DNA of 52,701 bases from Thermoplasmata archaeon (GTDB lineage Archaea; Thermoplasmatota; Thermoplasmata; Thermoplasmatales; Thermoplasmataceae), in assembly GCA_021800105.1 (NCBI GenBank), contig JAJYZI010000003.1:1-52701 (forward strand). Reading direction: 5' to 3'. The notes under the pieces were generated by a model that was not told the origin of the DNA, did no database searches, and was given only the letters and a program-made list of their open reading frames with translations. Positions 1 through 52,701 of the stretch are shown piece after piece. How positions within the stretch are numbered: the first letter of the stretch is position 1; the number at the start of each line of letters is the position of its first letter. The translations under genes were made by a program, and so were the position numbers.

Positions 1-2
1 GT

Positions 3-485
3 GCAACTGCTATTCCCACCTTTATCTTAGGGGCTCGCCAGATAAATTCAAGATTTAGGAAGACAAAATACCTGGTCACAAACCAGAGGGTCATACTTAA
101 CGTCTGGAGAAACGGCCTCAAGGTGAGCATAGTACCTTATCAGGAAATTTCCAGCTTACAGGTCGTTCAGCCCAAGTATTTCAAGAAACATGGTTTTGCC
201 TCCGTTACAATTATTAAGAAAAAAGATTCCTACCGAATTCTGGAAAAGCTAAGGAAAAAAGAGCCATTGCTTGATCCTGAAAACTTAAAGGTCATAAAGG
301 AAGAGGAGCAGGCCATGAAAGTCCAGAAAATCAGGAAAGTGAAACGACTGAAAATTGGCGGGAATGTAATTGCCGACCTGGATGAGACTGATGCACATAC
401 GGTCATCACGCTAATAAGTCAGTACATTCAGAAGCCCGAAGCAACTAAGCCCAAGTCAAATACGTTACCCGCAGGCTCTATCTGA
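3..485 (+). CDS. PH-domain-like (bPH2/YdbS-type) protein, 5'-truncated by window edge
   Basis: Frame is open from base 3 to the stop at 485: ...RKTKYLVTNQRVILNVWRNGLKVSIVPYQEISSLQV..., resembling the 'yLTnqRvi...iPyqeI' pattern of bacterial PH domains; the ORF-track start at 123 is internal. Confidence 0.5.
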   Translation, partial: ATAIPTFILGARQINSRFRKTKYLVTNQRVILNVWRNGLKVSIVPYQEISSLQVVQPKYFKKHGFASVTIIKKKDSYRILEKLRKKEPLLDPENLKVIKEEEQAMKVQKIRKVKRLKIGGNVIADLDETDAHTVITLISQYIQKPEATKPKSNTLPAGSI

Positions 486-609
486 TCTGTATGAAAACTC
501 CAGCAATACTTTTAGCGCTCACAAGATGATGCAATAATAATTCTAGAAACGTTATACAAGGTTATAATAAAAAAATCACAAGAAAAATATAGGGTCAATT
601 ACAAGAAGA

Positions 610-879
610 TTACTTGTACTTGACCTTGCTGGACGCTCTGAATACGAATTTCTTCTTTGACGGGACGTCAATTATTTTTCTGGTCTGTGGGTTTCTTGCC
701 TTCCTTGCTTGCTGAGTCTTGCGCTCGAATATTCCAAAGCCTGCAAGGTTGATCTTGGATCCCCTGTTTGCTTCAGCAACGACGTTGTCCAAAAATGTCT
801 TTATGACGTTCCTGGCCTGCTTCTGCGTGGTTGAAGTCTTCTTTGAGACCGTCTTAGAGAGTTCGCTTATTCCTACCAT
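610..879 (-). CDS. HU-family histone-like DNA-binding protein (HTa type)
   Basis: 89 aa, basic; 'INLAGFGIFERKTQQARKARNPQTRKII' matches the HU beta-arm/signature region. Confidence 0.93.
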   Translation of the reverse strand: MVGISELSKTVSKKTSTTQKQARNVIKTFLDNVVAEANRGSKINLAGFGIFERKTQQARKARNPQTRKIIDVPSKKKFVFRASSKVKYK

Positions 880-1251
880 TTGGCACCTCCTACATGTGTA
901 TTCACAAAATAGTATTAAAATATTTTGATTTGGTTTTTAATCCGTAAGCTAAAATGCGTCATTTTAACAAATCTCATTATTTGCATAAAAAAATTATCAT
1001 ATAAATAAAGTCGAGGAATTATCATTGTAACGTTGCTTTCACCTTATAGCATATGGAAAATTCCTAGACTTTCAGCATAATATTATTTCACTTGCATAAT
1101 AGTGACTTTCTGCGGTTAAAAATCAATCCCTTTCCTGACATTATTACAGAAAGAACGTTGAATTTCTCACTGGAAAATGAAAGAACCCAGCTTGATGCAA
1201 TGAAGGAAGAAACCAAATAAATTCTTAAATATTCAATATCGATCAGCGCCA

Positions 1252-2073
1252 GTGAAATTAATAGAGAACTGGTTTTCGGAAAGGTACTCGGACAACCTGC
1301 AGCTTTCTTTCAGGGTGAAGGATCAGCTTCTATCTGTACGCACTGACTTCCAGAGGATTGATCTTTTCGAGACATATGACTTTGGCAAATTACTCACCAT
1401 TGATGGGACAGTTCAGCTCACCGAATACGACGAGCACATCTATCATGAGATGATAACAATGATGCCGTTCTATGCATTTGGAATAAAACCGGAATCGGCG
1501 CTTGTTATAGGTGGGGGCGATGGAGGAACAGCTACAAGCCTGTTGTCTCTGGGATTCAAGAAAGTTACAAACGTGGAAATAGATTCCCAGGTTGTTGAGG
1601 TATCAAAGAAATTCTTTCCTAACCTTTCAGCAGCATTCAAGGACGGTAGATGCAATCTAATTATAGATGACGGGATAAAATATGCGAAGAATTCCAAGAA
1701 TAGGTTTGATTTTGTTCTGGTTGACAGCACTGATCCTGAAGGACCTGCCGAAGGCTTGTTCTCAGAGGATTTCTATCATTCAATCCATTCAGCACTCAAA
1801 GAAGGAGGAGTCGCAGTTACGCAGTCCGGATCGCCACTGTATCAACCAAAGGCAATCAAGCTTGCAAACAGTGGAATGAAGAAAGCATTCAAAAATGTAT
1901 ATACTTATTGCTGTTTTATTCCAACTTATCCCAGCGGCTTCTGGTCCTTCACAATGGGGTCAGATTCTAGCCTAAACTTTCAGAAAGATGTCCGCCATGG
2001 AAAGTATTTCAACTCGGAAGTATTGCACGGAGCCCTTCAACTACCACAGTTTGTAAGGGAAATGGTTCAATAA
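1252..2073 (+). CDS. speE: Spermidine synthase / polyamine aminopropyltransferase
   Basis: '[18 protein letters not shown]', '[14 protein letters not shown]', '[18 protein letters not shown]' are typical SpeE motifs; GTG start. Confidence 0.93.
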
Positions 2074-2076
2074 GTC

Positions 2077-2454
2077 TCAGCCCTTGTAATTCCAACGGGA
2101 TTTAGCTTCCTGAAGCTTCTCTTCAAATGCCGGTCCAAGCTTATAGGCAATCCGTTCCAGATCCTTGAGGTTCTTGATAAAATTCTGTTTGCTGCTGCCT
2201 GAAATTATATCGGAAAACTTCTTTGCATCTGTTAGAAACTTGAGGTAGAGATATATAAAAATAATAAGTCCTAGCAGGCTGACAATGAATATCCAGTACA
2301 TCCAGTTTCCCGTGGAAGCAAAGGAGAGTCCGGATTTGATAATGGCCTGGTTACCGATGACAAGATCATTGAAAACTATCACAAAAACGACTATCGACAC
2401 GGCTGCCATGATAACGTAAATGTAAGATTGTATGCTTCTTAAGGAGAATTTCAT
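2077..2454 (-). CDS. Hypothetical membrane protein (2 predicted TM segments)
   Basis: ORF with two hydrophobic stretches; start taken at the internal Met (MKFSLRS). Confidence 0.55.
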   Translation of the reverse strand: MKFSLRSIQSYIYVIMAAVSIVVFVIVFNDLVIGNQAIIKSGLSFASTGNWMYWIFIVSLLGLIIFIYLYLKFLTDAKKFSDIISGSSKQNFIKNLKDLERIAYKLGPAFEEKLQEAKSRWNYKG

Positions 2455-2616
2455 ACTCACACCGTAAATAAAAATCATATTTTAAAGTTCGTCAAATTTG
2501 CAGGAATAATTGACATTTAAAAGCGCTTTTTTTTCAATTATGCTTTCTTGACATTGAAGCGCTAAAGATAAATAGCAGAAAAAGAGTGGACTTTTGTTCC
2601 AGATTAATTCTTTGGA

Positions 2617-3426
2617 TCAATCGTCTTCTTCGCGATTTTTACTGTTGGTAAAAAGATTTAAGGCCGGCCTGATAGAAGGCCTCATCGCTTCAACAATCTT
2701 CCTCGCATTACCGGAAAACTCTTCAATCTGTATGGAGCACTTTTCATTTTCGAGGTCAATCTCTTTTACCCTGTTGCATATCCTGAATTCAATCCTTAGG
2801 CCCATGTCGTTAAAATCCGTTGAAATATCGTCAGACTGCAGCAAAGCAAGGTCGTCCATTGTTGTAACAAGGACAAAACTTGCTTGTGTCAATCCTTTCC
2901 ATGTATCTTCGGCCAGCTCCTTCCATGCATCGATTATTTCCAATGTCCTCGATACCCTGAATTTTTTCTTGAGTTTCAGGTAGAATTTTACGTCCCTGTT
3001 AAGGTGATTATAAAAATCCCTTTCCAGTTCCAGGAGGTGCATTGTCGATGATGAAGCAGGGGTATCCCAGACAATGAAGTCATAATCACCGGAACGTTCA
3101 AGCTCTATAAGGTTTGAAATTATAAATTCTTCTGGAACACCCGGTGCACTGGACACATGATGCAACAGGTCTTCATCGACTTCCATGAATTCACTGGCTA
3201 TCTGAATAACATCTTTTCCGTACTTTTCTTCCCATTTCGTGGAGACTTCATTTTCAGTCAGGTCCATTACGGAAACAGTATCATTAGGGGTAAAAATGAA
3301 TTGTAGTGATGGCATAAAGTCAGTAGATACAATCAAAGTTTTTCCAAAACCCGAAAGTTCGAGCGCAAAAGCGCTTGCGACGGATGTCTTTCCCACGCCA
3401 CCCTTTCCGACAAATGCGACTATCAT
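2617..3426 (-). CDS. ArsA/Get3-like P-loop ATPase
   Basis: Deviant Walker A 'GKGGVGKTSVA', 'STDFMPSL' at the STDPAHSL position, 'VWDTPAS'. Confidence 0.8.
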   Translation of the reverse strand: MIVAFVGKGGVGKTSVASAFALELSGFGKTLIVSTDFMPSLQFIFTPNDTVSVMDLTENEVSTKWEEKYGKDVIQIASEFMEVDEDLLHHVSSAPGVPEEFIISNLIELERSGDYDFIVWDTPASSSTMHLLELERDFYNHLNRDVKFYLKLKKKFRVSRTLEIIDAWKELAEDTWKGLTQASFVLVTTMDDLALLQSDDISTDFNDMGLRIEFRICNRVKEIDLENEKCSIQIEEFSGNARKIVEAMRPSIRPALNLFTNSKNREEDD

Positions 3427-3641
3427 GATTGGTTATTGCCTGCGCGTTATAAAGCGAAGCGCATGACAGGTTCGCCTTTATTTCCATGCTTATAAAAAAT
3501 ATGGCATTATCTCTGCACTGGAACCTCTTATTCCTTTGCTAACAGAAATATTTTGCACCTTCCATTTCAACAATCACTTGTGCGGCAACTAATGCCCGGT
3601 ATTCTTCTCGTATAAAGAAAAGGTGATTTATTCCCAGTGTA

Positions 3642-5156
3642 TTGCCAGGCATGAACATACTGGCGAGCGTCTATGATAAGAATGGGCTAGATTCCTTCCT
3701 CAAGGACATTCTCCATGAAGGAGATATTGTCTATGCGACCGGTAAAACTGCCGATTTTATTAAATCAGCTGGTATAGACGCTATCAGCACTTCAAAACTA
3801 TCCGGTTTTGAGGAACTTCTTGGAGGAAGGGTCAAGACACTTGTTCCCTCTATTTTTGCAGGCATACTCTCCAACAGAGATGCGAAAAGCAACGAGGAGC
3901 TTAAAGCGATGAAATTCCCGCAATTTGACATGGTCATCTCCAATCTGTACCCTTTTCATGAAGCTGCAGCAAGTGGGAAGCTGGATGCAATGATAGAGAA
4001 TATCGACATTGGGGGGATATCCCTTATCCGCGCTGCAGCAAAGAACTTTGCTCATGTTTCTGTCATAACAGCTAAAGATCAGTATGTACCGATTTCCCGG
4101 ATCATTCGGGAGGAAGGGACCATACCATTGAATGTGAGACAGGAACTTGCAATCAAAGCATTTTCACTGGCTGTCACCTATGATGTTGACATATACAACT
4201 CCCTGTCCAGAAAACTCTTACCTGAGCACAGCATGGAAAACCTCTTCCTTGGATTTACGGGTGGCACGAGGCTGAGGTACGGGGAAAACCCCGATCAGGA
4301 AGCATACATGTACCATGGCGATGAGAAGCTGGGCATTCCTGGCGCATCTCAGATGTCTGGAAAGGAGCTATCGTACAACAACATACTGGACTCAAACGCT
4401 GCTTTAGAGACTGCATTAGAGTTCGAGCAACCGACAGTAGTGATAGTGAAGCATCTGACCCCATGCGGGGTGGCTTCTTCCGCAAAGCTTTCAGAGGCCT
4501 ATTCCCGGGCATTCGACGCAGATCCAGAATCGGCTTACGGTTTTGTGATGGCTGCCAATGTCGAGATTGATGCGGAGACGGCAGGTCTCATTGCCAAAAA
4601 CTTTGCCGAAGTTGTTGTCGCACCATCATATTCCAATGAGGCATTTGAGATTTTGAGGAAAAGAAAGAACCTGAGGATCCTCAAAACCAGCATGAAAATG
4701 GACGGTGAAATGAGGATTCGCTCAGTTTCCGGAGGTGTCCTAGCGCAGACCCCTCTCAGGGCATTACCAGTTAATACTGTTCTTAAAACTTCCATGAGTG
4801 CACCAGAATCAGCAATGGCAGACCTAATGTTCGCATGGAAAGTCGTTGCACATGCCAGAAGCAATGCTATTGTTCTGGCAAAATCATATGCTGTTACAGG
4901 AATGGGATCCGGGCAGACTTCAAGAGTCAGGGCATTAAAGATGGCCGGGGAGATTGCAGGTGAAAAGGCAGAGGGATCGGTGCTTGCTTCAGACGCGTAT
5001 TTCCCGTTTTCGGATAGTGTGGAGGAAGCAAAGAGGCTTGGTGTGGTGGCAATTATCCAGCCGGGAGGATCCATCAGGGATAACGAGGTGATTGCGAAGT
5101 GCGAGGAGTATTCCATTCCACTGTACTTCACAGGCAAACGTGTATTCCTGCATTGA
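3642..5156 (+). CDS. purH: Bifunctional phosphoribosylaminoimidazolecarboxamide formyltransferase / IMP cyclohydrolase
   Basis: 'GRVKTLVPSIFAGILSNRD', 'VKHLTPCGVASS', 'MGSGQTSRVRAL', 'SDAYFPFSDSVEEA...IIQPGGSIRDNEVI'. Confidence 0.92.
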   Translation: MPGMNILASVYDKNGLDSFLKDILHEGDIVYATGKTADFIKSAGIDAISTSKLSGFEELLGGRVKTLVPSIFAGILSNRDAKSNEELKAMKFPQFDMVISNLYPFHEAAASGKLDAMIENIDIGGISLIRAAAKNFAHVSVITAKDQYVPISRIIREEGTIPLNVRQELAIKAFSLAVTYDVDIYNSLSRKLLPEHSMENLFLGFTGGTRLRYGENPDQEAYMYHGDEKLGIPGASQMSGKELSYNNILDSNAALETALEFEQPTVVIVKHLTPCGVASSAKLSEAYSRAFDADPESAYGFVMAANVEIDAETAGLIAKNFAEVVVAPSYSNEAFEILRKRKNLRILKTSMKMDGEMRIRSVSGGVLAQTPLRALPVNTVLKTSMSAPESAMADLMFAWKVVAHARSNAIVLAKSYAVTGMGSGQTSRVRALKMAGEIAGEKAEGSVLASDAYFPFSDSVEEAKRLGVVAIIQPGGSIRDNEVIAKCEEYSIPLYFTGKRVFLH

Positions 5157-5158
5157 CT

Positions 5159-6100
5159 TTAGATACTAGAGAGAAGTAGTGCCAGGGCGAAACCAGCAAT
5201 TACTCCGCCATTTATCGCAGGAAGCCCGGGAGCGGGCCTTCTCTTCATGAAAAACATGAGATAAATCATGCCGATTATCCCACCGACAAAGGGAAAGAAG
5301 AAGAAAGCGGGAGACAACGCCTTCCCGATTCCATAAACAGTAGAGGATACAACCAGCACAGTGGGTATGGCAACATCTCCAAAACCTAGGAGAACAGCCT
5401 TATTTTCGCCTCTATTCTCTATCGAGAGCGAGGACATATCAAAGTCAGAGGATTCCGGCACAACGAAAAGCATTGGTATGCTTTCATCCAGTGCAACTTT
5501 CGCCAGTGTGATCATGTGTTTAGTCTTGAAAACAGATATGTAATCATAAACGGCAAGTATGATCAGCAAGGCTAAAGCAAACCAGACACCGAGGAAAAGG
5601 CTCCATATCGATGCTATCCCGATCGCCATTATGAGTCCTGTTATATTCACAACAATCCAGTTGGGCTTTGTGAAAAGCTCATAACCGATGAATGCTGGCG
5701 GAATCAGCCAGATCAGATAAAAATCTGCTGTCAGCATATTCGGAAGTTGTGGAAATGGGGTATATATAATGTATAGGAAAAAATACTGCAGATAAGCATA
5801 TGCGTAGTCGGCAACTACAAGCGCAACAAAAAAGACAACATACACCATTACAAACAGGAACACATATTTGATAGGTTTTCCCTTTTTTCTGCGGGCCAGG
5901 AACAGTATCAAAAGTGTTATGAAAATTGTAGCGACTATATATATTATAAAATATCCAAAGCTTTCGGAAGTACTGGAACTGCCCTGATATCCTGACGATG
6001 TAAGACCTTCAGTGAACAGTACCGAAAGAATCGAAGCTACGATATAGATTATTATTGTCCAAGCTTCAGGACTTAACCTTCTCTTCCTTTCTTGCCTCAT
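5159..6100 (-). CDS. Presenilin / signal-peptide-peptidase-like intramembrane aspartyl protease (A22 family, archaeal)
   Basis: Polytopic; 'LAVYDYISVF' (YD), 'LLGFGDVAIP' (GxGD), 'LPAINGG' (PAL-like); 5' end overlaps the topA 3' end. Confidence 0.82.
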   Translation of the reverse strand: MRQERKRRLSPEAWTIIIYIVASILSVLFTEGLTSSGYQGSSSTSESFGYFIIYIVATIFITLLILFLARRKKGKPIKYVFLFVMVYVVFFVALVVADYAYAYLQYFFLYIIYTPFPQLPNMLTADFYLIWLIPPAFIGYELFTKPNWIVVNITGLIMAIGIASIWSLFLGVWFALALLIILAVYDYISVFKTKHMITLAKVALDESIPMLFVVPESSDFDMSSLSIENRGENKAVLLGFGDVAIPTVLVVSSTVYGIGKALSPAFFFFPFVGGIIGMIYLMFFMKRRPAPGLPAINGGVIAGFALALLLSSI

Positions 6101-8393
6101 TCTTCTTCTTATTGTATTCGCAGTCTATCTTCGGGCAGAACTTCCACCTGTAACCCTTCCTGGCCGAAACGAGCAGGGGTGCACCACAATAAGGGCATTT
6201 CTCTCCGGTAGGGGAGATAAAACCCATCTGTGGAAGTGGGTAGGTCTGTGTGCATTTTGGATAGTTTGTACATGCTAGGAACCTTTTTCCGCTTCTCGAC
6301 TGCCGTACGACGAGATCACCGCCATCGACAGGGCAGGCTCCTAAAGACGCATTCTTCTTATTGTATGTACAGGAAGGATTCATGCATCTAGTTTCCGGTG
6401 CCTGTCCCTTCCTGATTATCCTTATCAGTGGAAGAGAACAGTCTGGGCAGGTTTTTTCCTCAACCTTGATAAGTGCGTTTGGCGGTACATAGAAGTCAAT
6501 CTTGCAGTTATCTGTAGTGCATTTGATCTTCGCAGAATCCCTGCTTTTCAGGATTATAAGATCAGTATGATGCTCCGGACATGTTCCAACTATATCTCCT
6601 TTCCTGGCCGAGCTGTTTATGACCTCAACTATCTTCTGCTTATTTGCAATAAAATCCTTCAGAACGTTTGAAAGCATTTCTCTTGATTCGTTCACGACCG
6701 CCTGCTTGGAAATCTCCTTCTTGGTTATCCTGTCCATGTCCTCTTCTAGCCTTGCAGTCATCTCTGGCTTGGAAATCGGTGAATTGATAAGCTTTATTGC
6801 CTGAATAAATCCAATTCCAAGATGGGTCGGCCTGACGGGGTTCCCCTGAATAAATCCCCTGTCCTGGAGCTTCTGTATTATGTCATGCCTGGTGCTTTTC
6901 GTTCCAAGACGCAGCGACTCCATCAACTTCAGGAGGCTTGCAGCATCGTATCTTGGAGGCGGTTTTGTGTGATCCTCAAGCATCTCCCATTTTATTGCCT
7001 TAACCTCCTCTCCTTCGACAAGATCCGGATGATATGATTCGCTGACCTTCCTGTATGGATAGAGGGAAAGCCACCCTTCGTCAATTATCTTAGATCCTTC
7101 TGAAATAAAATCGTATCCTGATACTTGGATCGTAGCCTTCCTGACCTCCCTCTGCCCATCCCTATAAAGGGTTGCAAGGAACCTTCGAACTATCAGTTCG
7201 TAAACCTTGTGAAAATCACCTTTCAAATCTACTCCCTTCGGAACTGCGACGGGATATATTGGCGGGTGATCTGTTGCCTCTGTCCGGCCCCTGGATGGGC
7301 GAATTGAATCCTGAGCGAGTACTCTCTCAACGTCGTCCTTGAACTCTCCCTTCTGCAGTTTCTTTAGAACGCCGGTAAGGCTGATGCTTCTTTGATATAC
7401 CGTGTTATCGGTCCTTGGATAGCTTATGTATCCCTTTACATAGAGGCTCTCCGCAATAGACATTGCCCTTGCGGGATTCACTCCTATCCTGCTTGCCTCT
7501 CTTAAGAACTCTGTAGTGTTAAACGGAGGTGGTTTTGGTATTCTCTGAACGCTTTTCTCAAAGCTTTTCGTCAATCCAGGCTGTCCGTTTACCGCCGAGA
7601 ATACCGCATCAGCGTCCTTCTTATCGAACAACTGCGTCTTCTCATAAATTCCCTGAAAATGACCTCCCTTGTTAAAAGTGATAATTATCTTCCAGAAGGT
7701 CTCCTGCTTGAAAGCGGTGATTTCATTCTCCCTCTCGACTATAAGAGCAAGTGTGGGCGTCTGCACTCTTCCGACGGAGAGGAAGTCCTTTCCTAATCTC
7801 TTTGTCGACACTGAGAAAAAGCGCGTCAGTACCGCTCCCCAAATAAGGTCAACTTCTTCCCTGGCTCCGGCGGAATCCGCAAGGTCATAGTCAACATCAA
7901 TCAGGTTGGCAAACGCGCTTTCAATCTCCTCTCTAGTCAGGGTGCTGAACTTTGCCCTCCTGATCCTGTTAATTTTGGGATCTCTGTTAAATCCGGCAAG
8001 CTCCAGGGCCTCAGTACCTATGAGTTCTCCTTCCCTGTCATAATCAGTTGCTATTATGAATTCGCTTTCTCTTGAGCCAAATTCAAGCAGCGTATTCCCT
8101 ACAGTCTTATTCTTGAGGTTCTTGTTTATCTCTGCGAAGATGAGTTTGTTTAGATCGACGGAACTCCAATCATTCATCTCCTTTGGAAAATCAAGCTCAA
8201 CAACATGCCCGCTGAGCGAAACTAGGGCATAATCATCGTCTCCTTTTCTGAATTCAATATAATTTAGACCCTTAGCTTTTTTTGCCTTCTGTTTCCCGTC
8301 TGAGAGGAAATATGCAATCCTTCTTCCGGCATCTGCTTTTTCCGCAACGATAACTTTCAAAGTCAACCTGTAATCAACTCCCAAGCAATTCAA
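6066..8393 (-). CDS. topA: DNA topoisomerase I (type IA)
   Basis: Toprim 'VAEKADAGRRIAY...ATDYDREGELIG', active-site 'GYISYPRTDN', C-terminal Cys4 zinc ribbons. Confidence 0.95.
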   Translation of the reverse strand: MNCLGVDYRLTLKVIVAEKADAGRRIAYFLSDGKQKAKKAKGLNYIEFRKGDDDYALVSLSGHVVELDFPKEMNDWSSVDLNKLIFAEINKNLKNKTVGNTLLEFGSRESEFIIATDYDREGELIGTEALELAGFNRDPKINRIRRAKFSTLTREEIESAFANLIDVDYDLADSAGAREEVDLIWGAVLTRFFSVSTKRLGKDFLSVGRVQTPTLALIVERENEITAFKQETFWKIIITFNKGGHFQGIYEKTQLFDKKDADAVFSAVNGQPGLTKSFEKSVQRIPKPPPFNTTEFLREASRIGVNPARAMSIAESLYVKGYISYPRTDNTVYQRSISLTGVLKKLQKGEFKDDVERVLAQDSIRPSRGRTEATDHPPIYPVAVPKGVDLKGDFHKVYELIVRRFLATLYRDGQREVRKATIQVSGYDFISEGSKIIDEGWLSLYPYRKVSESYHPDLVEGEEVKAIKWEMLEDHTKPPPRYDAASLLKLMESLRLGTKSTRHDIIQKLQDRGFIQGNPVRPTHLGIGFIQAIKLINSPISKPEMTARLEEDMDRITKKEISKQAVVNESREMLSNVLKDFIANKQKIVEVINSSARKGDIVGTCPEHHTDLIILKSRDSAKIKCTTDNCKIDFYVPPNALIKVEEKTCPDCSLPLIRIIRKGQAPETRCMNPSCTYNKKNASLGACPVDGGDLVVRQSRSGKRFLACTNYPKCTQTYPLPQMGFISPTGEKCPYCGAPLLVSARKGYRWKFCPKIDCEYNKKKNEARKEEKVKS

Positions 8394-8564
8394 TCATATT
8401 ATATATCAATGATCTGCGCTGCATACAAACCTGTTATTTAACGATGCCCTGTTTATTTATACGCGAAATTGGATCTCAATTAAACAAGAAGCCCGTATTC
8501 TTTATCCTAAAACGTGAAAGAATGCACTATCACCATTTAAGAATGTGCTTGACATTAGCCTCGC

Positions 8565-9137
8565 ATGCCTTTGAAAAACTACCTGGGTGTCTTATATAAT
8601 GCTGAGCATCCGGTGTATGTTCCTGCTGAAGATTCTTTTCTTCTATTAAGGGAGGCTAAATGTCATGGAAAGGTGCTGGAGATTGGCACAGGTTCCGGGC
8701 TGTTAGCAATATATTTTGCAAAGAATGGGAAGCAGGTGGATGCAGTGGACATATCCAGAGATGCGCTGGATTGCGCATCCGGAAACTGTATTCTTAATGG
8801 TGTAAGCATAAACCTGGCACTCTCTGATCTCTTCCAAAATGTTAAGGGAAAATATGACACAATAATATTCAACCCGCCTTATCTGCCTGCGAACGATAAT
8901 ATTGAAGGAGCAGAAGCTTGGAATGGAGGAATCGACGGCTTTGCTGTTATACGTCGATTCCTTGCAGCAGCCCCTTCGTACCTTGCTGATAACGGTTCTA
9001 TTTATCTTATATTATCAGATCTCACTAATATAAGCAATCTAGTTGAAGAATTCAGAAATTTCGACTTCTTAATGCTGGGTAGTGAACATTTCGAAACAGA
9101 AACAATACATGCATACGAGCTGAGACTAGGGAGATAA
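8565..9137 (+). CDS. HemK/PrmC-like class I SAM methyltransferase (archaeal Mtq2-type)
   Basis: 'VLEIGTGSGLLAIYFA', 'IIFNPPYLP'. Confidence 0.85.
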   Translation: MPLKNYLGVLYNAEHPVYVPAEDSFLLLREAKCHGKVLEIGTGSGLLAIYFAKNGKQVDAVDISRDALDCASGNCILNGVSINLALSDLFQNVKGKYDTIIFNPPYLPANDNIEGAEAWNGGIDGFAVIRRFLAAAPSYLADNGSIYLILSDLTNISNLVEEFRNFDFLMLGSEHFETETIHAYELRLGR

Positions 9138-9139
9138 CT

Positions 9140-10228
9140 GTGCCGACAATCGAGGAAAGAATCAAGGATATCCAGAACGAGATCAGGAAGACCCAGTATA
9201 ACAAGGCGACTGAACACCATATAGGTATACTGAAAGCAAAGATGTCTCAGCTAATCATCGAGGCCGAATCACACAAAAAAGGAGGAGGAAAAGGCTTCGC
9301 AATCCAGAAGAGCGGGGATGCAACTGTTGCGCTCGTGGGTTTTCCTAATGTTGGAAAAAGTAGCATCCTGAACAGGCTTACTAACTCAGACAGTGAGATA
9401 GGAAGTTACGCCTTCACAACACTGAAGGTAATTCCAGGTACCATGAAATATAATGGTGCAATCCTTCAAATCCTTGACCTTCCCGGGATCATTGAAAACG
9501 CTGCTTCCGGTTCGGGTAGAGGCAGGGAGGTTCTCAGTGCTGTCCGGGCAGCTGACCTGATTCTTCTTGTTACCGATGTGAAGAGCAAGGGACTAAATAC
9601 CATCATTTTGGAGCTGAGGAACGCAGGCATCGTTGTTGGCCGAAAAAAGAAGAACATCGCCATGAAGAAAACAGGGAGCGGAGGAATCAGGATATATTCT
9701 CCAAGGTCAATAAGCGTGAAGGAGGAGGAGATCAAAGAGATCCTGAAGGAATTCAAGATAACAAATTGTGATCTCTACATCAGGGAAAACGTTGACGTTG
9801 ACGACATCATCGATTTCCTGCGCGGGAATACGATGCATGTTCCTGCTGTAATTGCGATCAACAAGAGCGACCTTCCCCATGACATGAAGGAGATAGTTTC
9901 AAGCCTTCCGCCTAAACTTCAATACCTTTTTGTATCCGCTAGTACAGGCGAAGGAATTGAAGATCTCAAGAACCTGATTTTCAGAGGGCTGAATCTCGTG
10001 AGGATATATCTCAGAGAAAAATCAGGTGAAGTCGACTATGAACGGCCTCTGATTCTCAGGGGCGGAGTAAGGGTAAGAGAGGTCTGCAGGAGGATAAGCA
10101 GGGAGATGCTGTCATCATTTAAGTATGCAATAATACTTAACAGCAAGAGGAAACAAAGTGAGATAAGGGCTGGCCTAGACTATGAACTCAGGGATGAAGA
10201 TATCGTCACCCTTGTCTCAAGGAACTGA
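9140..10228 (+). CDS. DRG/Obg-family GTPase with TGS domain
   Basis: G1 'GFPNVGKSS', 'DLPGIIENAASGSGRGREVLSAVR', 'INKSD'; C-terminal TGS-like region. Confidence 0.93.
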   Translation: MPTIEERIKDIQNEIRKTQYNKATEHHIGILKAKMSQLIIEAESHKKGGGKGFAIQKSGDATVALVGFPNVGKSSILNRLTNSDSEIGSYAFTTLKVIPGTMKYNGAILQILDLPGIIENAASGSGRGREVLSAVRAADLILLVTDVKSKGLNTIILELRNAGIVVGRKKKNIAMKKTGSGGIRIYSPRSISVKEEEIKEILKEFKITNCDLYIRENVDVDDIIDFLRGNTMHVPAVIAINKSDLPHDMKEIVSSLPPKLQYLFVSASTGEGIEDLKNLIFRGLNLVRIYLREKSGEVDYERPLILRGGVRVREVCRRISREMLSSFKYAIILNSKRKQSEIRAGLDYELRDEDIVTLVSRN

Positions 10229-11134
10229 ACCCGAGGATTTCTTTGCATCCTCTGCCATCTTGTTCTTTATCTTCCAGTATGCTTCTTCGTAAGCAGTTGT
10301 GATCTCATGCATGATAAGATTAAACTTGCTCAGGTCGTTGAAGAAGAAGATTATCTTAACGCTGCTATTGTTGAACGTTTTTGAGTAGAAGAACGAATGA
10401 TGCTCCAGCAATCCTATATTTTCCTTGATTTTATCAATAGCGAGAGTTGCTTCATTGATTATCTGCCTGATGGGAACATCCGGATTGAAACCAATGAGCA
10501 CGTTGTATGATAAATGATCACCACTGACTAGGCTGGTAAATTGGGACTGCCCTAGTAACGCCGTGTTGGGTAAGTCTGTTACAAGCCCATCCGTTGTACG
10601 CACTTTTGTTGTCAGGACGCTTACATCAAGCACTTCTCCCACAACAGGGTTGTCAAATAGCCACGAATAAAATGACACAGGCTCTTTTGGTTTTATAACG
10701 CCCGAGCTGGAAAGTAATAGGCCTGACAGCAAGCTGGATACTGTGTTCTGCAATGCGAAAGAAATGATCAGGCCACCGATTGTTCCTCCAATAAGGGCTC
10801 CTGTAAGGCTGATACCGACATAAGCAAGAAAGGCAGCGATTGCTCCACCATAGATCAGTGCCCTGAACAGTGTATAGAGACCACGATAATTGCGCTTTCC
10901 CGGCTTAGAAGATGCCTTTTCTATAAAGACTCCTATAGTCCTGTTTATGATGTGTGCAAAGCCGAATATGATTATTGCGGCAATTGCATAGAGAACGTAT
11001 TGCCTGTAGGGTACGAGGATTGGTTCATATGTTGCAATGAAATCGAAGACATAGCCTGCAGCAATGACTATAGCTACTGCAACTATGATCACTATGATTA
11101 TTCTCCGGATTTCCCTCCAGAAACCATTCATCAT
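10217..11134 (-). CDS. MscS-family mechanosensitive ion channel
   Basis: TM region followed by 'ALIGGTIGGLIISFALQNTVSSLLSGLLL' and beta domain 'VGEVLDVSVLTTKVRTTDGLVTDLPN'. Confidence 0.88.
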   Translation of the reverse strand: MMNGFWREIRRIIIVIIVAVAIVIAAGYVFDFIATYEPILVPYRQYVLYAIAAIIIFGFAHIINRTIGVFIEKASSKPGKRNYRGLYTLFRALIYGGAIAAFLAYVGISLTGALIGGTIGGLIISFALQNTVSSLLSGLLLSSSGVIKPKEPVSFYSWLFDNPVVGEVLDVSVLTTKVRTTDGLVTDLPNTALLGQSQFTSLVSGDHLSYNVLIGFNPDVPIRQIINEATLAIDKIKENIGLLEHHSFFYSKTFNNSSVKIIFFFNDLSKFNLIMHEITTAYEEAYWKIKNKMAEDAKKSSGSVP

Positions 11135-11193
11135 CTTTATCGAATTGGTGCATTGCTAATAAATATTATATGAAAAACAAGATTGAAGCGGAC

Positions 11194-11658
11194 TTATTGC
11201 GAGAGAAGACGCCACATTACGTGTGCATCTGAAGAGTCACTGTAGTAGTTTCTCATCGTTGAAATGACGACAAACTTAAGTTTCCTGTAAAAGTTTATCG
11301 CCTCAAGATTGTCAGTGCGAACTTCTAGCCTAACACTCATCATTCCAAGCTGCATGCACAACTTTGTGAAGTCGTTGACTAGCGTTGTACCAATCCCTAT
11401 TTTCCTGAAGGATGTGTCAACTGCAAGAAGAAGGATCCTCGCCTCGTTAGATGAGTACTTTGACCCCGCAAGAAAGCCAACAATGTTATTTCCGAACTGA
11501 TAGACAAGGAAGCCTTCGGGCCACTGTCTAGACAAATCATATATAAGATCAACCCCGTAGTATTCTGTCAGTGAGCTGTTGGCAAGCGCAACAACTGCGT
11601 CGAGATCCGATTCGCGGAATTTCCTTACGAAGGCATAATCGCCTTTTCCAGTCTGCAT
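11194..11658 (-). CDS. GNAT-family N-acetyltransferase (RimI-like)
   Basis: 'LLLAVDTSFRKIGIGTTLVNDFTKLC' acetyl-CoA-binding motif A, 'VRTDNLEAINFYRKLKF'. Confidence 0.9.
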   Translation of the reverse strand: MQTGKGDYAFVRKFRESDLDAVVALANSSLTEYYGVDLIYDLSRQWPEGFLVYQFGNNIVGFLAGSKYSSNEARILLLAVDTSFRKIGIGTTLVNDFTKLCMQLGMMSVRLEVRTDNLEAINFYRKLKFVVISTMRNYYSDSSDAHVMWRLLSQ

Positions 11659-11919
11659 ATCTATCCTTTAAGGTCGTTATATTACTCATTTTTTAATGCA
11701 CGACAACAAGTGCATGGTGTGATCGTGCATTCCAATCTATTATATCATTATAACCAAATATGTCTATTATAGTTATTGGTAAAACCGGATAATTCATTCT
11801 TCCTTATAATCCATGCTTTTAAGCTGCTTCAAACTGTGAAAGTATATGTTTTTTGAGAAAATAACAAAACAACCTGAAGTAACTATATTGCCCTGATTCG
11901 TTAGTCAAGGACAATGAAA

Positions 11920-12004
11920 TGCAGGGGATGGGATTTGAACCCACGTATCCCTACGGAACCAGACCCTCAATCTGGCGCCTTTGACCAATCTCGACAACCC
12001 CTGC
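11920..12004 (-). tRNA. tRNA-Leu, anticodon GAG
   Basis: Reverse complement gcagggg...ccagaTTGAGGGtctgg...gtgggTTCAAATcccat...cccctgc: 7-bp acceptor stem, anticodon loop TTGAGGG, long variable arm, T-loop; CCA not encoded. Confidence 0.95.
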
Positions 12005-12187
12005 TCTCCACCGGTAATTTTAAAATCGTATTTAATTTTGCGAGCTTTCTCCAGATCTGGAGTATGATATATCGTATTACATATATATCTGGCAAATACT
12101 AGTACAAAAGGGCACAAATCTTTTGTAACACTATCATTCTTTTTTCATCATGATAATTATATATTGTTAATGCATTCTACAAAGCTA

Positions 12188-12961
12188 ATGGTCAGAGAGT
12201 GCAAGAGATGTGGAGCAATTAACGAAGACGTACTGGAGAACTGCGTTATTTGCGCCGCGATTCTACCTCGCTCGGTTACTGCCGAATCCAGAATAAGGAT
12301 AGACAGAAGAGGCATCTTCACGAGGGGAATGGACTTCCTCAGGTACGCTATGCCCCTAATTATCATAGAAGAGATTCTATACATAGTTGCATCACCTTTT
12401 CAGGTAAATCTTCTTTTCAATACGTTCCAGCCGTATTATAATCCCACTACCGTTACCATCGATGGCCCAAAACTTGCCAGTCAGATGCCTATGCTGGAAT
12501 ACACTCTAATCGGTATGATTGTCATATCGATAATCAGTTTTATAATAATGAACCACGGCTTCTCAATGATGAGAATAATCGATTCTGAGTACAGGACAGG
12601 AGTGACCGCGACCTATATCCTATTTGTTGGGCTCGTTCTCCTGATACCGGGAGCAATTATCACGCTGGGTTTTCTGAACTCTTATTCGGCAACGCAATTC
12701 AGCCTGGCCTATCTTTCCGGGCACTATCTTACCTTGATAGGTGGCCTGGCCTTGGTGGTACTTGGCGGCCTGATCGGTTTGGTAGGTTATATAATGGCCT
12801 GTCTCACTGTCTACAAGCTAGGAGCCAGGTTCAATTATGGTCCTGTTAAAATTGGAGCTGTTTTACTTTTCCTGTTATCGTTCCTAGGAGCAATTATACT
12901 TCTTTTCTCGCTAAGAACCCTTAAGGCAAAAATTCTTGGGGTAAAAGATGAATTTTCTTAA
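12188..12961 (+). CDS. Zinc-ribbon membrane protein (hypothetical)
   Basis: 'CKRCGAINEDVLENCVIC' ribbon followed by several TM segments; start chosen at MVRECKRCG. Confidence 0.7.
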   Translation: MVRECKRCGAINEDVLENCVICAAILPRSVTAESRIRIDRRGIFTRGMDFLRYAMPLIIIEEILYIVASPFQVNLLFNTFQPYYNPTTVTIDGPKLASQMPMLEYTLIGMIVISIISFIIMNHGFSMMRIIDSEYRTGVTATYILFVGLVLLIPGAIITLGFLNSYSATQFSLAYLSGHYLTLIGGLALVVLGGLIGLVGYIMACLTVYKLGARFNYGPVKIGAVLLFLLSFLGAIILLFSLRTLKAKILGVKDEFS

Positions 12962-12967
12962 AACTTA

Positions 12968-14017
12968 TCAGCTTGAACCAGGAGGTTTAAGCTTGTCAAA
13001 ATTCATAGAACCGCCAAATTTCTGATAGTTTGTAACCCTTCTCTCAAAGAAATCTGTCTTGGTTGAATTCATTGCCGCAAAACTGTCGACCCATGGCATT
13101 GGATGCTTGATCTTTTCGTATGGAGGCTCCAGTCCGATTGATTCAGCTCTCATGTTTCCCAGATACTTGATGTAATTCTCAATGATGTTATCCGATAGCC
13201 CTAGAATCTGGTTTCTTGTGACATATTTTCCCCAGGATATTTCATGCTCCACTGCTGTCATAAGCATTGCTGACAATTCCTGTTTTATATCGCTTGTGTA
13301 CCACTCAGGATTCTCATCCGCGAGTGTTCGCAGTATGTGTGTGAAGAGTGCAAGATGCGTGTTCTCATCCCTCTGGATAAGGCGTATTAGACTCACTGTC
13401 CCTCCCATCTTGTCCTGTCTGCCCAGAGCGTAGAAGAAGGCAAAGCCGCTGTAGAAATAAATTCCTTCCAACAGGTAGTCAGCCATGCAGGATCTCAGGA
13501 AGGCACGTTCGTTGGGGTTTTCAATAAACTCCTGGTACTGATCCGTGATGAACTTGTTCCTGGTGAGAAGATTGGCATCGTCCTTCCACATTGTATATAC
13601 TTCGTCACGAGTTATTGAGTCTACAACCGAAGTCAGAAGGTAATCGTAACTTTGTGCATGTATTGTCTCAAAGAATGCCTGGGTCTTGAGGCATGCGACG
13701 ACTTCAGGCGCCGTTATATAAAGAGCAAGAGCTCCAAGGTTATCCACCTGTATACTATCCAGAAAGATCAGGAAGGCGAGTGTTTTCTTGTAAGCAGTCT
13801 GCTCTGCCTCGGTAAGCTTTGGATATTGTCTCTTGTCATCTCCAAGCGGTACCTCGTCAGGGATCCAGAAAAACTGTCGCATTTTTCTATAAAGCTGCTC
13901 TGCCCAGTCATATTTCACGTTTGCAAATTCAATAAGGTTGGTCGATTTGCCACCTACCAGTCTCTGGTACTTTAAATCCCTGGTTCCATCAGGGTTGAAT
14001 AACAATTTTTTCTGCAT
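12968..14017 (-). CDS. nrdB: Ribonucleotide reductase class I, beta subunit (catalytic)
   Basis: Ligand pattern present: D87 (FLDSIQ), E117/H120 (ETIHAQSY), radical Y124, E184 (LLEGIYF), E218/H221 (RDENTH). Confidence 0.95.
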   Translation of the reverse strand: MQKKLLFNPDGTRDLKYQRLVGGKSTNLIEFANVKYDWAEQLYRKMRQFFWIPDEVPLGDDKRQYPKLTEAEQTAYKKTLAFLIFLDSIQVDNLGALALYITAPEVVACLKTQAFFETIHAQSYDYLLTSVVDSITRDEVYTMWKDDANLLTRNKFITDQYQEFIENPNERAFLRSCMADYLLEGIYFYSGFAFFYALGRQDKMGGTVSLIRLIQRDENTHLALFTHILRTLADENPEWYTSDIKQELSAMLMTAVEHEISWGKYVTRNQILGLSDNIIENYIKYLGNMRAESIGLEPPYEKIKHPMPWVDSFAAMNSTKTDFFERRVTNYQKFGGSMNFDKLKPPGSS

Positions 14018-14028
14018 TATATGTCACC

Positions 14029-16284
14029 TCATGCCTGGCATGATTCACACGCCTCCTCTTTAACTTCTTCTTCGTCCTTTGTATAGTTCCGGAAATAGTA
14101 AATGGTCTTTACACCCATCTTCCATGCATCATAATACAGATTCATGAATCTACGCTCATCAAGATCCTGGGTTGCGTACAGGTTGAGAGACTGCGACTGA
14201 TCTAGGTGCCTTTGCCTTGCCGCAGCTGCCTTGATGCTCCAGGATTGATCTATGGAATGCGCCTCCTTGTATAGCCGGGCATTTTCTGGCGTGAGTTCAG
14301 GTGCTACACGCTTTATAAGGAAGCTCTTCTTCTCTTCGGTGAAAACGGGCTTGAAGATTGGATCCACGCTCGCGGTAGAGCCGGCAATCACGCTTGTACT
14401 TCCAGTTGGGGCGATAGCCATAAGGTAGCCATTCCTCATCCCCGAAGCTTTGACCTTCTCCGCAAGCTCCTGCCATTTTGAATCCGTGTAATCCCTGAGC
14501 CTGAAATATTCACCTGATTCCCAATCACTTCCCTTGAACAGTGGGTACGATCCCCTCTCCTCAGCAAGATCACTGCTTGCCTTGATGGCAACGTAATTGA
14601 TATGCTCAAACAGCCTGTCTGCGAATGCCACATGATCATCTGATTCCCAGTCTATGCCGTTCTGGACCAGAAGTTGGTGGTATCCGGATACCCCTACCCC
14701 AATTGCCCTGTATTTCGTGTTTGTAAGTGTTGCCTGCGGGACAGGTAAATTGTTTAGCGTTATGACATTGTCAAGCATTCTTACCTGAATGGGAATGACT
14801 TCAGATAGCAGCTCAGGTGTATTGGTTCTGCCGAGGTTGATAGAAGAAAGGTTGCATACAACCATATCTCCTGGCTTGTACTTGATTGTTATCGAGTCGG
14901 ATTCGCTTGATTCATGCATGCGCATAGTGGATGATTGGTTCTGCGTTATTTCCGTGCACAGGTTGGATGAATATATTATCCCTGTATTCTTGTTAGGGTT
15001 GAGCCTGTTAACTGTATCGCGATTGAAGAAGAAGGGACCGCCTGTCTCATAGAGGCTTTTCAGAATCAATCCCATAAGCTCGAGCGAACTGATCTCTTTC
15101 CTCGGTACCGCGGGATCGGCTGCGCATTCCATATACCTCCTCTCAAACTCTTCACCCCATGAATCTTCAAGCGCCCATCCTTTTCTTATCCTAACCTCAT
15201 GCGGATCGAAAAGATACCAGCTTTCTCCTTTCTCAAGTCTCTTGTAAAACAGATCGGGTACGCATATTCCAGGAAAAATATCATGCGCTTTACGTCTTTC
15301 GTCTCCATTATTGGTTTTGAGGTCCAGAAAGTCAATAATATCAGTGTGCCATATGTCGAGCCAAATGCTTGCTGCACCTGCTCTTTGTCCCAGCTGGTTA
15401 ACCGATACTGCTGTATCGTTGTACAGTCTAACCCATGGAATCACGCCGCTTCCTACGCCCGAGTAGTCCCTGATCGAACTTCCAAGTCCTCGGATATGAC
15501 CGAGATAGACCCCCATTCCTCCTCCATTCTGAGAGATCTGCGCGAATGCAGTCAATCCATCGAAGATGCCTGAGATCGAATCGTCCGGTGTATCTATGAA
15601 GCAGGAGCTCAGTTGTCCCTTCGGGCGTCTTGCCTGGGCGAGAGTGGGTGTAGCCATAGTTATGTAGAGGTTGGATAAAACCTCATAAAACTTCAGCGCC
15701 CAATAAACTCTGTCTTTCTTCTGTTCAGCAAGAGCGAGGTATATGGATACGCCCATGAAAACATCTTGAGGTAATTCGAACCATTTACCGTCTTTTGATT
15801 GAATCGCGTATCTGTCTACAAGATGCTTCAGTCCAGGATAGCTAAGAAGCAAATCCCTCTCAGGCCTGATGGCCTTTCCAAACATTTCAAAGTCCTCTTC
15901 ATTATATTCTGATAGTACCTTGGAATCATACCTCCCATCCGAGACTAGTTTGGTTATCAGGGTCTTGAAACTGCCATAAGGCTCCACTCTCTGAAGGGCC
16001 GATTCCTTGTAAAGATGATGAAGCAAGAGCCTGGAAGCAACAAAAGTCCAGTCTGGCTCAGACATCTTTACCTTCTCGTTGGCGACCCTGATCAACGTTT
16101 CCTGTATTGTTTTAGTTGAGATCCTGTCGGTAAAATGTATCTGTGCATCGAGTTCAAGTTCCATCGGATCTACTTTTAGCCCCTGGCAGGCTTTCTCAAT
16201 AACAGATCGGATCTTTGTAACATCGATAGGCACCTCTTTACCTTCTCGGTTTATTACTTTAGTGGGCTTCATTATAAATTCCAA
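14029..16284 (-). CDS. nrdA: Ribonucleotide reductase class I, alpha subunit
   Basis: ATP-cone N-terminus, 'QLSSCFIDTPDD', 'SNLCTEI', 'CNLSSINLG', C-terminal 'CESC' redox pair. Confidence 0.95.
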   Translation of the reverse strand: MEFIMKPTKVINREGKEVPIDVTKIRSVIEKACQGLKVDPMELELDAQIHFTDRISTKTIQETLIRVANEKVKMSEPDWTFVASRLLLHHLYKESALQRVEPYGSFKTLITKLVSDGRYDSKVLSEYNEEDFEMFGKAIRPERDLLLSYPGLKHLVDRYAIQSKDGKWFELPQDVFMGVSIYLALAEQKKDRVYWALKFYEVLSNLYITMATPTLAQARRPKGQLSSCFIDTPDDSISGIFDGLTAFAQISQNGGGMGVYLGHIRGLGSSIRDYSGVGSGVIPWVRLYNDTAVSVNQLGQRAGAASIWLDIWHTDIIDFLDLKTNNGDERRKAHDIFPGICVPDLFYKRLEKGESWYLFDPHEVRIRKGWALEDSWGEEFERRYMECAADPAVPRKEISSLELMGLILKSLYETGGPFFFNRDTVNRLNPNKNTGIIYSSNLCTEITQNQSSTMRMHESSESDSITIKYKPGDMVVCNLSSINLGRTNTPELLSEVIPIQVRMLDNVITLNNLPVPQATLTNTKYRAIGVGVSGYHQLLVQNGIDWESDDHVAFADRLFEHINYVAIKASSDLAEERGSYPLFKGSDWESGEYFRLRDYTDSKWQELAEKVKASGMRNGYLMAIAPTGSTSVIAGSTASVDPIFKPVFTEEKKSFLIKRVAPELTPENARLYKEAHSIDQSWSIKAAAARQRHLDQSQSLNLYATQDLDERRFMNLYYDAWKMGVKTIYYFRNYTKDEEEVKEEACESCQA

Positions 16285-16403
16285 TCAAATTCGACCTCCA
16301 ATCGCATGTATAGCGGAGCAAAGCCCGTAATATACAGCAAATGTTTGTAACGTTTTCAATGTTAAATTATATAAGTTGTTTTTCTAAACCCAATATGTTA
16401 CCA

Positions 16404-16424
16404 GTCATGGTTAAATACCATGAC
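16404..16424. promoter_or_regulatory. Perfect inverted repeat GTCATGGT-TAAAT-ACCATGAC between the RNR beta-paralog and nrdA
   Basis: 8-bp arms, 5-nt spacer, in the 175-bp gap; operator or RNA hairpin not distinguishable here. Confidence 0.5.
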
Positions 16425-16459
16425 CATGTTTGTATACACACATCAGAAATTAAAGAATT

Positions 16460-17464
16460 TCAGCGGGTTCTTATCTCAGAATAGCTTTCAAACCATGGAA
16501 TTGGTTGGCCTCCTACCCCTGGAAACAGCGGGTCCATGGAGAGCATCTTCAGTACCTTGTTTGCCTGTGCCTGAGTAAATTTGGCGATCATGAGGTTGTT
16601 CAGACCAGGAATCATTCCTTCCGTGAGAAACTGCGTAAAATCGGTTTCAAGATTTGTAAGGTCCCTTGTCAATTTAAGAATGTGATCTTTGAGTTCTGTG
16701 GAATTTAAAGTCGGGTTTTCCTCAATGAGCTTCAGATAGATAGAAGTGAATACCTTCGAGTGGATATCAAGGTCACGCTGTATCCGCCTTAAGATCTCAA
16801 ATGTTCCAGGCAACCTGCCTCTTCTTGTAAGCGAGTAAATAAGGCTCAGCTCAGATGGTATCATCGCGACCTGGATGAATATGCTTATAACAAGATCATC
16901 CAGGAAATTTATCACAAGGGGCTTATTTGTAAATTCAAGGAATCTATTATTGATCAGCTTGTTTCTTTCACGCATATTCTCAATTGTTCTCCAAGAGTTG
17001 TATAAGGGGTCTCGTTCTTGCTGTCCCACAACTCCTCTTACCACATTTGAGAGAGCATTAGCGTGGTTAGCTGTTTGCGCAATGATTGGAGAAGCAACAA
17101 GGGTGCACTCAGGTGCAGTAAAGTAAGGTACGATGACGTAATAATTATCGAGAAGTTCGCTCTCAAGAAATACAAGAGAAGCAACAACTCTCTCGGCAGT
17201 TTTCCTTTCCACTTCAGATATTTGGGAATAGTCTTTTTCATCCTTCGTCAGGCTGAATTGTTCACCGGTCCAGTTATTGGCTATGGTTTTTGCATAGTAT
17301 TCGTAAATTTCCTGATACTTAATTTCTCCAAGTTCCATCAGGTTTGTGTTACTTCCAGCAATTATCTTCCTTCGGCTCAACCATCTATCTCCGAGCTCAT
17401 TGAAGAGAGATGTTTTAGAAAGTCTCTGTTGGAGCGTTAAACCGGACTCTGCGGGGTTTATCAT
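16460..17464 (-). CDS. Degenerate ribonucleotide reductase beta-subunit paralog (beta-prime, predicted metal-free)
   Basis: Collinear with the 12968-14017 product (VFLESELLDN, YFTAPE, RRIQRDLDIH, QPIPWFESYS), but most metal ligands, the radical Tyr and the C-terminal tail are missing. Confidence 0.85.
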   Translation of the reverse strand: MINPAESGLTLQQRLSKTSLFNELGDRWLSRRKIIAGSNTNLMELGEIKYQEIYEYYAKTIANNWTGEQFSLTKDEKDYSQISEVERKTAERVVASLVFLESELLDNYYVIVPYFTAPECTLVASPIIAQTANHANALSNVVRGVVGQQERDPLYNSWRTIENMRERNKLINNRFLEFTNKPLVINFLDDLVISIFIQVAMIPSELSLIYSLTRRGRLPGTFEILRRIQRDLDIHSKVFTSIYLKLIEENPTLNSTELKDHILKLTRDLTNLETDFTQFLTEGMIPGLNNLMIAKFTQAQANKVLKMLSMDPLFPGVGGQPIPWFESYSEIRTR

Positions 17465-17676
17465 TTTTACCTCAATTCTTTATAACAAATCGAACGTATG
17501 GCACACTCAGGAACTGGGTCCTTTGGCTATATTTGGGCCAGCGAACGATGTTGTCAATATTCCACATAATATGAAGGATATTAGTAGATTTTTCCTTTTT
17601 ATTGAGGATTGTAAACATTAAGCAAAGAAATACAACAGGTATTCATGGAAATGCACAGTTTAATGCTTGTTAGCAA

Positions 17677-17841
17677 CTAAGCTTTTCTCAATTCATCCTC
17701 TCTGATTATCTCCAATTTTACAGGAACCCTGAGAATTTTGCTGATAGCCCTCTCATGCCGTACAACGCGTTCGGCCTTCCTTCGGGTTTCGCAGTACTGA
17801 AATATAATCCCGTTTCTCAGAACCACGAACCTCTCTATCAT
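17677..17841 (-). CDS. Small hypothetical protein
   Basis: MIERFVVLRNGIIFQYCETRRKAERVVRHERAISKILRVPVKLEIIREDELRKA; plausible composition, no family recognised. Confidence 0.4.
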   Translation of the reverse strand: MIERFVVLRNGIIFQYCETRRKAERVVRHERAISKILRVPVKLEIIREDELRKA

Positions 17842-18016
17842 GTTCGTGAATTGAGTCAACACATTTTATCTTTGACCACAAAATCTGGAGAACAAATGAT
17901 CTAAGCATTAAAACAATTTCTCTGGCTAGAAAGAGTATCAATGGCTCGTTACGAAGCCTGATCCTAAACAAGTTTTTATGCGTTGTATTTTTCTAAGTGG
18001 ATATGATACTCATGCA

Positions 18017-18913
18017 ATGCAGCTTGTGGAATGCGTTCCGAACTTCAGCGATGGAAGAAACAAAGAAATAGTGGACAAGATAGTAGCAGCTATTCGTTCA
18101 GTAGATGGCGTTAAGATACTCGACCAGGAAATGGATCCCGATCATAACAGGTCGGTGGTATCTTTTATAGCACCCCCTGATCCAGCCAGAAGAGCAGCAT
18201 TTGAGGGAATTAAGGCAGCTTCCAAGCTGATTGATATGACAAAACATCATGGTGAACATCCGAGGTTTGGGGCTTCTGATGTCGTACCGTTTATTCCTAT
18301 TTCAGATGTTACTATGAAGGATTGCATAGAAATATCCAGAAAACTTGGAGAACAGGTTGGAAAGGAGCTTAACATACCTGTATACATGTATGGTAATTCC
18401 GCGTTATTGGAATCCAGAAAGAATTTGGAGGATATCAGGAACAAGAACTTCCAATTCGAGGAACTAGCTAAAAGCATATCCGACGCGAAATGGAAACCTG
18501 ATTACGGACCATCTGAGGTTGGGACTGCAGGTGCCTCAATCATTGGATCCCGAGAAGCCCTGATAGCATACAATGTCAATTTAAACACTACCAATCTGGA
18601 AATAGGAAAGAAGGTAGCGAAGGCCTTGAGGGCAAAGGATGGCGGTTTGACGTTTGTGAAGTCGCTTGCATTCTTTATTAAGGAAAAAAACATGGTACAG
18701 ATTTCAATGAACCTGACCAATTTCTCAAAGACACCAGTTTACCGGGCGTTTGAGCTTGTCAAATTAGAAGCACTCAGATACGGTATCACAGTTGCAGAAT
18801 CTGAAGTGGTCGGTCTTATCCCCATGGAAGCGATATTGGAAGCATCCAGGTATTATTTGCAGCTAAATTCACTTAAGTCCGATCAGATTCTGGAAGTTAG
18901 AATGATGGAGTGA
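18017..18913 (+). CDS. Glutamate formiminotransferase (FTCD N-terminal type)
   Basis: 'MQLVECVPNFSDGRNKEIVDKIV', 'DPDHNRSVVSF', 'HPRFGASDVVPFIP'. Confidence 0.92.
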   Translation: MQLVECVPNFSDGRNKEIVDKIVAAIRSVDGVKILDQEMDPDHNRSVVSFIAPPDPARRAAFEGIKAASKLIDMTKHHGEHPRFGASDVVPFIPISDVTMKDCIEISRKLGEQVGKELNIPVYMYGNSALLESRKNLEDIRNKNFQFEELAKSISDAKWKPDYGPSEVGTAGASIIGSREALIAYNVNLNTTNLEIGKKVAKALRAKDGGLTFVKSLAFFIKEKNMVQISMNLTNFSKTPVYRAFELVKLEALRYGITVAESEVVGLIPMEAILEASRYYLQLNSLKSDQILEVRMME

Positions 18914-18919
18914 GTATGT

Positions 18920-19546
18920 ATGGAACTTGAAAATTTTATTGAGAGACTTTCTAGCAAAGACCCGGTTCCTGGTGGAGGTGCTGCTAGTGCACTCGTCGCC
19001 ATTGTTGGTGGCGCACTGGATTCGATGGTATCTGCCTTAACATCAGGGAAAAAAGGATATGAACAGAACCAGGAGAGGATAGCACAGATAGGCGAGGAGG
19101 CATCAAGATTAAAAAGAGAACTCGAGGATCTTATGAGAGATGACGAAACCGCCTTCAATGCCATCTCGGCAACATGGAAGCTGCCAAAGGGAACAGATGA
19201 TGAAAAGGAGAAAAGATCAAAGATGCTTCAAGACGCCCTGAAGCATGCAATACAACCTCCGTGGAAGATCGCAGAAAAAGCGCTTGAGGTCATGGATCTC
19301 TCAGCAGAGCTAATAAGGATAGGTAACAAGAATGCAGTCACGGATGCCGGATGCGGGCTGATCTTTGGATTTGCCGCGGCGGAGGGAGCCCTTCTGAATG
19401 TTGCAATAAATATAGACGCCATAACTGACGCGAAATTTGCGGAAGAAGAAAGGGCAAAGGTTAGGGATCTACATACAAAGCTCGAGATGAAGAGATCCAA
19501 GGGAATGTCACTATTGCAGGGTTCCTTGAAAGCACCTCCTTTCTAG
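18920..19546 (+). CDS. Formiminotetrahydrofolate cyclodeaminase
   Basis: 'SKDPVPGGGAASALVAIVGGAL...MVSALT' typical FTCD C-terminal/FchA motif; adjacent to formiminotransferase. Confidence 0.92.
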   Translation: MELENFIERLSSKDPVPGGGAASALVAIVGGALDSMVSALTSGKKGYEQNQERIAQIGEEASRLKRELEDLMRDDETAFNAISATWKLPKGTDDEKEKRSKMLQDALKHAIQPPWKIAEKALEVMDLSAELIRIGNKNAVTDAGCGLIFGFAAAEGALLNVAINIDAITDAKFAEEERAKVRDLHTKLEMKRSKGMSLLQGSLKAPPF

Positions 19547-19571
19547 TACCTTTTTTATAAGGTGTTATGCA

Positions 19572-20600
19572 GTGACAGCACGCACAGACCGCATGCAACT
19601 AAAACCCAAACCTGAAAAACGTGCCTTGCCTGACACCGTCACCGCTCTTAATGTTTCAAACAAGAAATCAAAGGATCATGCGGATCAACAGCGCCCTCCT
19701 GATATGAGTCCAGAAGCATTTGGAGGTAAAGATGAGCAGGGCACTGGCTTGCTCTATCTATGCGACAACTTACGGATAATGAGAGCCCTGCCGGAGAACT
19801 TCATCGACCTGATTTACATGGACCCACCATTCTTCACTCGTAAGGAACGCAGAGCGAGATCAAGAATAAGGGAATCAGTGGATTCATTTGAGGATAAATG
19901 GGGTTCTGGAGGTATAGAAGGGTACATAAAATGGCTCAGTCCGCGTCTCATTGAAGCCAGGCGTCTTCTGAATTCAACCGGCCTGATATATCTGCACCTG
20001 GACTGGCACGCAGTGCACTACGTCAAAGTGGAAATGGATCGTATATTTGGTTACAACCGCTTTATTAACGAAATAATATGGAGATACAGGACCGGCGGTG
20101 TATCCAAAAACATGTTCGCCCGGAAACATGATACCATACTTGCCTACTCTAAAACGCAAGAATATAGAATTGAGCCATGGAAAGAAAAGGCATATACAAA
20201 GAGCCGGTACAGGAAAGCTGGAAAGGTAAATTATGGGTCAGGTGATGCAGAATTCTTCAGAGACTCAAATGGAGTTTACAACTATGTGAATGCATCAGAT
20301 GTCTGGGAAATCCCTTATATAAACTCTCAGGCCAAAGAGCGAGTAGGATATCCATCACAGAAACCTGAATCCCTTCTTGAAAGAATTATTTCTTCTTCTA
20401 CGCGTAGTGGGGATACAGTGGCAGACTTTTTCTGCGGATCCGGCACAACCGGTGTGGTTGCACAGAAGCTCGGAAGGCGGTGGATACTTGCAGACAAATC
20501 CAGGGATGCGGTTGAGGTCTCAAGATTTCGGCTTCTGGATGCTGTCAGGGCGAACAACGTCAGGAAAGATTACATGGGTATTAAGATCCACGAATGCTGA
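19572..20600 (+). CDS. DNA (N6-adenine or N4-cytosine) methyltransferase, beta-class motif order
   Basis: 'DLIYMDPPFFTRKERR' (motif IV) precedes 'DTVADFFCGSGTTGVVAQKLGRRWILAD' (motif I). Confidence 0.9.
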   Translation: MTARTDRMQLKPKPEKRALPDTVTALNVSNKKSKDHADQQRPPDMSPEAFGGKDEQGTGLLYLCDNLRIMRALPENFIDLIYMDPPFFTRKERRARSRIRESVDSFEDKWGSGGIEGYIKWLSPRLIEARRLLNSTGLIYLHLDWHAVHYVKVEMDRIFGYNRFINEIIWRYRTGGVSKNMFARKHDTILAYSKTQEYRIEPWKEKAYTKSRYRKAGKVNYGSGDAEFFRDSNGVYNYVNASDVWEIPYINSQAKERVGYPSQKPESLLERIISSSTRSGDTVADFFCGSGTTGVVAQKLGRRWILADKSRDAVEVSRFRLLDAVRANNVRKDYMGIKIHEC

Positions 20601-20726
20601 AATCACTTCTTCTGGATAGGAACATAGTTAAGTCAAAACAAGCGCCAGCCAAAATTAAAACAAACAAAATGTAAAGAATATTTAGATAAATATATATATT
20701 ATATTTGTAATCTCTTTGAGATAAAT

Positions 20727-20909
20727 ATGCCATACAAATTTAAGTGCGCTGACATAGGGATGAACTGCGGATTTAGTGTCAAGGGTAGCAGCCCCGGAGA
20801 GTTGATGCCGAAGATTGCAGAACATGCAAAAACAGCTCACAAGATAGATGAAATAAACGAAGACCTGAAGAAGAAGGTTCAGGAAGCAATCAAGAAAACT
20901 ATGTTTTAA
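20727..20909 (+). CDS. DUF1059 family small protein
   Basis: MPYKFKCADIGMNCGFSVKGSSPGELMPKIAEHAKTAHKI... matches DUF1059 pattern. Confidence 0.85.
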   Translation: MPYKFKCADIGMNCGFSVKGSSPGELMPKIAEHAKTAHKIDEINEDLKKKVQEAIKKTMF

Positions 20910-21123
20910 AAAAATAACACAATGCCTTTTACCTTTTTTTTCAATCAACGATCTGTTTTTCTCTAAGAGAGTACAGTACACCAGCTAAGGCTTGTATGCG
21001 GAACTATTTTGTTTGACCGTTATTTTACAACCTATTTAGTGTTGAGCTGATAATTTTGAGTGCACCATAAGAAATAACTATTTAGCAGGGATGCGGTAAA
21101 TTGAGTCTGGAGCACATCAGCGA

Positions 21124-22449
21124 ATGACCTTAACTACTGAGACCGATCCGCAGGAGGAAAACTATTCAAATCACAGTTGGTACCTGGGATACCTTGCATC
21201 AAACGCAGCGGGCGGTTTAACCACCCCCCTTATTCCACTCTTCATAACATTTTACCTGGGCCTAAATGTTTTTGACGTTGGAATAACATCTGCTATTGCA
21301 TCTGCTGCTTCTGTGCCAGCGCTTGTATTCTGGGGTCTTTTGTCAGACAGGTACAAAAAACGAAAGATATTCATCCTGGTTGGCTTCATCGGAGGCTTCC
21401 TCTCCTTACTACCAATGCTTTACGTTCATGCTCTCCTTTCCTACATTCTTGTTCTGATAGCATTCCAGGTCGTTTCCATGGCCTCTGTGCCTGTAAGCAC
21501 CATGATTCTGATAGAGAATTCCAGCGAGGACAAATGGCCAGGAGTAATGGGACGCTTTAACTTTGTTGCATCAATGGGAACTGTCATCGGACTTGCATTT
21601 GGAACAATTTTCATTGCTTTCCTTGCAAATAAGAGCTCTGAGCTTCTCGTAAATATATACATCATATCTGCATTCATATATCTGCTTTCAGCCATCATAA
21701 TATTTCTGGCAATCCCGGAGCCTAAGAGAACAATTCAAAGAAGGCGCCTGTCGAATATACATTCAATCCGGATCATGGAACGAATCCGGTTCTTCCCTTC
21801 CAGCATCATACACTTTGTAGGCTTGGGAGAAAGCAAAACTCGCCTTGGAAAGGACTTAAAATTCTATCTTTTCTGCACCTTTCTGTTGATGTTCGCTTTC
21901 CAGTTGTTTTTCGTTCCATACCCGGTTTTTGCCATAGACCGTCTTGGGGCGAGCGAGGTCGAAATTTATATAATGTATATACTCAACTCCGGCTTGGGTG
22001 CATTTACCTATCAATATACAGGGAGGATAAACAATAGGATTGGCATCCGTAAATCTCTTGCGTTTGCTCTAATCACAAGAATTGTAATATTCTCGGTTTT
22101 TGGAGCAATCTCGTTCATTATGTTCCAATCTGCATTATGGCTCATAATTGCCCTTATCATTTATGGTGCACTAGGTTCTTTATGGAGCTTTATCGGTATC
22201 GCAGAAACCACTTCGGTGACTTTGATAAGTCCTAAAGCAACAAGGGGAAAGACGATAGGTTATTACAACTCGCTTAATGGCATGGGACAGATATTCGGCG
22301 GACTCCTCTCTGGAATCATATCGCAATATGCTGGTTATTCTATTGATTTCTTGATTGCCGCTATCCTTGTTATTGCAGGCACCTCACTGATATTGAAAAG
22401 AACGCCAGCCAAGGTCAACAAGGGTTTAACAACGAACGTCTCGAGCTGA
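21124..22449 (+). CDS. MFS transporter
   Basis: Multi-TM; 'FWGLLSDRYKKRKIFIL' loop 2-3 motif. Confidence 0.88.
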   Translation: MTLTTETDPQEENYSNHSWYLGYLASNAAGGLTTPLIPLFITFYLGLNVFDVGITSAIASAASVPALVFWGLLSDRYKKRKIFILVGFIGGFLSLLPMLYVHALLSYILVLIAFQVVSMASVPVSTMILIENSSEDKWPGVMGRFNFVASMGTVIGLAFGTIFIAFLANKSSELLVNIYIISAFIYLLSAIIIFLAIPEPKRTIQRRRLSNIHSIRIMERIRFFPSSIIHFVGLGESKTRLGKDLKFYLFCTFLLMFAFQLFFVPYPVFAIDRLGASEVEIYIMYILNSGLGAFTYQYTGRINNRIGIRKSLAFALITRIVIFSVFGAISFIMFQSALWLIIALIIYGALGSLWSFIGIAETTSVTLISPKATRGKTIGYYNSLNGMGQIFGGLLSGIISQYAGYSIDFLIAAILVIAGTSLILKRTPAKVNKGLTTNVSS

Positions 22450-22830
22450 TTAGATAAGACTGCCGCGGACCTTCTGCTTATCGATGCCGACGCCTTTTGG
22501 TGTAACAATGATAAGCGACTCACCAAGTCTCGCAATATCCCCGCCCGAATCCTTGCCAAGCCTTCTCAGCTCTTCCACTACATTCCTGAACAGGCTTTCT
22601 TCCTTGTAAATCTTGCTGCAATCAACTATGACAAAACTTCCGTCACTTATGAACTCCCTTATCAGGAAAATATCCTCGTATCTGTATATCTCCGCTACCT
22701 TTACAGTGGTCTTGATTTCTGATGCATCCGAACTAAAATTAAGATCATTGAGATCAATGAAACGCCTTGGCTCCCCAGGCTTCCGGATCTCATTTTTCAG
22801 CTGCTTTTTACGTCCTAAGCGTACTGCCAT
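22450..22830 (-). CDS. sepF: Archaeal SepF-like cell division protein (DUF552)
   Basis: 'VKVAEIYRYEDIFLIREFISDGSFVIVDCSKI...RLGESLIIVTPKGVGID'. Confidence 0.82.
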   Translation of the reverse strand: MAVRLGRKKQLKNEIRKPGEPRRFIDLNDLNFSSDASEIKTTVKVAEIYRYEDIFLIREFISDGSFVIVDCSKIYKEESLFRNVVEELRRLGKDSGGDIARLGESLIIVTPKGVGIDKQKVRGSLI

Positions 22831-22889
22831 CGGATCAATTAGCCCTTATTAAAATATAAACATTGCTATTATGTCAGACAACATAACTT

Positions 22890-23564
22890 TTATTCGCTGA
22901 TTCTCTTGATCATCAGGTGGAAGAGGTTGGAAAAGCCATCTCTCCATGTCCGGAGTTTCGGCTTAGTTACCCTGACTCCATACCTGATAGGAATCTCGAT
23001 AAGGGTGCCATGCCTTAGTGCTTCAATCTTTATGTCCTGCGAGAAAGACATACCGTCGCTCAGTACCTTCATGCGTTCATATATGCTCTTGCGAAACACC
23101 CACATTCCGCTCTGTGAATCCTTGAGAGGGAAATTGAAGAGTATGCGTATGAAGATATTCAGCACGCTGTTCCCGACATAATGCAGCGTCGTATAGTTCA
23201 CGTTATTCCTGAGCGTCATCCTATCGCATGAGATGAAGTCTATATTGGAATATTCCAGAATCTCTATCAGAGGCTTCACCATCTCCACGGGATAGGTACC
23301 GTCACCATCAAGGCAGACAACGACGTCTCCGTCTGCCCTGCTTAGTCCCGTTTTGTAAGCAAGTCCGTAGCCTCTGCTTGGCTGGTCAATGACCAGCGCG
23401 CCGTTCTCTGCGGCAATCTCCTTTGTCCTGTCGGATGACTTTGTATCCACAACGATTACCTGGACAGAACCAAGCGTTTTCAGCTTACTCACTATCTCCC
23501 CGATAGTCTTCTCCTCGTTTATAGTCGGAATGACAACGCTTATTCTCCCAAGATCTTCCTGCAT
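22890..23564 (-). CDS. Glycosyltransferase family 2 (dolichol-phosphate mannosyltransferase-like)
   Basis: 'ISVVIPTINEEKTIGEIV', 'VVVCLDGDGTYPVE'. Confidence 0.9.
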   Translation of the reverse strand: MQEDLGRISVVIPTINEEKTIGEIVSKLKTLGSVQVIVVDTKSSDRTKEIAAENGALVIDQPSRGYGLAYKTGLSRADGDVVVCLDGDGTYPVEMVKPLIEILEYSNIDFISCDRMTLRNNVNYTTLHYVGNSVLNIFIRILFNFPLKDSQSGMWVFRKSIYERMKVLSDGMSFSQDIKIEALRHGTLIEIPIRYGVRVTKPKLRTWRDGFSNLFHLMIKRISE

Positions 23565-23614
23565 GATTAGGTCTGTGCACTCGTATGCTTAGGTGTTTTA
23601 AAATCTATCGCGAA

Positions 23615-26311
23615 TCAGCTTATAACCCTTGAAATGCCGGATTCCTTTGAGACCTCGAAAATTGCGTCTCCAGCGGATATGAGCTCCGTGTGGTGTGTTA
23701 TCAGTATAAGCTGTGGCATATACTCTCCTTCTCCCAGTGCATAATGGAGTATATTCCTGAGGTTTGCCCTCCTCTCCTCATCCAGGTAAGTAGTGGGCTC
23801 ATCCATTAGGAAACAATTGATCCGTTGCTCCTCATCCAGAAACCTCGAGATCGAGATCCTGAGCGCAATCGAAAGCGCAATTCTTTCTCCTCCGGATAGC
23901 GCATCCAGTTCAAGAATCCCATTTTTCTGGACAGCTACGTCAAAATCTTCGTTTACAAGAACATCATCGAAATCAAGCGAAAACGAGGAAAGTATCTGCC
24001 TCGTACCATTGGTAATGAATTCGGATGCTTTCTGTCTCAGGTATTTCTGTATGCCATCCACTCCAAATGCCGCCCTTAGCCTGTTAATTATCTCAATGGA
24101 ACTTTTCATTGCAATTACAGTTTTTTCTGTTGCCTCCAGTTCCAGGATATTACGCTTGAAACCCTCCAAGTCGGCCTCAATTCTGGAAACACTCTCCCTG
24201 CGTGAAGTAACTATGCTGGAAAGATCGGCATGCCTTGCCCTTGCCTTTTCATACACTGCATCCAGTCTGCTGACCTCACCTGAAACGCTGTTCAGATTGG
24301 AAACGTCGTTTTGAAGGCTATCAATCTCTCTTTCCAGATCACTAATTTGCCTCTTCCTCTCTTCCATTAAGAGAGAAAGCTGATCGTATTCCTTTGCTAT
24401 CGCTATGAGTTGGGAGTGGCGATGAAACAGCGCAGAGGATTCCTCCACAATTTCCTTATCAAGAGAAAAACCGGTCAATGCTTCAATTTTTGCGAGTTCA
24501 TCCTTCCGTGTTTTCATTTCTGCCTCGATCTCGACAATGCTGTTCATGGATTGGTTTTCTCTTGCTGCCTCAAGCTTTGCCGATGTCGATGAGTACCTTG
24601 CCTCATTATCCCGAAGCCGATCTATCTTGCTTTCGAGTTCATCAACTTTTTTCTTGGTTGCAACATAATCTGCATGATCCTTTTCAAGCGAAGTCAGTTC
24701 CTTCTGCAGATCTTCGATGATCTGTTTCCTGCTCTGTATTGATTCTTTTCCATGAAAGTAATCTGATACGCTCTTCGATCGCATCCGTGCAAGCAGGTTC
24801 CTCAATTTTTCCTGCTTTGTAGACAATTCACCTATTTCTGCCGCAATAGTTCCAATCTCAGCCAATGTTGCATCAATCGAAGAGTTAACATCTGCGTGAA
24901 GCGTTCCGATATGCTCCGGGGAAAGTTCAGAACCGCACAGGGGGCAAATATTCTTACCTTTCAGTTGTTCAATCCTTGATGACAGTTCCCGCTTTCTTTC
25001 ATTGCGGGATCCAAGATCGCCCTTTTTTGCATTTATCCTCTTACTGATCTCTTCCAGCTGATCCTCGGCATCGCTTATCTTCCTGAGAACTTGGTCAGGG
25101 TCAAGTTCCAGAGATCCGAAGATCTTCTCAACTTCATTGCCAAGATTGCTGATCTTTTTTTCTATAGTTGAAATATCGTCCATTATCAAGGATAAGCGCT
25201 CTGAATGCTTTTTCCACGCATCATTATGGGTTTCAAGGGACTTCAATCGCTTCGCAAGCCCGGAAAATTCTTCTGATGCAGTGGCATACAAATTGTGATC
25301 TTCCTGAAGATCCGATAACTGTTGCTTCATATCATTGACCGATCTCTCTATTGCAGCAATATCCTTCTTCCTCGCCTCGAGTTCAATAAGGCGAGATATT
25401 GATGTCGAACCTTTCATTATATCGTCATGATACACATACAGTGGATTCCCCTCTATTTTCCTGTTTTCAGCCATCCCTGATTCATTCTTCCTCAGCTTCC
25501 CATCTATGATTGTGACTTCTGAGGCGAGCCTTTTTAGCTCAGACCTTTTCGATGAAAGAAGAGAAGATTTCGCCTGAAGTTCAGCCAGTTTCACCCTTTC
25601 CAGAGAAAGAAGATCTTTCAGCCTCTCCTCATCCTTCAAAACTTCAAGGATTGAATCGGCGGCTTTTCCTATCTCGTTGGAAAGTCTCTCCTTTTCCTGC
25701 AGTGACTTGGCCATGCTCTCCCTGTACATCGAAAGGCGTTCGAGCTTACCCTGTGACTCAGAAATAGATTCGCTGACACTTCGGGAAATCTCAGAAAGCA
25801 TAGATGCCGTGTTTCCAAGCTTCTCTATTCCTATCATCCTTGAGAAGAACTCTTTTCTCTTCTTTGGCTGCTCATTTACAAGATCATCTATTTCACCCTG
25901 CGCCACAAAAACCGACTTCTCGAAGACATCCTGTTCCATTCCAATGATCTTTTCTACCTCTGAAGAGACGGATTCCTGCGAATCTGCGACCACAACGCCA
26001 TTCTTTAAAATAGAAGCTGCCCTGTCCCGTTGCCTCTCACCGTACGATCTTGTTACATCGTATGTATCCTCATCCACTTGGAATGATAGTTTAACGAAAC
26101 ATGCTGATGAACCATGCGAAACTGGATTTGACAGTCTCGCTCGATCCTTGCCGAACATGGCGAATTTTATCGCATCAAGGATGCTTGTTTTGCCGGCACC
26201 ATTCTGCCCGACTATCATGTTTATTCCACGATCGAAATAGAGAACAGTCTCCTTGTGAGACAGGAAATTCTTCAGTTCAAGGCTCTTTATCAGCACCCTT
26301 CTTCTCCCCAT
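23615..26311 (-). CDS. rad50: DNA double-strand break repair ATPase Rad50
   Basis: 'IVGQNGAGKTSILDAIKFAMFG', coiled coils, zinc hook 'CPLCG', 'LSGGERIALSIALR', 'FLMDEPTTYLDEERR'. Confidence 0.97.
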   Translation of the reverse strand: MGRRRVLIKSLELKNFLSHKETVLYFDRGINMIVGQNGAGKTSILDAIKFAMFGKDRARLSNPVSHGSSACFVKLSFQVDEDTYDVTRSYGERQRDRAASILKNGVVVADSQESVSSEVEKIIGMEQDVFEKSVFVAQGEIDDLVNEQPKKRKEFFSRMIGIEKLGNTASMLSEISRSVSESISESQGKLERLSMYRESMAKSLQEKERLSNEIGKAADSILEVLKDEERLKDLLSLERVKLAELQAKSSLLSSKRSELKRLASEVTIIDGKLRKNESGMAENRKIEGNPLYVYHDDIMKGSTSISRLIELEARKKDIAAIERSVNDMKQQLSDLQEDHNLYATASEEFSGLAKRLKSLETHNDAWKKHSERLSLIMDDISTIEKKISNLGNEVEKIFGSLELDPDQVLRKISDAEDQLEEISKRINAKKGDLGSRNERKRELSSRIEQLKGKNICPLCGSELSPEHIGTLHADVNSSIDATLAEIGTIAAEIGELSTKQEKLRNLLARMRSKSVSDYFHGKESIQSRKQIIEDLQKELTSLEKDHADYVATKKKVDELESKIDRLRDNEARYSSTSAKLEAARENQSMNSIVEIEAEMKTRKDELAKIEALTGFSLDKEIVEESSALFHRHSQLIAIAKEYDQLSLLMEERKRQISDLEREIDSLQNDVSNLNSVSGEVSRLDAVYEKARARHADLSSIVTSRRESVSRIEADLEGFKRNILELEATEKTVIAMKSSIEIINRLRAAFGVDGIQKYLRQKASEFITNGTRQILSSFSLDFDDVLVNEDFDVAVQKNGILELDALSGGERIALSIALRISISRFLDEEQRINCFLMDEPTTYLDEERRANLRNILHYALGEGEYMPQLILITHHTELISAGDAIFEVSKESGISRVIS

Positions 26312-27437
26312 CCAAAATCAGAGCCAGGATCCTTTCCTTCGCGGATTCCTGTGATTCGCTCGTAGCAGTGTTGTAAGCGGCCAGGGCCAGATCAGTCATC
26401 TTCTTGTCACCCCTGAAATATTCCATGAAGAGGGATCCCCTGTCAAAATGCTCACCAACCTTCACTGCCGGTGCGCTTTCCTTGACAAGTAGAGGCCTCC
26501 TGAAAATTCCCCGATCGGAGTAAGCTGCTATCTTCTCCTTGAAATAGGAGAAATCGGAGCTGCCATGAACTTCGCTTATAATAAGCGGCTTCTTGCCCGG
26601 CACCATATTCTCGAATTTTTGAAGCGCTCTTTCAACATCATCAATGAAACCATCCTTAGTTGTTACTATTTTGATCTGGATCCTCGGCCTTTTAAGCCTC
26701 CTCCTGGAAAAACTAACTTCTCCATTGTCTATGTCAACGATGTTGACACCTTTCCCATCGCGGAGAAACGGTTCAATCTCTGAAGCGCTGTTTATCTCTG
26801 TAGATCCGGCATACGAGAATGGCCTTGGCCTTTCCCGGTACGATGAGACATGCACATGTCCAAAAGCGAGATATGCGAAACTTCCAGGTAGATCAATCTC
26901 CTGTACCTGGACATCTTCAGGGTGTGTATATCCCGAGACTCCCTGATGGGAGATAAGTATCGAATTCCTGTATGCTTTAGCCATCAGATCGGCTCTGGCA
27001 TACATTTGCGGAAGGGCATCCAGACGGGATCCCTTCATGTTGGATATGCCTGCGATGAAAGTGCCGCTATCCTCAATATAATGTGTATCAAGATCATCGG
27101 CGCCCATGAGAGTGAGGCCAAGAAAATCAAAGATCGAAGCAGCAGGATAATCAGTGCGTCTTGGGCGGTCATGATCACCCATGACCATGTATGTCCTGAT
27201 ACCCTTTTCTTTCAGCCTAAGCATTGAGTCTTTGAGTTCTGAGAGTGCCCTGTTGCTTGGCCCCCATGTGTCAAATAAGTCACCGCTGTGGATTATGAAA
27301 TCCACGTGCTCCTCAAGAGCTATATCAACAGCCTCATTGAATGCTTCATAGAAATCATTCTCCCTGAGATCCATCATATACTCCCTGTTGCCAAGGTGCG
27401 TGTCAGAGAAGTGCATGAATCTTGGCGAATCTACCAC
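26277..27437 (-). CDS. mre11: DNA double-strand break repair nuclease Mre11
   Basis: 'MHFSDTHLGNREY', 'IHSGDLFDTWGPS', 'VMGDHDRPR', 'LAFGHVHVS'. Confidence 0.97.
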   Translation of the reverse strand: MVDSPRFMHFSDTHLGNREYMMDLRENDFYEAFNEAVDIALEEHVDFIIHSGDLFDTWGPSNRALSELKDSMLRLKEKGIRTYMVMGDHDRPRRTDYPAASIFDFLGLTLMGADDLDTHYIEDSGTFIAGISNMKGSRLDALPQMYARADLMAKAYRNSILISHQGVSGYTHPEDVQVQEIDLPGSFAYLAFGHVHVSSYRERPRPFSYAGSTEINSASEIEPFLRDGKGVNIVDIDNGEVSFSRRRLKRPRIQIKIVTTKDGFIDDVERALQKFENMVPGKKPLIISEVHGSSDFSYFKEKIAAYSDRGIFRRPLLVKESAPAVKVGEHFDRGSLFMEYFRGDKKMTDLALAAYNTATSESQESAKERILALILDGEKKGADKEP

Positions 27438-28984
27438 TCCTCCTTCAGTGATTTCTTGAATTCAGATGGATTCTTGCGCTTGTCCCGGATCTTCCTTGCA
27501 TCCTTTAGAAGGGAGATAAGATCAATGTCTCCACCCCCCTCCGCAGTCTCTCTTTTCCTAATGGTTGCGATTACGGGTATCCTGACAAATTCACCTGTGA
27601 GGACGGCCTCGCCAATATTCAGTGAAGGAAGATCCTGGAGCATGGACTCAGAAATGCTTTCGCTGCTCTCCATTATTGCTTTCTGGTCCAGCGGGTTTGT
27701 GATACGCAGAATTATGGCACTGTTGCACTGGCTGAGCACGTCCTGATCCAGTTTTCCAGGTCGTTGCGATATAACAACAAGAAACATGCCGAACTTTCTT
27801 CCTTCAGAAGCGATCTTACGCAGGATCTGTGCTATCAGCGTTCTAGAAGCTGGAGGAACAAAATTATGTGCCTCCTCCACAAACACGAAAACGGGAAAGC
27901 CGGTATATGCCTCCATCTTGCTCTCATATATGGTATTCAGGACCCTGTGTGCGAAGTAATTGGATAACGCCTGGTCCATCCCCGAGAGATCAAGGATGGA
28001 AAGCTGTCCGGGAGACAGGTACTCCTCCATTGGCGTAGTGCTATCAGAGAATATGCTGCTTATCTTCGTGAGTATCCTGATCCTCCCTGAAATCTTGGAT
28101 GCGTCCTCGCCCTTGATCTCCTTGTAAGCCGAGATGAAGGAGGCAAGATCCCTCGGTGGTTTCATGCTGATATAAATATCATCAACTATTCTTCTTAGCG
28201 TACTCCATTCCTCTTTTATGCCCATTATATCGGATATCTCATCCGGTTCCAGATCCTGGAACCTAAGCGTGAAGAGGGATGAAATGGCACCTACCTGAGA
28301 ACTGTATCTTCCGTTGCTAAGTGGCGTCCTGAAAATCATGACATCTGATGCATATTTTGCACCGCCTTTGCCGGTGCGCATCAGTGCATAATCCGCATGA
28401 GGATCAAGCACTATTATGGACGCACCCTTCTTCAGGAGCTCTTCCATTAGCACAGCGGCAGCATTGCTCTTTCCTGCACCTGTCTGGGCAAGTATAGCGA
28501 GGTGTCTCTTGAGTCCGTTTATGTCAACGCTTATGCGTACGTCATTCCTGTCGACAAGGTGTCCGATATGCAGCGATCTCTCTTCCGGATAACTTAGGTG
28601 ACGCTCAAGGAGTTCCTGCGAGGCTCTCCAGACAGGGGATCCGGGAGGAATGATCTTTCTGGATAGCAAAAGCGAATCTCCTTCAACGGAACCAAGGCTC
28701 TTCGTCTGGCAAAGAAAAACCTGATCCGCCAGCTCAGTCTCTACATATTTCTTTACTGACACAAAGTCCATATCCTGGTTCAGGAGATCGCTCCTTGAAA
28801 CGACTTTTTCAATTCTTCCTATCACTTTCCTGCTACCTATTGAAGCAAAGACGTATTCCCATTTCGAGATATCAGAGATATCTGAAACAACAAATGTGAA
28901 CCTGTCTGATGAATTTTCACCAACCGTATAACCTATTGGCCTTTCAGATCCTGATTCTTGCACGTCTCTCCCCTCTCGTTTCAT
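27431..28984 (-). CDS. herA: HerA DNA translocase/helicase
   Basis: 'LAQTGAGKSNAAAVLMEELLKKGASIIVLDPHADY', 'VFVEEAHNFVPP', 'ISQRPGKLD'; start placed at the internal Met to limit overlap with nurA. Confidence 0.95.
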   Translation of the reverse strand: MKREGRDVQESGSERPIGYTVGENSSDRFTFVVSDISDISKWEYVFASIGSRKVIGRIEKVVSRSDLLNQDMDFVSVKKYVETELADQVFLCQTKSLGSVEGDSLLLSRKIIPPGSPVWRASQELLERHLSYPEERSLHIGHLVDRNDVRISVDINGLKRHLAILAQTGAGKSNAAAVLMEELLKKGASIIVLDPHADYALMRTGKGGAKYASDVMIFRTPLSNGRYSSQVGAISSLFTLRFQDLEPDEISDIMGIKEEWSTLRRIVDDIYISMKPPRDLASFISAYKEIKGEDASKISGRIRILTKISSIFSDSTTPMEEYLSPGQLSILDLSGMDQALSNYFAHRVLNTIYESKMEAYTGFPVFVFVEEAHNFVPPASRTLIAQILRKIASEGRKFGMFLVVISQRPGKLDQDVLSQCNSAIILRITNPLDQKAIMESSESISESMLQDLPSLNIGEAVLTGEFVRIPVIATIRKRETAEGGGDIDLISLLKDARKIRDKRKNPSEFKKSLKEEW

Positions 28985-29963
28985 ACATGGGTATTCCGAT
29001 TGTCTTCTCAAACTGCCGCATGTATATCTTTTCCACCTCTTCCGAACGGAACTTGACCATGTTGTCAACCTTAGACAGCCAGATATTGTAAACTTTCTGT
29101 CCAGCGTATGCCCAGAAAATTGTATCCACTATTCTTTCCAGTTTAGCATTATCGTATCTATTTTCCGATGACGATATAAAATCTATCTTCAAAGGAAGGT
29201 CATTTAACTCAGGAAGCAAGTGAAAGGTCCAAATGGAACCATCGATCGCCAGGTTACTGTGTGGGAACTTCACAGGAATTGAATAGCCAGGAGATTGAGC
29301 CATAGATTTTATAAGCACATGATCAACTATTCTCGTCATACTGGATCTTTCCTCGCTACCCTTACCGGAACTCTTAATTATTTCAGATACGAGTGAACGT
29401 GATTCCGAACTCTTGCTGAGAAACACTGTGATTGCCCCGGATTCACCGGCTTTCTTTAAAAGAGAAATAAGGCCTGAGTAATATTGATCTGTAAAACCTT
29501 CCATGCGATCTGCCCGGAATTCCCTGTTACCATGCATAATTCGCCCAGTCAGGGAACCATCTATCAATATCATTTCCGGTTTTCCATGATCTAATAGATC
29601 CAGCATGGACCTGTGCTCACAGTCTTCCATGATCATTGTTGTGAGTGGCCTGAGATCGTCTCTTGAAACCCATGTCACATCTGAAAAAAAGCTGCTGTAT
29701 GTGGAGGCTTCGAATATTGAATATCCCCTTGAAAGTATTATCTTCCTGCCATTGTACAGTTCCCTAACGAATTCACTGCTGTCAGCAGCTGCAACCGATT
29801 TTGTGTATCTATTCCCTCCGCGGGTCTCCCTGTAAAATTGCATGAAATGCTTAGAGAAAAAACTGTATGCATCAGATCCCCGGTCTACAATCATTGAGGT
29901 TATTATTTCGTCTTTTCTCTCGGTAAGAAACTCTACAAATTTTTGAAAAGTTAAATCTCCCAT
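28944..29963 (-). CDS. nurA: NurA 5'-3' nuclease
   Basis: 'VAAADSSEFVRELYNGRKIILSRGYSIF', 'MILIDGSLTGRIM'; directly upstream of herA. Confidence 0.88.
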   Translation of the reverse strand: MGDLTFQKFVEFLTERKDEIITSMIVDRGSDAYSFFSKHFMQFYRETRGGNRYTKSVAAADSSEFVRELYNGRKIILSRGYSIFEASTYSSFFSDVTWVSRDDLRPLTTMIMEDCEHRSMLDLLDHGKPEMILIDGSLTGRIMHGNREFRADRMEGFTDQYYSGLISLLKKAGESGAITVFLSKSSESRSLVSEIIKSSGKGSEERSSMTRIVDHVLIKSMAQSPGYSIPVKFPHSNLAIDGSIWTFHLLPELNDLPLKIDFISSSENRYDNAKLERIVDTIFWAYAGQKVYNIWLSKVDNMVKFRSEEVEKIYMRQFEKTIGIPMYETRGERRARIRI

Positions 29964-30021
29964 TTAAGCTCAGCTTCTTGCTATGGCATCCTGAATATAA
30001 AATGAATTCTCTTTGACAGTA

Positions 30022-31119
30022 TTAGCCTGAAATAATCGGCGTAATCGTAAAAGTAAGTATGAACATTGCAAGAACGCAGGCGCCGATTGCGTAGTCGCGC
30101 ATTGTAAGCTTCTGGTAATCATTCAATGGCGGCGGATGCGATATTCCCATCAGCACCGCAAGCAGGACTATAATGATCCATCCTGTATATTGTAAGGCAA
30201 AATACAACATGGCGCCTAAAAAGATGTAACTCACGATATACGATCTCCTGCCGAGCATACCCCTGGATACATGACCCCCGTCAAGTTGGCTGATTGGTAT
30301 GAGATTAAGGGCAGTAGCGAACATGCCAACCCAGACGGCAAGCTCCATCGGAAAAATCGGGGCACTGACAGGCGGGATCAGAGATTTCGGGATTATTCCA
30401 AAGAGATGATAGATAAGCGGAAACTGAACTACAAGTGGATTCACAGGCATATATATTGGAACGAACACCTTCTGGAAATAATCCGCAACGAAAAGAAGGG
30501 GAAGCGCTACAAGGAAACCGAATATAGGGCCAGCGGCGCCAATTTCCACCATTGCTTTCCTGTTTGGTATAGGATCCCTTAAGGAAATGAAAGCACCAAA
30601 AGTTCCAATGGATATGGGTACAGGTATGAAAAACGGAAAAGACGCCTTGACACTATACCTGCGGGCAACAATATAATGACCAATCTCATGAATGCCAAGT
30701 ATTAGAAGCAGCGGCCCAGAAAAGAAGACAAAGCCGTAGATGATTGCATCAAGATCCTGCATAGGTCCAGGTCTGATGAAGCTCAGGGAGAACTGAGAAC
30801 CCACATATATGGTCGATGCGAGTGTCAGGATGAAAAGAACAATGTTTACTTTGCTGCTCCTGTACTTTTCTTCAGGCCTGTGCCGAACTACGACAAATCT
30901 CTCCGTTTCTTCGGACAAGAATGGAATGAAGCCTTTTGGGACAAGTTCCTTTCGGATTGATTCAAAACATTCATGCAGGTCCGGATTGTCGTCAGGGAAG
31001 TAATAGAAGTACAGGTCGAGTGGGGTCACAACGATATCGTAAGTCTTGATACAACGCTTGACGGTATCGACCACTTCGGCCAGATCCGGGTTCTGAACTT
31101 TGCCCTCCCTGAATTCCAC
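30022..31119 (-). CDS. Site-2 protease family (M50) membrane metalloprotease
   Basis: 'GIHEIGHYIVARRY' (HExxH) and 'NLIPISQLDGGHV'. Confidence 0.94.
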   Translation of the reverse strand: MEFREGKVQNPDLAEVVDTVKRCIKTYDIVVTPLDLYFYYFPDDNPDLHECFESIRKELVPKGFIPFLSEETERFVVVRHRPEEKYRSSKVNIVLFILTLASTIYVGSQFSLSFIRPGPMQDLDAIIYGFVFFSGPLLLILGIHEIGHYIVARRYSVKASFPFFIPVPISIGTFGAFISLRDPIPNRKAMVEIGAAGPIFGFLVALPLLFVADYFQKVFVPIYMPVNPLVVQFPLIYHLFGIIPKSLIPPVSAPIFPMELAVWVGMFATALNLIPISQLDGGHVSRGMLGRRSYIVSYIFLGAMLYFALQYTGWIIIVLLAVLMGISHPPPLNDYQKLTMRDYAIGACVLAMFILTFTITPIISG

Positions 31120-31162
31120 GCAAATACCTCTTGAAAATTTTCCCCAGGTTAACGGCGATTAA

Positions 31163-31303
31163 TCACTCCTCATAATCCCTGACCCGCTGGGAAGTTTTTG
31201 GTTCGCTGCTGATCGGAACTTCACAGTACGGTGACTCGCCGTAAGCTCTTTCCGGAGCCCATAGCAGAACCAATTTACGTCTCACGTCGTCATATGTGTT
31301 CAT
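31163..31303 (-). CDS. Candidate small protein (46 aa)
   Basis: ATG-to-TGA ORF MNTYDDVRRKLVLLWAPERAYGESPYCEVPISSEPKTSQRVRDYEE, below the ORF-track cutoff, upstream of and on the same strand as the S2P gene. Confidence 0.4.
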   Translation of the reverse strand: MNTYDDVRRKLVLLWAPERAYGESPYCEVPISSEPKTSQRVRDYEE

Positions 31304-31439
31304 GAATCACACATACTAATTGTGGACAGTTTGAAATGCAAATCAGTTTTTTAAGCTTTCTTAATTCTTACGGTTCCTCAATTTGTATTTTCATGGATGC
31401 GTGAAAAGACATCGATAGAAAGAAAAGGTCTAGACATAA

Positions 31440-32894
31440 TCACCAGTTGTCAGAAAAGCTCACACTTTCCCTTTCAGTTTTGTGGAATATATACAGGTGT
31501 ATGTCAACAATATACCAGATTATGCCCACAACTATCAGTATGCCCCCAGAGATGAATAGAACAGAGACCTGGACTGCATATGCAGCCATTGCAAAAGCCG
31601 ATACCATAAGAATGGTACCAATGTTGAACAGGTAAAGTGAGGTTGGGTTTATGCGCACTCTTGGGGCTCTTTCCGAGATAATACCCGGTAGCAGAAGGGG
31701 TGCGTATCCCATTATGGTAGAACCTATGAAGCCAAGTCCAATTGAATGAATCGATGCAATCTTGAAGTAGTAAAGGTTGATATCAAGACTATAAGCTATT
31801 CCGAATAATATTCCGGCTGTAATCCAAAAATATGAAATCGCTGCGCTCAATCTGCTGAAGCTGATAATCTTCATAGAAAACGCTGACCGCAGCTTGATTT
31901 TTTCTTCACTTCCTTGAGACTTAATGGCTAGAACGAGTTGCGCAAGCGCAAAACAGCCCACCTCTATGAGGAAAAGAATACCTGCGATGTAATCGTAAGA
32001 AACTAGGCCAAAAATAGAAATGAAAAAATCTGCGAGAACAGATATTAAAGCAAATACCATGGAAACTTGGATCAAAGAATGTCTGAGTTTTGAGGGAGAG
32101 GACGGAGATGTCTTAATCATGACTCCTATAATGACGGAGCCGACAAACCCAACCAGCAAGATATAGATCATCGGCAAAGTGAATATATCCGTAGAGAAGA
32201 GGAAATTGTTCAGGAACACGATAGATGATAACAAAAGAGCCGCCCCAGAGAGAACAAGGAAGAAATCTCCCAGATCTATTTTACGGGCCCCAACATTTGT
32301 TCCTTCCCAAACAAGAAAGTTATATCTGATGCTATAAACGACAATGAAGGCAAATGCAGTATAAAGGAATATTCGCTCTAGGCTCGGGATAAGCACGGCA
32401 GCAATGATAAATACCTGGAATAGGACCATGAGCAGCAGAAAGATGTAATCAACATATCCCGTATCTGGTGTATGTCCTCTGAACGTTGGCACCAGTACAA
32501 CAGCGACTCCGCTCACAAAGAGAACAAGGAATCCATAAATCTGAAGATACGGATGATCAAAGAAACCAAAGTGAAATTGACCAATATAACCAGAGAAGAC
32601 AAATAGTTCTATCAAGCCGATTATGGTGCCTACTGTTGCAAATATTGTTGCAAATGTAACGTAGTAAAGGAGCACTTTTCTTCGCAATAGATAGATATTA
32701 TTTATGTTGCTTTCTCTAGGTGGTTTTCTTTCTCTTGAATTGTCCACGACTGGATAATATCTAATACGACTAAACTTTTGTGACTTTTTGCCTGAACTCA
32801 AATCCTTCCTTTTTCCAAGAATTTTTGTTTTTCCTGTAACTATTCGTACTGTTGATAGTGTAATGCAAATATTTTTTTCAGTGGGGAAGCGCAA
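31440..32894 (-). CDS. Polytopic membrane protein (possibly NnrS/heme-copper-oxidase-like, tentative)
   Basis: About 12 hydrophobic segments with 'DHPYLQIYGFLVLFVSG' and 'IHSIGLGFIGSTIMGYAPLLLPG'; true start may be internal. Confidence 0.5.
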   Translation of the reverse strand: MRFPTEKNICITLSTVRIVTGKTKILGKRKDLSSGKKSQKFSRIRYYPVVDNSRERKPPRESNINNIYLLRRKVLLYYVTFATIFATVGTIIGLIELFVFSGYIGQFHFGFFDHPYLQIYGFLVLFVSGVAVVLVPTFRGHTPDTGYVDYIFLLLMVLFQVFIIAAVLIPSLERIFLYTAFAFIVVYSIRYNFLVWEGTNVGARKIDLGDFFLVLSGAALLLSSIVFLNNFLFSTDIFTLPMIYILLVGFVGSVIIGVMIKTSPSSPSKLRHSLIQVSMVFALISVLADFFISIFGLVSYDYIAGILFLIEVGCFALAQLVLAIKSQGSEEKIKLRSAFSMKIISFSRLSAAISYFWITAGILFGIAYSLDINLYYFKIASIHSIGLGFIGSTIMGYAPLLLPGIISERAPRVRINPTSLYLFNIGTILMVSAFAMAAYAVQVSVLFISGGILIVVGIIWYIVDIHLYIFHKTERESVSFSDNW

Positions 32895-33451
32895 CGTGAC
32901 ACTTTGCTAATTGGGAAGAAACATTCTTCTTAGGTTTTGAAAATTAAATAAAGATGCAACAGGAAAACCTGCTTCACCGATTACACGAATTCTTAAGAAA
33001 CATCCTTCCAAGAATAGTTATTAGGCGTATCTGAAACCTTAATATGTGTCATCAGAATAGAAGTCTGAGAAAAAAGATGGATAACGCAACTAGGATTTTC
33101 GTCTCAATTTATATGATCCTCTTGGCATTTGGAATCATAAATATATTGAGCTGGGGAGGTTATTTCAAAGTAAACTGGTTTCCAAATACCCTAAATCTTT
33201 CCTCTTTAGACGCGGGTGCAACGATTATAAACACTTTAGCCATGGTAGTTCATAAATCAAAAGCAATAGCAAGGTCGACCATTTAGAATAGGCTGTTAAT
33301 CTCTAGTTCCTCTTAATAATTACTATATCTGATATCGTATATGATTATGTAATTGGTCACTAAGTTGATTAGTTACTTGCACAAAAACTAGTAATAGAAA
33401 GCCTTTATTTACAATAGAAGATCAATAGGATACCGACAAATGGTGAGAAAA

Positions 33452-35743
33452 ATGCAGGATTACATAGTTAAGAGAAATAAAACCCAGGTCCCTTTCAACA
33501 AGGAAAAAATTACAATGGCAGTATACAAGGCGATGCTCTCTGTAAAGAAGGGCACAATGGTTGATGCCGAGCGTGTTACAGAACTTGTAGTTGCGAGCGT
33601 CGACGCACTGGACCATATACCGTCTGTGGAAGAAGTTCAGGATATGGTTGAAAATGAACTGATGTCATACACAAGAGATGGAATTAGCTTTGCAGATGTA
33701 GCCAAATCGTACATTCTCTACAGGGAACGCCGCAGGATAGTCAGGGAAGAGAAAATGCGCATTGGTGTAACAGATGATCTGAAACTATCCCTTAATGCGA
33801 TTAAGGTATTGGAATCGAGATATCTTCTCAAGGATGAAGTTGGCAACGTGATTGAGACACCAAGGGAACTTTTTCACCGTGTTGCGTACAATGTAGGTAT
33901 AATTGAATATATCTATTCATCCTTAAAAGGTATTACACAGAACGGGATCAAACTTGCACTCGGGGATCTGCAAACTAACACGCTTAAGAGGGCATTTGAG
34001 AACCTCAGGAAGGAGGGATTCGTCAAAGGTACATTCGAATCTTTCATAGAAAGTGCAGGAGCTTATACCGCAGAGGTAAACAAGTATGTTGAGAAATTTG
34101 AAAAATTTATGACCGATCTTGACTTTGTGCCAAACTCCCCAACGTTGATGAACGCAGGCACTCGCCTGGGTCAGCTCTCCGCATGCTTTGTGCTTCCTGT
34201 CGAGGATTCAATAGATGGTATTTTCCAAACACTTGCCGACACCGCCAAGATACACAAATCAGGCGGTGGGACCGGGTTTTCATTCAGCAAACTGAGACCA
34301 AGGGATGACCTTGTAGGTTCGACTAAAGGAGTTGCGTCAGGAGCTCTTTCCTTTATGTCAATATTTGACACAACCACAAATGTCATAAAGCAAGGTGGCA
34401 AGAGACGCGGTGCCAATATGGGCATCCTTAGGTATGATCATCCCGAGATTGTAGATTTCATATCTTCTAAAGACTCTGCCAACACGGTACTGAGCAATTT
34501 CAACATCTCTGTCGGAATAGACAGCGACTTCTTTGAAAGACTTGATCGTGATGATTACGTTGAACTGAAAAACCCGAGGACAGGTGCAGTCGAGAAAAAG
34601 ATGAAGGCGGCAGATCTCTGGAACATGATCATTGATCACGCCTGGAAGACAGGAGACCCGGGACTAATCTTCCTTGACGAGATCAATGCACATAACACCG
34701 TTAAGAATCTTGGAGACATTGAGTCCACTAATCCATGTGGCGAGCAGCCCCTTCTTCCCTATGAATCATGCAATCTGGGCTCGATTAACCTTGCAAGATT
34801 CGTAAAGGGCGGCAAGATCGATCACGAACGCCTCAAGGATGTAATCTGGCTTTCTGTGAGGTTCCTGGACGACGTTATTGACGCCAACCTGTTCCCAGTT
34901 GAGCAGATAGAACGCGTATCGAGAACTACAAGGAAGATCGGTCTAGGCGTCATGGGATTTGCAGACGCACTGGTTCAAATGGGCATCCCATACGCAAGCA
35001 CTCAGGCTCTTAAAACTGCCGAAGACATAATGTCCTTCCTTCAGGACGAGTCACACGCGGCATCTGAAGCACTTGCCAAGGAGAGAGGAGTATTTCCAGG
35101 ATGGAAAGGGTCTTACTGGGAGTCAATAAACCATAAGATGCGCAACTCAACCACTACCACAATAGCACCAACCGGAACTATTTCAATAATAGCCGGATGC
35201 TCATCATCGATCGAACCGCTGTTTGCTCTGGCATTCGTCAGGCACGTATTAGATGGCCAGGAACTGCTCGAGGTCAACCCATATCTGGAGAAGAGCCTGA
35301 AGGATCTTGGACTGTACTCTGAGAAGCTTATGCTTAAGATCGCCCAGACAGGTAACTTATCGGACACTGCACTTCCTGATGATCTTAAGAAACTGTATCA
35401 GACTGCTCAGGAGATAGATTACAAGTGGCATGTGCTAATGCAGGCTGCGTTCCAGAACTACTGTGATTCCGGTGTTTCCAAGACCATAAACCTTCCAAAC
35501 TCAGCGACAAGGGACGACATTGCAATGGCGTACAGGCTTGCCAGAGACCTCCACTGTAAGGGCATAACCGTATACCGGGACGGCTCAAAGTCACAGCAGG
35601 TTCTGTACATGGGTACAAAAGAAAAGAAACCGGAAGATGCAAAACAGGCTACCCAAGAACTTATTATCTCTGCCCCCGACAAGCTGCTCAAAGTCGACTC
35701 CACATATGATCCCGCCTGTACATCAGGGTCATGTACCTTATGA
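33452..35743 (+). CDS. nrdJ: Adenosylcobalamin-dependent (class II) ribonucleotide reductase
   Basis: '[18 protein letters not shown]', '[24 protein letters not shown]', C-terminal 'CTSGSC'; GGTGA precedes the ATG at 33452 (ORF track starts at 33440). Confidence 0.94.
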
Positions 35744-36041
35744 TCGTGTTACGGATTCTTCAATGAATTATCGAGCTCGGGAGTAAACAAACTTTAACAT
35801 CATATTATTCTTTTTTTCATTCATGTTTCTATCTTATTATGAAATCCTTAATTGTAAGTTATGAACGGTGGCGCCGCTTTTCAAAAGGTATTCCTTAAAT
35901 TCTCACACGGAACATTTATCGTCAATTTTTGCGATTGCCTTCAATACTAAATTTTATTGAGTTTTATCAGGAAGAAAGAGTTCGTTATTTCTTGCAAGAT
36001 TAAGTTAATATATTAACAGTGCTCGGTGGACCGCACCATCT

Positions 36042-36620
36042 TTAAATTTTTACAGGAGTTCTATTTTTCGATGTTCTGCTTTCATATGATGTAATTATTT
36101 TGACCAGTTCGTTTCCTGTTTCTGTTAATCTATATACATTTAAGGACCCATGTGAAAACTGCATTTTTACGAGATTCGACGCCTCTAGAATTCTTATGTT
36201 TCTGTCAACCTCTTTCCAGTCAATGTTTGTAATCTTTACAATTTCATTTCTTAGTTTTGGCGTTTCCAGTGCCTGCATTATTGCAAGTCTACTGCCCCCT
36301 CCCCGGCTGGAAAATATCCTGTATATACCCCGATCAAAACCTTCTTTATCGATTATTTTTCTAAGTGTGCCACTAAATTGAAGTCTTTTTGTTGATATGA
36401 TTTCATATACAGTTAAAACCCAGCCAAGTATTCCAATGTAGATTGTAACTGCTAATAAGGATCTACTTTTAGCATCTCTTGATGCAGCTTGTGCAGCATA
36501 TAAGCCATATGAACCAAGTGATGATGGACCCTTCATTGTGAGAAAGAGAAAGATTGCATATAGAGAGGCTATCGCCGAAATAGCGGTTAAGATCAATATT
36601 TTTGCATCTTCCCTCTTCAC
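36042..36620 (-). CDS. Membrane-anchored winged-helix transcriptional regulator
   Basis: Two N-terminal TM segments, then 'GSRLAIMQALETPKLRNEIVKITNIDWKEVDRNIRILEASNLVKMQFSHGSLNVYRLTETG' wHTH. Confidence 0.72.
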   Translation of the reverse strand: MKREDAKILILTAISAIASLYAIFLFLTMKGPSSLGSYGLYAAQAASRDAKSRSLLAVTIYIGILGWVLTVYEIISTKRLQFSGTLRKIIDKEGFDRGIYRIFSSRGGGSRLAIMQALETPKLRNEIVKITNIDWKEVDRNIRILEASNLVKMQFSHGSLNVYRLTETGNELVKIITSYESRTSKNRTPVKI

Positions 36621-36650
36621 ATTGTTTTCAGTTCTGTCTTTTATTTAAAT

Positions 36651-36673
36651 ATTTCCCATATTATATGGGAAAT
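36651..36673. promoter_or_regulatory. Perfect palindrome ATTTCCCATA-TTA-TATGGGAAAT in a divergent promoter region
   Basis: 10-bp arms, 3-nt spacer, about 30 bp from each flanking start codon. Confidence 0.8.
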
Positions 36674-36702
36674 CCACCTATATCTGTTATCGATGCTCTG
36701 CT

Positions 36703-37470
36703 ATGAACATGAAGGTAGCGTATGCTTTGATCATATCATTGGTTATCATGGTCTCTGGAATTGCTACCCTGCTGCATGTGGGCACGAGCCCAATAACAGG
36801 TCAAAACCCTTCATTTTCTGACCTGAAGACGGGCGCACGCATCGTGATTACAGAAAACGACACAAAAATGGTTGGAGGGGGCATGATAACAAGTTTCAAG
36901 AATAATGGATACTATGGAGTCATTTATAATCTGTATATACCGGCTATATCTATTATTACAGGAAGCTGGATTTCTTCAGCTAATTCATTGGTATCTATTG
37001 AGAGGGTTGGTGAGGTAAGTATGGAATCTCCATATCCACATTCTACTCAGGGTCGCCTCAACCAGTCACTTATACCTGGAAATTATAACTTGATTTTTGG
37101 AGGAAGTTCTGGCGATGTAATAACAATAATGAGCTCCTTACAAATAAATAGTTACATACCCAGTCAGGTTGGAACTTTTAACATATCGTCCGGGACATAC
37201 ACCAATTCAAGCACAAGTTACTCATTTTACCTCAATAAACCTGCAGAGCTGGTTGGGTCTCTGGTCACGCCTCCCGGGATATACTCGATCTCACTATACA
37301 CAAATGGTTCGGGCTTTAGTATAAGCTGTTTTAATTCATCTGCAAAATCAACACTCATATCTTTCAAACTTGGGACGAATTCAGAAATATTCAGCGCAGG
37401 CAACTACACACTTACATTGAGTGGCGGATTCTATGTCAACGAGACTTTGGAATTCCTCTATTTTTACTAG
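36703..37470 (+). CDS. Exported or membrane-anchored hypothetical protein
   Basis: N-terminal hydrophobic signal (MKVAYALIISLVIMVSGIATLLHV), then Ser/Thr/Asn/Tyr-rich extracytoplasmic-type sequence. Confidence 0.65.
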   Translation: MNMKVAYALIISLVIMVSGIATLLHVGTSPITGQNPSFSDLKTGARIVITENDTKMVGGGMITSFKNNGYYGVIYNLYIPAISIITGSWISSANSLVSIERVGEVSMESPYPHSTQGRLNQSLIPGNYNLIFGGSSGDVITIMSSLQINSYIPSQVGTFNISSGTYTNSSTSYSFYLNKPAELVGSLVTPPGIYSISLYTNGSGFSISCFNSSAKSTLISFKLGTNSEIFSAGNYTLTLSGGFYVNETLEFLYFY

Positions 37471-37735
37471 GAACATCACATCTGTTGAAAAGTATAGAAA
37501 TGAACAAAATATTTTTACAGATTCTATGTAATATTGGAAGGTGATTTTTTTAATTGATGCCACCTTAGTGCACAATTGAATTGAAATATACCTCGGTGTA
37601 AAACTTCGCAAACAATTATTGATGTCACGAATAGCATTCAATATATTTCATGTTCTATTTTTAAGGGTCCGCAAAGGTAACTACTTATAAAATATACCCC
37701 GACTTTACACACTAAACGGTATCCTACAAACCTAG

Positions 37736-37948
37736 GCATATCAGCCTATACTAACAAGCCATGGTTACATAAATGTTCAGAACCATACCACCAATGACAG
37801 GATATATGATGCCTTTACTGGCAAGTACGTAAAGGCAAAAAGCATAACACTTTCAAATGGAAATTACACAATGTATGATTTCGAGATACCACCTGATTAC
37901 GACTTCTTTGCATGGGAATATGTAGTTTATGATGAAACTGTAGGGTAA
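37736..37948 (+). pseudogene. Probable remnant of an exported-protein gene (no start codon)
   Basis: 71-codon open frame ...HGYINVQNHTTNDRIYDAFTGKYVKAKSITLSNGNYTMYDFEIPPDYDFFAWEYVVYDETVG* with protein-like composition, preceded by an in-frame TAG. Confidence 0.4.
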
Positions 37949-38088
37949 TGAACTTATAATTCCACCAACTTTAAAGACGATTAATTTATAAACAAGATTG
38001 AAGAGAGTGCTCTCTAAAATTCCCTCGAACATTGACAAAAGAAATTAAAAATGAATAAATAAAAATGAGTTAGTTAATAAAATAGGTT

Positions 38089-39393
38089 TTATTGGTTACC
38101 AGGGGCTGTTGTTTTGGCGGCATTCATATGTTGTTTGACCTTAGGCACAACAATTGAGAATCCAATTAGTGCTGCTATGATCATCATTGCACCGGTCAGT
38201 AGCAGAGAGTTGTGCACTCCGTAATCTGTGTAATAAACTGCGAATCCGTATCCTGCAAACAGTCCTGCAACTGCTTTGGCTGTATAGACCAAGCCGTAGT
38301 TTCCGCCGGACTTCTGCTCCCCGAAGTAGTCTCCAACCATAGCAGGCCAAAGTGTAAACAGCGGACCAGAACAGAACGCAATCAATATGATCATTGCAAC
38401 AAATCCTGCCTCAGACTTCATTGAAAAGAGGGCTAAAAGTCCAATCCCAGCTATGCCGAAGAAGAGCAGCATGGACTCTCTTCTCCCGATGAAATCAGAA
38501 ACCACTCCCGAGACAAATCTTCCTATACCGTTAGAAAGCGGGAATACGTAAACTGCAATGAATCCTGCAACGGCCACACCAGTCACGGTAGCACCTATGG
38601 AAGGTAGTTTTCCAACTATTCCTAAATACGCTCCTGCAACGAAGAAGAAACCTATGTAAATGGCCCAAAACTGCCATCTCGAAATCATTTGTCTGGGATT
38701 ATCCTCAAGCCCACTCTTCTTAACCCTTTTTCTGACAACCTCTGCCTGGGCTTCGGTCTTGCCTGGTGGAACATAATTTGGTGGGGGATATCTCACCAGC
38801 GTTCCGAATGGTACAATTACAAGCATTAGAATACCCACATAGAGGAATGCGGCGTGGAAGTTGTAACTTGTAATTATATACTTGACAAGGGGAGACACTC
38901 CGAAAGAACCAGCGCCAAAACCAAGATCAATCAGTCCTACTGCGAGCCCTCTTGTCTTTCCGTGGAACCATTTCAAAGCGGTCGATATTCCGACACCATA
39001 AACTATTCCAGGTCCAAGACTCCCGATACCGTAAACGACATACAAGTAATACAAGCCAGTTGATTTTGAAGTAAAAGAGCTAAGGATCCAACCAAGGCTT
39101 GTCAGTATTCCTGCGATAACGACAAAGTAAGGTGTAAGATGTCTTCTCTTATCCAGATAACGCCCGGAGAAAAACATCGTAAGTGCCTGAACCACAATAT
39201 ATATGGAGAATGTCGTCGAAATCAAGTCTCCTGTAGCGCTAATGCCGAACAATTTCCCTAGTGGGGCGGTAAATAACGACCATGAATATTCATATGGACT
39301 GACAAATACCATCGCAATAATCATGCTAAATACTATCAACCAAAGGGGAATTCTAGTCCCCATCTGTTTTTGCTTTTCAGTTTCTTCTGTCAT
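38089..39393 (-). CDS. OFA (oxalate/formate antiporter) family MFS transporter
   Basis: 'NGIGRFVSGVVSDFIGRRES', 'DYFGEQKSGGNYGLVYTAKAVAGLFAGYG' are OFA-type TM8/TM11 regions. Confidence 0.85.
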   Translation of the reverse strand: MTEETEKQKQMGTRIPLWLIVFSMIIAMVFVSPYEYSWSLFTAPLGKLFGISATGDLISTTFSIYIVVQALTMFFSGRYLDKRRHLTPYFVVIAGILTSLGWILSSFTSKSTGLYYLYVVYGIGSLGPGIVYGVGISTALKWFHGKTRGLAVGLIDLGFGAGSFGVSPLVKYIITSYNFHAAFLYVGILMLVIVPFGTLVRYPPPNYVPPGKTEAQAEVVRKRVKKSGLEDNPRQMISRWQFWAIYIGFFFVAGAYLGIVGKLPSIGATVTGVAVAGFIAVYVFPLSNGIGRFVSGVVSDFIGRRESMLLFFGIAGIGLLALFSMKSEAGFVAMIILIAFCSGPLFTLWPAMVGDYFGEQKSGGNYGLVYTAKAVAGLFAGYGFAVYYTDYGVHNSLLLTGAMMIIAALIGFSIVVPKVKQHMNAAKTTAPGNQ

Positions 39394-39703
39394 CTTAAAC
39401 TACCTCGATATTAAAATCAATAAATCAGACACAAAAATGAGGTCCTTTTAAACAAAACTAGATACACCGAACTTTCAAGGCACGTATGCTTATGGAGGAC
39501 CACATTTCAAAGAAAAGAGACTTTTGTGATGCACCATAAACGATAGTAACTGTCGGATATTTCCAATCATACACTCACATATAAGCCGTATTACGTTGCT
39601 CAGAAAGCACTCCGAACTAAACTCTCATTGGCCCAATATCATAAATATTAAACATAAGGGTCAAGAGATAGATTTAATACTTTAATAAGAATTAGAAAAT
39701 ACG

Positions 39704-40414
39704 ATAATTTCAGAGATAACCGTCAAGCAGAGCGATTGCCCCCATATTGAGACTAGTGAGAAGTTCAGGAAACTCTACATCCTTATTATGCACACATCGT
39801 TTGATGGGTCCAGGCAAACAATGTTTTCATTTTTTTATTCACCGAGCGAGGAAAAATTGGATGAAGCTCTAAGATACTTTTCCAGCAGGCCGCAAATTAA
39901 GAACTTTACAGTTATATCTAAGCAAGGGGCAATGGCAAATCTTTTCTATACTTCAGATGCAACTTCCATGTATAATAAACTTGGAAACATAGGTTTCAGG
40001 ATACACCCTGTTGTTGTGCACAACGGTGTCGAGAAATGGTTTTACATAAGCAACGGATCTCCATTAAAGGCAGATGCAATCAACGACGAGAATACAACTG
40101 TGTTAACTATTCAGAGCATATCGCAGAAGAAATTCATTTCCGATTATCCCTCAATTTTCTATCAGCTTAATCTCATGAACATTATCAACAGGCTTAGTGA
40201 AACTGAAAGCACCATTCTCTTAAGCGCTATGGATCATGGCTATTTTGAGTGGCCAAGGAGAATTAACATGTCTGAACTCAGTAAGAAACTCCAGATCCCA
40301 AAAAGTACTCTTAGCTATCATTTCAGATCAATAGAGAGAAAAACATTCAATGTGCTTCTCGCAAGCGATTATTCATTTATGAACACAGAGAAAAAATTGG
40401 AAGCCAAGGTTTAA
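39704..40414 (+). CDS. HTH_10 (bacterio-opsin activator-like) transcriptional regulator
   Basis: C-terminal 'ALMDHGYFEWPRR.NMSELSKKLQIPKSTLSYHFRSIERK'-type HTH_10; protein-like sequence (ISEITVKQSDCPHIETSEKFRKLYILI) continues in frame upstream of the ATG at 39788, so the start is likely non-AUG near 39704-39707. Confidence 0.8.
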   Translation: MISEITVKQSDCPHIETSEKFRKLYILIMHTSFDGSRQTMFSFFYSPSEEKLDEALRYFSSRPQIKNFTVISKQGAMANLFYTSDATSMYNKLGNIGFRIHPVVVHNGVEKWFYISNGSPLKADAINDENTTVLTIQSISQKKFISDYPSIFYQLNLMNIINRLSETESTILLSAMDHGYFEWPRRINMSELSKKLQIPKSTLSYHFRSIERKTFNVLLASDYSFMNTEKKLEAKV

Positions 40415-40444
40415 AAACCTTTGGCGTAAAATTGAGAAAAAATA

Positions 40445-41440
40445 TTACTTTTTAACTTTCAGGCCTGCCTTTATAGGCAGAATACCTGGCAGCTCCCACT
40501 CATCCCACATCTCGTCTACTTTTGACTGAACGTATTCATAATCCTCGTCCAGGAAGTGGCTGAATCTGCCCTGTTTCTCAAGGTATTCCCTTACCGGAAC
40601 TCTCTTCTTGTTTCTCAGGTCGTATGTGTACCTAACCTCGCCATTAACTATTTCGTAGTCGGCAAATATACCTGTCTTGATGGCAAGTTCTCCGAGTACA
40701 TGAGAGTACCTTGGATGGTAATCCCACCCCTTGGGGCACGGGTCTATTGTGTGAATGAGAGTAGGTCCTCCGATGCTGAGAGCCTTCTTCACTTTATTCA
40801 TGTAGTCAGTTGGTGGGAATGTAGCACACGATGTTGCAACGTATTTGACATTTGGATGGCCTATCGCCATCATTGCGGCAAGATTCTTCTTCCATCTTTC
40901 GTGCAGTATTCTCTTTGCGGGGCCTGTTGGGCTGAAAGTGGTCTGTGCTCCCCATGTTGTAAGACCGGACGCCTGTATATCTGTGTTTGCAGCGGACTCA
41001 TTGTCATAGACGATAACGAGAAGATCATACGGGCTCTGCATCGCTCCTGATAGTCCTCCGAGCCCTTCATCACCAGCTCCAAGGTCTCCTGAGAAGTTAA
41101 TCACATTAATCTTCTCTTTCGGTATTCGCCCCTTACGCATCAATGCTTTCAGGCCCGCAGCCATTCCGACAGCGGATGCTCCACCTGCTGCCAGCTGCGT
41201 GTGCATCCAGGGCACTATCCAGGGAGTCGTCATGTACGAGGTGTTCGCTACATACATGCATCCTGTGGCTCCTGTCACAACAGTTCTGGGACCGGATGCT
41301 TTGACAAAATCTCTCATGACAAGGGCGCTCTCACATCCCTGGCACGTCCTGTGTCCGGATGTGTAAAGCTCCTCTAAGTCAACTGCGTGTACACCTTTGT
41401 ACAGATTTGCATTCTTAAATTCTTCAACTTCTTCAACCAT
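40445..41440 (-). CDS. 2-oxoacid:ferredoxin oxidoreductase beta subunit (candidate oxalate oxidoreductase beta)
   Basis: 'TCQGCESALVMRDF', TPP region 'SGDLGAGDEGLGGLSGAM...YDNESAANTDIQ'. Confidence 0.9.
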   Translation of the reverse strand: MVEEVEEFKNANLYKGVHAVDLEELYTSGHRTCQGCESALVMRDFVKASGPRTVVTGATGCMYVANTSYMTTPWIVPWMHTQLAAGGASAVGMAAGLKALMRKGRIPKEKINVINFSGDLGAGDEGLGGLSGAMQSPYDLLVIVYDNESAANTDIQASGLTTWGAQTTFSPTGPAKRILHERWKKNLAAMMAIGHPNVKYVATSCATFPPTDYMNKVKKALSIGGPTLIHTIDPCPKGWDYHPRYSHVLGELAIKTGIFADYEIVNGEVRYTYDLRNKKRVPVREYLEKQGRFSHFLDEDYEYVQSKVDEMWDEWELPGILPIKAGLKVKK

Positions 41441-41455
41441 TTTTTTCTCCCTCCT

Positions 41456-42664
41456 TTACTCCCTCAAGCCGATCCACGAAATCTTTGGAGACTTCTTGTC
41501 GGCAGTCATTTCGAACATCTTTCTAACTTCTTTCTTTGAAATTTCTCTTCCACCAAGTCCAGCTATGAAATCAACAACCCTCGGGTGATTCTTACTGTCA
41601 TACAGTGCGGACTGCAGGTCATGCATGGTTATCGCCCCATCATCAGGTGCACCCATTGCAAAGTTCCTTTCTATAATGCCCACATTTGAAACATTGCTAA
41701 GAGCTTTCCTGATCTCCTCCGTCGGGTATGGACGGTACCATCTTATTTTGAGGAAACCTACCTTTTTTCCTTCCTTTCTCATTTCATTAGCAACTGATCT
41801 GGCTACCACGGCAGCGCTGCCCATTCCCACTAGAACTGTATCTGCATCCTCAACGTTTGTTTCTTCGATGAATGGATTCTCATATTCCGAGTGGAATATA
41901 CTGTTATACTCCTCATAAGCGGAAGTGATGACTTTCCTGGACCTCTTTGCAGCTTCATAATTCTGTTTTCTGAGTTCCATTACCCAGTCTTCATTGACCT
42001 GGGGTGCAATAGATACTGGGTTGTCTGGGTGCATTCTCCTGTTCCCTAGATCATATGTCGGAAGGAAATCACGAACAGCTTCTTTCGTAGGGACGCGAAC
42101 CATGTGTTGTGAGTGCGTAAGGTAACCGCCATCCATTGCAACGGCCGCCGGCATTCTGACTTTGGGGTCCTCTGCCACTCTATAGGCAATTAAAGTTGTG
42201 TCCAAGGCTTCCTGAGCGGTTGATGCCCAGCAAAGGAGCCAGCCCAGATCCCTGACAAGCAGTGCATCATTGTGCTCTACACCAAACGCCCCAGGGTCAT
42301 CCAGAGCTCTGTTCCCTACTAGGGCCACAAGCGGAAGTCTGTCTGTAGCAGTCACTCCTATCGATTCCATTGCATACAACCATCCCACTCCGCTACTTCC
42401 AACGAATGCTCTTGCACCGACAGACGAAGCATGCTTTCCGATTTCAAACTGTGAATGCTCGCCATCTGCAACAATGTACTCTGCATCAAGGTCGCCGTTC
42501 GCAATGAACCTTGCGAGCCTGTCCATAACGCCTGTATAAGGCCTGATTGGATACGCGGCAAATACATCCACGTCGACAAGCTTAACAGCTTCTGCCACTG
42601 CATCTGTCCCAGTCATCAATTCTTCGCGATCAAATACGGATTTTTCTTCCTGTTTAACAACCAT
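41456..42664 (-). CDS. 2-oxoacid:ferredoxin oxidoreductase alpha subunit (candidate oxalate oxidoreductase alpha)
   Basis: 'FAAYPIRPYTGVMDRLARF', 'VALVGNRALDDPGAFGVEHNDALLVRDLGWLLCW'; Arg replaces the usual Thr of YPITPST. Confidence 0.9.
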   Translation of the reverse strand: MVVKQEEKSVFDREELMTGTDAVAEAVKLVDVDVFAAYPIRPYTGVMDRLARFIANGDLDAEYIVADGEHSQFEIGKHASSVGARAFVGSSGVGWLYAMESIGVTATDRLPLVALVGNRALDDPGAFGVEHNDALLVRDLGWLLCWASTAQEALDTTLIAYRVAEDPKVRMPAAVAMDGGYLTHSQHMVRVPTKEAVRDFLPTYDLGNRRMHPDNPVSIAPQVNEDWVMELRKQNYEAAKRSRKVITSAYEEYNSIFHSEYENPFIEETNVEDADTVLVGMGSAAVVARSVANEMRKEGKKVGFLKIRWYRPYPTEEIRKALSNVSNVGIIERNFAMGAPDDGAITMHDLQSALYDSKNHPRVVDFIAGLGGREISKKEVRKMFEMTADKKSPKISWIGLRE

Positions 42665-42665
42665 T

Positions 42666-43844
42666 TTATTTCACAACTCCCTTCTTGAAAGGCTTTGGAG
42701 TCTCAACCTTGGAAACACTGCTTCCCTTTCCCGTCACGGGGCTTGGCATGAGTCTTTCCTTGCCCTTCTTGTCTTCTGCCCACTTGACGTACTTCTCCGG
42801 ATCCTTCTTGTACAAGACGTATGGTGAGTCCTGGTTTTCAAACTTAAGCTCATCAACCATTACGATGCAATCCTCAACAGGACATACCTCTGCACATCTG
42901 CCACACCCAGTGCAGTACTCATAATTCACGTCATATAAGCCATCTGTCGTTGGGTCAAACACTTCATCAGGGCAGTCGTACCAACAGAGAGTACACTTTG
43001 TGCACAGGTCAAATCGTACAACAGGTCTCTGTGTCTTACTGGTACCACGCTTGAAATCAGGGTTCCGGTTCTGCCCTCTTGGGCCCATCTGGAAACCTCT
43101 CTTAACTCCTTTTACGTAAACGCCTTCGTCAAAATCTTTCCAGCCAGGCAGAATTGGTTTTGGATAGGGCCAGTCAATACCTGTTCCTGCATTCACCGTA
43201 GATATCTTAACTTCCTCGTATGCCTTTCTGGCTGCTGCCGCCTTCTCCTTGCTCTTGTACTTTGAAGCAACATAATTAGCGACCGTGTCGATAGATGCTA
43301 TTTCGGGTGCTACCTTTGCTATGGCGCCAAGTACCCTGACATCTGTCATGTCATCCTTGAAGTACCACAAGCCGGCAAAGCTGGCTTCTCCTGGAAGTAT
43401 TGCAAGCCTGTATGGGAAATTCTTCTTTTCCATCTGTGCGACAAGATCAGCCGGCTTCCTGTTGCTCACAATAAGCACCGCGCCGTCTTTCACGACCTTC
43501 TCATTGATTGGTCTAATACCATATCCACCCCATGGCTCAAGGCCTTTCACCATAGTGTCGTCTAGGACCACTACAACTTCAGCTTCCGTGATATCCATGG
43601 ATGCACTTGCTTCTGCTTCCAGATCTTCCTCAGAAAGATCCTTTGAAAAATAGGCGAAGTTTGCGCACGGAATGCCATTTCTCTGTGGGTCGTCACTGTA
43701 CCTTCCATTAGAGAATGCGGTTTTTCCTTCCTTGTGCGCAGCGTAAACTACATCCCCAGAAATGTGGTAAGCCAAAGTTTTCTGGAAAATCCCACGATAA
43801 TTCACCTCTAGTCTTATTAAATGCGGCTTTTGAGTTTGCATCAT
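42666..43844 (-). CDS. 2-oxoacid:ferredoxin oxidoreductase, fused gamma-delta subunit with two [4Fe-4S] motifs
   Basis: N-terminal gamma-like domain; 'CTKCTLCWYDCP' and 'CTGCGRCAEVCP' ferredoxin motifs. Confidence 0.9.
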   Translation of the reverse strand: MMQTQKPHLIRLEVNYRGIFQKTLAYHISGDVVYAAHKEGKTAFSNGRYSDDPQRNGIPCANFAYFSKDLSEEDLEAEASASMDITEAEVVVVLDDTMVKGLEPWGGYGIRPINEKVVKDGAVLIVSNRKPADLVAQMEKKNFPYRLAILPGEASFAGLWYFKDDMTDVRVLGAIAKVAPEIASIDTVANYVASKYKSKEKAAAARKAYEEVKISTVNAGTGIDWPYPKPILPGWKDFDEGVYVKGVKRGFQMGPRGQNRNPDFKRGTSKTQRPVVRFDLCTKCTLCWYDCPDEVFDPTTDGLYDVNYEYCTGCGRCAEVCPVEDCIVMVDELKFENQDSPYVLYKKDPEKYVKWAEDKKGKERLMPSPVTGKGSSVSKVETPKPFKKGVVK

Positions 43845-43892
43845 GCTTTATCCTCTTGGTTATACAACTAACTAAAACTTAACTACTTTTGT

Positions 43893-43906
43893 TTGAACTT
43901 GTTCAA
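43893..43906. promoter_or_regulatory. Inverted repeat TTGAAC-TT-GTTCAA upstream of the oxidoreductase operon
   Basis: 6-bp arms, 2-bp spacer, about 50 bp upstream of the start codon at 43844. Confidence 0.4.
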
Positions 43907-44917
43907 CCTTGTAATTTTCTAAAAATGGAATATCCTTGCTTTATAGTAAAGATAAGTTAGTTCTATCCTCGCCATTGTCCGCTGTCTTAATATTCACAGT
44001 CTATCCATACTAAAACAAATCATTCAAACGGATTAAAATTTCATCCATCAACGATGCATCAAAGAATTTTTATTTCAAAGGTTCCGTTCGACTTTGCACT
44101 AAGTTGATCGAGTAAAGTTTTAGATTGAAGGGACCTCGTCAACAAAGTTAAATTTAAATCAAAATCTCCTTTGACTGATGGTATCACTGTGTTGAGAAAG
44201 AAGCTTGAATGCTGTATTGTGTTTAAAATTTTTACATAGGTGTTAAGTTTCCAATTAAGTTATTCAAGGAGTCATACCTTCCTTACAAAAATGTTAACTG
44301 TAAAATAATATAATTTATGGCATTAATAAATTTGTATGCTCTGAAGCACCAGAGATTTGTTATTTCTATCTATATATTTCAGCATCACTCAGTAAAGAAA
44401 TTAGCTTATTCGCTAATCCCTCTTAATCTGTAATTCCCCTCTTCTGGACTTCATCGCAACTTGTGGACATGCTCTCTCTTTTGATTTATACTTTTAAGGG
44501 TTCATATTAATCAAATTCATTCTAGATTCAATGTCTTCTGTGGTTATCTATCCGGGAGGTGCAAACTCATTCATATTCCCTTGTTTCAGACAACTTGGAT
44601 AATTTCAATAAATAAAACAATCTATTTATTACAACTGCCTTTTACTTTGTCAAAAAGCCAATTTCAACTGCTACCTTTTGTAACGTCTTAAGTCAAGACC
44701 ATCGCTCCGTTAGTCTCTTACTTGATTTTCAAACACAGTTTCATCTTAGAGCAAAGGAACAGACAATGAGTAAAATCACAAAAGAATGGATATTAAACAG
44801 TACGAAAATAATAAACAGAATGCCTATTAGTTAATATTTAAACTTAACTTGAACAGGAACAATAAATTAACATATATGACGATCTGAATATATTTTTTAA
44901 AATAAGACGTAAGGAGG

Positions 44918-46489
44918 GTGTTTAATATAGTTGAAACTAATGTGGGTGGTTCGGTTGGCAGTATTAAATCGCCATATGGAAAATACCGTTTACTTAAAGA
45001 CAAAAACGGTAGGCAGTATAGGGTTGGAGAACGTCCGGAGGATGTTACCAAGAAAATCTTGGGATACAGACTAAGCAGGAGGACAATGGTTCTCGGTGCT
45101 TGGATGTGTTTCTTCTTTGGTAGTGTTCTGGAATACGGCTGGGGAGCTGCTTCCTCACTGGTTATTTCCCACTATGGTTGGTCTACCGTGGAAGGTTTCT
45201 TCAATTATACTGTGTACGTATTGTTCGAAGCGACTGTAGCTGCCTATATATTTTCACGTTTAAGGGAAAGAGGACTCCTTTCCTTGAGGCGAATGCTCTG
45301 GCTAGGATCAGCTTTGCTCATAGTTTCTTATATATTCTTCGCTAACTCATTTTCCCCATGGATCTCATACGTTGGATACGCAATGTTAGGTGGACTTGCA
45401 TCCGGTCTCGGATACGCAGCAGGCGGTGGAGTAATTTCAAAATGGTTTCCGGACAAGAGAGGTTGGAGGCTTGGTCTCGCGAATGGAGCATGGGCATATG
45501 GTGCAGTCCCATTCATTATAATCTACACTGATCCTAGCTTATTTTATCCTGGCGACTTCCAGTTCATTCTTTATATGACAGGTGCGATCATCGCCGTAGG
45601 TCTTCTCGTTGCATCATTCCTAGTTTGCGATGCGCCAAAGAATTGGTGGCCAGCTGAAGTCGATCCACTATCCGTGGCAGCCGGAACCTCCAAATCCAGA
45701 GAACTTAAGGAAAACCCTCCTGCAGTTGCACAGTTCACGACTCAGGAATTTTTCGCAACCAGACAAGGAAAAGCTCAGATGATTTCGTTCACTCTTGCGC
45801 TTGCGGCTTCATTGTTCAATGTATCCCTCTATGCGCCTTTCGGTGCAGCAATGGGCTTTGGCGGAGGCATAGCCTTTACTGTAGGTGCAGCTGGATTTGC
45901 CTTTACGGACGGCATAGGAAGACCAACTCAGGGTTGGATCTCAACCTTCATAGGCAGAAGGAAAGCGGTAACCATATTCTACTTACTGATGGGGATAGGC
46001 GGTCTCGGAGTGCTTGCTGCTGGCCTCGCACATCAGGCAATTATATGGGCGGTGCTTGCAGTTCTCACAGGTGCTGTTTCCGGATCATGCTTTGTATTTG
46101 ACTGGCTGATCATTTCTGACTACTTTGGTGAGAACTACGTTGCGACCAACTGGTCTGTTCCTTACACTCTGAAAGTCTTTGGAGGCGCATTTGGTGGAAT
46201 AGGCGCAACAACCTTGCTTGTTTTTGCAAGCGGATATGGATGGGGTGCGGTGCTTGGTACATACACAGGAGCCGTGACATTTACAGATTTATCCTGGATA
46301 CTTGCATTCCTGGTAGCGACTATATTTGCACTGGTTGCTGCTGCCCTTGTCTGGTTTTATGAGAAGAAGCCAACAATCGAAGAATACTATAAGGCGCGGG
46401 AGAAGCTTGGTCTTCCATTACCAACAGCAACGCGGCAGCCTTCGCCTGAATTAACCGAATCCAACGAAGTTTCGGGAGGTGCTGAATAA
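44918..46489 (+). CDS. OFA-family MFS transporter
   Basis: 12-TM type; 'FTDGIGRPTQGWISTFIGRRKA' and 'DYFGENYVATNWSVPYTLKVFGG'; start codon uncertain (GTG at 44918 directly abuts GGAGG). Confidence 0.85.
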   Translation: MFNIVETNVGGSVGSIKSPYGKYRLLKDKNGRQYRVGERPEDVTKKILGYRLSRRTMVLGAWMCFFFGSVLEYGWGAASSLVISHYGWSTVEGFFNYTVYVLFEATVAAYIFSRLRERGLLSLRRMLWLGSALLIVSYIFFANSFSPWISYVGYAMLGGLASGLGYAAGGGVISKWFPDKRGWRLGLANGAWAYGAVPFIIIYTDPSLFYPGDFQFILYMTGAIIAVGLLVASFLVCDAPKNWWPAEVDPLSVAAGTSKSRELKENPPAVAQFTTQEFFATRQGKAQMISFTLALAASLFNVSLYAPFGAAMGFGGGIAFTVGAAGFAFTDGIGRPTQGWISTFIGRRKAVTIFYLLMGIGGLGVLAAGLAHQAIIWAVLAVLTGAVSGSCFVFDWLIISDYFGENYVATNWSVPYTLKVFGGAFGGIGATTLLVFASGYGWGAVLGTYTGAVTFTDLSWILAFLVATIFALVAAALVWFYEKKPTIEEYYKAREKLGLPLPTATRQPSPELTESNEVSGGAE

Positions 46490-46746
46490 TGGCAGAAAAA
46501 CAATTAGAGGAAGGGTATACCATCCATAAGGGTAAAGTAGATGTCTCAGACACCGTGATATATTTAATAGGCTTCATCTTGGTGGGGGTTGGTCTCCTGG
46601 TTGGTATATTAGCCATAACTAAGTCATCACAACTTATCATGGCACTTGGACTGGCTATCCTATGGATCGGTGTTCTGGTTACATGGTTCAGCGGAATAAT
46701 CGGAAACAAAGTTATTCCCGAAGGCTTTGGGCCTAAAAAACAATAA
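46489..46746 (+). CDS. Small two-TM protein translationally coupled to the OFA transporter
   Basis: Its ATG overlaps the transporter stop (TAATGG); 85 aa with two hydrophobic helices. Confidence 0.7.
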   Translation: MAEKQLEEGYTIHKGKVDVSDTVIYLIGFILVGVGLLVGILAITKSSQLIMALGLAILWIGVLVTWFSGIIGNKVIPEGFGPKKQ

Positions 46747-47070
46747 TAAAGTCGGAGACAACAACTCTCCCCTTTCTTATTTTTTCCAATCCAACAATTA
46801 AGCAGTTTCTCTTTCTTCAGATGACTTAACTTATTTTATAGCGTTTGGATAATAAATTTTCTAAACTAATTATCATTCCTCAAGTCAATGAAATGGATCA
46901 GATATTTAAAGCCTAGAAGGTTGGTTTTTTATTGAAAAAGAAGGGAGAATTTGCTAATCGATTGCTTCCAGACATCAGCCCAGATAAGCAGACTAATCAT
47001 CTTTGTCAAGAGAGAGGATATAACATACATCTATGGTCAAAGCTTAAATAAACAGCTTAATTCCGGAAAT

Positions 47071-48009
47071 GTGGAAACTCAGTACGAGCAGATTTACAAG
47101 AAGCAGCATTATTCCCTCGTTGGCAAACACTCTGCGGTAAAGGTCTGCCACTGGACCAAGAGCGAGCTCAGAGGTGGAGAAGGTTGTTATAAAGGGACAT
47201 TTTACGGCATTAAGTCGCACCAGTGCGTTCAGATGACACCTGCTGTTTCATCATGTACGGAAAACTGCTCTTTTTGCTGGCGTTTCCAGGGCTTTGACGG
47301 AATGCACATCTCCGACGAGGACGATCCTGAATTCATTCTCGAGGAAAGCATAAAGGCCCACAAGAAACTACTCACAGGATTCAAGGGAAACCCGATGGTG
47401 TCAAAAGAGAAGTGGGAAGAATCCCAGGATCCGAAGCATATTGCAATATCACTTACAGGCGAACCCACTCTTTACTCACGCCTCGGGGAATTCATAGCAC
47501 TTGCGAGGAAAAGAGGCATCTCAACCTTCCTTGTTACAAACGGAACCCTTCCAATGGTTCTTGAAAAACTCGACCCTCTGCCAACACAACTCTATGTGAC
47601 GGTGGCAGGACCAACAAAGGCTGTATTCAACAGTGTCTTGAATCCGGCACTCGGAAATGCCTGGGAGAATTTCAACCGTACACTCGATCTTCTTCCTTCA
47701 CTTGATACAAGGAAAGTTATCAGACACACTCTCGTGAAGGATATAAACTTTCCATTCCTTGAGGAATATACAGCAATGGATAGACGGGCTGAACCGGACT
47801 TTATTGAGTCAAAGGGGTATGTCCATGTCGGTGCATCCATAGCAAACCTGAGCCAGGACAATATGCCGTCACATGATTCTATTGTAGATTTCTCAAAGAA
47901 ATTAGCTGCAAATCTTGGTTATGTATACACAGCCGAGAGAAGGGAAAGCAGGGTCTCACTTATATGCAAGGATCCATCAAAGGCAAAGATCGATTTTTCT
48001 GCTATATGA
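47071..48009 (+). CDS. taw1: tRNA 4-demethylwyosine synthase (TYW1 family, radical SAM)
   Basis: 'CTENCSFCWRFQGFDG' radical SAM Cys motif, 'ISLTGEPTLYSRLGEFI', 'HWTKSELRGGEGCYKGTFYGIKSHQCVQMTP'; start uncertain (ORF track begins at 46951). Confidence 0.92.
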   Translation: METQYEQIYKKQHYSLVGKHSAVKVCHWTKSELRGGEGCYKGTFYGIKSHQCVQMTPAVSSCTENCSFCWRFQGFDGMHISDEDDPEFILEESIKAHKKLLTGFKGNPMVSKEKWEESQDPKHIAISLTGEPTLYSRLGEFIALARKRGISTFLVTNGTLPMVLEKLDPLPTQLYVTVAGPTKAVFNSVLNPALGNAWENFNRTLDLLPSLDTRKVIRHTLVKDINFPFLEEYTAMDRRAEPDFIESKGYVHVGASIANLSQDNMPSHDSIVDFSKKLAANLGYVYTAERRESRVSLICKDPSKAKIDFSAI

Positions 48010-48056
48010 ATGGCATTTAGATATTATATGATCTAGGCATCATGTGCTGATGATCT

Positions 48057-49244
48057 ATGCTGGATTATTCTTTTAGTGATGAACAGGAACTTCTTCGCCA
48101 GACTGCAAAGGAATTTTGTGAACGCGAAATTTCACCCAAAATTAAGCAGATGATGCATGACAGGAGGATGCCGCAGTCTATCTGGAAGGCAATGGCAAGA
48201 ATGAATTTCCTGGGAATGAACGTGCCCGAGGAGTATGGTGGAATGGGGGCCGACCCGATCTCTACCGCAATAGTTGCAGAGGAGATATCAAGAGCCGATC
48301 CTACCGCATCTATACCTGTTCTTTTCCTTGTGGACAACGCTTGGTCCTACCTGGTCTCCAAGTATGGTACACAGACACTGAAGGAGGAATTGCTGCCAAA
48401 AGTGGTCAAAGGCGAAAGAATAGTTGGGATTGCTTCCACTGAACCTAATTATGGATCCGACATCGGGTCAATGAAATCATATGCAATAGAGAAGAAAGGC
48501 AGCTATCTCGCAACAGGCGAGAAGGCGTATATCAGCCTTGTCAGGGACATAGCCGAGATTGGTGGCGGTTTTGTCACCGTTCTTAAGACAGATCAGACAA
48601 AGAAGACAGACGGAGTCTCTCTCTTCTATATGCCGTATGACAAATCATTTGATGTTACTTACCTGGAGGAGATGGGGAGGGAAGGTTCGTCCTGGGCGGC
48701 ATTCAGCTTCAAGGATGTTAGCATACCAAAGGAATACATGCTTGGCAACCTGAATGGCGGTTTCAAGATAATACACGAAGGCTTCGAATTTGCCCGCGGT
48801 CTAATATCCGTTATATCTGCCGGTGCCGCAATTAAATCGCTTGAGAACGGCGTCGAATACATGAAACAACGGGATGCCTTCGGAAAGCCTATTGTCAAGT
48901 TCCAGGGTCTGCAGTTCCAGCTGGCTGATCATGTAGCCAGGATGGAAGCGGCCAGAACCATCGCCTACAAGGCCCTCTGGATGTATTCCGAAGAGCAAAA
49001 AACGGGACGCTTCACGAGGTTCCAGGTGAGCAAGGAAATTGCTGTTGCAAAGCTCCTCACAACCACATGGGCATTTGACGCAATAAACGATGCACTTCAG
49101 TGGCAGGGAGCCTTCGGATATTCCAAGGAGTGCCCAGAAGAGTGGGCTCTCAGGGGAATAAGATCATTCCAGCTGGCTGAGGGCTCTAGGGAAATAATGA
49201 AGGTCATCATAGCCAGGGAGACCGTCGGCAAGGAAAATATGTAA
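48057..49244 (+). CDS. Acyl-CoA dehydrogenase
   Basis: 'GMNVPEEYGGMGADPISTAIVAEEISRAD', 'ASTEPNYGSDIGSMKSYA', 'QWQGAFGYSKECPEEWALRGIRSFQLAEGSREI'. Confidence 0.94.
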   Translation: MLDYSFSDEQELLRQTAKEFCEREISPKIKQMMHDRRMPQSIWKAMARMNFLGMNVPEEYGGMGADPISTAIVAEEISRADPTASIPVLFLVDNAWSYLVSKYGTQTLKEELLPKVVKGERIVGIASTEPNYGSDIGSMKSYAIEKKGSYLATGEKAYISLVRDIAEIGGGFVTVLKTDQTKKTDGVSLFYMPYDKSFDVTYLEEMGREGSSWAAFSFKDVSIPKEYMLGNLNGGFKIIHEGFEFARGLISVISAGAAIKSLENGVEYMKQRDAFGKPIVKFQGLQFQLADHVARMEAARTIAYKALWMYSEEQKTGRFTRFQVSKEIAVAKLLTTTWAFDAINDALQWQGAFGYSKECPEEWALRGIRSFQLAEGSREIMKVIIARETVGKENM

Positions 49245-49246
49245 AC

Positions 49247-50782
49247 TTACTCCTTTCTTTCGCTCTTCAGTGTATTGGTCAGGTGAAACGGGTTCAACAG
49301 GTTTGTCACAAATACAGAGAAATCCTTCCACTGCATCTGTCTTGTCAGGAGAAGCACACCTATGAAGAGAAGCACAGAACCAACGACCAGCGGAAGAAGG
49401 ATGAATATCCTCTGCGGATTGATGTACATAGTAAAGACAAATATGAACAAAGCCTCAACAGCCGCTGGTACCGCAGGGTAGAACGTCTTAGCACTGAAAG
49501 AAATCCCGGAAGTCCTGTATAGAGAAAGCCTGAGGGACAGGTACAGGAAGACACTGGCAATGAGCGAGCTGACTCCTCCCCCAAGAGGGCCGAGAGACAG
49601 GAACGTTATTCCAAAAAGACTTCTTGGTATAAGTATCAGGTTAAGTGCGATATTCATGATAAGCGTGATGACTGTAAGGAGGCCAACTGATCTTGCTTTT
49701 CCCTTCGCTATGAGGGCAGAGCTTGAAGGAACCATCAGCACTACAAATAGCGCGTTTATAGAAAGAACTGCAAGAATATTGGAGTATGGCGTATATATAG
49801 CGCTGAATATCCTCATTATATTATAGCTCAGGAACAAACTTACAACTACAAATGGAAGAATAAAAATAACAACAAGGCGTTCGAACTCGTTCGTCTGAGA
49901 GTTAAGATTCTTCATATCCTGCTCAGAATGCATCCTTGAAAGCACAGGCAAAAAGAATGCAGTGATTGCTGTGCCCAGGCTGCTAAGTATCAATGCAATT
50001 TTTTGTGCAAGGTAAAAGCCACCCGTGGCAAAATCTCCCCAGAAGAACTGGACAATAACCTTGTCAAGATTCCCATTCACAGTGCCTATTATTGCCGCAA
50101 GTGAAAGGGGAACAGCAATCTTGGTATACTTCTTTATAACAGACATGCTAATTTTAGAGAATTTCCAGGGTCTGCCCAGGTAATAGGATATGGCAAAATA
50201 TGCAAAGTAGGAGAAATCATATGCGAGTGAAACAAAAATAGCGGCAGTCGTCTCAGAAAGAAATCCTGGTCTCAGGACTGCAATTACGCCTATCATTATG
50301 AAAAGTGAATTTCTGATGATTGCATCAGCGATAAGAGGAATGGCGTATTTGGCTGCCCGCATATGCGATCTGTGGTATGACTGCGGAAAAGAACCCATGC
50401 TTACGAAGAAATAGTACGGTATGAGACCGAGGACAACCCAGTACTCCACCGGGTACTCGAACCCCTTGTGCAGGAGAACCGTCCAGACCAGAAGGGCGCC
50501 GTAAGTTACTATCGCAAAGATGAATCCAAGTACAAGCTTAATCAGAAGGTAATTGGAATTAGCAGTTCCCTCATCCTCACCCGATGACAGGTATCTGACA
50601 TATGCTGTAGAATATCCCATGTCAGTAAGAAATGAAATAACACCAACAAATCCGATGCCGAAGGAAAGTATACCCCAGGCAACTGGATAGTACCTTGTGA
50701 TGAAGTAAACGCCAACAAGTCCGAATACACTATTCAGAAAATTCTGAACAACAAGAACAGGCGTCTTGGATGTAAACAACAC
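49247..50782 (-). CDS. Polysaccharide/lipid-linked oligosaccharide flippase (MOP superfamily)
   Basis: About 14 TM segments; 'GYSTAYVRYLSSGEDEGTANSNYLLIKL' typical of Wzx/RfbX-like flippases. Confidence 0.82.
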   Translation of the reverse strand: MLFTSKTPVLVVQNFLNSVFGLVGVYFITRYYPVAWGILSFGIGFVGVISFLTDMGYSTAYVRYLSSGEDEGTANSNYLLIKLVLGFIFAIVTYGALLVWTVLLHKGFEYPVEYWVVLGLIPYYFFVSMGSFPQSYHRSHMRAAKYAIPLIADAIIRNSLFIMIGVIAVLRPGFLSETTAAIFVSLAYDFSYFAYFAISYYLGRPWKFSKISMSVIKKYTKIAVPLSLAAIIGTVNGNLDKVIVQFFWGDFATGGFYLAQKIALILSSLGTAITAFFLPVLSRMHSEQDMKNLNSQTNEFERLVVIFILPFVVVSLFLSYNIMRIFSAIYTPYSNILAVLSINALFVVLMVPSSSALIAKGKARSVGLLTVITLIMNIALNLILIPRSLFGITFLSLGPLGGGVSSLIASVFLYLSLRLSLYRTSGISFSAKTFYPAVPAAVEALFIFVFTMYINPQRIFILLPLVVGSVLLFIGVLLLTRQMQWKDFSVFVTNLLNPFHLTNTLKSERKE

Positions 50783-50870
50783 GCCGGTATCTAAAAAAGA
50801 GAATAAATATTATCCATGCTGTCATAGCAGAATTCAGAGAGGGAAATTCCTTCCCCGGGAAGAAGACAGG

Positions 50871-52136
50871 ATGCCATGGAGTGAAAAATACAGACCGCAG
50901 AATCTGCAGGATATCGTCATAACAGATGACCTGTACACCAAGATATATTCCTGGGTGGAGAAATGGATTTCCGGAAGGCCCCAGAAGAAAGGGCTCATCC
51001 TCTATGGGCCGCCAGGAACAGGCAAAAGCAGCACTGCTTACTGCATTGCGAGCAGTTTTGGTATACCTGTTATAGAAATGAATGGGTCATCCCAGAGAAA
51101 CAGCGATAAGATGAAGGAGATCGCTGGCAATGCTGCTATGACGAGAGACATTTTCTCCAACTATTCCGATCCTGATAAGAAGCCAGATAAGATCATACTG
51201 ATAGACGAGGCCGATAACATAGATGCTGGTAGAAGCGGCACCGACTCAGGAGGGATTCGTGAACTTGGCTCCATAATCAGGAACACCGCATGTCCCATAA
51301 TCCTGACAATGAACGACTTCTACGAGTTCAGGAGAAAGAATGGCGCAGACACCGTAATATCCGGTTCAGATGCAATAGAGTTCAAGCAGTATGCAAGGAG
51401 AAACGACAACAATTCCAAGAATTTCAGGCTCAAGCTATTGAAGCGTGTAAGGGAAATCCTTGTAAAGGAAGGAAAATCTCTGGGACCGGAAATCCTCAAT
51501 GAGATATTTGAGCGAAACGGAACTGATATCCGTGCAATACTGAACGACGTAGAGGCCGCTGCATCAACCGTTTCTGCAATCATATCTGGGGACAGGGATG
51601 AGCCAAGCAACATTTTCAGGTCGCTTGAGAGCATTCTGATAGACAGGGATCCGGTAAAGAGCCTAGCTTCAATTGCAGATAAGGACTATACGGTCGATCA
51701 ACTCCTGCTCTGGATTGACGAGAATCTTGTCGATGTAGCAGACAACCCCGCGGATCTTGCATCATCTTACGAGAACCTGGCAATCGCAGATCTTTACAAT
51801 GGCTATGTGATAAAGAAACAGCATTTTGCCTTCCAGGGCTATGCACAGGAAATAGCTGCTCTCACTGGATCAGTATTAGAAAATTCTCCCAAGCATTTCC
51901 TGAAGTTCCAGTTTCCTGTTTACCTAAGCAGGATGTCGGCTGTCAGGGATTCAAGGGAAGCCAGAAAATCGATTCAGCTGAAACTCGCCAGATTCAACCA
52001 TTCATCAACTGGAACAATCTCGTCGTACGAATGGTTTTTCCGGCTTCTTGCACAATATTCCGGGCAGGAATTTTCATCTCTAGCAACCAGGTTGCTGCTG
52101 TCAGAGGCAGAAGCCAGGATAATTGGCGGCAAGTAA
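50871..52136 (+). CDS. rfcL: Replication factor C large subunit
   Basis: 'MPWSEKYRPQNLQDIV', 'ILYGPPGTGKSSTAYCIA', 'IILIDEADNID'; start set at MPWSEKY. Confidence 0.94.
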   Translation: MPWSEKYRPQNLQDIVITDDLYTKIYSWVEKWISGRPQKKGLILYGPPGTGKSSTAYCIASSFGIPVIEMNGSSQRNSDKMKEIAGNAAMTRDIFSNYSDPDKKPDKIILIDEADNIDAGRSGTDSGGIRELGSIIRNTACPIILTMNDFYEFRRKNGADTVISGSDAIEFKQYARRNDNNSKNFRLKLLKRVREILVKEGKSLGPEILNEIFERNGTDIRAILNDVEAAASTVSAIISGDRDEPSNIFRSLESILIDRDPVKSLASIADKDYTVDQLLLWIDENLVDVADNPADLASSYENLAIADLYNGYVIKKQHFAFQGYAQEIAALTGSVLENSPKHFLKFQFPVYLSRMSAVRDSREARKSIQLKLARFNHSSTGTISSYEWFFRLLAQYSGQEFSSLATRLLLSEAEARIIGGK

Positions 52137-52139
52137 TGT

Positions 52140-52397
52140 CTAGGCTCCGATTTTCTCTTTGCACTTCTTGATCGTACCGCTTACAGTAACCACAACTATA
52201 CCTTTGAGATCCTTCTCTATGTAGAGACAGAGACTGTCTTTCTGGAACTGGTCGGTCAGAACAATTGCATAGGGATCTTCCCTGAATTTCATCTTCGATC
52301 CGAACTTTGTCCTGATCTTATCCAGTGCCATCTCAAGGTTTCCACTGCTATCCGCCTTTATGAGCACATATCTCTTACGATACAGCGATCCCTTCAA
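52140..52397 (-). CDS. Probable RNase P protein component 2 (Pop5/Rnp2-like)
   Basis: 'KRYVLIKA...ALDKIRTKFG...VVVTVSGTIKKCKEKIG' resembles the Pop5 C-terminus; short, so tentative. Confidence 0.45.
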   Translation of the reverse strand: MKGSLYRKRYVLIKADSSGNLEMALDKIRTKFGSKMKFREDPYAIVLTDQFQKDSLCLYIEKDLKGIVVVTVSGTIKKCKEKIGA

Positions 52398-52502
52398 CCC
52401 TGACTTATAATAGGGCGGGATATTTTATTTTTGTACTGGGTTAACACTATATACCATATATCTGATTCAATGCACAGTGCAATTCAAGATATCGAAATAT
52501 GT

Positions 52503-52701
52503 TCAGATCGACTTTTCCGTATTTCTTCTCTTTATAAAAGAATCAACCATAAACATAAAACCCACAGCCAGCGTGGCGACTACCAGACCATTTATCATGA
52601 AATAGGCAAAAGGGTTATCTGCAAAGATGATCGATCCAGCATACTGGTTGCTGTGAATCAAAAGCATAAATGGGCCGAAGGCAACAAACAGCACGATCCA
52701 G
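52503..52701 (-). CDS. Hypothetical membrane protein, 5'-truncated by window edge
   Basis: Open frame continues to the right edge; two hydrophobic segments. Confidence 0.4.
   Translation of the reverse strand, partial: WIVLFVAFGPFMLLIHSNQYAGSIIFADNPFAYFMINGLVVATLAVGFMFMVDSFIKRRNTEKSI

Follow-up and report, generated by a model that had tools for sequence, protein, structure and literature searches.

In the window, by which the whole analysed stretch of 52,701 nucleotides from a Thermoplasmata archaeon (JAJYZI010000003.1) is meant, positions 16460-17464 of the minus strand encode an R2-fold paralog of the radical-generating subunit of class I ribonucleotide reductase (RNR), adjoining an intact nrdA-nrdB pair. 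This paralog, here called beta', is a ligand-deficient and tail-less relative of NrdB with 334 aa plus stop; its reading frame opens with ATG, extends over codons 17464-16463, and is closed by a stop at 16460-16462. All three genes lie on one strand, with beta' upstream of nrdA (14029-16284, minus strand; a class I alpha of 751 aa with one ATP-cone and the catalytic motifs present), followed after 11 bases by nrdB (12968-14017, minus strand; a canonical beta of 349 aa with all six ligands kept and the radical Tyr and tail present). The divergent neighbour of beta' is a formiminotransferase-like gene at 17978-18913, named from sequence resemblance. BLASTP aligns beta' with beta over 319 residues at 26% identity and with 1 gap (E=2e-46), and beta' matches the Pfam family Ribonuc_red_sm (PF00268; E=2e-50, 172 bits against a cut-off of 33.6), in which canonical beta is also placed. 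Because of these two E-values, the likeness of the two proteins is not attributable to chance.

A sequence-only reading of the window had listed seven substitutions between beta and beta' (D87->E101, E117->T131, H120->H134, Y124->L138, E184->Q198, E218->L232, and H221->H235), and all of them proved exact in a joint alignment of 39 sequences, comprising 18 beta' and 21 beta. The seven sites, that is, six ligands and the radical Tyr, are intact in 19 canonical betas; each of the 18 beta' members has lost all but 1-2 of the six canonical metal ligands, and the six-ligand dimetal site of catalytic class I NrdB is absent in all 18. At the position of metal ligand D87, which is D in 19/19 beta, E101 (17162-17164, minus strand, as for all codons below) is found in 17/18 beta', the one exception being Thr in G043. 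The bridging ligand E117 corresponds to T131 (17072-17074), a position held by six different residues across the family (T, L, E, N, Q, and H). Q198 (16871-16873), the equivalent of ligand E184, is replaced by 9 different residues among the 18 members; its column is among the most variable of the family (98th percentile), and the E184 ligand is lost in 17 of the 18. D231 and L232 (16769-16774) correspond to D217 and the ligand E218 of beta; the former is invariant in both beta' and beta, and the latter is Leu, Ile, or Val in every beta'. H134 (17063-17065; beta H120) is invariant in the family, and H235 (16760-16762; beta H221) is H in 11, Q in 6, and N in 1. L138 (17051-17053), at the place of radical Tyr Y124, is Leu in the window's genus only and Tyr in the other 12 members. 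Additionally, a new acid is seen on helix E, E205 (16850-16852; E in 17 and D in 1), where beta has the invariant Gly191. Since the E218 equivalent is aliphatic throughout and E184 is lost in all but one member, a rebuilt canonical dimetal site appears unlikely from the alignment. Nor does beta' belong to R2lox, whose PRK08326 models scored no higher than 23.3 bits, with cut-offs of at least 194, and the ligands are lost.

The absence of the C-terminal tail, which had also been proposed from the single sequence, was borne out. Beta runs about 30 residues further than beta', which stops where the folded core stops. These extra residues are modelled as disordered (pLDDT<50 for beta 317-339), and the low-confidence tail of beta, beginning at residue 317, has no counterpart in beta'. 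All 18 beta' share one end point, PIPWF-D/E...EI-K/R or a near variant; in the window this conserved C-terminal core end comprises beta' 321-334 (PIPWF-E/D...EI-R/K; 16463-16504, minus strand) and is not followed by an alpha-docking tail. The C-terminal tail, with its relay Tyr and alpha-docking peptide, is missing in 18/18 beta', all of which end before it, and no tail-like peptide was found downstream of beta' in any frame.

The 18 beta' orthologs are distributed over 17 uncultured Thermoplasmatales genomes in five genera (g1, g3, g10, g14, and g15) of one family. Beta' was not found elsewhere in a class-wide search of 400 genomes or in a scan of 85,462 species genomes, the scan resting on one peptide pattern, and all named records with beta' are Thermoplasmatota/Thermoplasmatales MAGs. 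With the exception of g2 and g7, the genera in which alpha was found also carry beta'. In all carriers with a locus-spanning contig except G007, beta' lies on the same strand just upstream of alpha, and nearly all carriers, G007 included, have retained the FTCD/cyclodeaminase neighbourhood. In the window's genus, omega, calculated by the Nei-Gojobori method for pairs with unsaturated dS (values of dS above 1 being rough), was 0.024-0.044 for beta', compared with 0.005-0.015 for beta and 0.018-0.043 for alpha, so that beta' is under strong purifying selection; beta' evolves faster than beta. A lack of orthologs and relaxed selection had been named beforehand as the outcomes that would speak for a pseudogene; neither occurred, and the view that the frame is not decaying held, the orthologs being intact throughout and one cut only by a contig end. 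In G043, a TnpB-like transposase-associated gene is located between beta' and alpha (L037 5379-6684).

A model of beta' by AlphaFold2 (32 sequences) has a mean pLDDT of 90.4 and a pTM of 0.92, and its best PDB match is the Aquifex R2 7ail (TMq 0.91, rmsd 1.6), so that an R2 fold can be predicted with confidence. The distribution of constraint over this fold has shifted. Helix C of beta (104-131), which bears E117, H120, and Y124, is the most conserved beta segment (mean entropy 0.07 bits), whereas the same helix in beta' is among the least conserved (1.71 bits); the rank shift from beta to beta' is +0.38, with 3 of 253 alignment windows as high. In a related enzyme, the R2 dimer interface is built by helices B and C (PMC6754362). 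Because helix C of beta' still has few charged residues (10%), some buried contact probably remains there. The C-terminal core end has moved in the opposite direction, toward conservation in beta' (rank shift -0.39, 2 of 258 windows as low), and the G-H loop and helix H have likewise gained constraint. The latter two, beta' 282-302 (EGMIPGL..., F296, Q298, and N302; 16559-16621, minus strand), form a beta'-specific conserved face. Residues fixed specifically in beta' include S96, R159, T274, D275, F296, Q298, K306, G316, and P323, and E205, E282, M284, and E330 are nearly fixed.

According to our preferred reading, to which we give somewhat less than an even chance, beta' would be an R2 pseudoenzyme that serves class I RNR as a non-catalytic accessory or regulatory subunit and tunes or limits the encounter of alpha and beta by protein contact. 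Beta' is kept next to nrdA-nrdB in a single family of acidophilic Thermoplasmatales, where its inheritance looks vertical, and it has neither the canonical dimetal ligands nor a tail to carry the radical to alpha. It would act mainly via the gained conserved surface, comprising the G-H loop, helix H, and the C-terminal core end with E282, D275, Q298, K306, and E330, which would lie on the side where the tail of beta leaves for alpha; the orientation of this face toward alpha is an assumption taken from general knowledge of R2. Beta' would thus modulate the alpha-beta encounter and not serve as half of an obligate radical-generating dimer. Consistent with an accessory role are the shared end point, the retention of 1-2 of 6 ligands, an omega close to that of alpha, the confidently modelled R2 fold, the position just upstream of alpha, the g2 genomes with alpha-beta but no beta', and the move of constraint from helix C to the C-terminal core end; a point against it is G007, in whose 76%-complete genome neither alpha nor beta was found. 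A more specific and more tentative version is that beta' may have become a protein whose sole task is to regulate class I RNR in archaea, working through a new C-terminal face independently of the R2 dimer and the tail, with activity set by the beta:beta' ratio plus the ATP-cone nucleotides.

In the trees, beta' and beta each form one clade (100/100), and a sister relationship of beta' to the Thermoplasmatales family's own beta is neither supported nor rejected (p=0.27). The closest outside beta found, with 54% identity, is encoded on a plasmid of Alicyclobacillus; a bacterial origin of the operon would be in keeping with this but is not proved by it. The genus order of the beta' tree agrees with that of the topoisomerase tree, with (g1,g3) and (g15,(g10,g14)), although some forks are weak; beta' therefore looks vertically inherited. 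A phage or mobile origin was rejected: the beta' profile found no relatives in viral contigs, and the best phage matches are only about 25% identical and are ordinary beta where annotated. A sixth genus, g2, has alpha and beta in its four genomes and no beta'. In the trees of both alpha and beta, g2 groups with g15 (100/99), and alpha rejects a group of g10, g14, and g15 without g2 (p=0.007); in the topoisomerase tree, g2 pairs with g12, and a g2+g15 grouping is rejected (p=2e-4). The simplest reading of these trees is that g2 probably received alpha-beta from a g15-like donor, either without beta' or with its later loss.

Rnr4 of yeast is the eukaryotic obligate heterodimer partner of Rnr2, and an analogous arrangement had been suggested for beta' from the sequence alone. 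It would consist of a beta-beta' heterodimer that works as a half-of-sites radical subunit, since both the cofactor and the alpha-docking tail would be supplied by beta alone, and it is a possible but doubtful explanation. Beta' is indeed a ligand-deficient R2 paralog beside a canonical beta, with gene linkage and fold kept, and its almost charge-free helix C looks as if it were dimer-buried; moreover, the ligand-deficient paralogs work in this manner in apicomplexans, where PfR4 pairs with PfR2 (PMC3824934), and in yeast, whose R2 heterodimer has one cofactor (PMC6754362). However, g2 lives on alpha and beta, and therefore the pair persists without beta', which is not needed for RNR in that genus. 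Helix C of beta is unchanged in g2, with no compensating changes in it, and the 11 fixed alpha changes in g2, compared with 4 in the control g15, are roughly what the longer branch of g2 would predict. In beta', helix C ought to face nearly invariant beta helices, yet it has lost most of its constraint, and beta' is tail-less, unlike R2_e2. The heterodimer is not favoured, since g2 does without beta' and the constraint on helix C of beta' has been lost. What stands of the sequence-only reading is a functional ligand-deficient, tail-less archaeal class I RNR beta paralog, with 18 orthologs, low omega, and its own clade; an obligate structural half is not supported.

It is improbable that beta' has left RNR to serve another partner or pathway, such as one connected with the folate genes nearby (FTCD and cyclodeaminase). 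The near-universal presence of these genes beside beta', even in G007, and the faster evolution of beta' than of beta would be in accordance with such a role, and if alpha and beta were truly absent in G007, the role of beta' would lie outside class I RNR. However, the G007 genome is incomplete, beta' is confined to genera carrying class I RNR and precedes alpha in all other spanning contigs, and g2, with alpha-beta by transfer, is without it. In G007, which is of the g3 lineage, beta' (L046 2251-3244) sits apart from any alpha or beta, near the FTCD/cyclodeaminase genes, and a cutA-like gene downstream replaces nrdA; beta was not recovered in G007 and G046, both of which are incomplete.

Slightly less probable again is a rebuilt site of a different kind in beta', mononuclear and arranged around E101, H134, E205, and D231. 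These residues sit on the helices that bore the old site, and they are conserved in 17 (E101) or all 18 (H134, an acid at 205, and D231) of the members. However, the equivalents of E117, E184, and E218 are scrambled or lost, G043 has Thr at 101, and the H134-D231 pair may owe its conservation to packing, given that it is invariant in beta too. A decaying pseudogene or an assembly artefact, for which the loss of catalytic residues is the sole point, can be ruled out for practical purposes by the intact orthologs with their low omega and common end point, and beta' is not a sequencing error because independent sister-species assemblies show the same ends and ligand losses. In-frame stops reported in some beta copies were dismissed, the ORFs from their own ATG being clean. 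The G094 beta and a second G035 beta' contig are likely contamination, with sequences that match G001 and the G046 lineage.

Metal-less R2 paralogs are known in eukaryotes, namely yeast Rnr4 and apicomplexan R4. Like Rnr4, beta' is an R2 paralog without metal ligands beside a canonical beta in one cell; it differs in that alpha and beta persist without it in g2. The apicomplexan R2_e2/PfR4 is similarly a faster-evolving R2 paralog restricted to its lineage; it accompanies one canonical R2 and is intact in every member. Its functional residues are mostly retained, however, as is the alpha-docking motif at its C-terminus (PMC3824934), and beta', without the dimetal site and the entire tail, does not belong to that type. 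The closest solved relatives, the canonical R2 of Aquifex aeolicus (7ail, in which an iron site is described; PMC8772380) and of C. botulinum (6zjk), have the same fold (TM 0.91-0.96); these are radical-generating subunits with metal ligands, which beta' lacks. An additional prokaryotic form without an active site, the 378-bp short nrdB of Candidatus Liberibacter asiaticus, duplicates the 3' end of its long form with >99% identity (PMC5154197), whereas beta' is a full-length diverged core under selection. Beta' also shares the loss of several carboxylate ligands with the metal-free class Ie NrdF. Class Ie NrdF works via a modified Tyr and a docking tail; beta' has Leu for this Tyr in the window's genus and is tail-less in all members, and so falls outside that class. 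No report of a ligand-deficient prokaryotic R2 pseudoenzyme family was found in the open-access literature searched, which is not proof of novelty. If true, a vertically inherited tail-less archaeal R2 pseudoenzyme would be evidence for an independent origin of such R2 proteins. Some relatives manage with the same alpha and beta but no beta', which offers a natural plus/minus comparison for the role of a dead R2 in a DNA-precursor enzyme.

Several other features of the RNR genes were observed. Alpha of the window's genus and g3 has one ATP-cone and about 750 aa, and alpha of g10, g14, g15, g2, and g7 has two N-terminal ATP-cones and about 880 aa (L037, L039, L043, L049, and L054 being g10, g15, g14, and g2 alpha genes). 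The number of cones showed no link with the presence of beta' (one cone in g1 and g3; two in g10, g14, g15, g2, and g7), and an apparently separate ATP-cone ORF between beta' and alpha was the N-terminal part of a longer two-cone alpha. The additional cone is similar to the one in the class II (B12-dependent type) RNR, which in the window is encoded at 33440-35743, 17 kb from the class I operon, and in g10, g14, and g15 directly after beta. Alpha of G011 (L050 7162-10906) has several broken frames, which may reflect low sequence quality or decay, and the class II RNR of G034 (L048 4466-7787) contains an in-frame insert of about 1 kb near residue 440, probably an intein.
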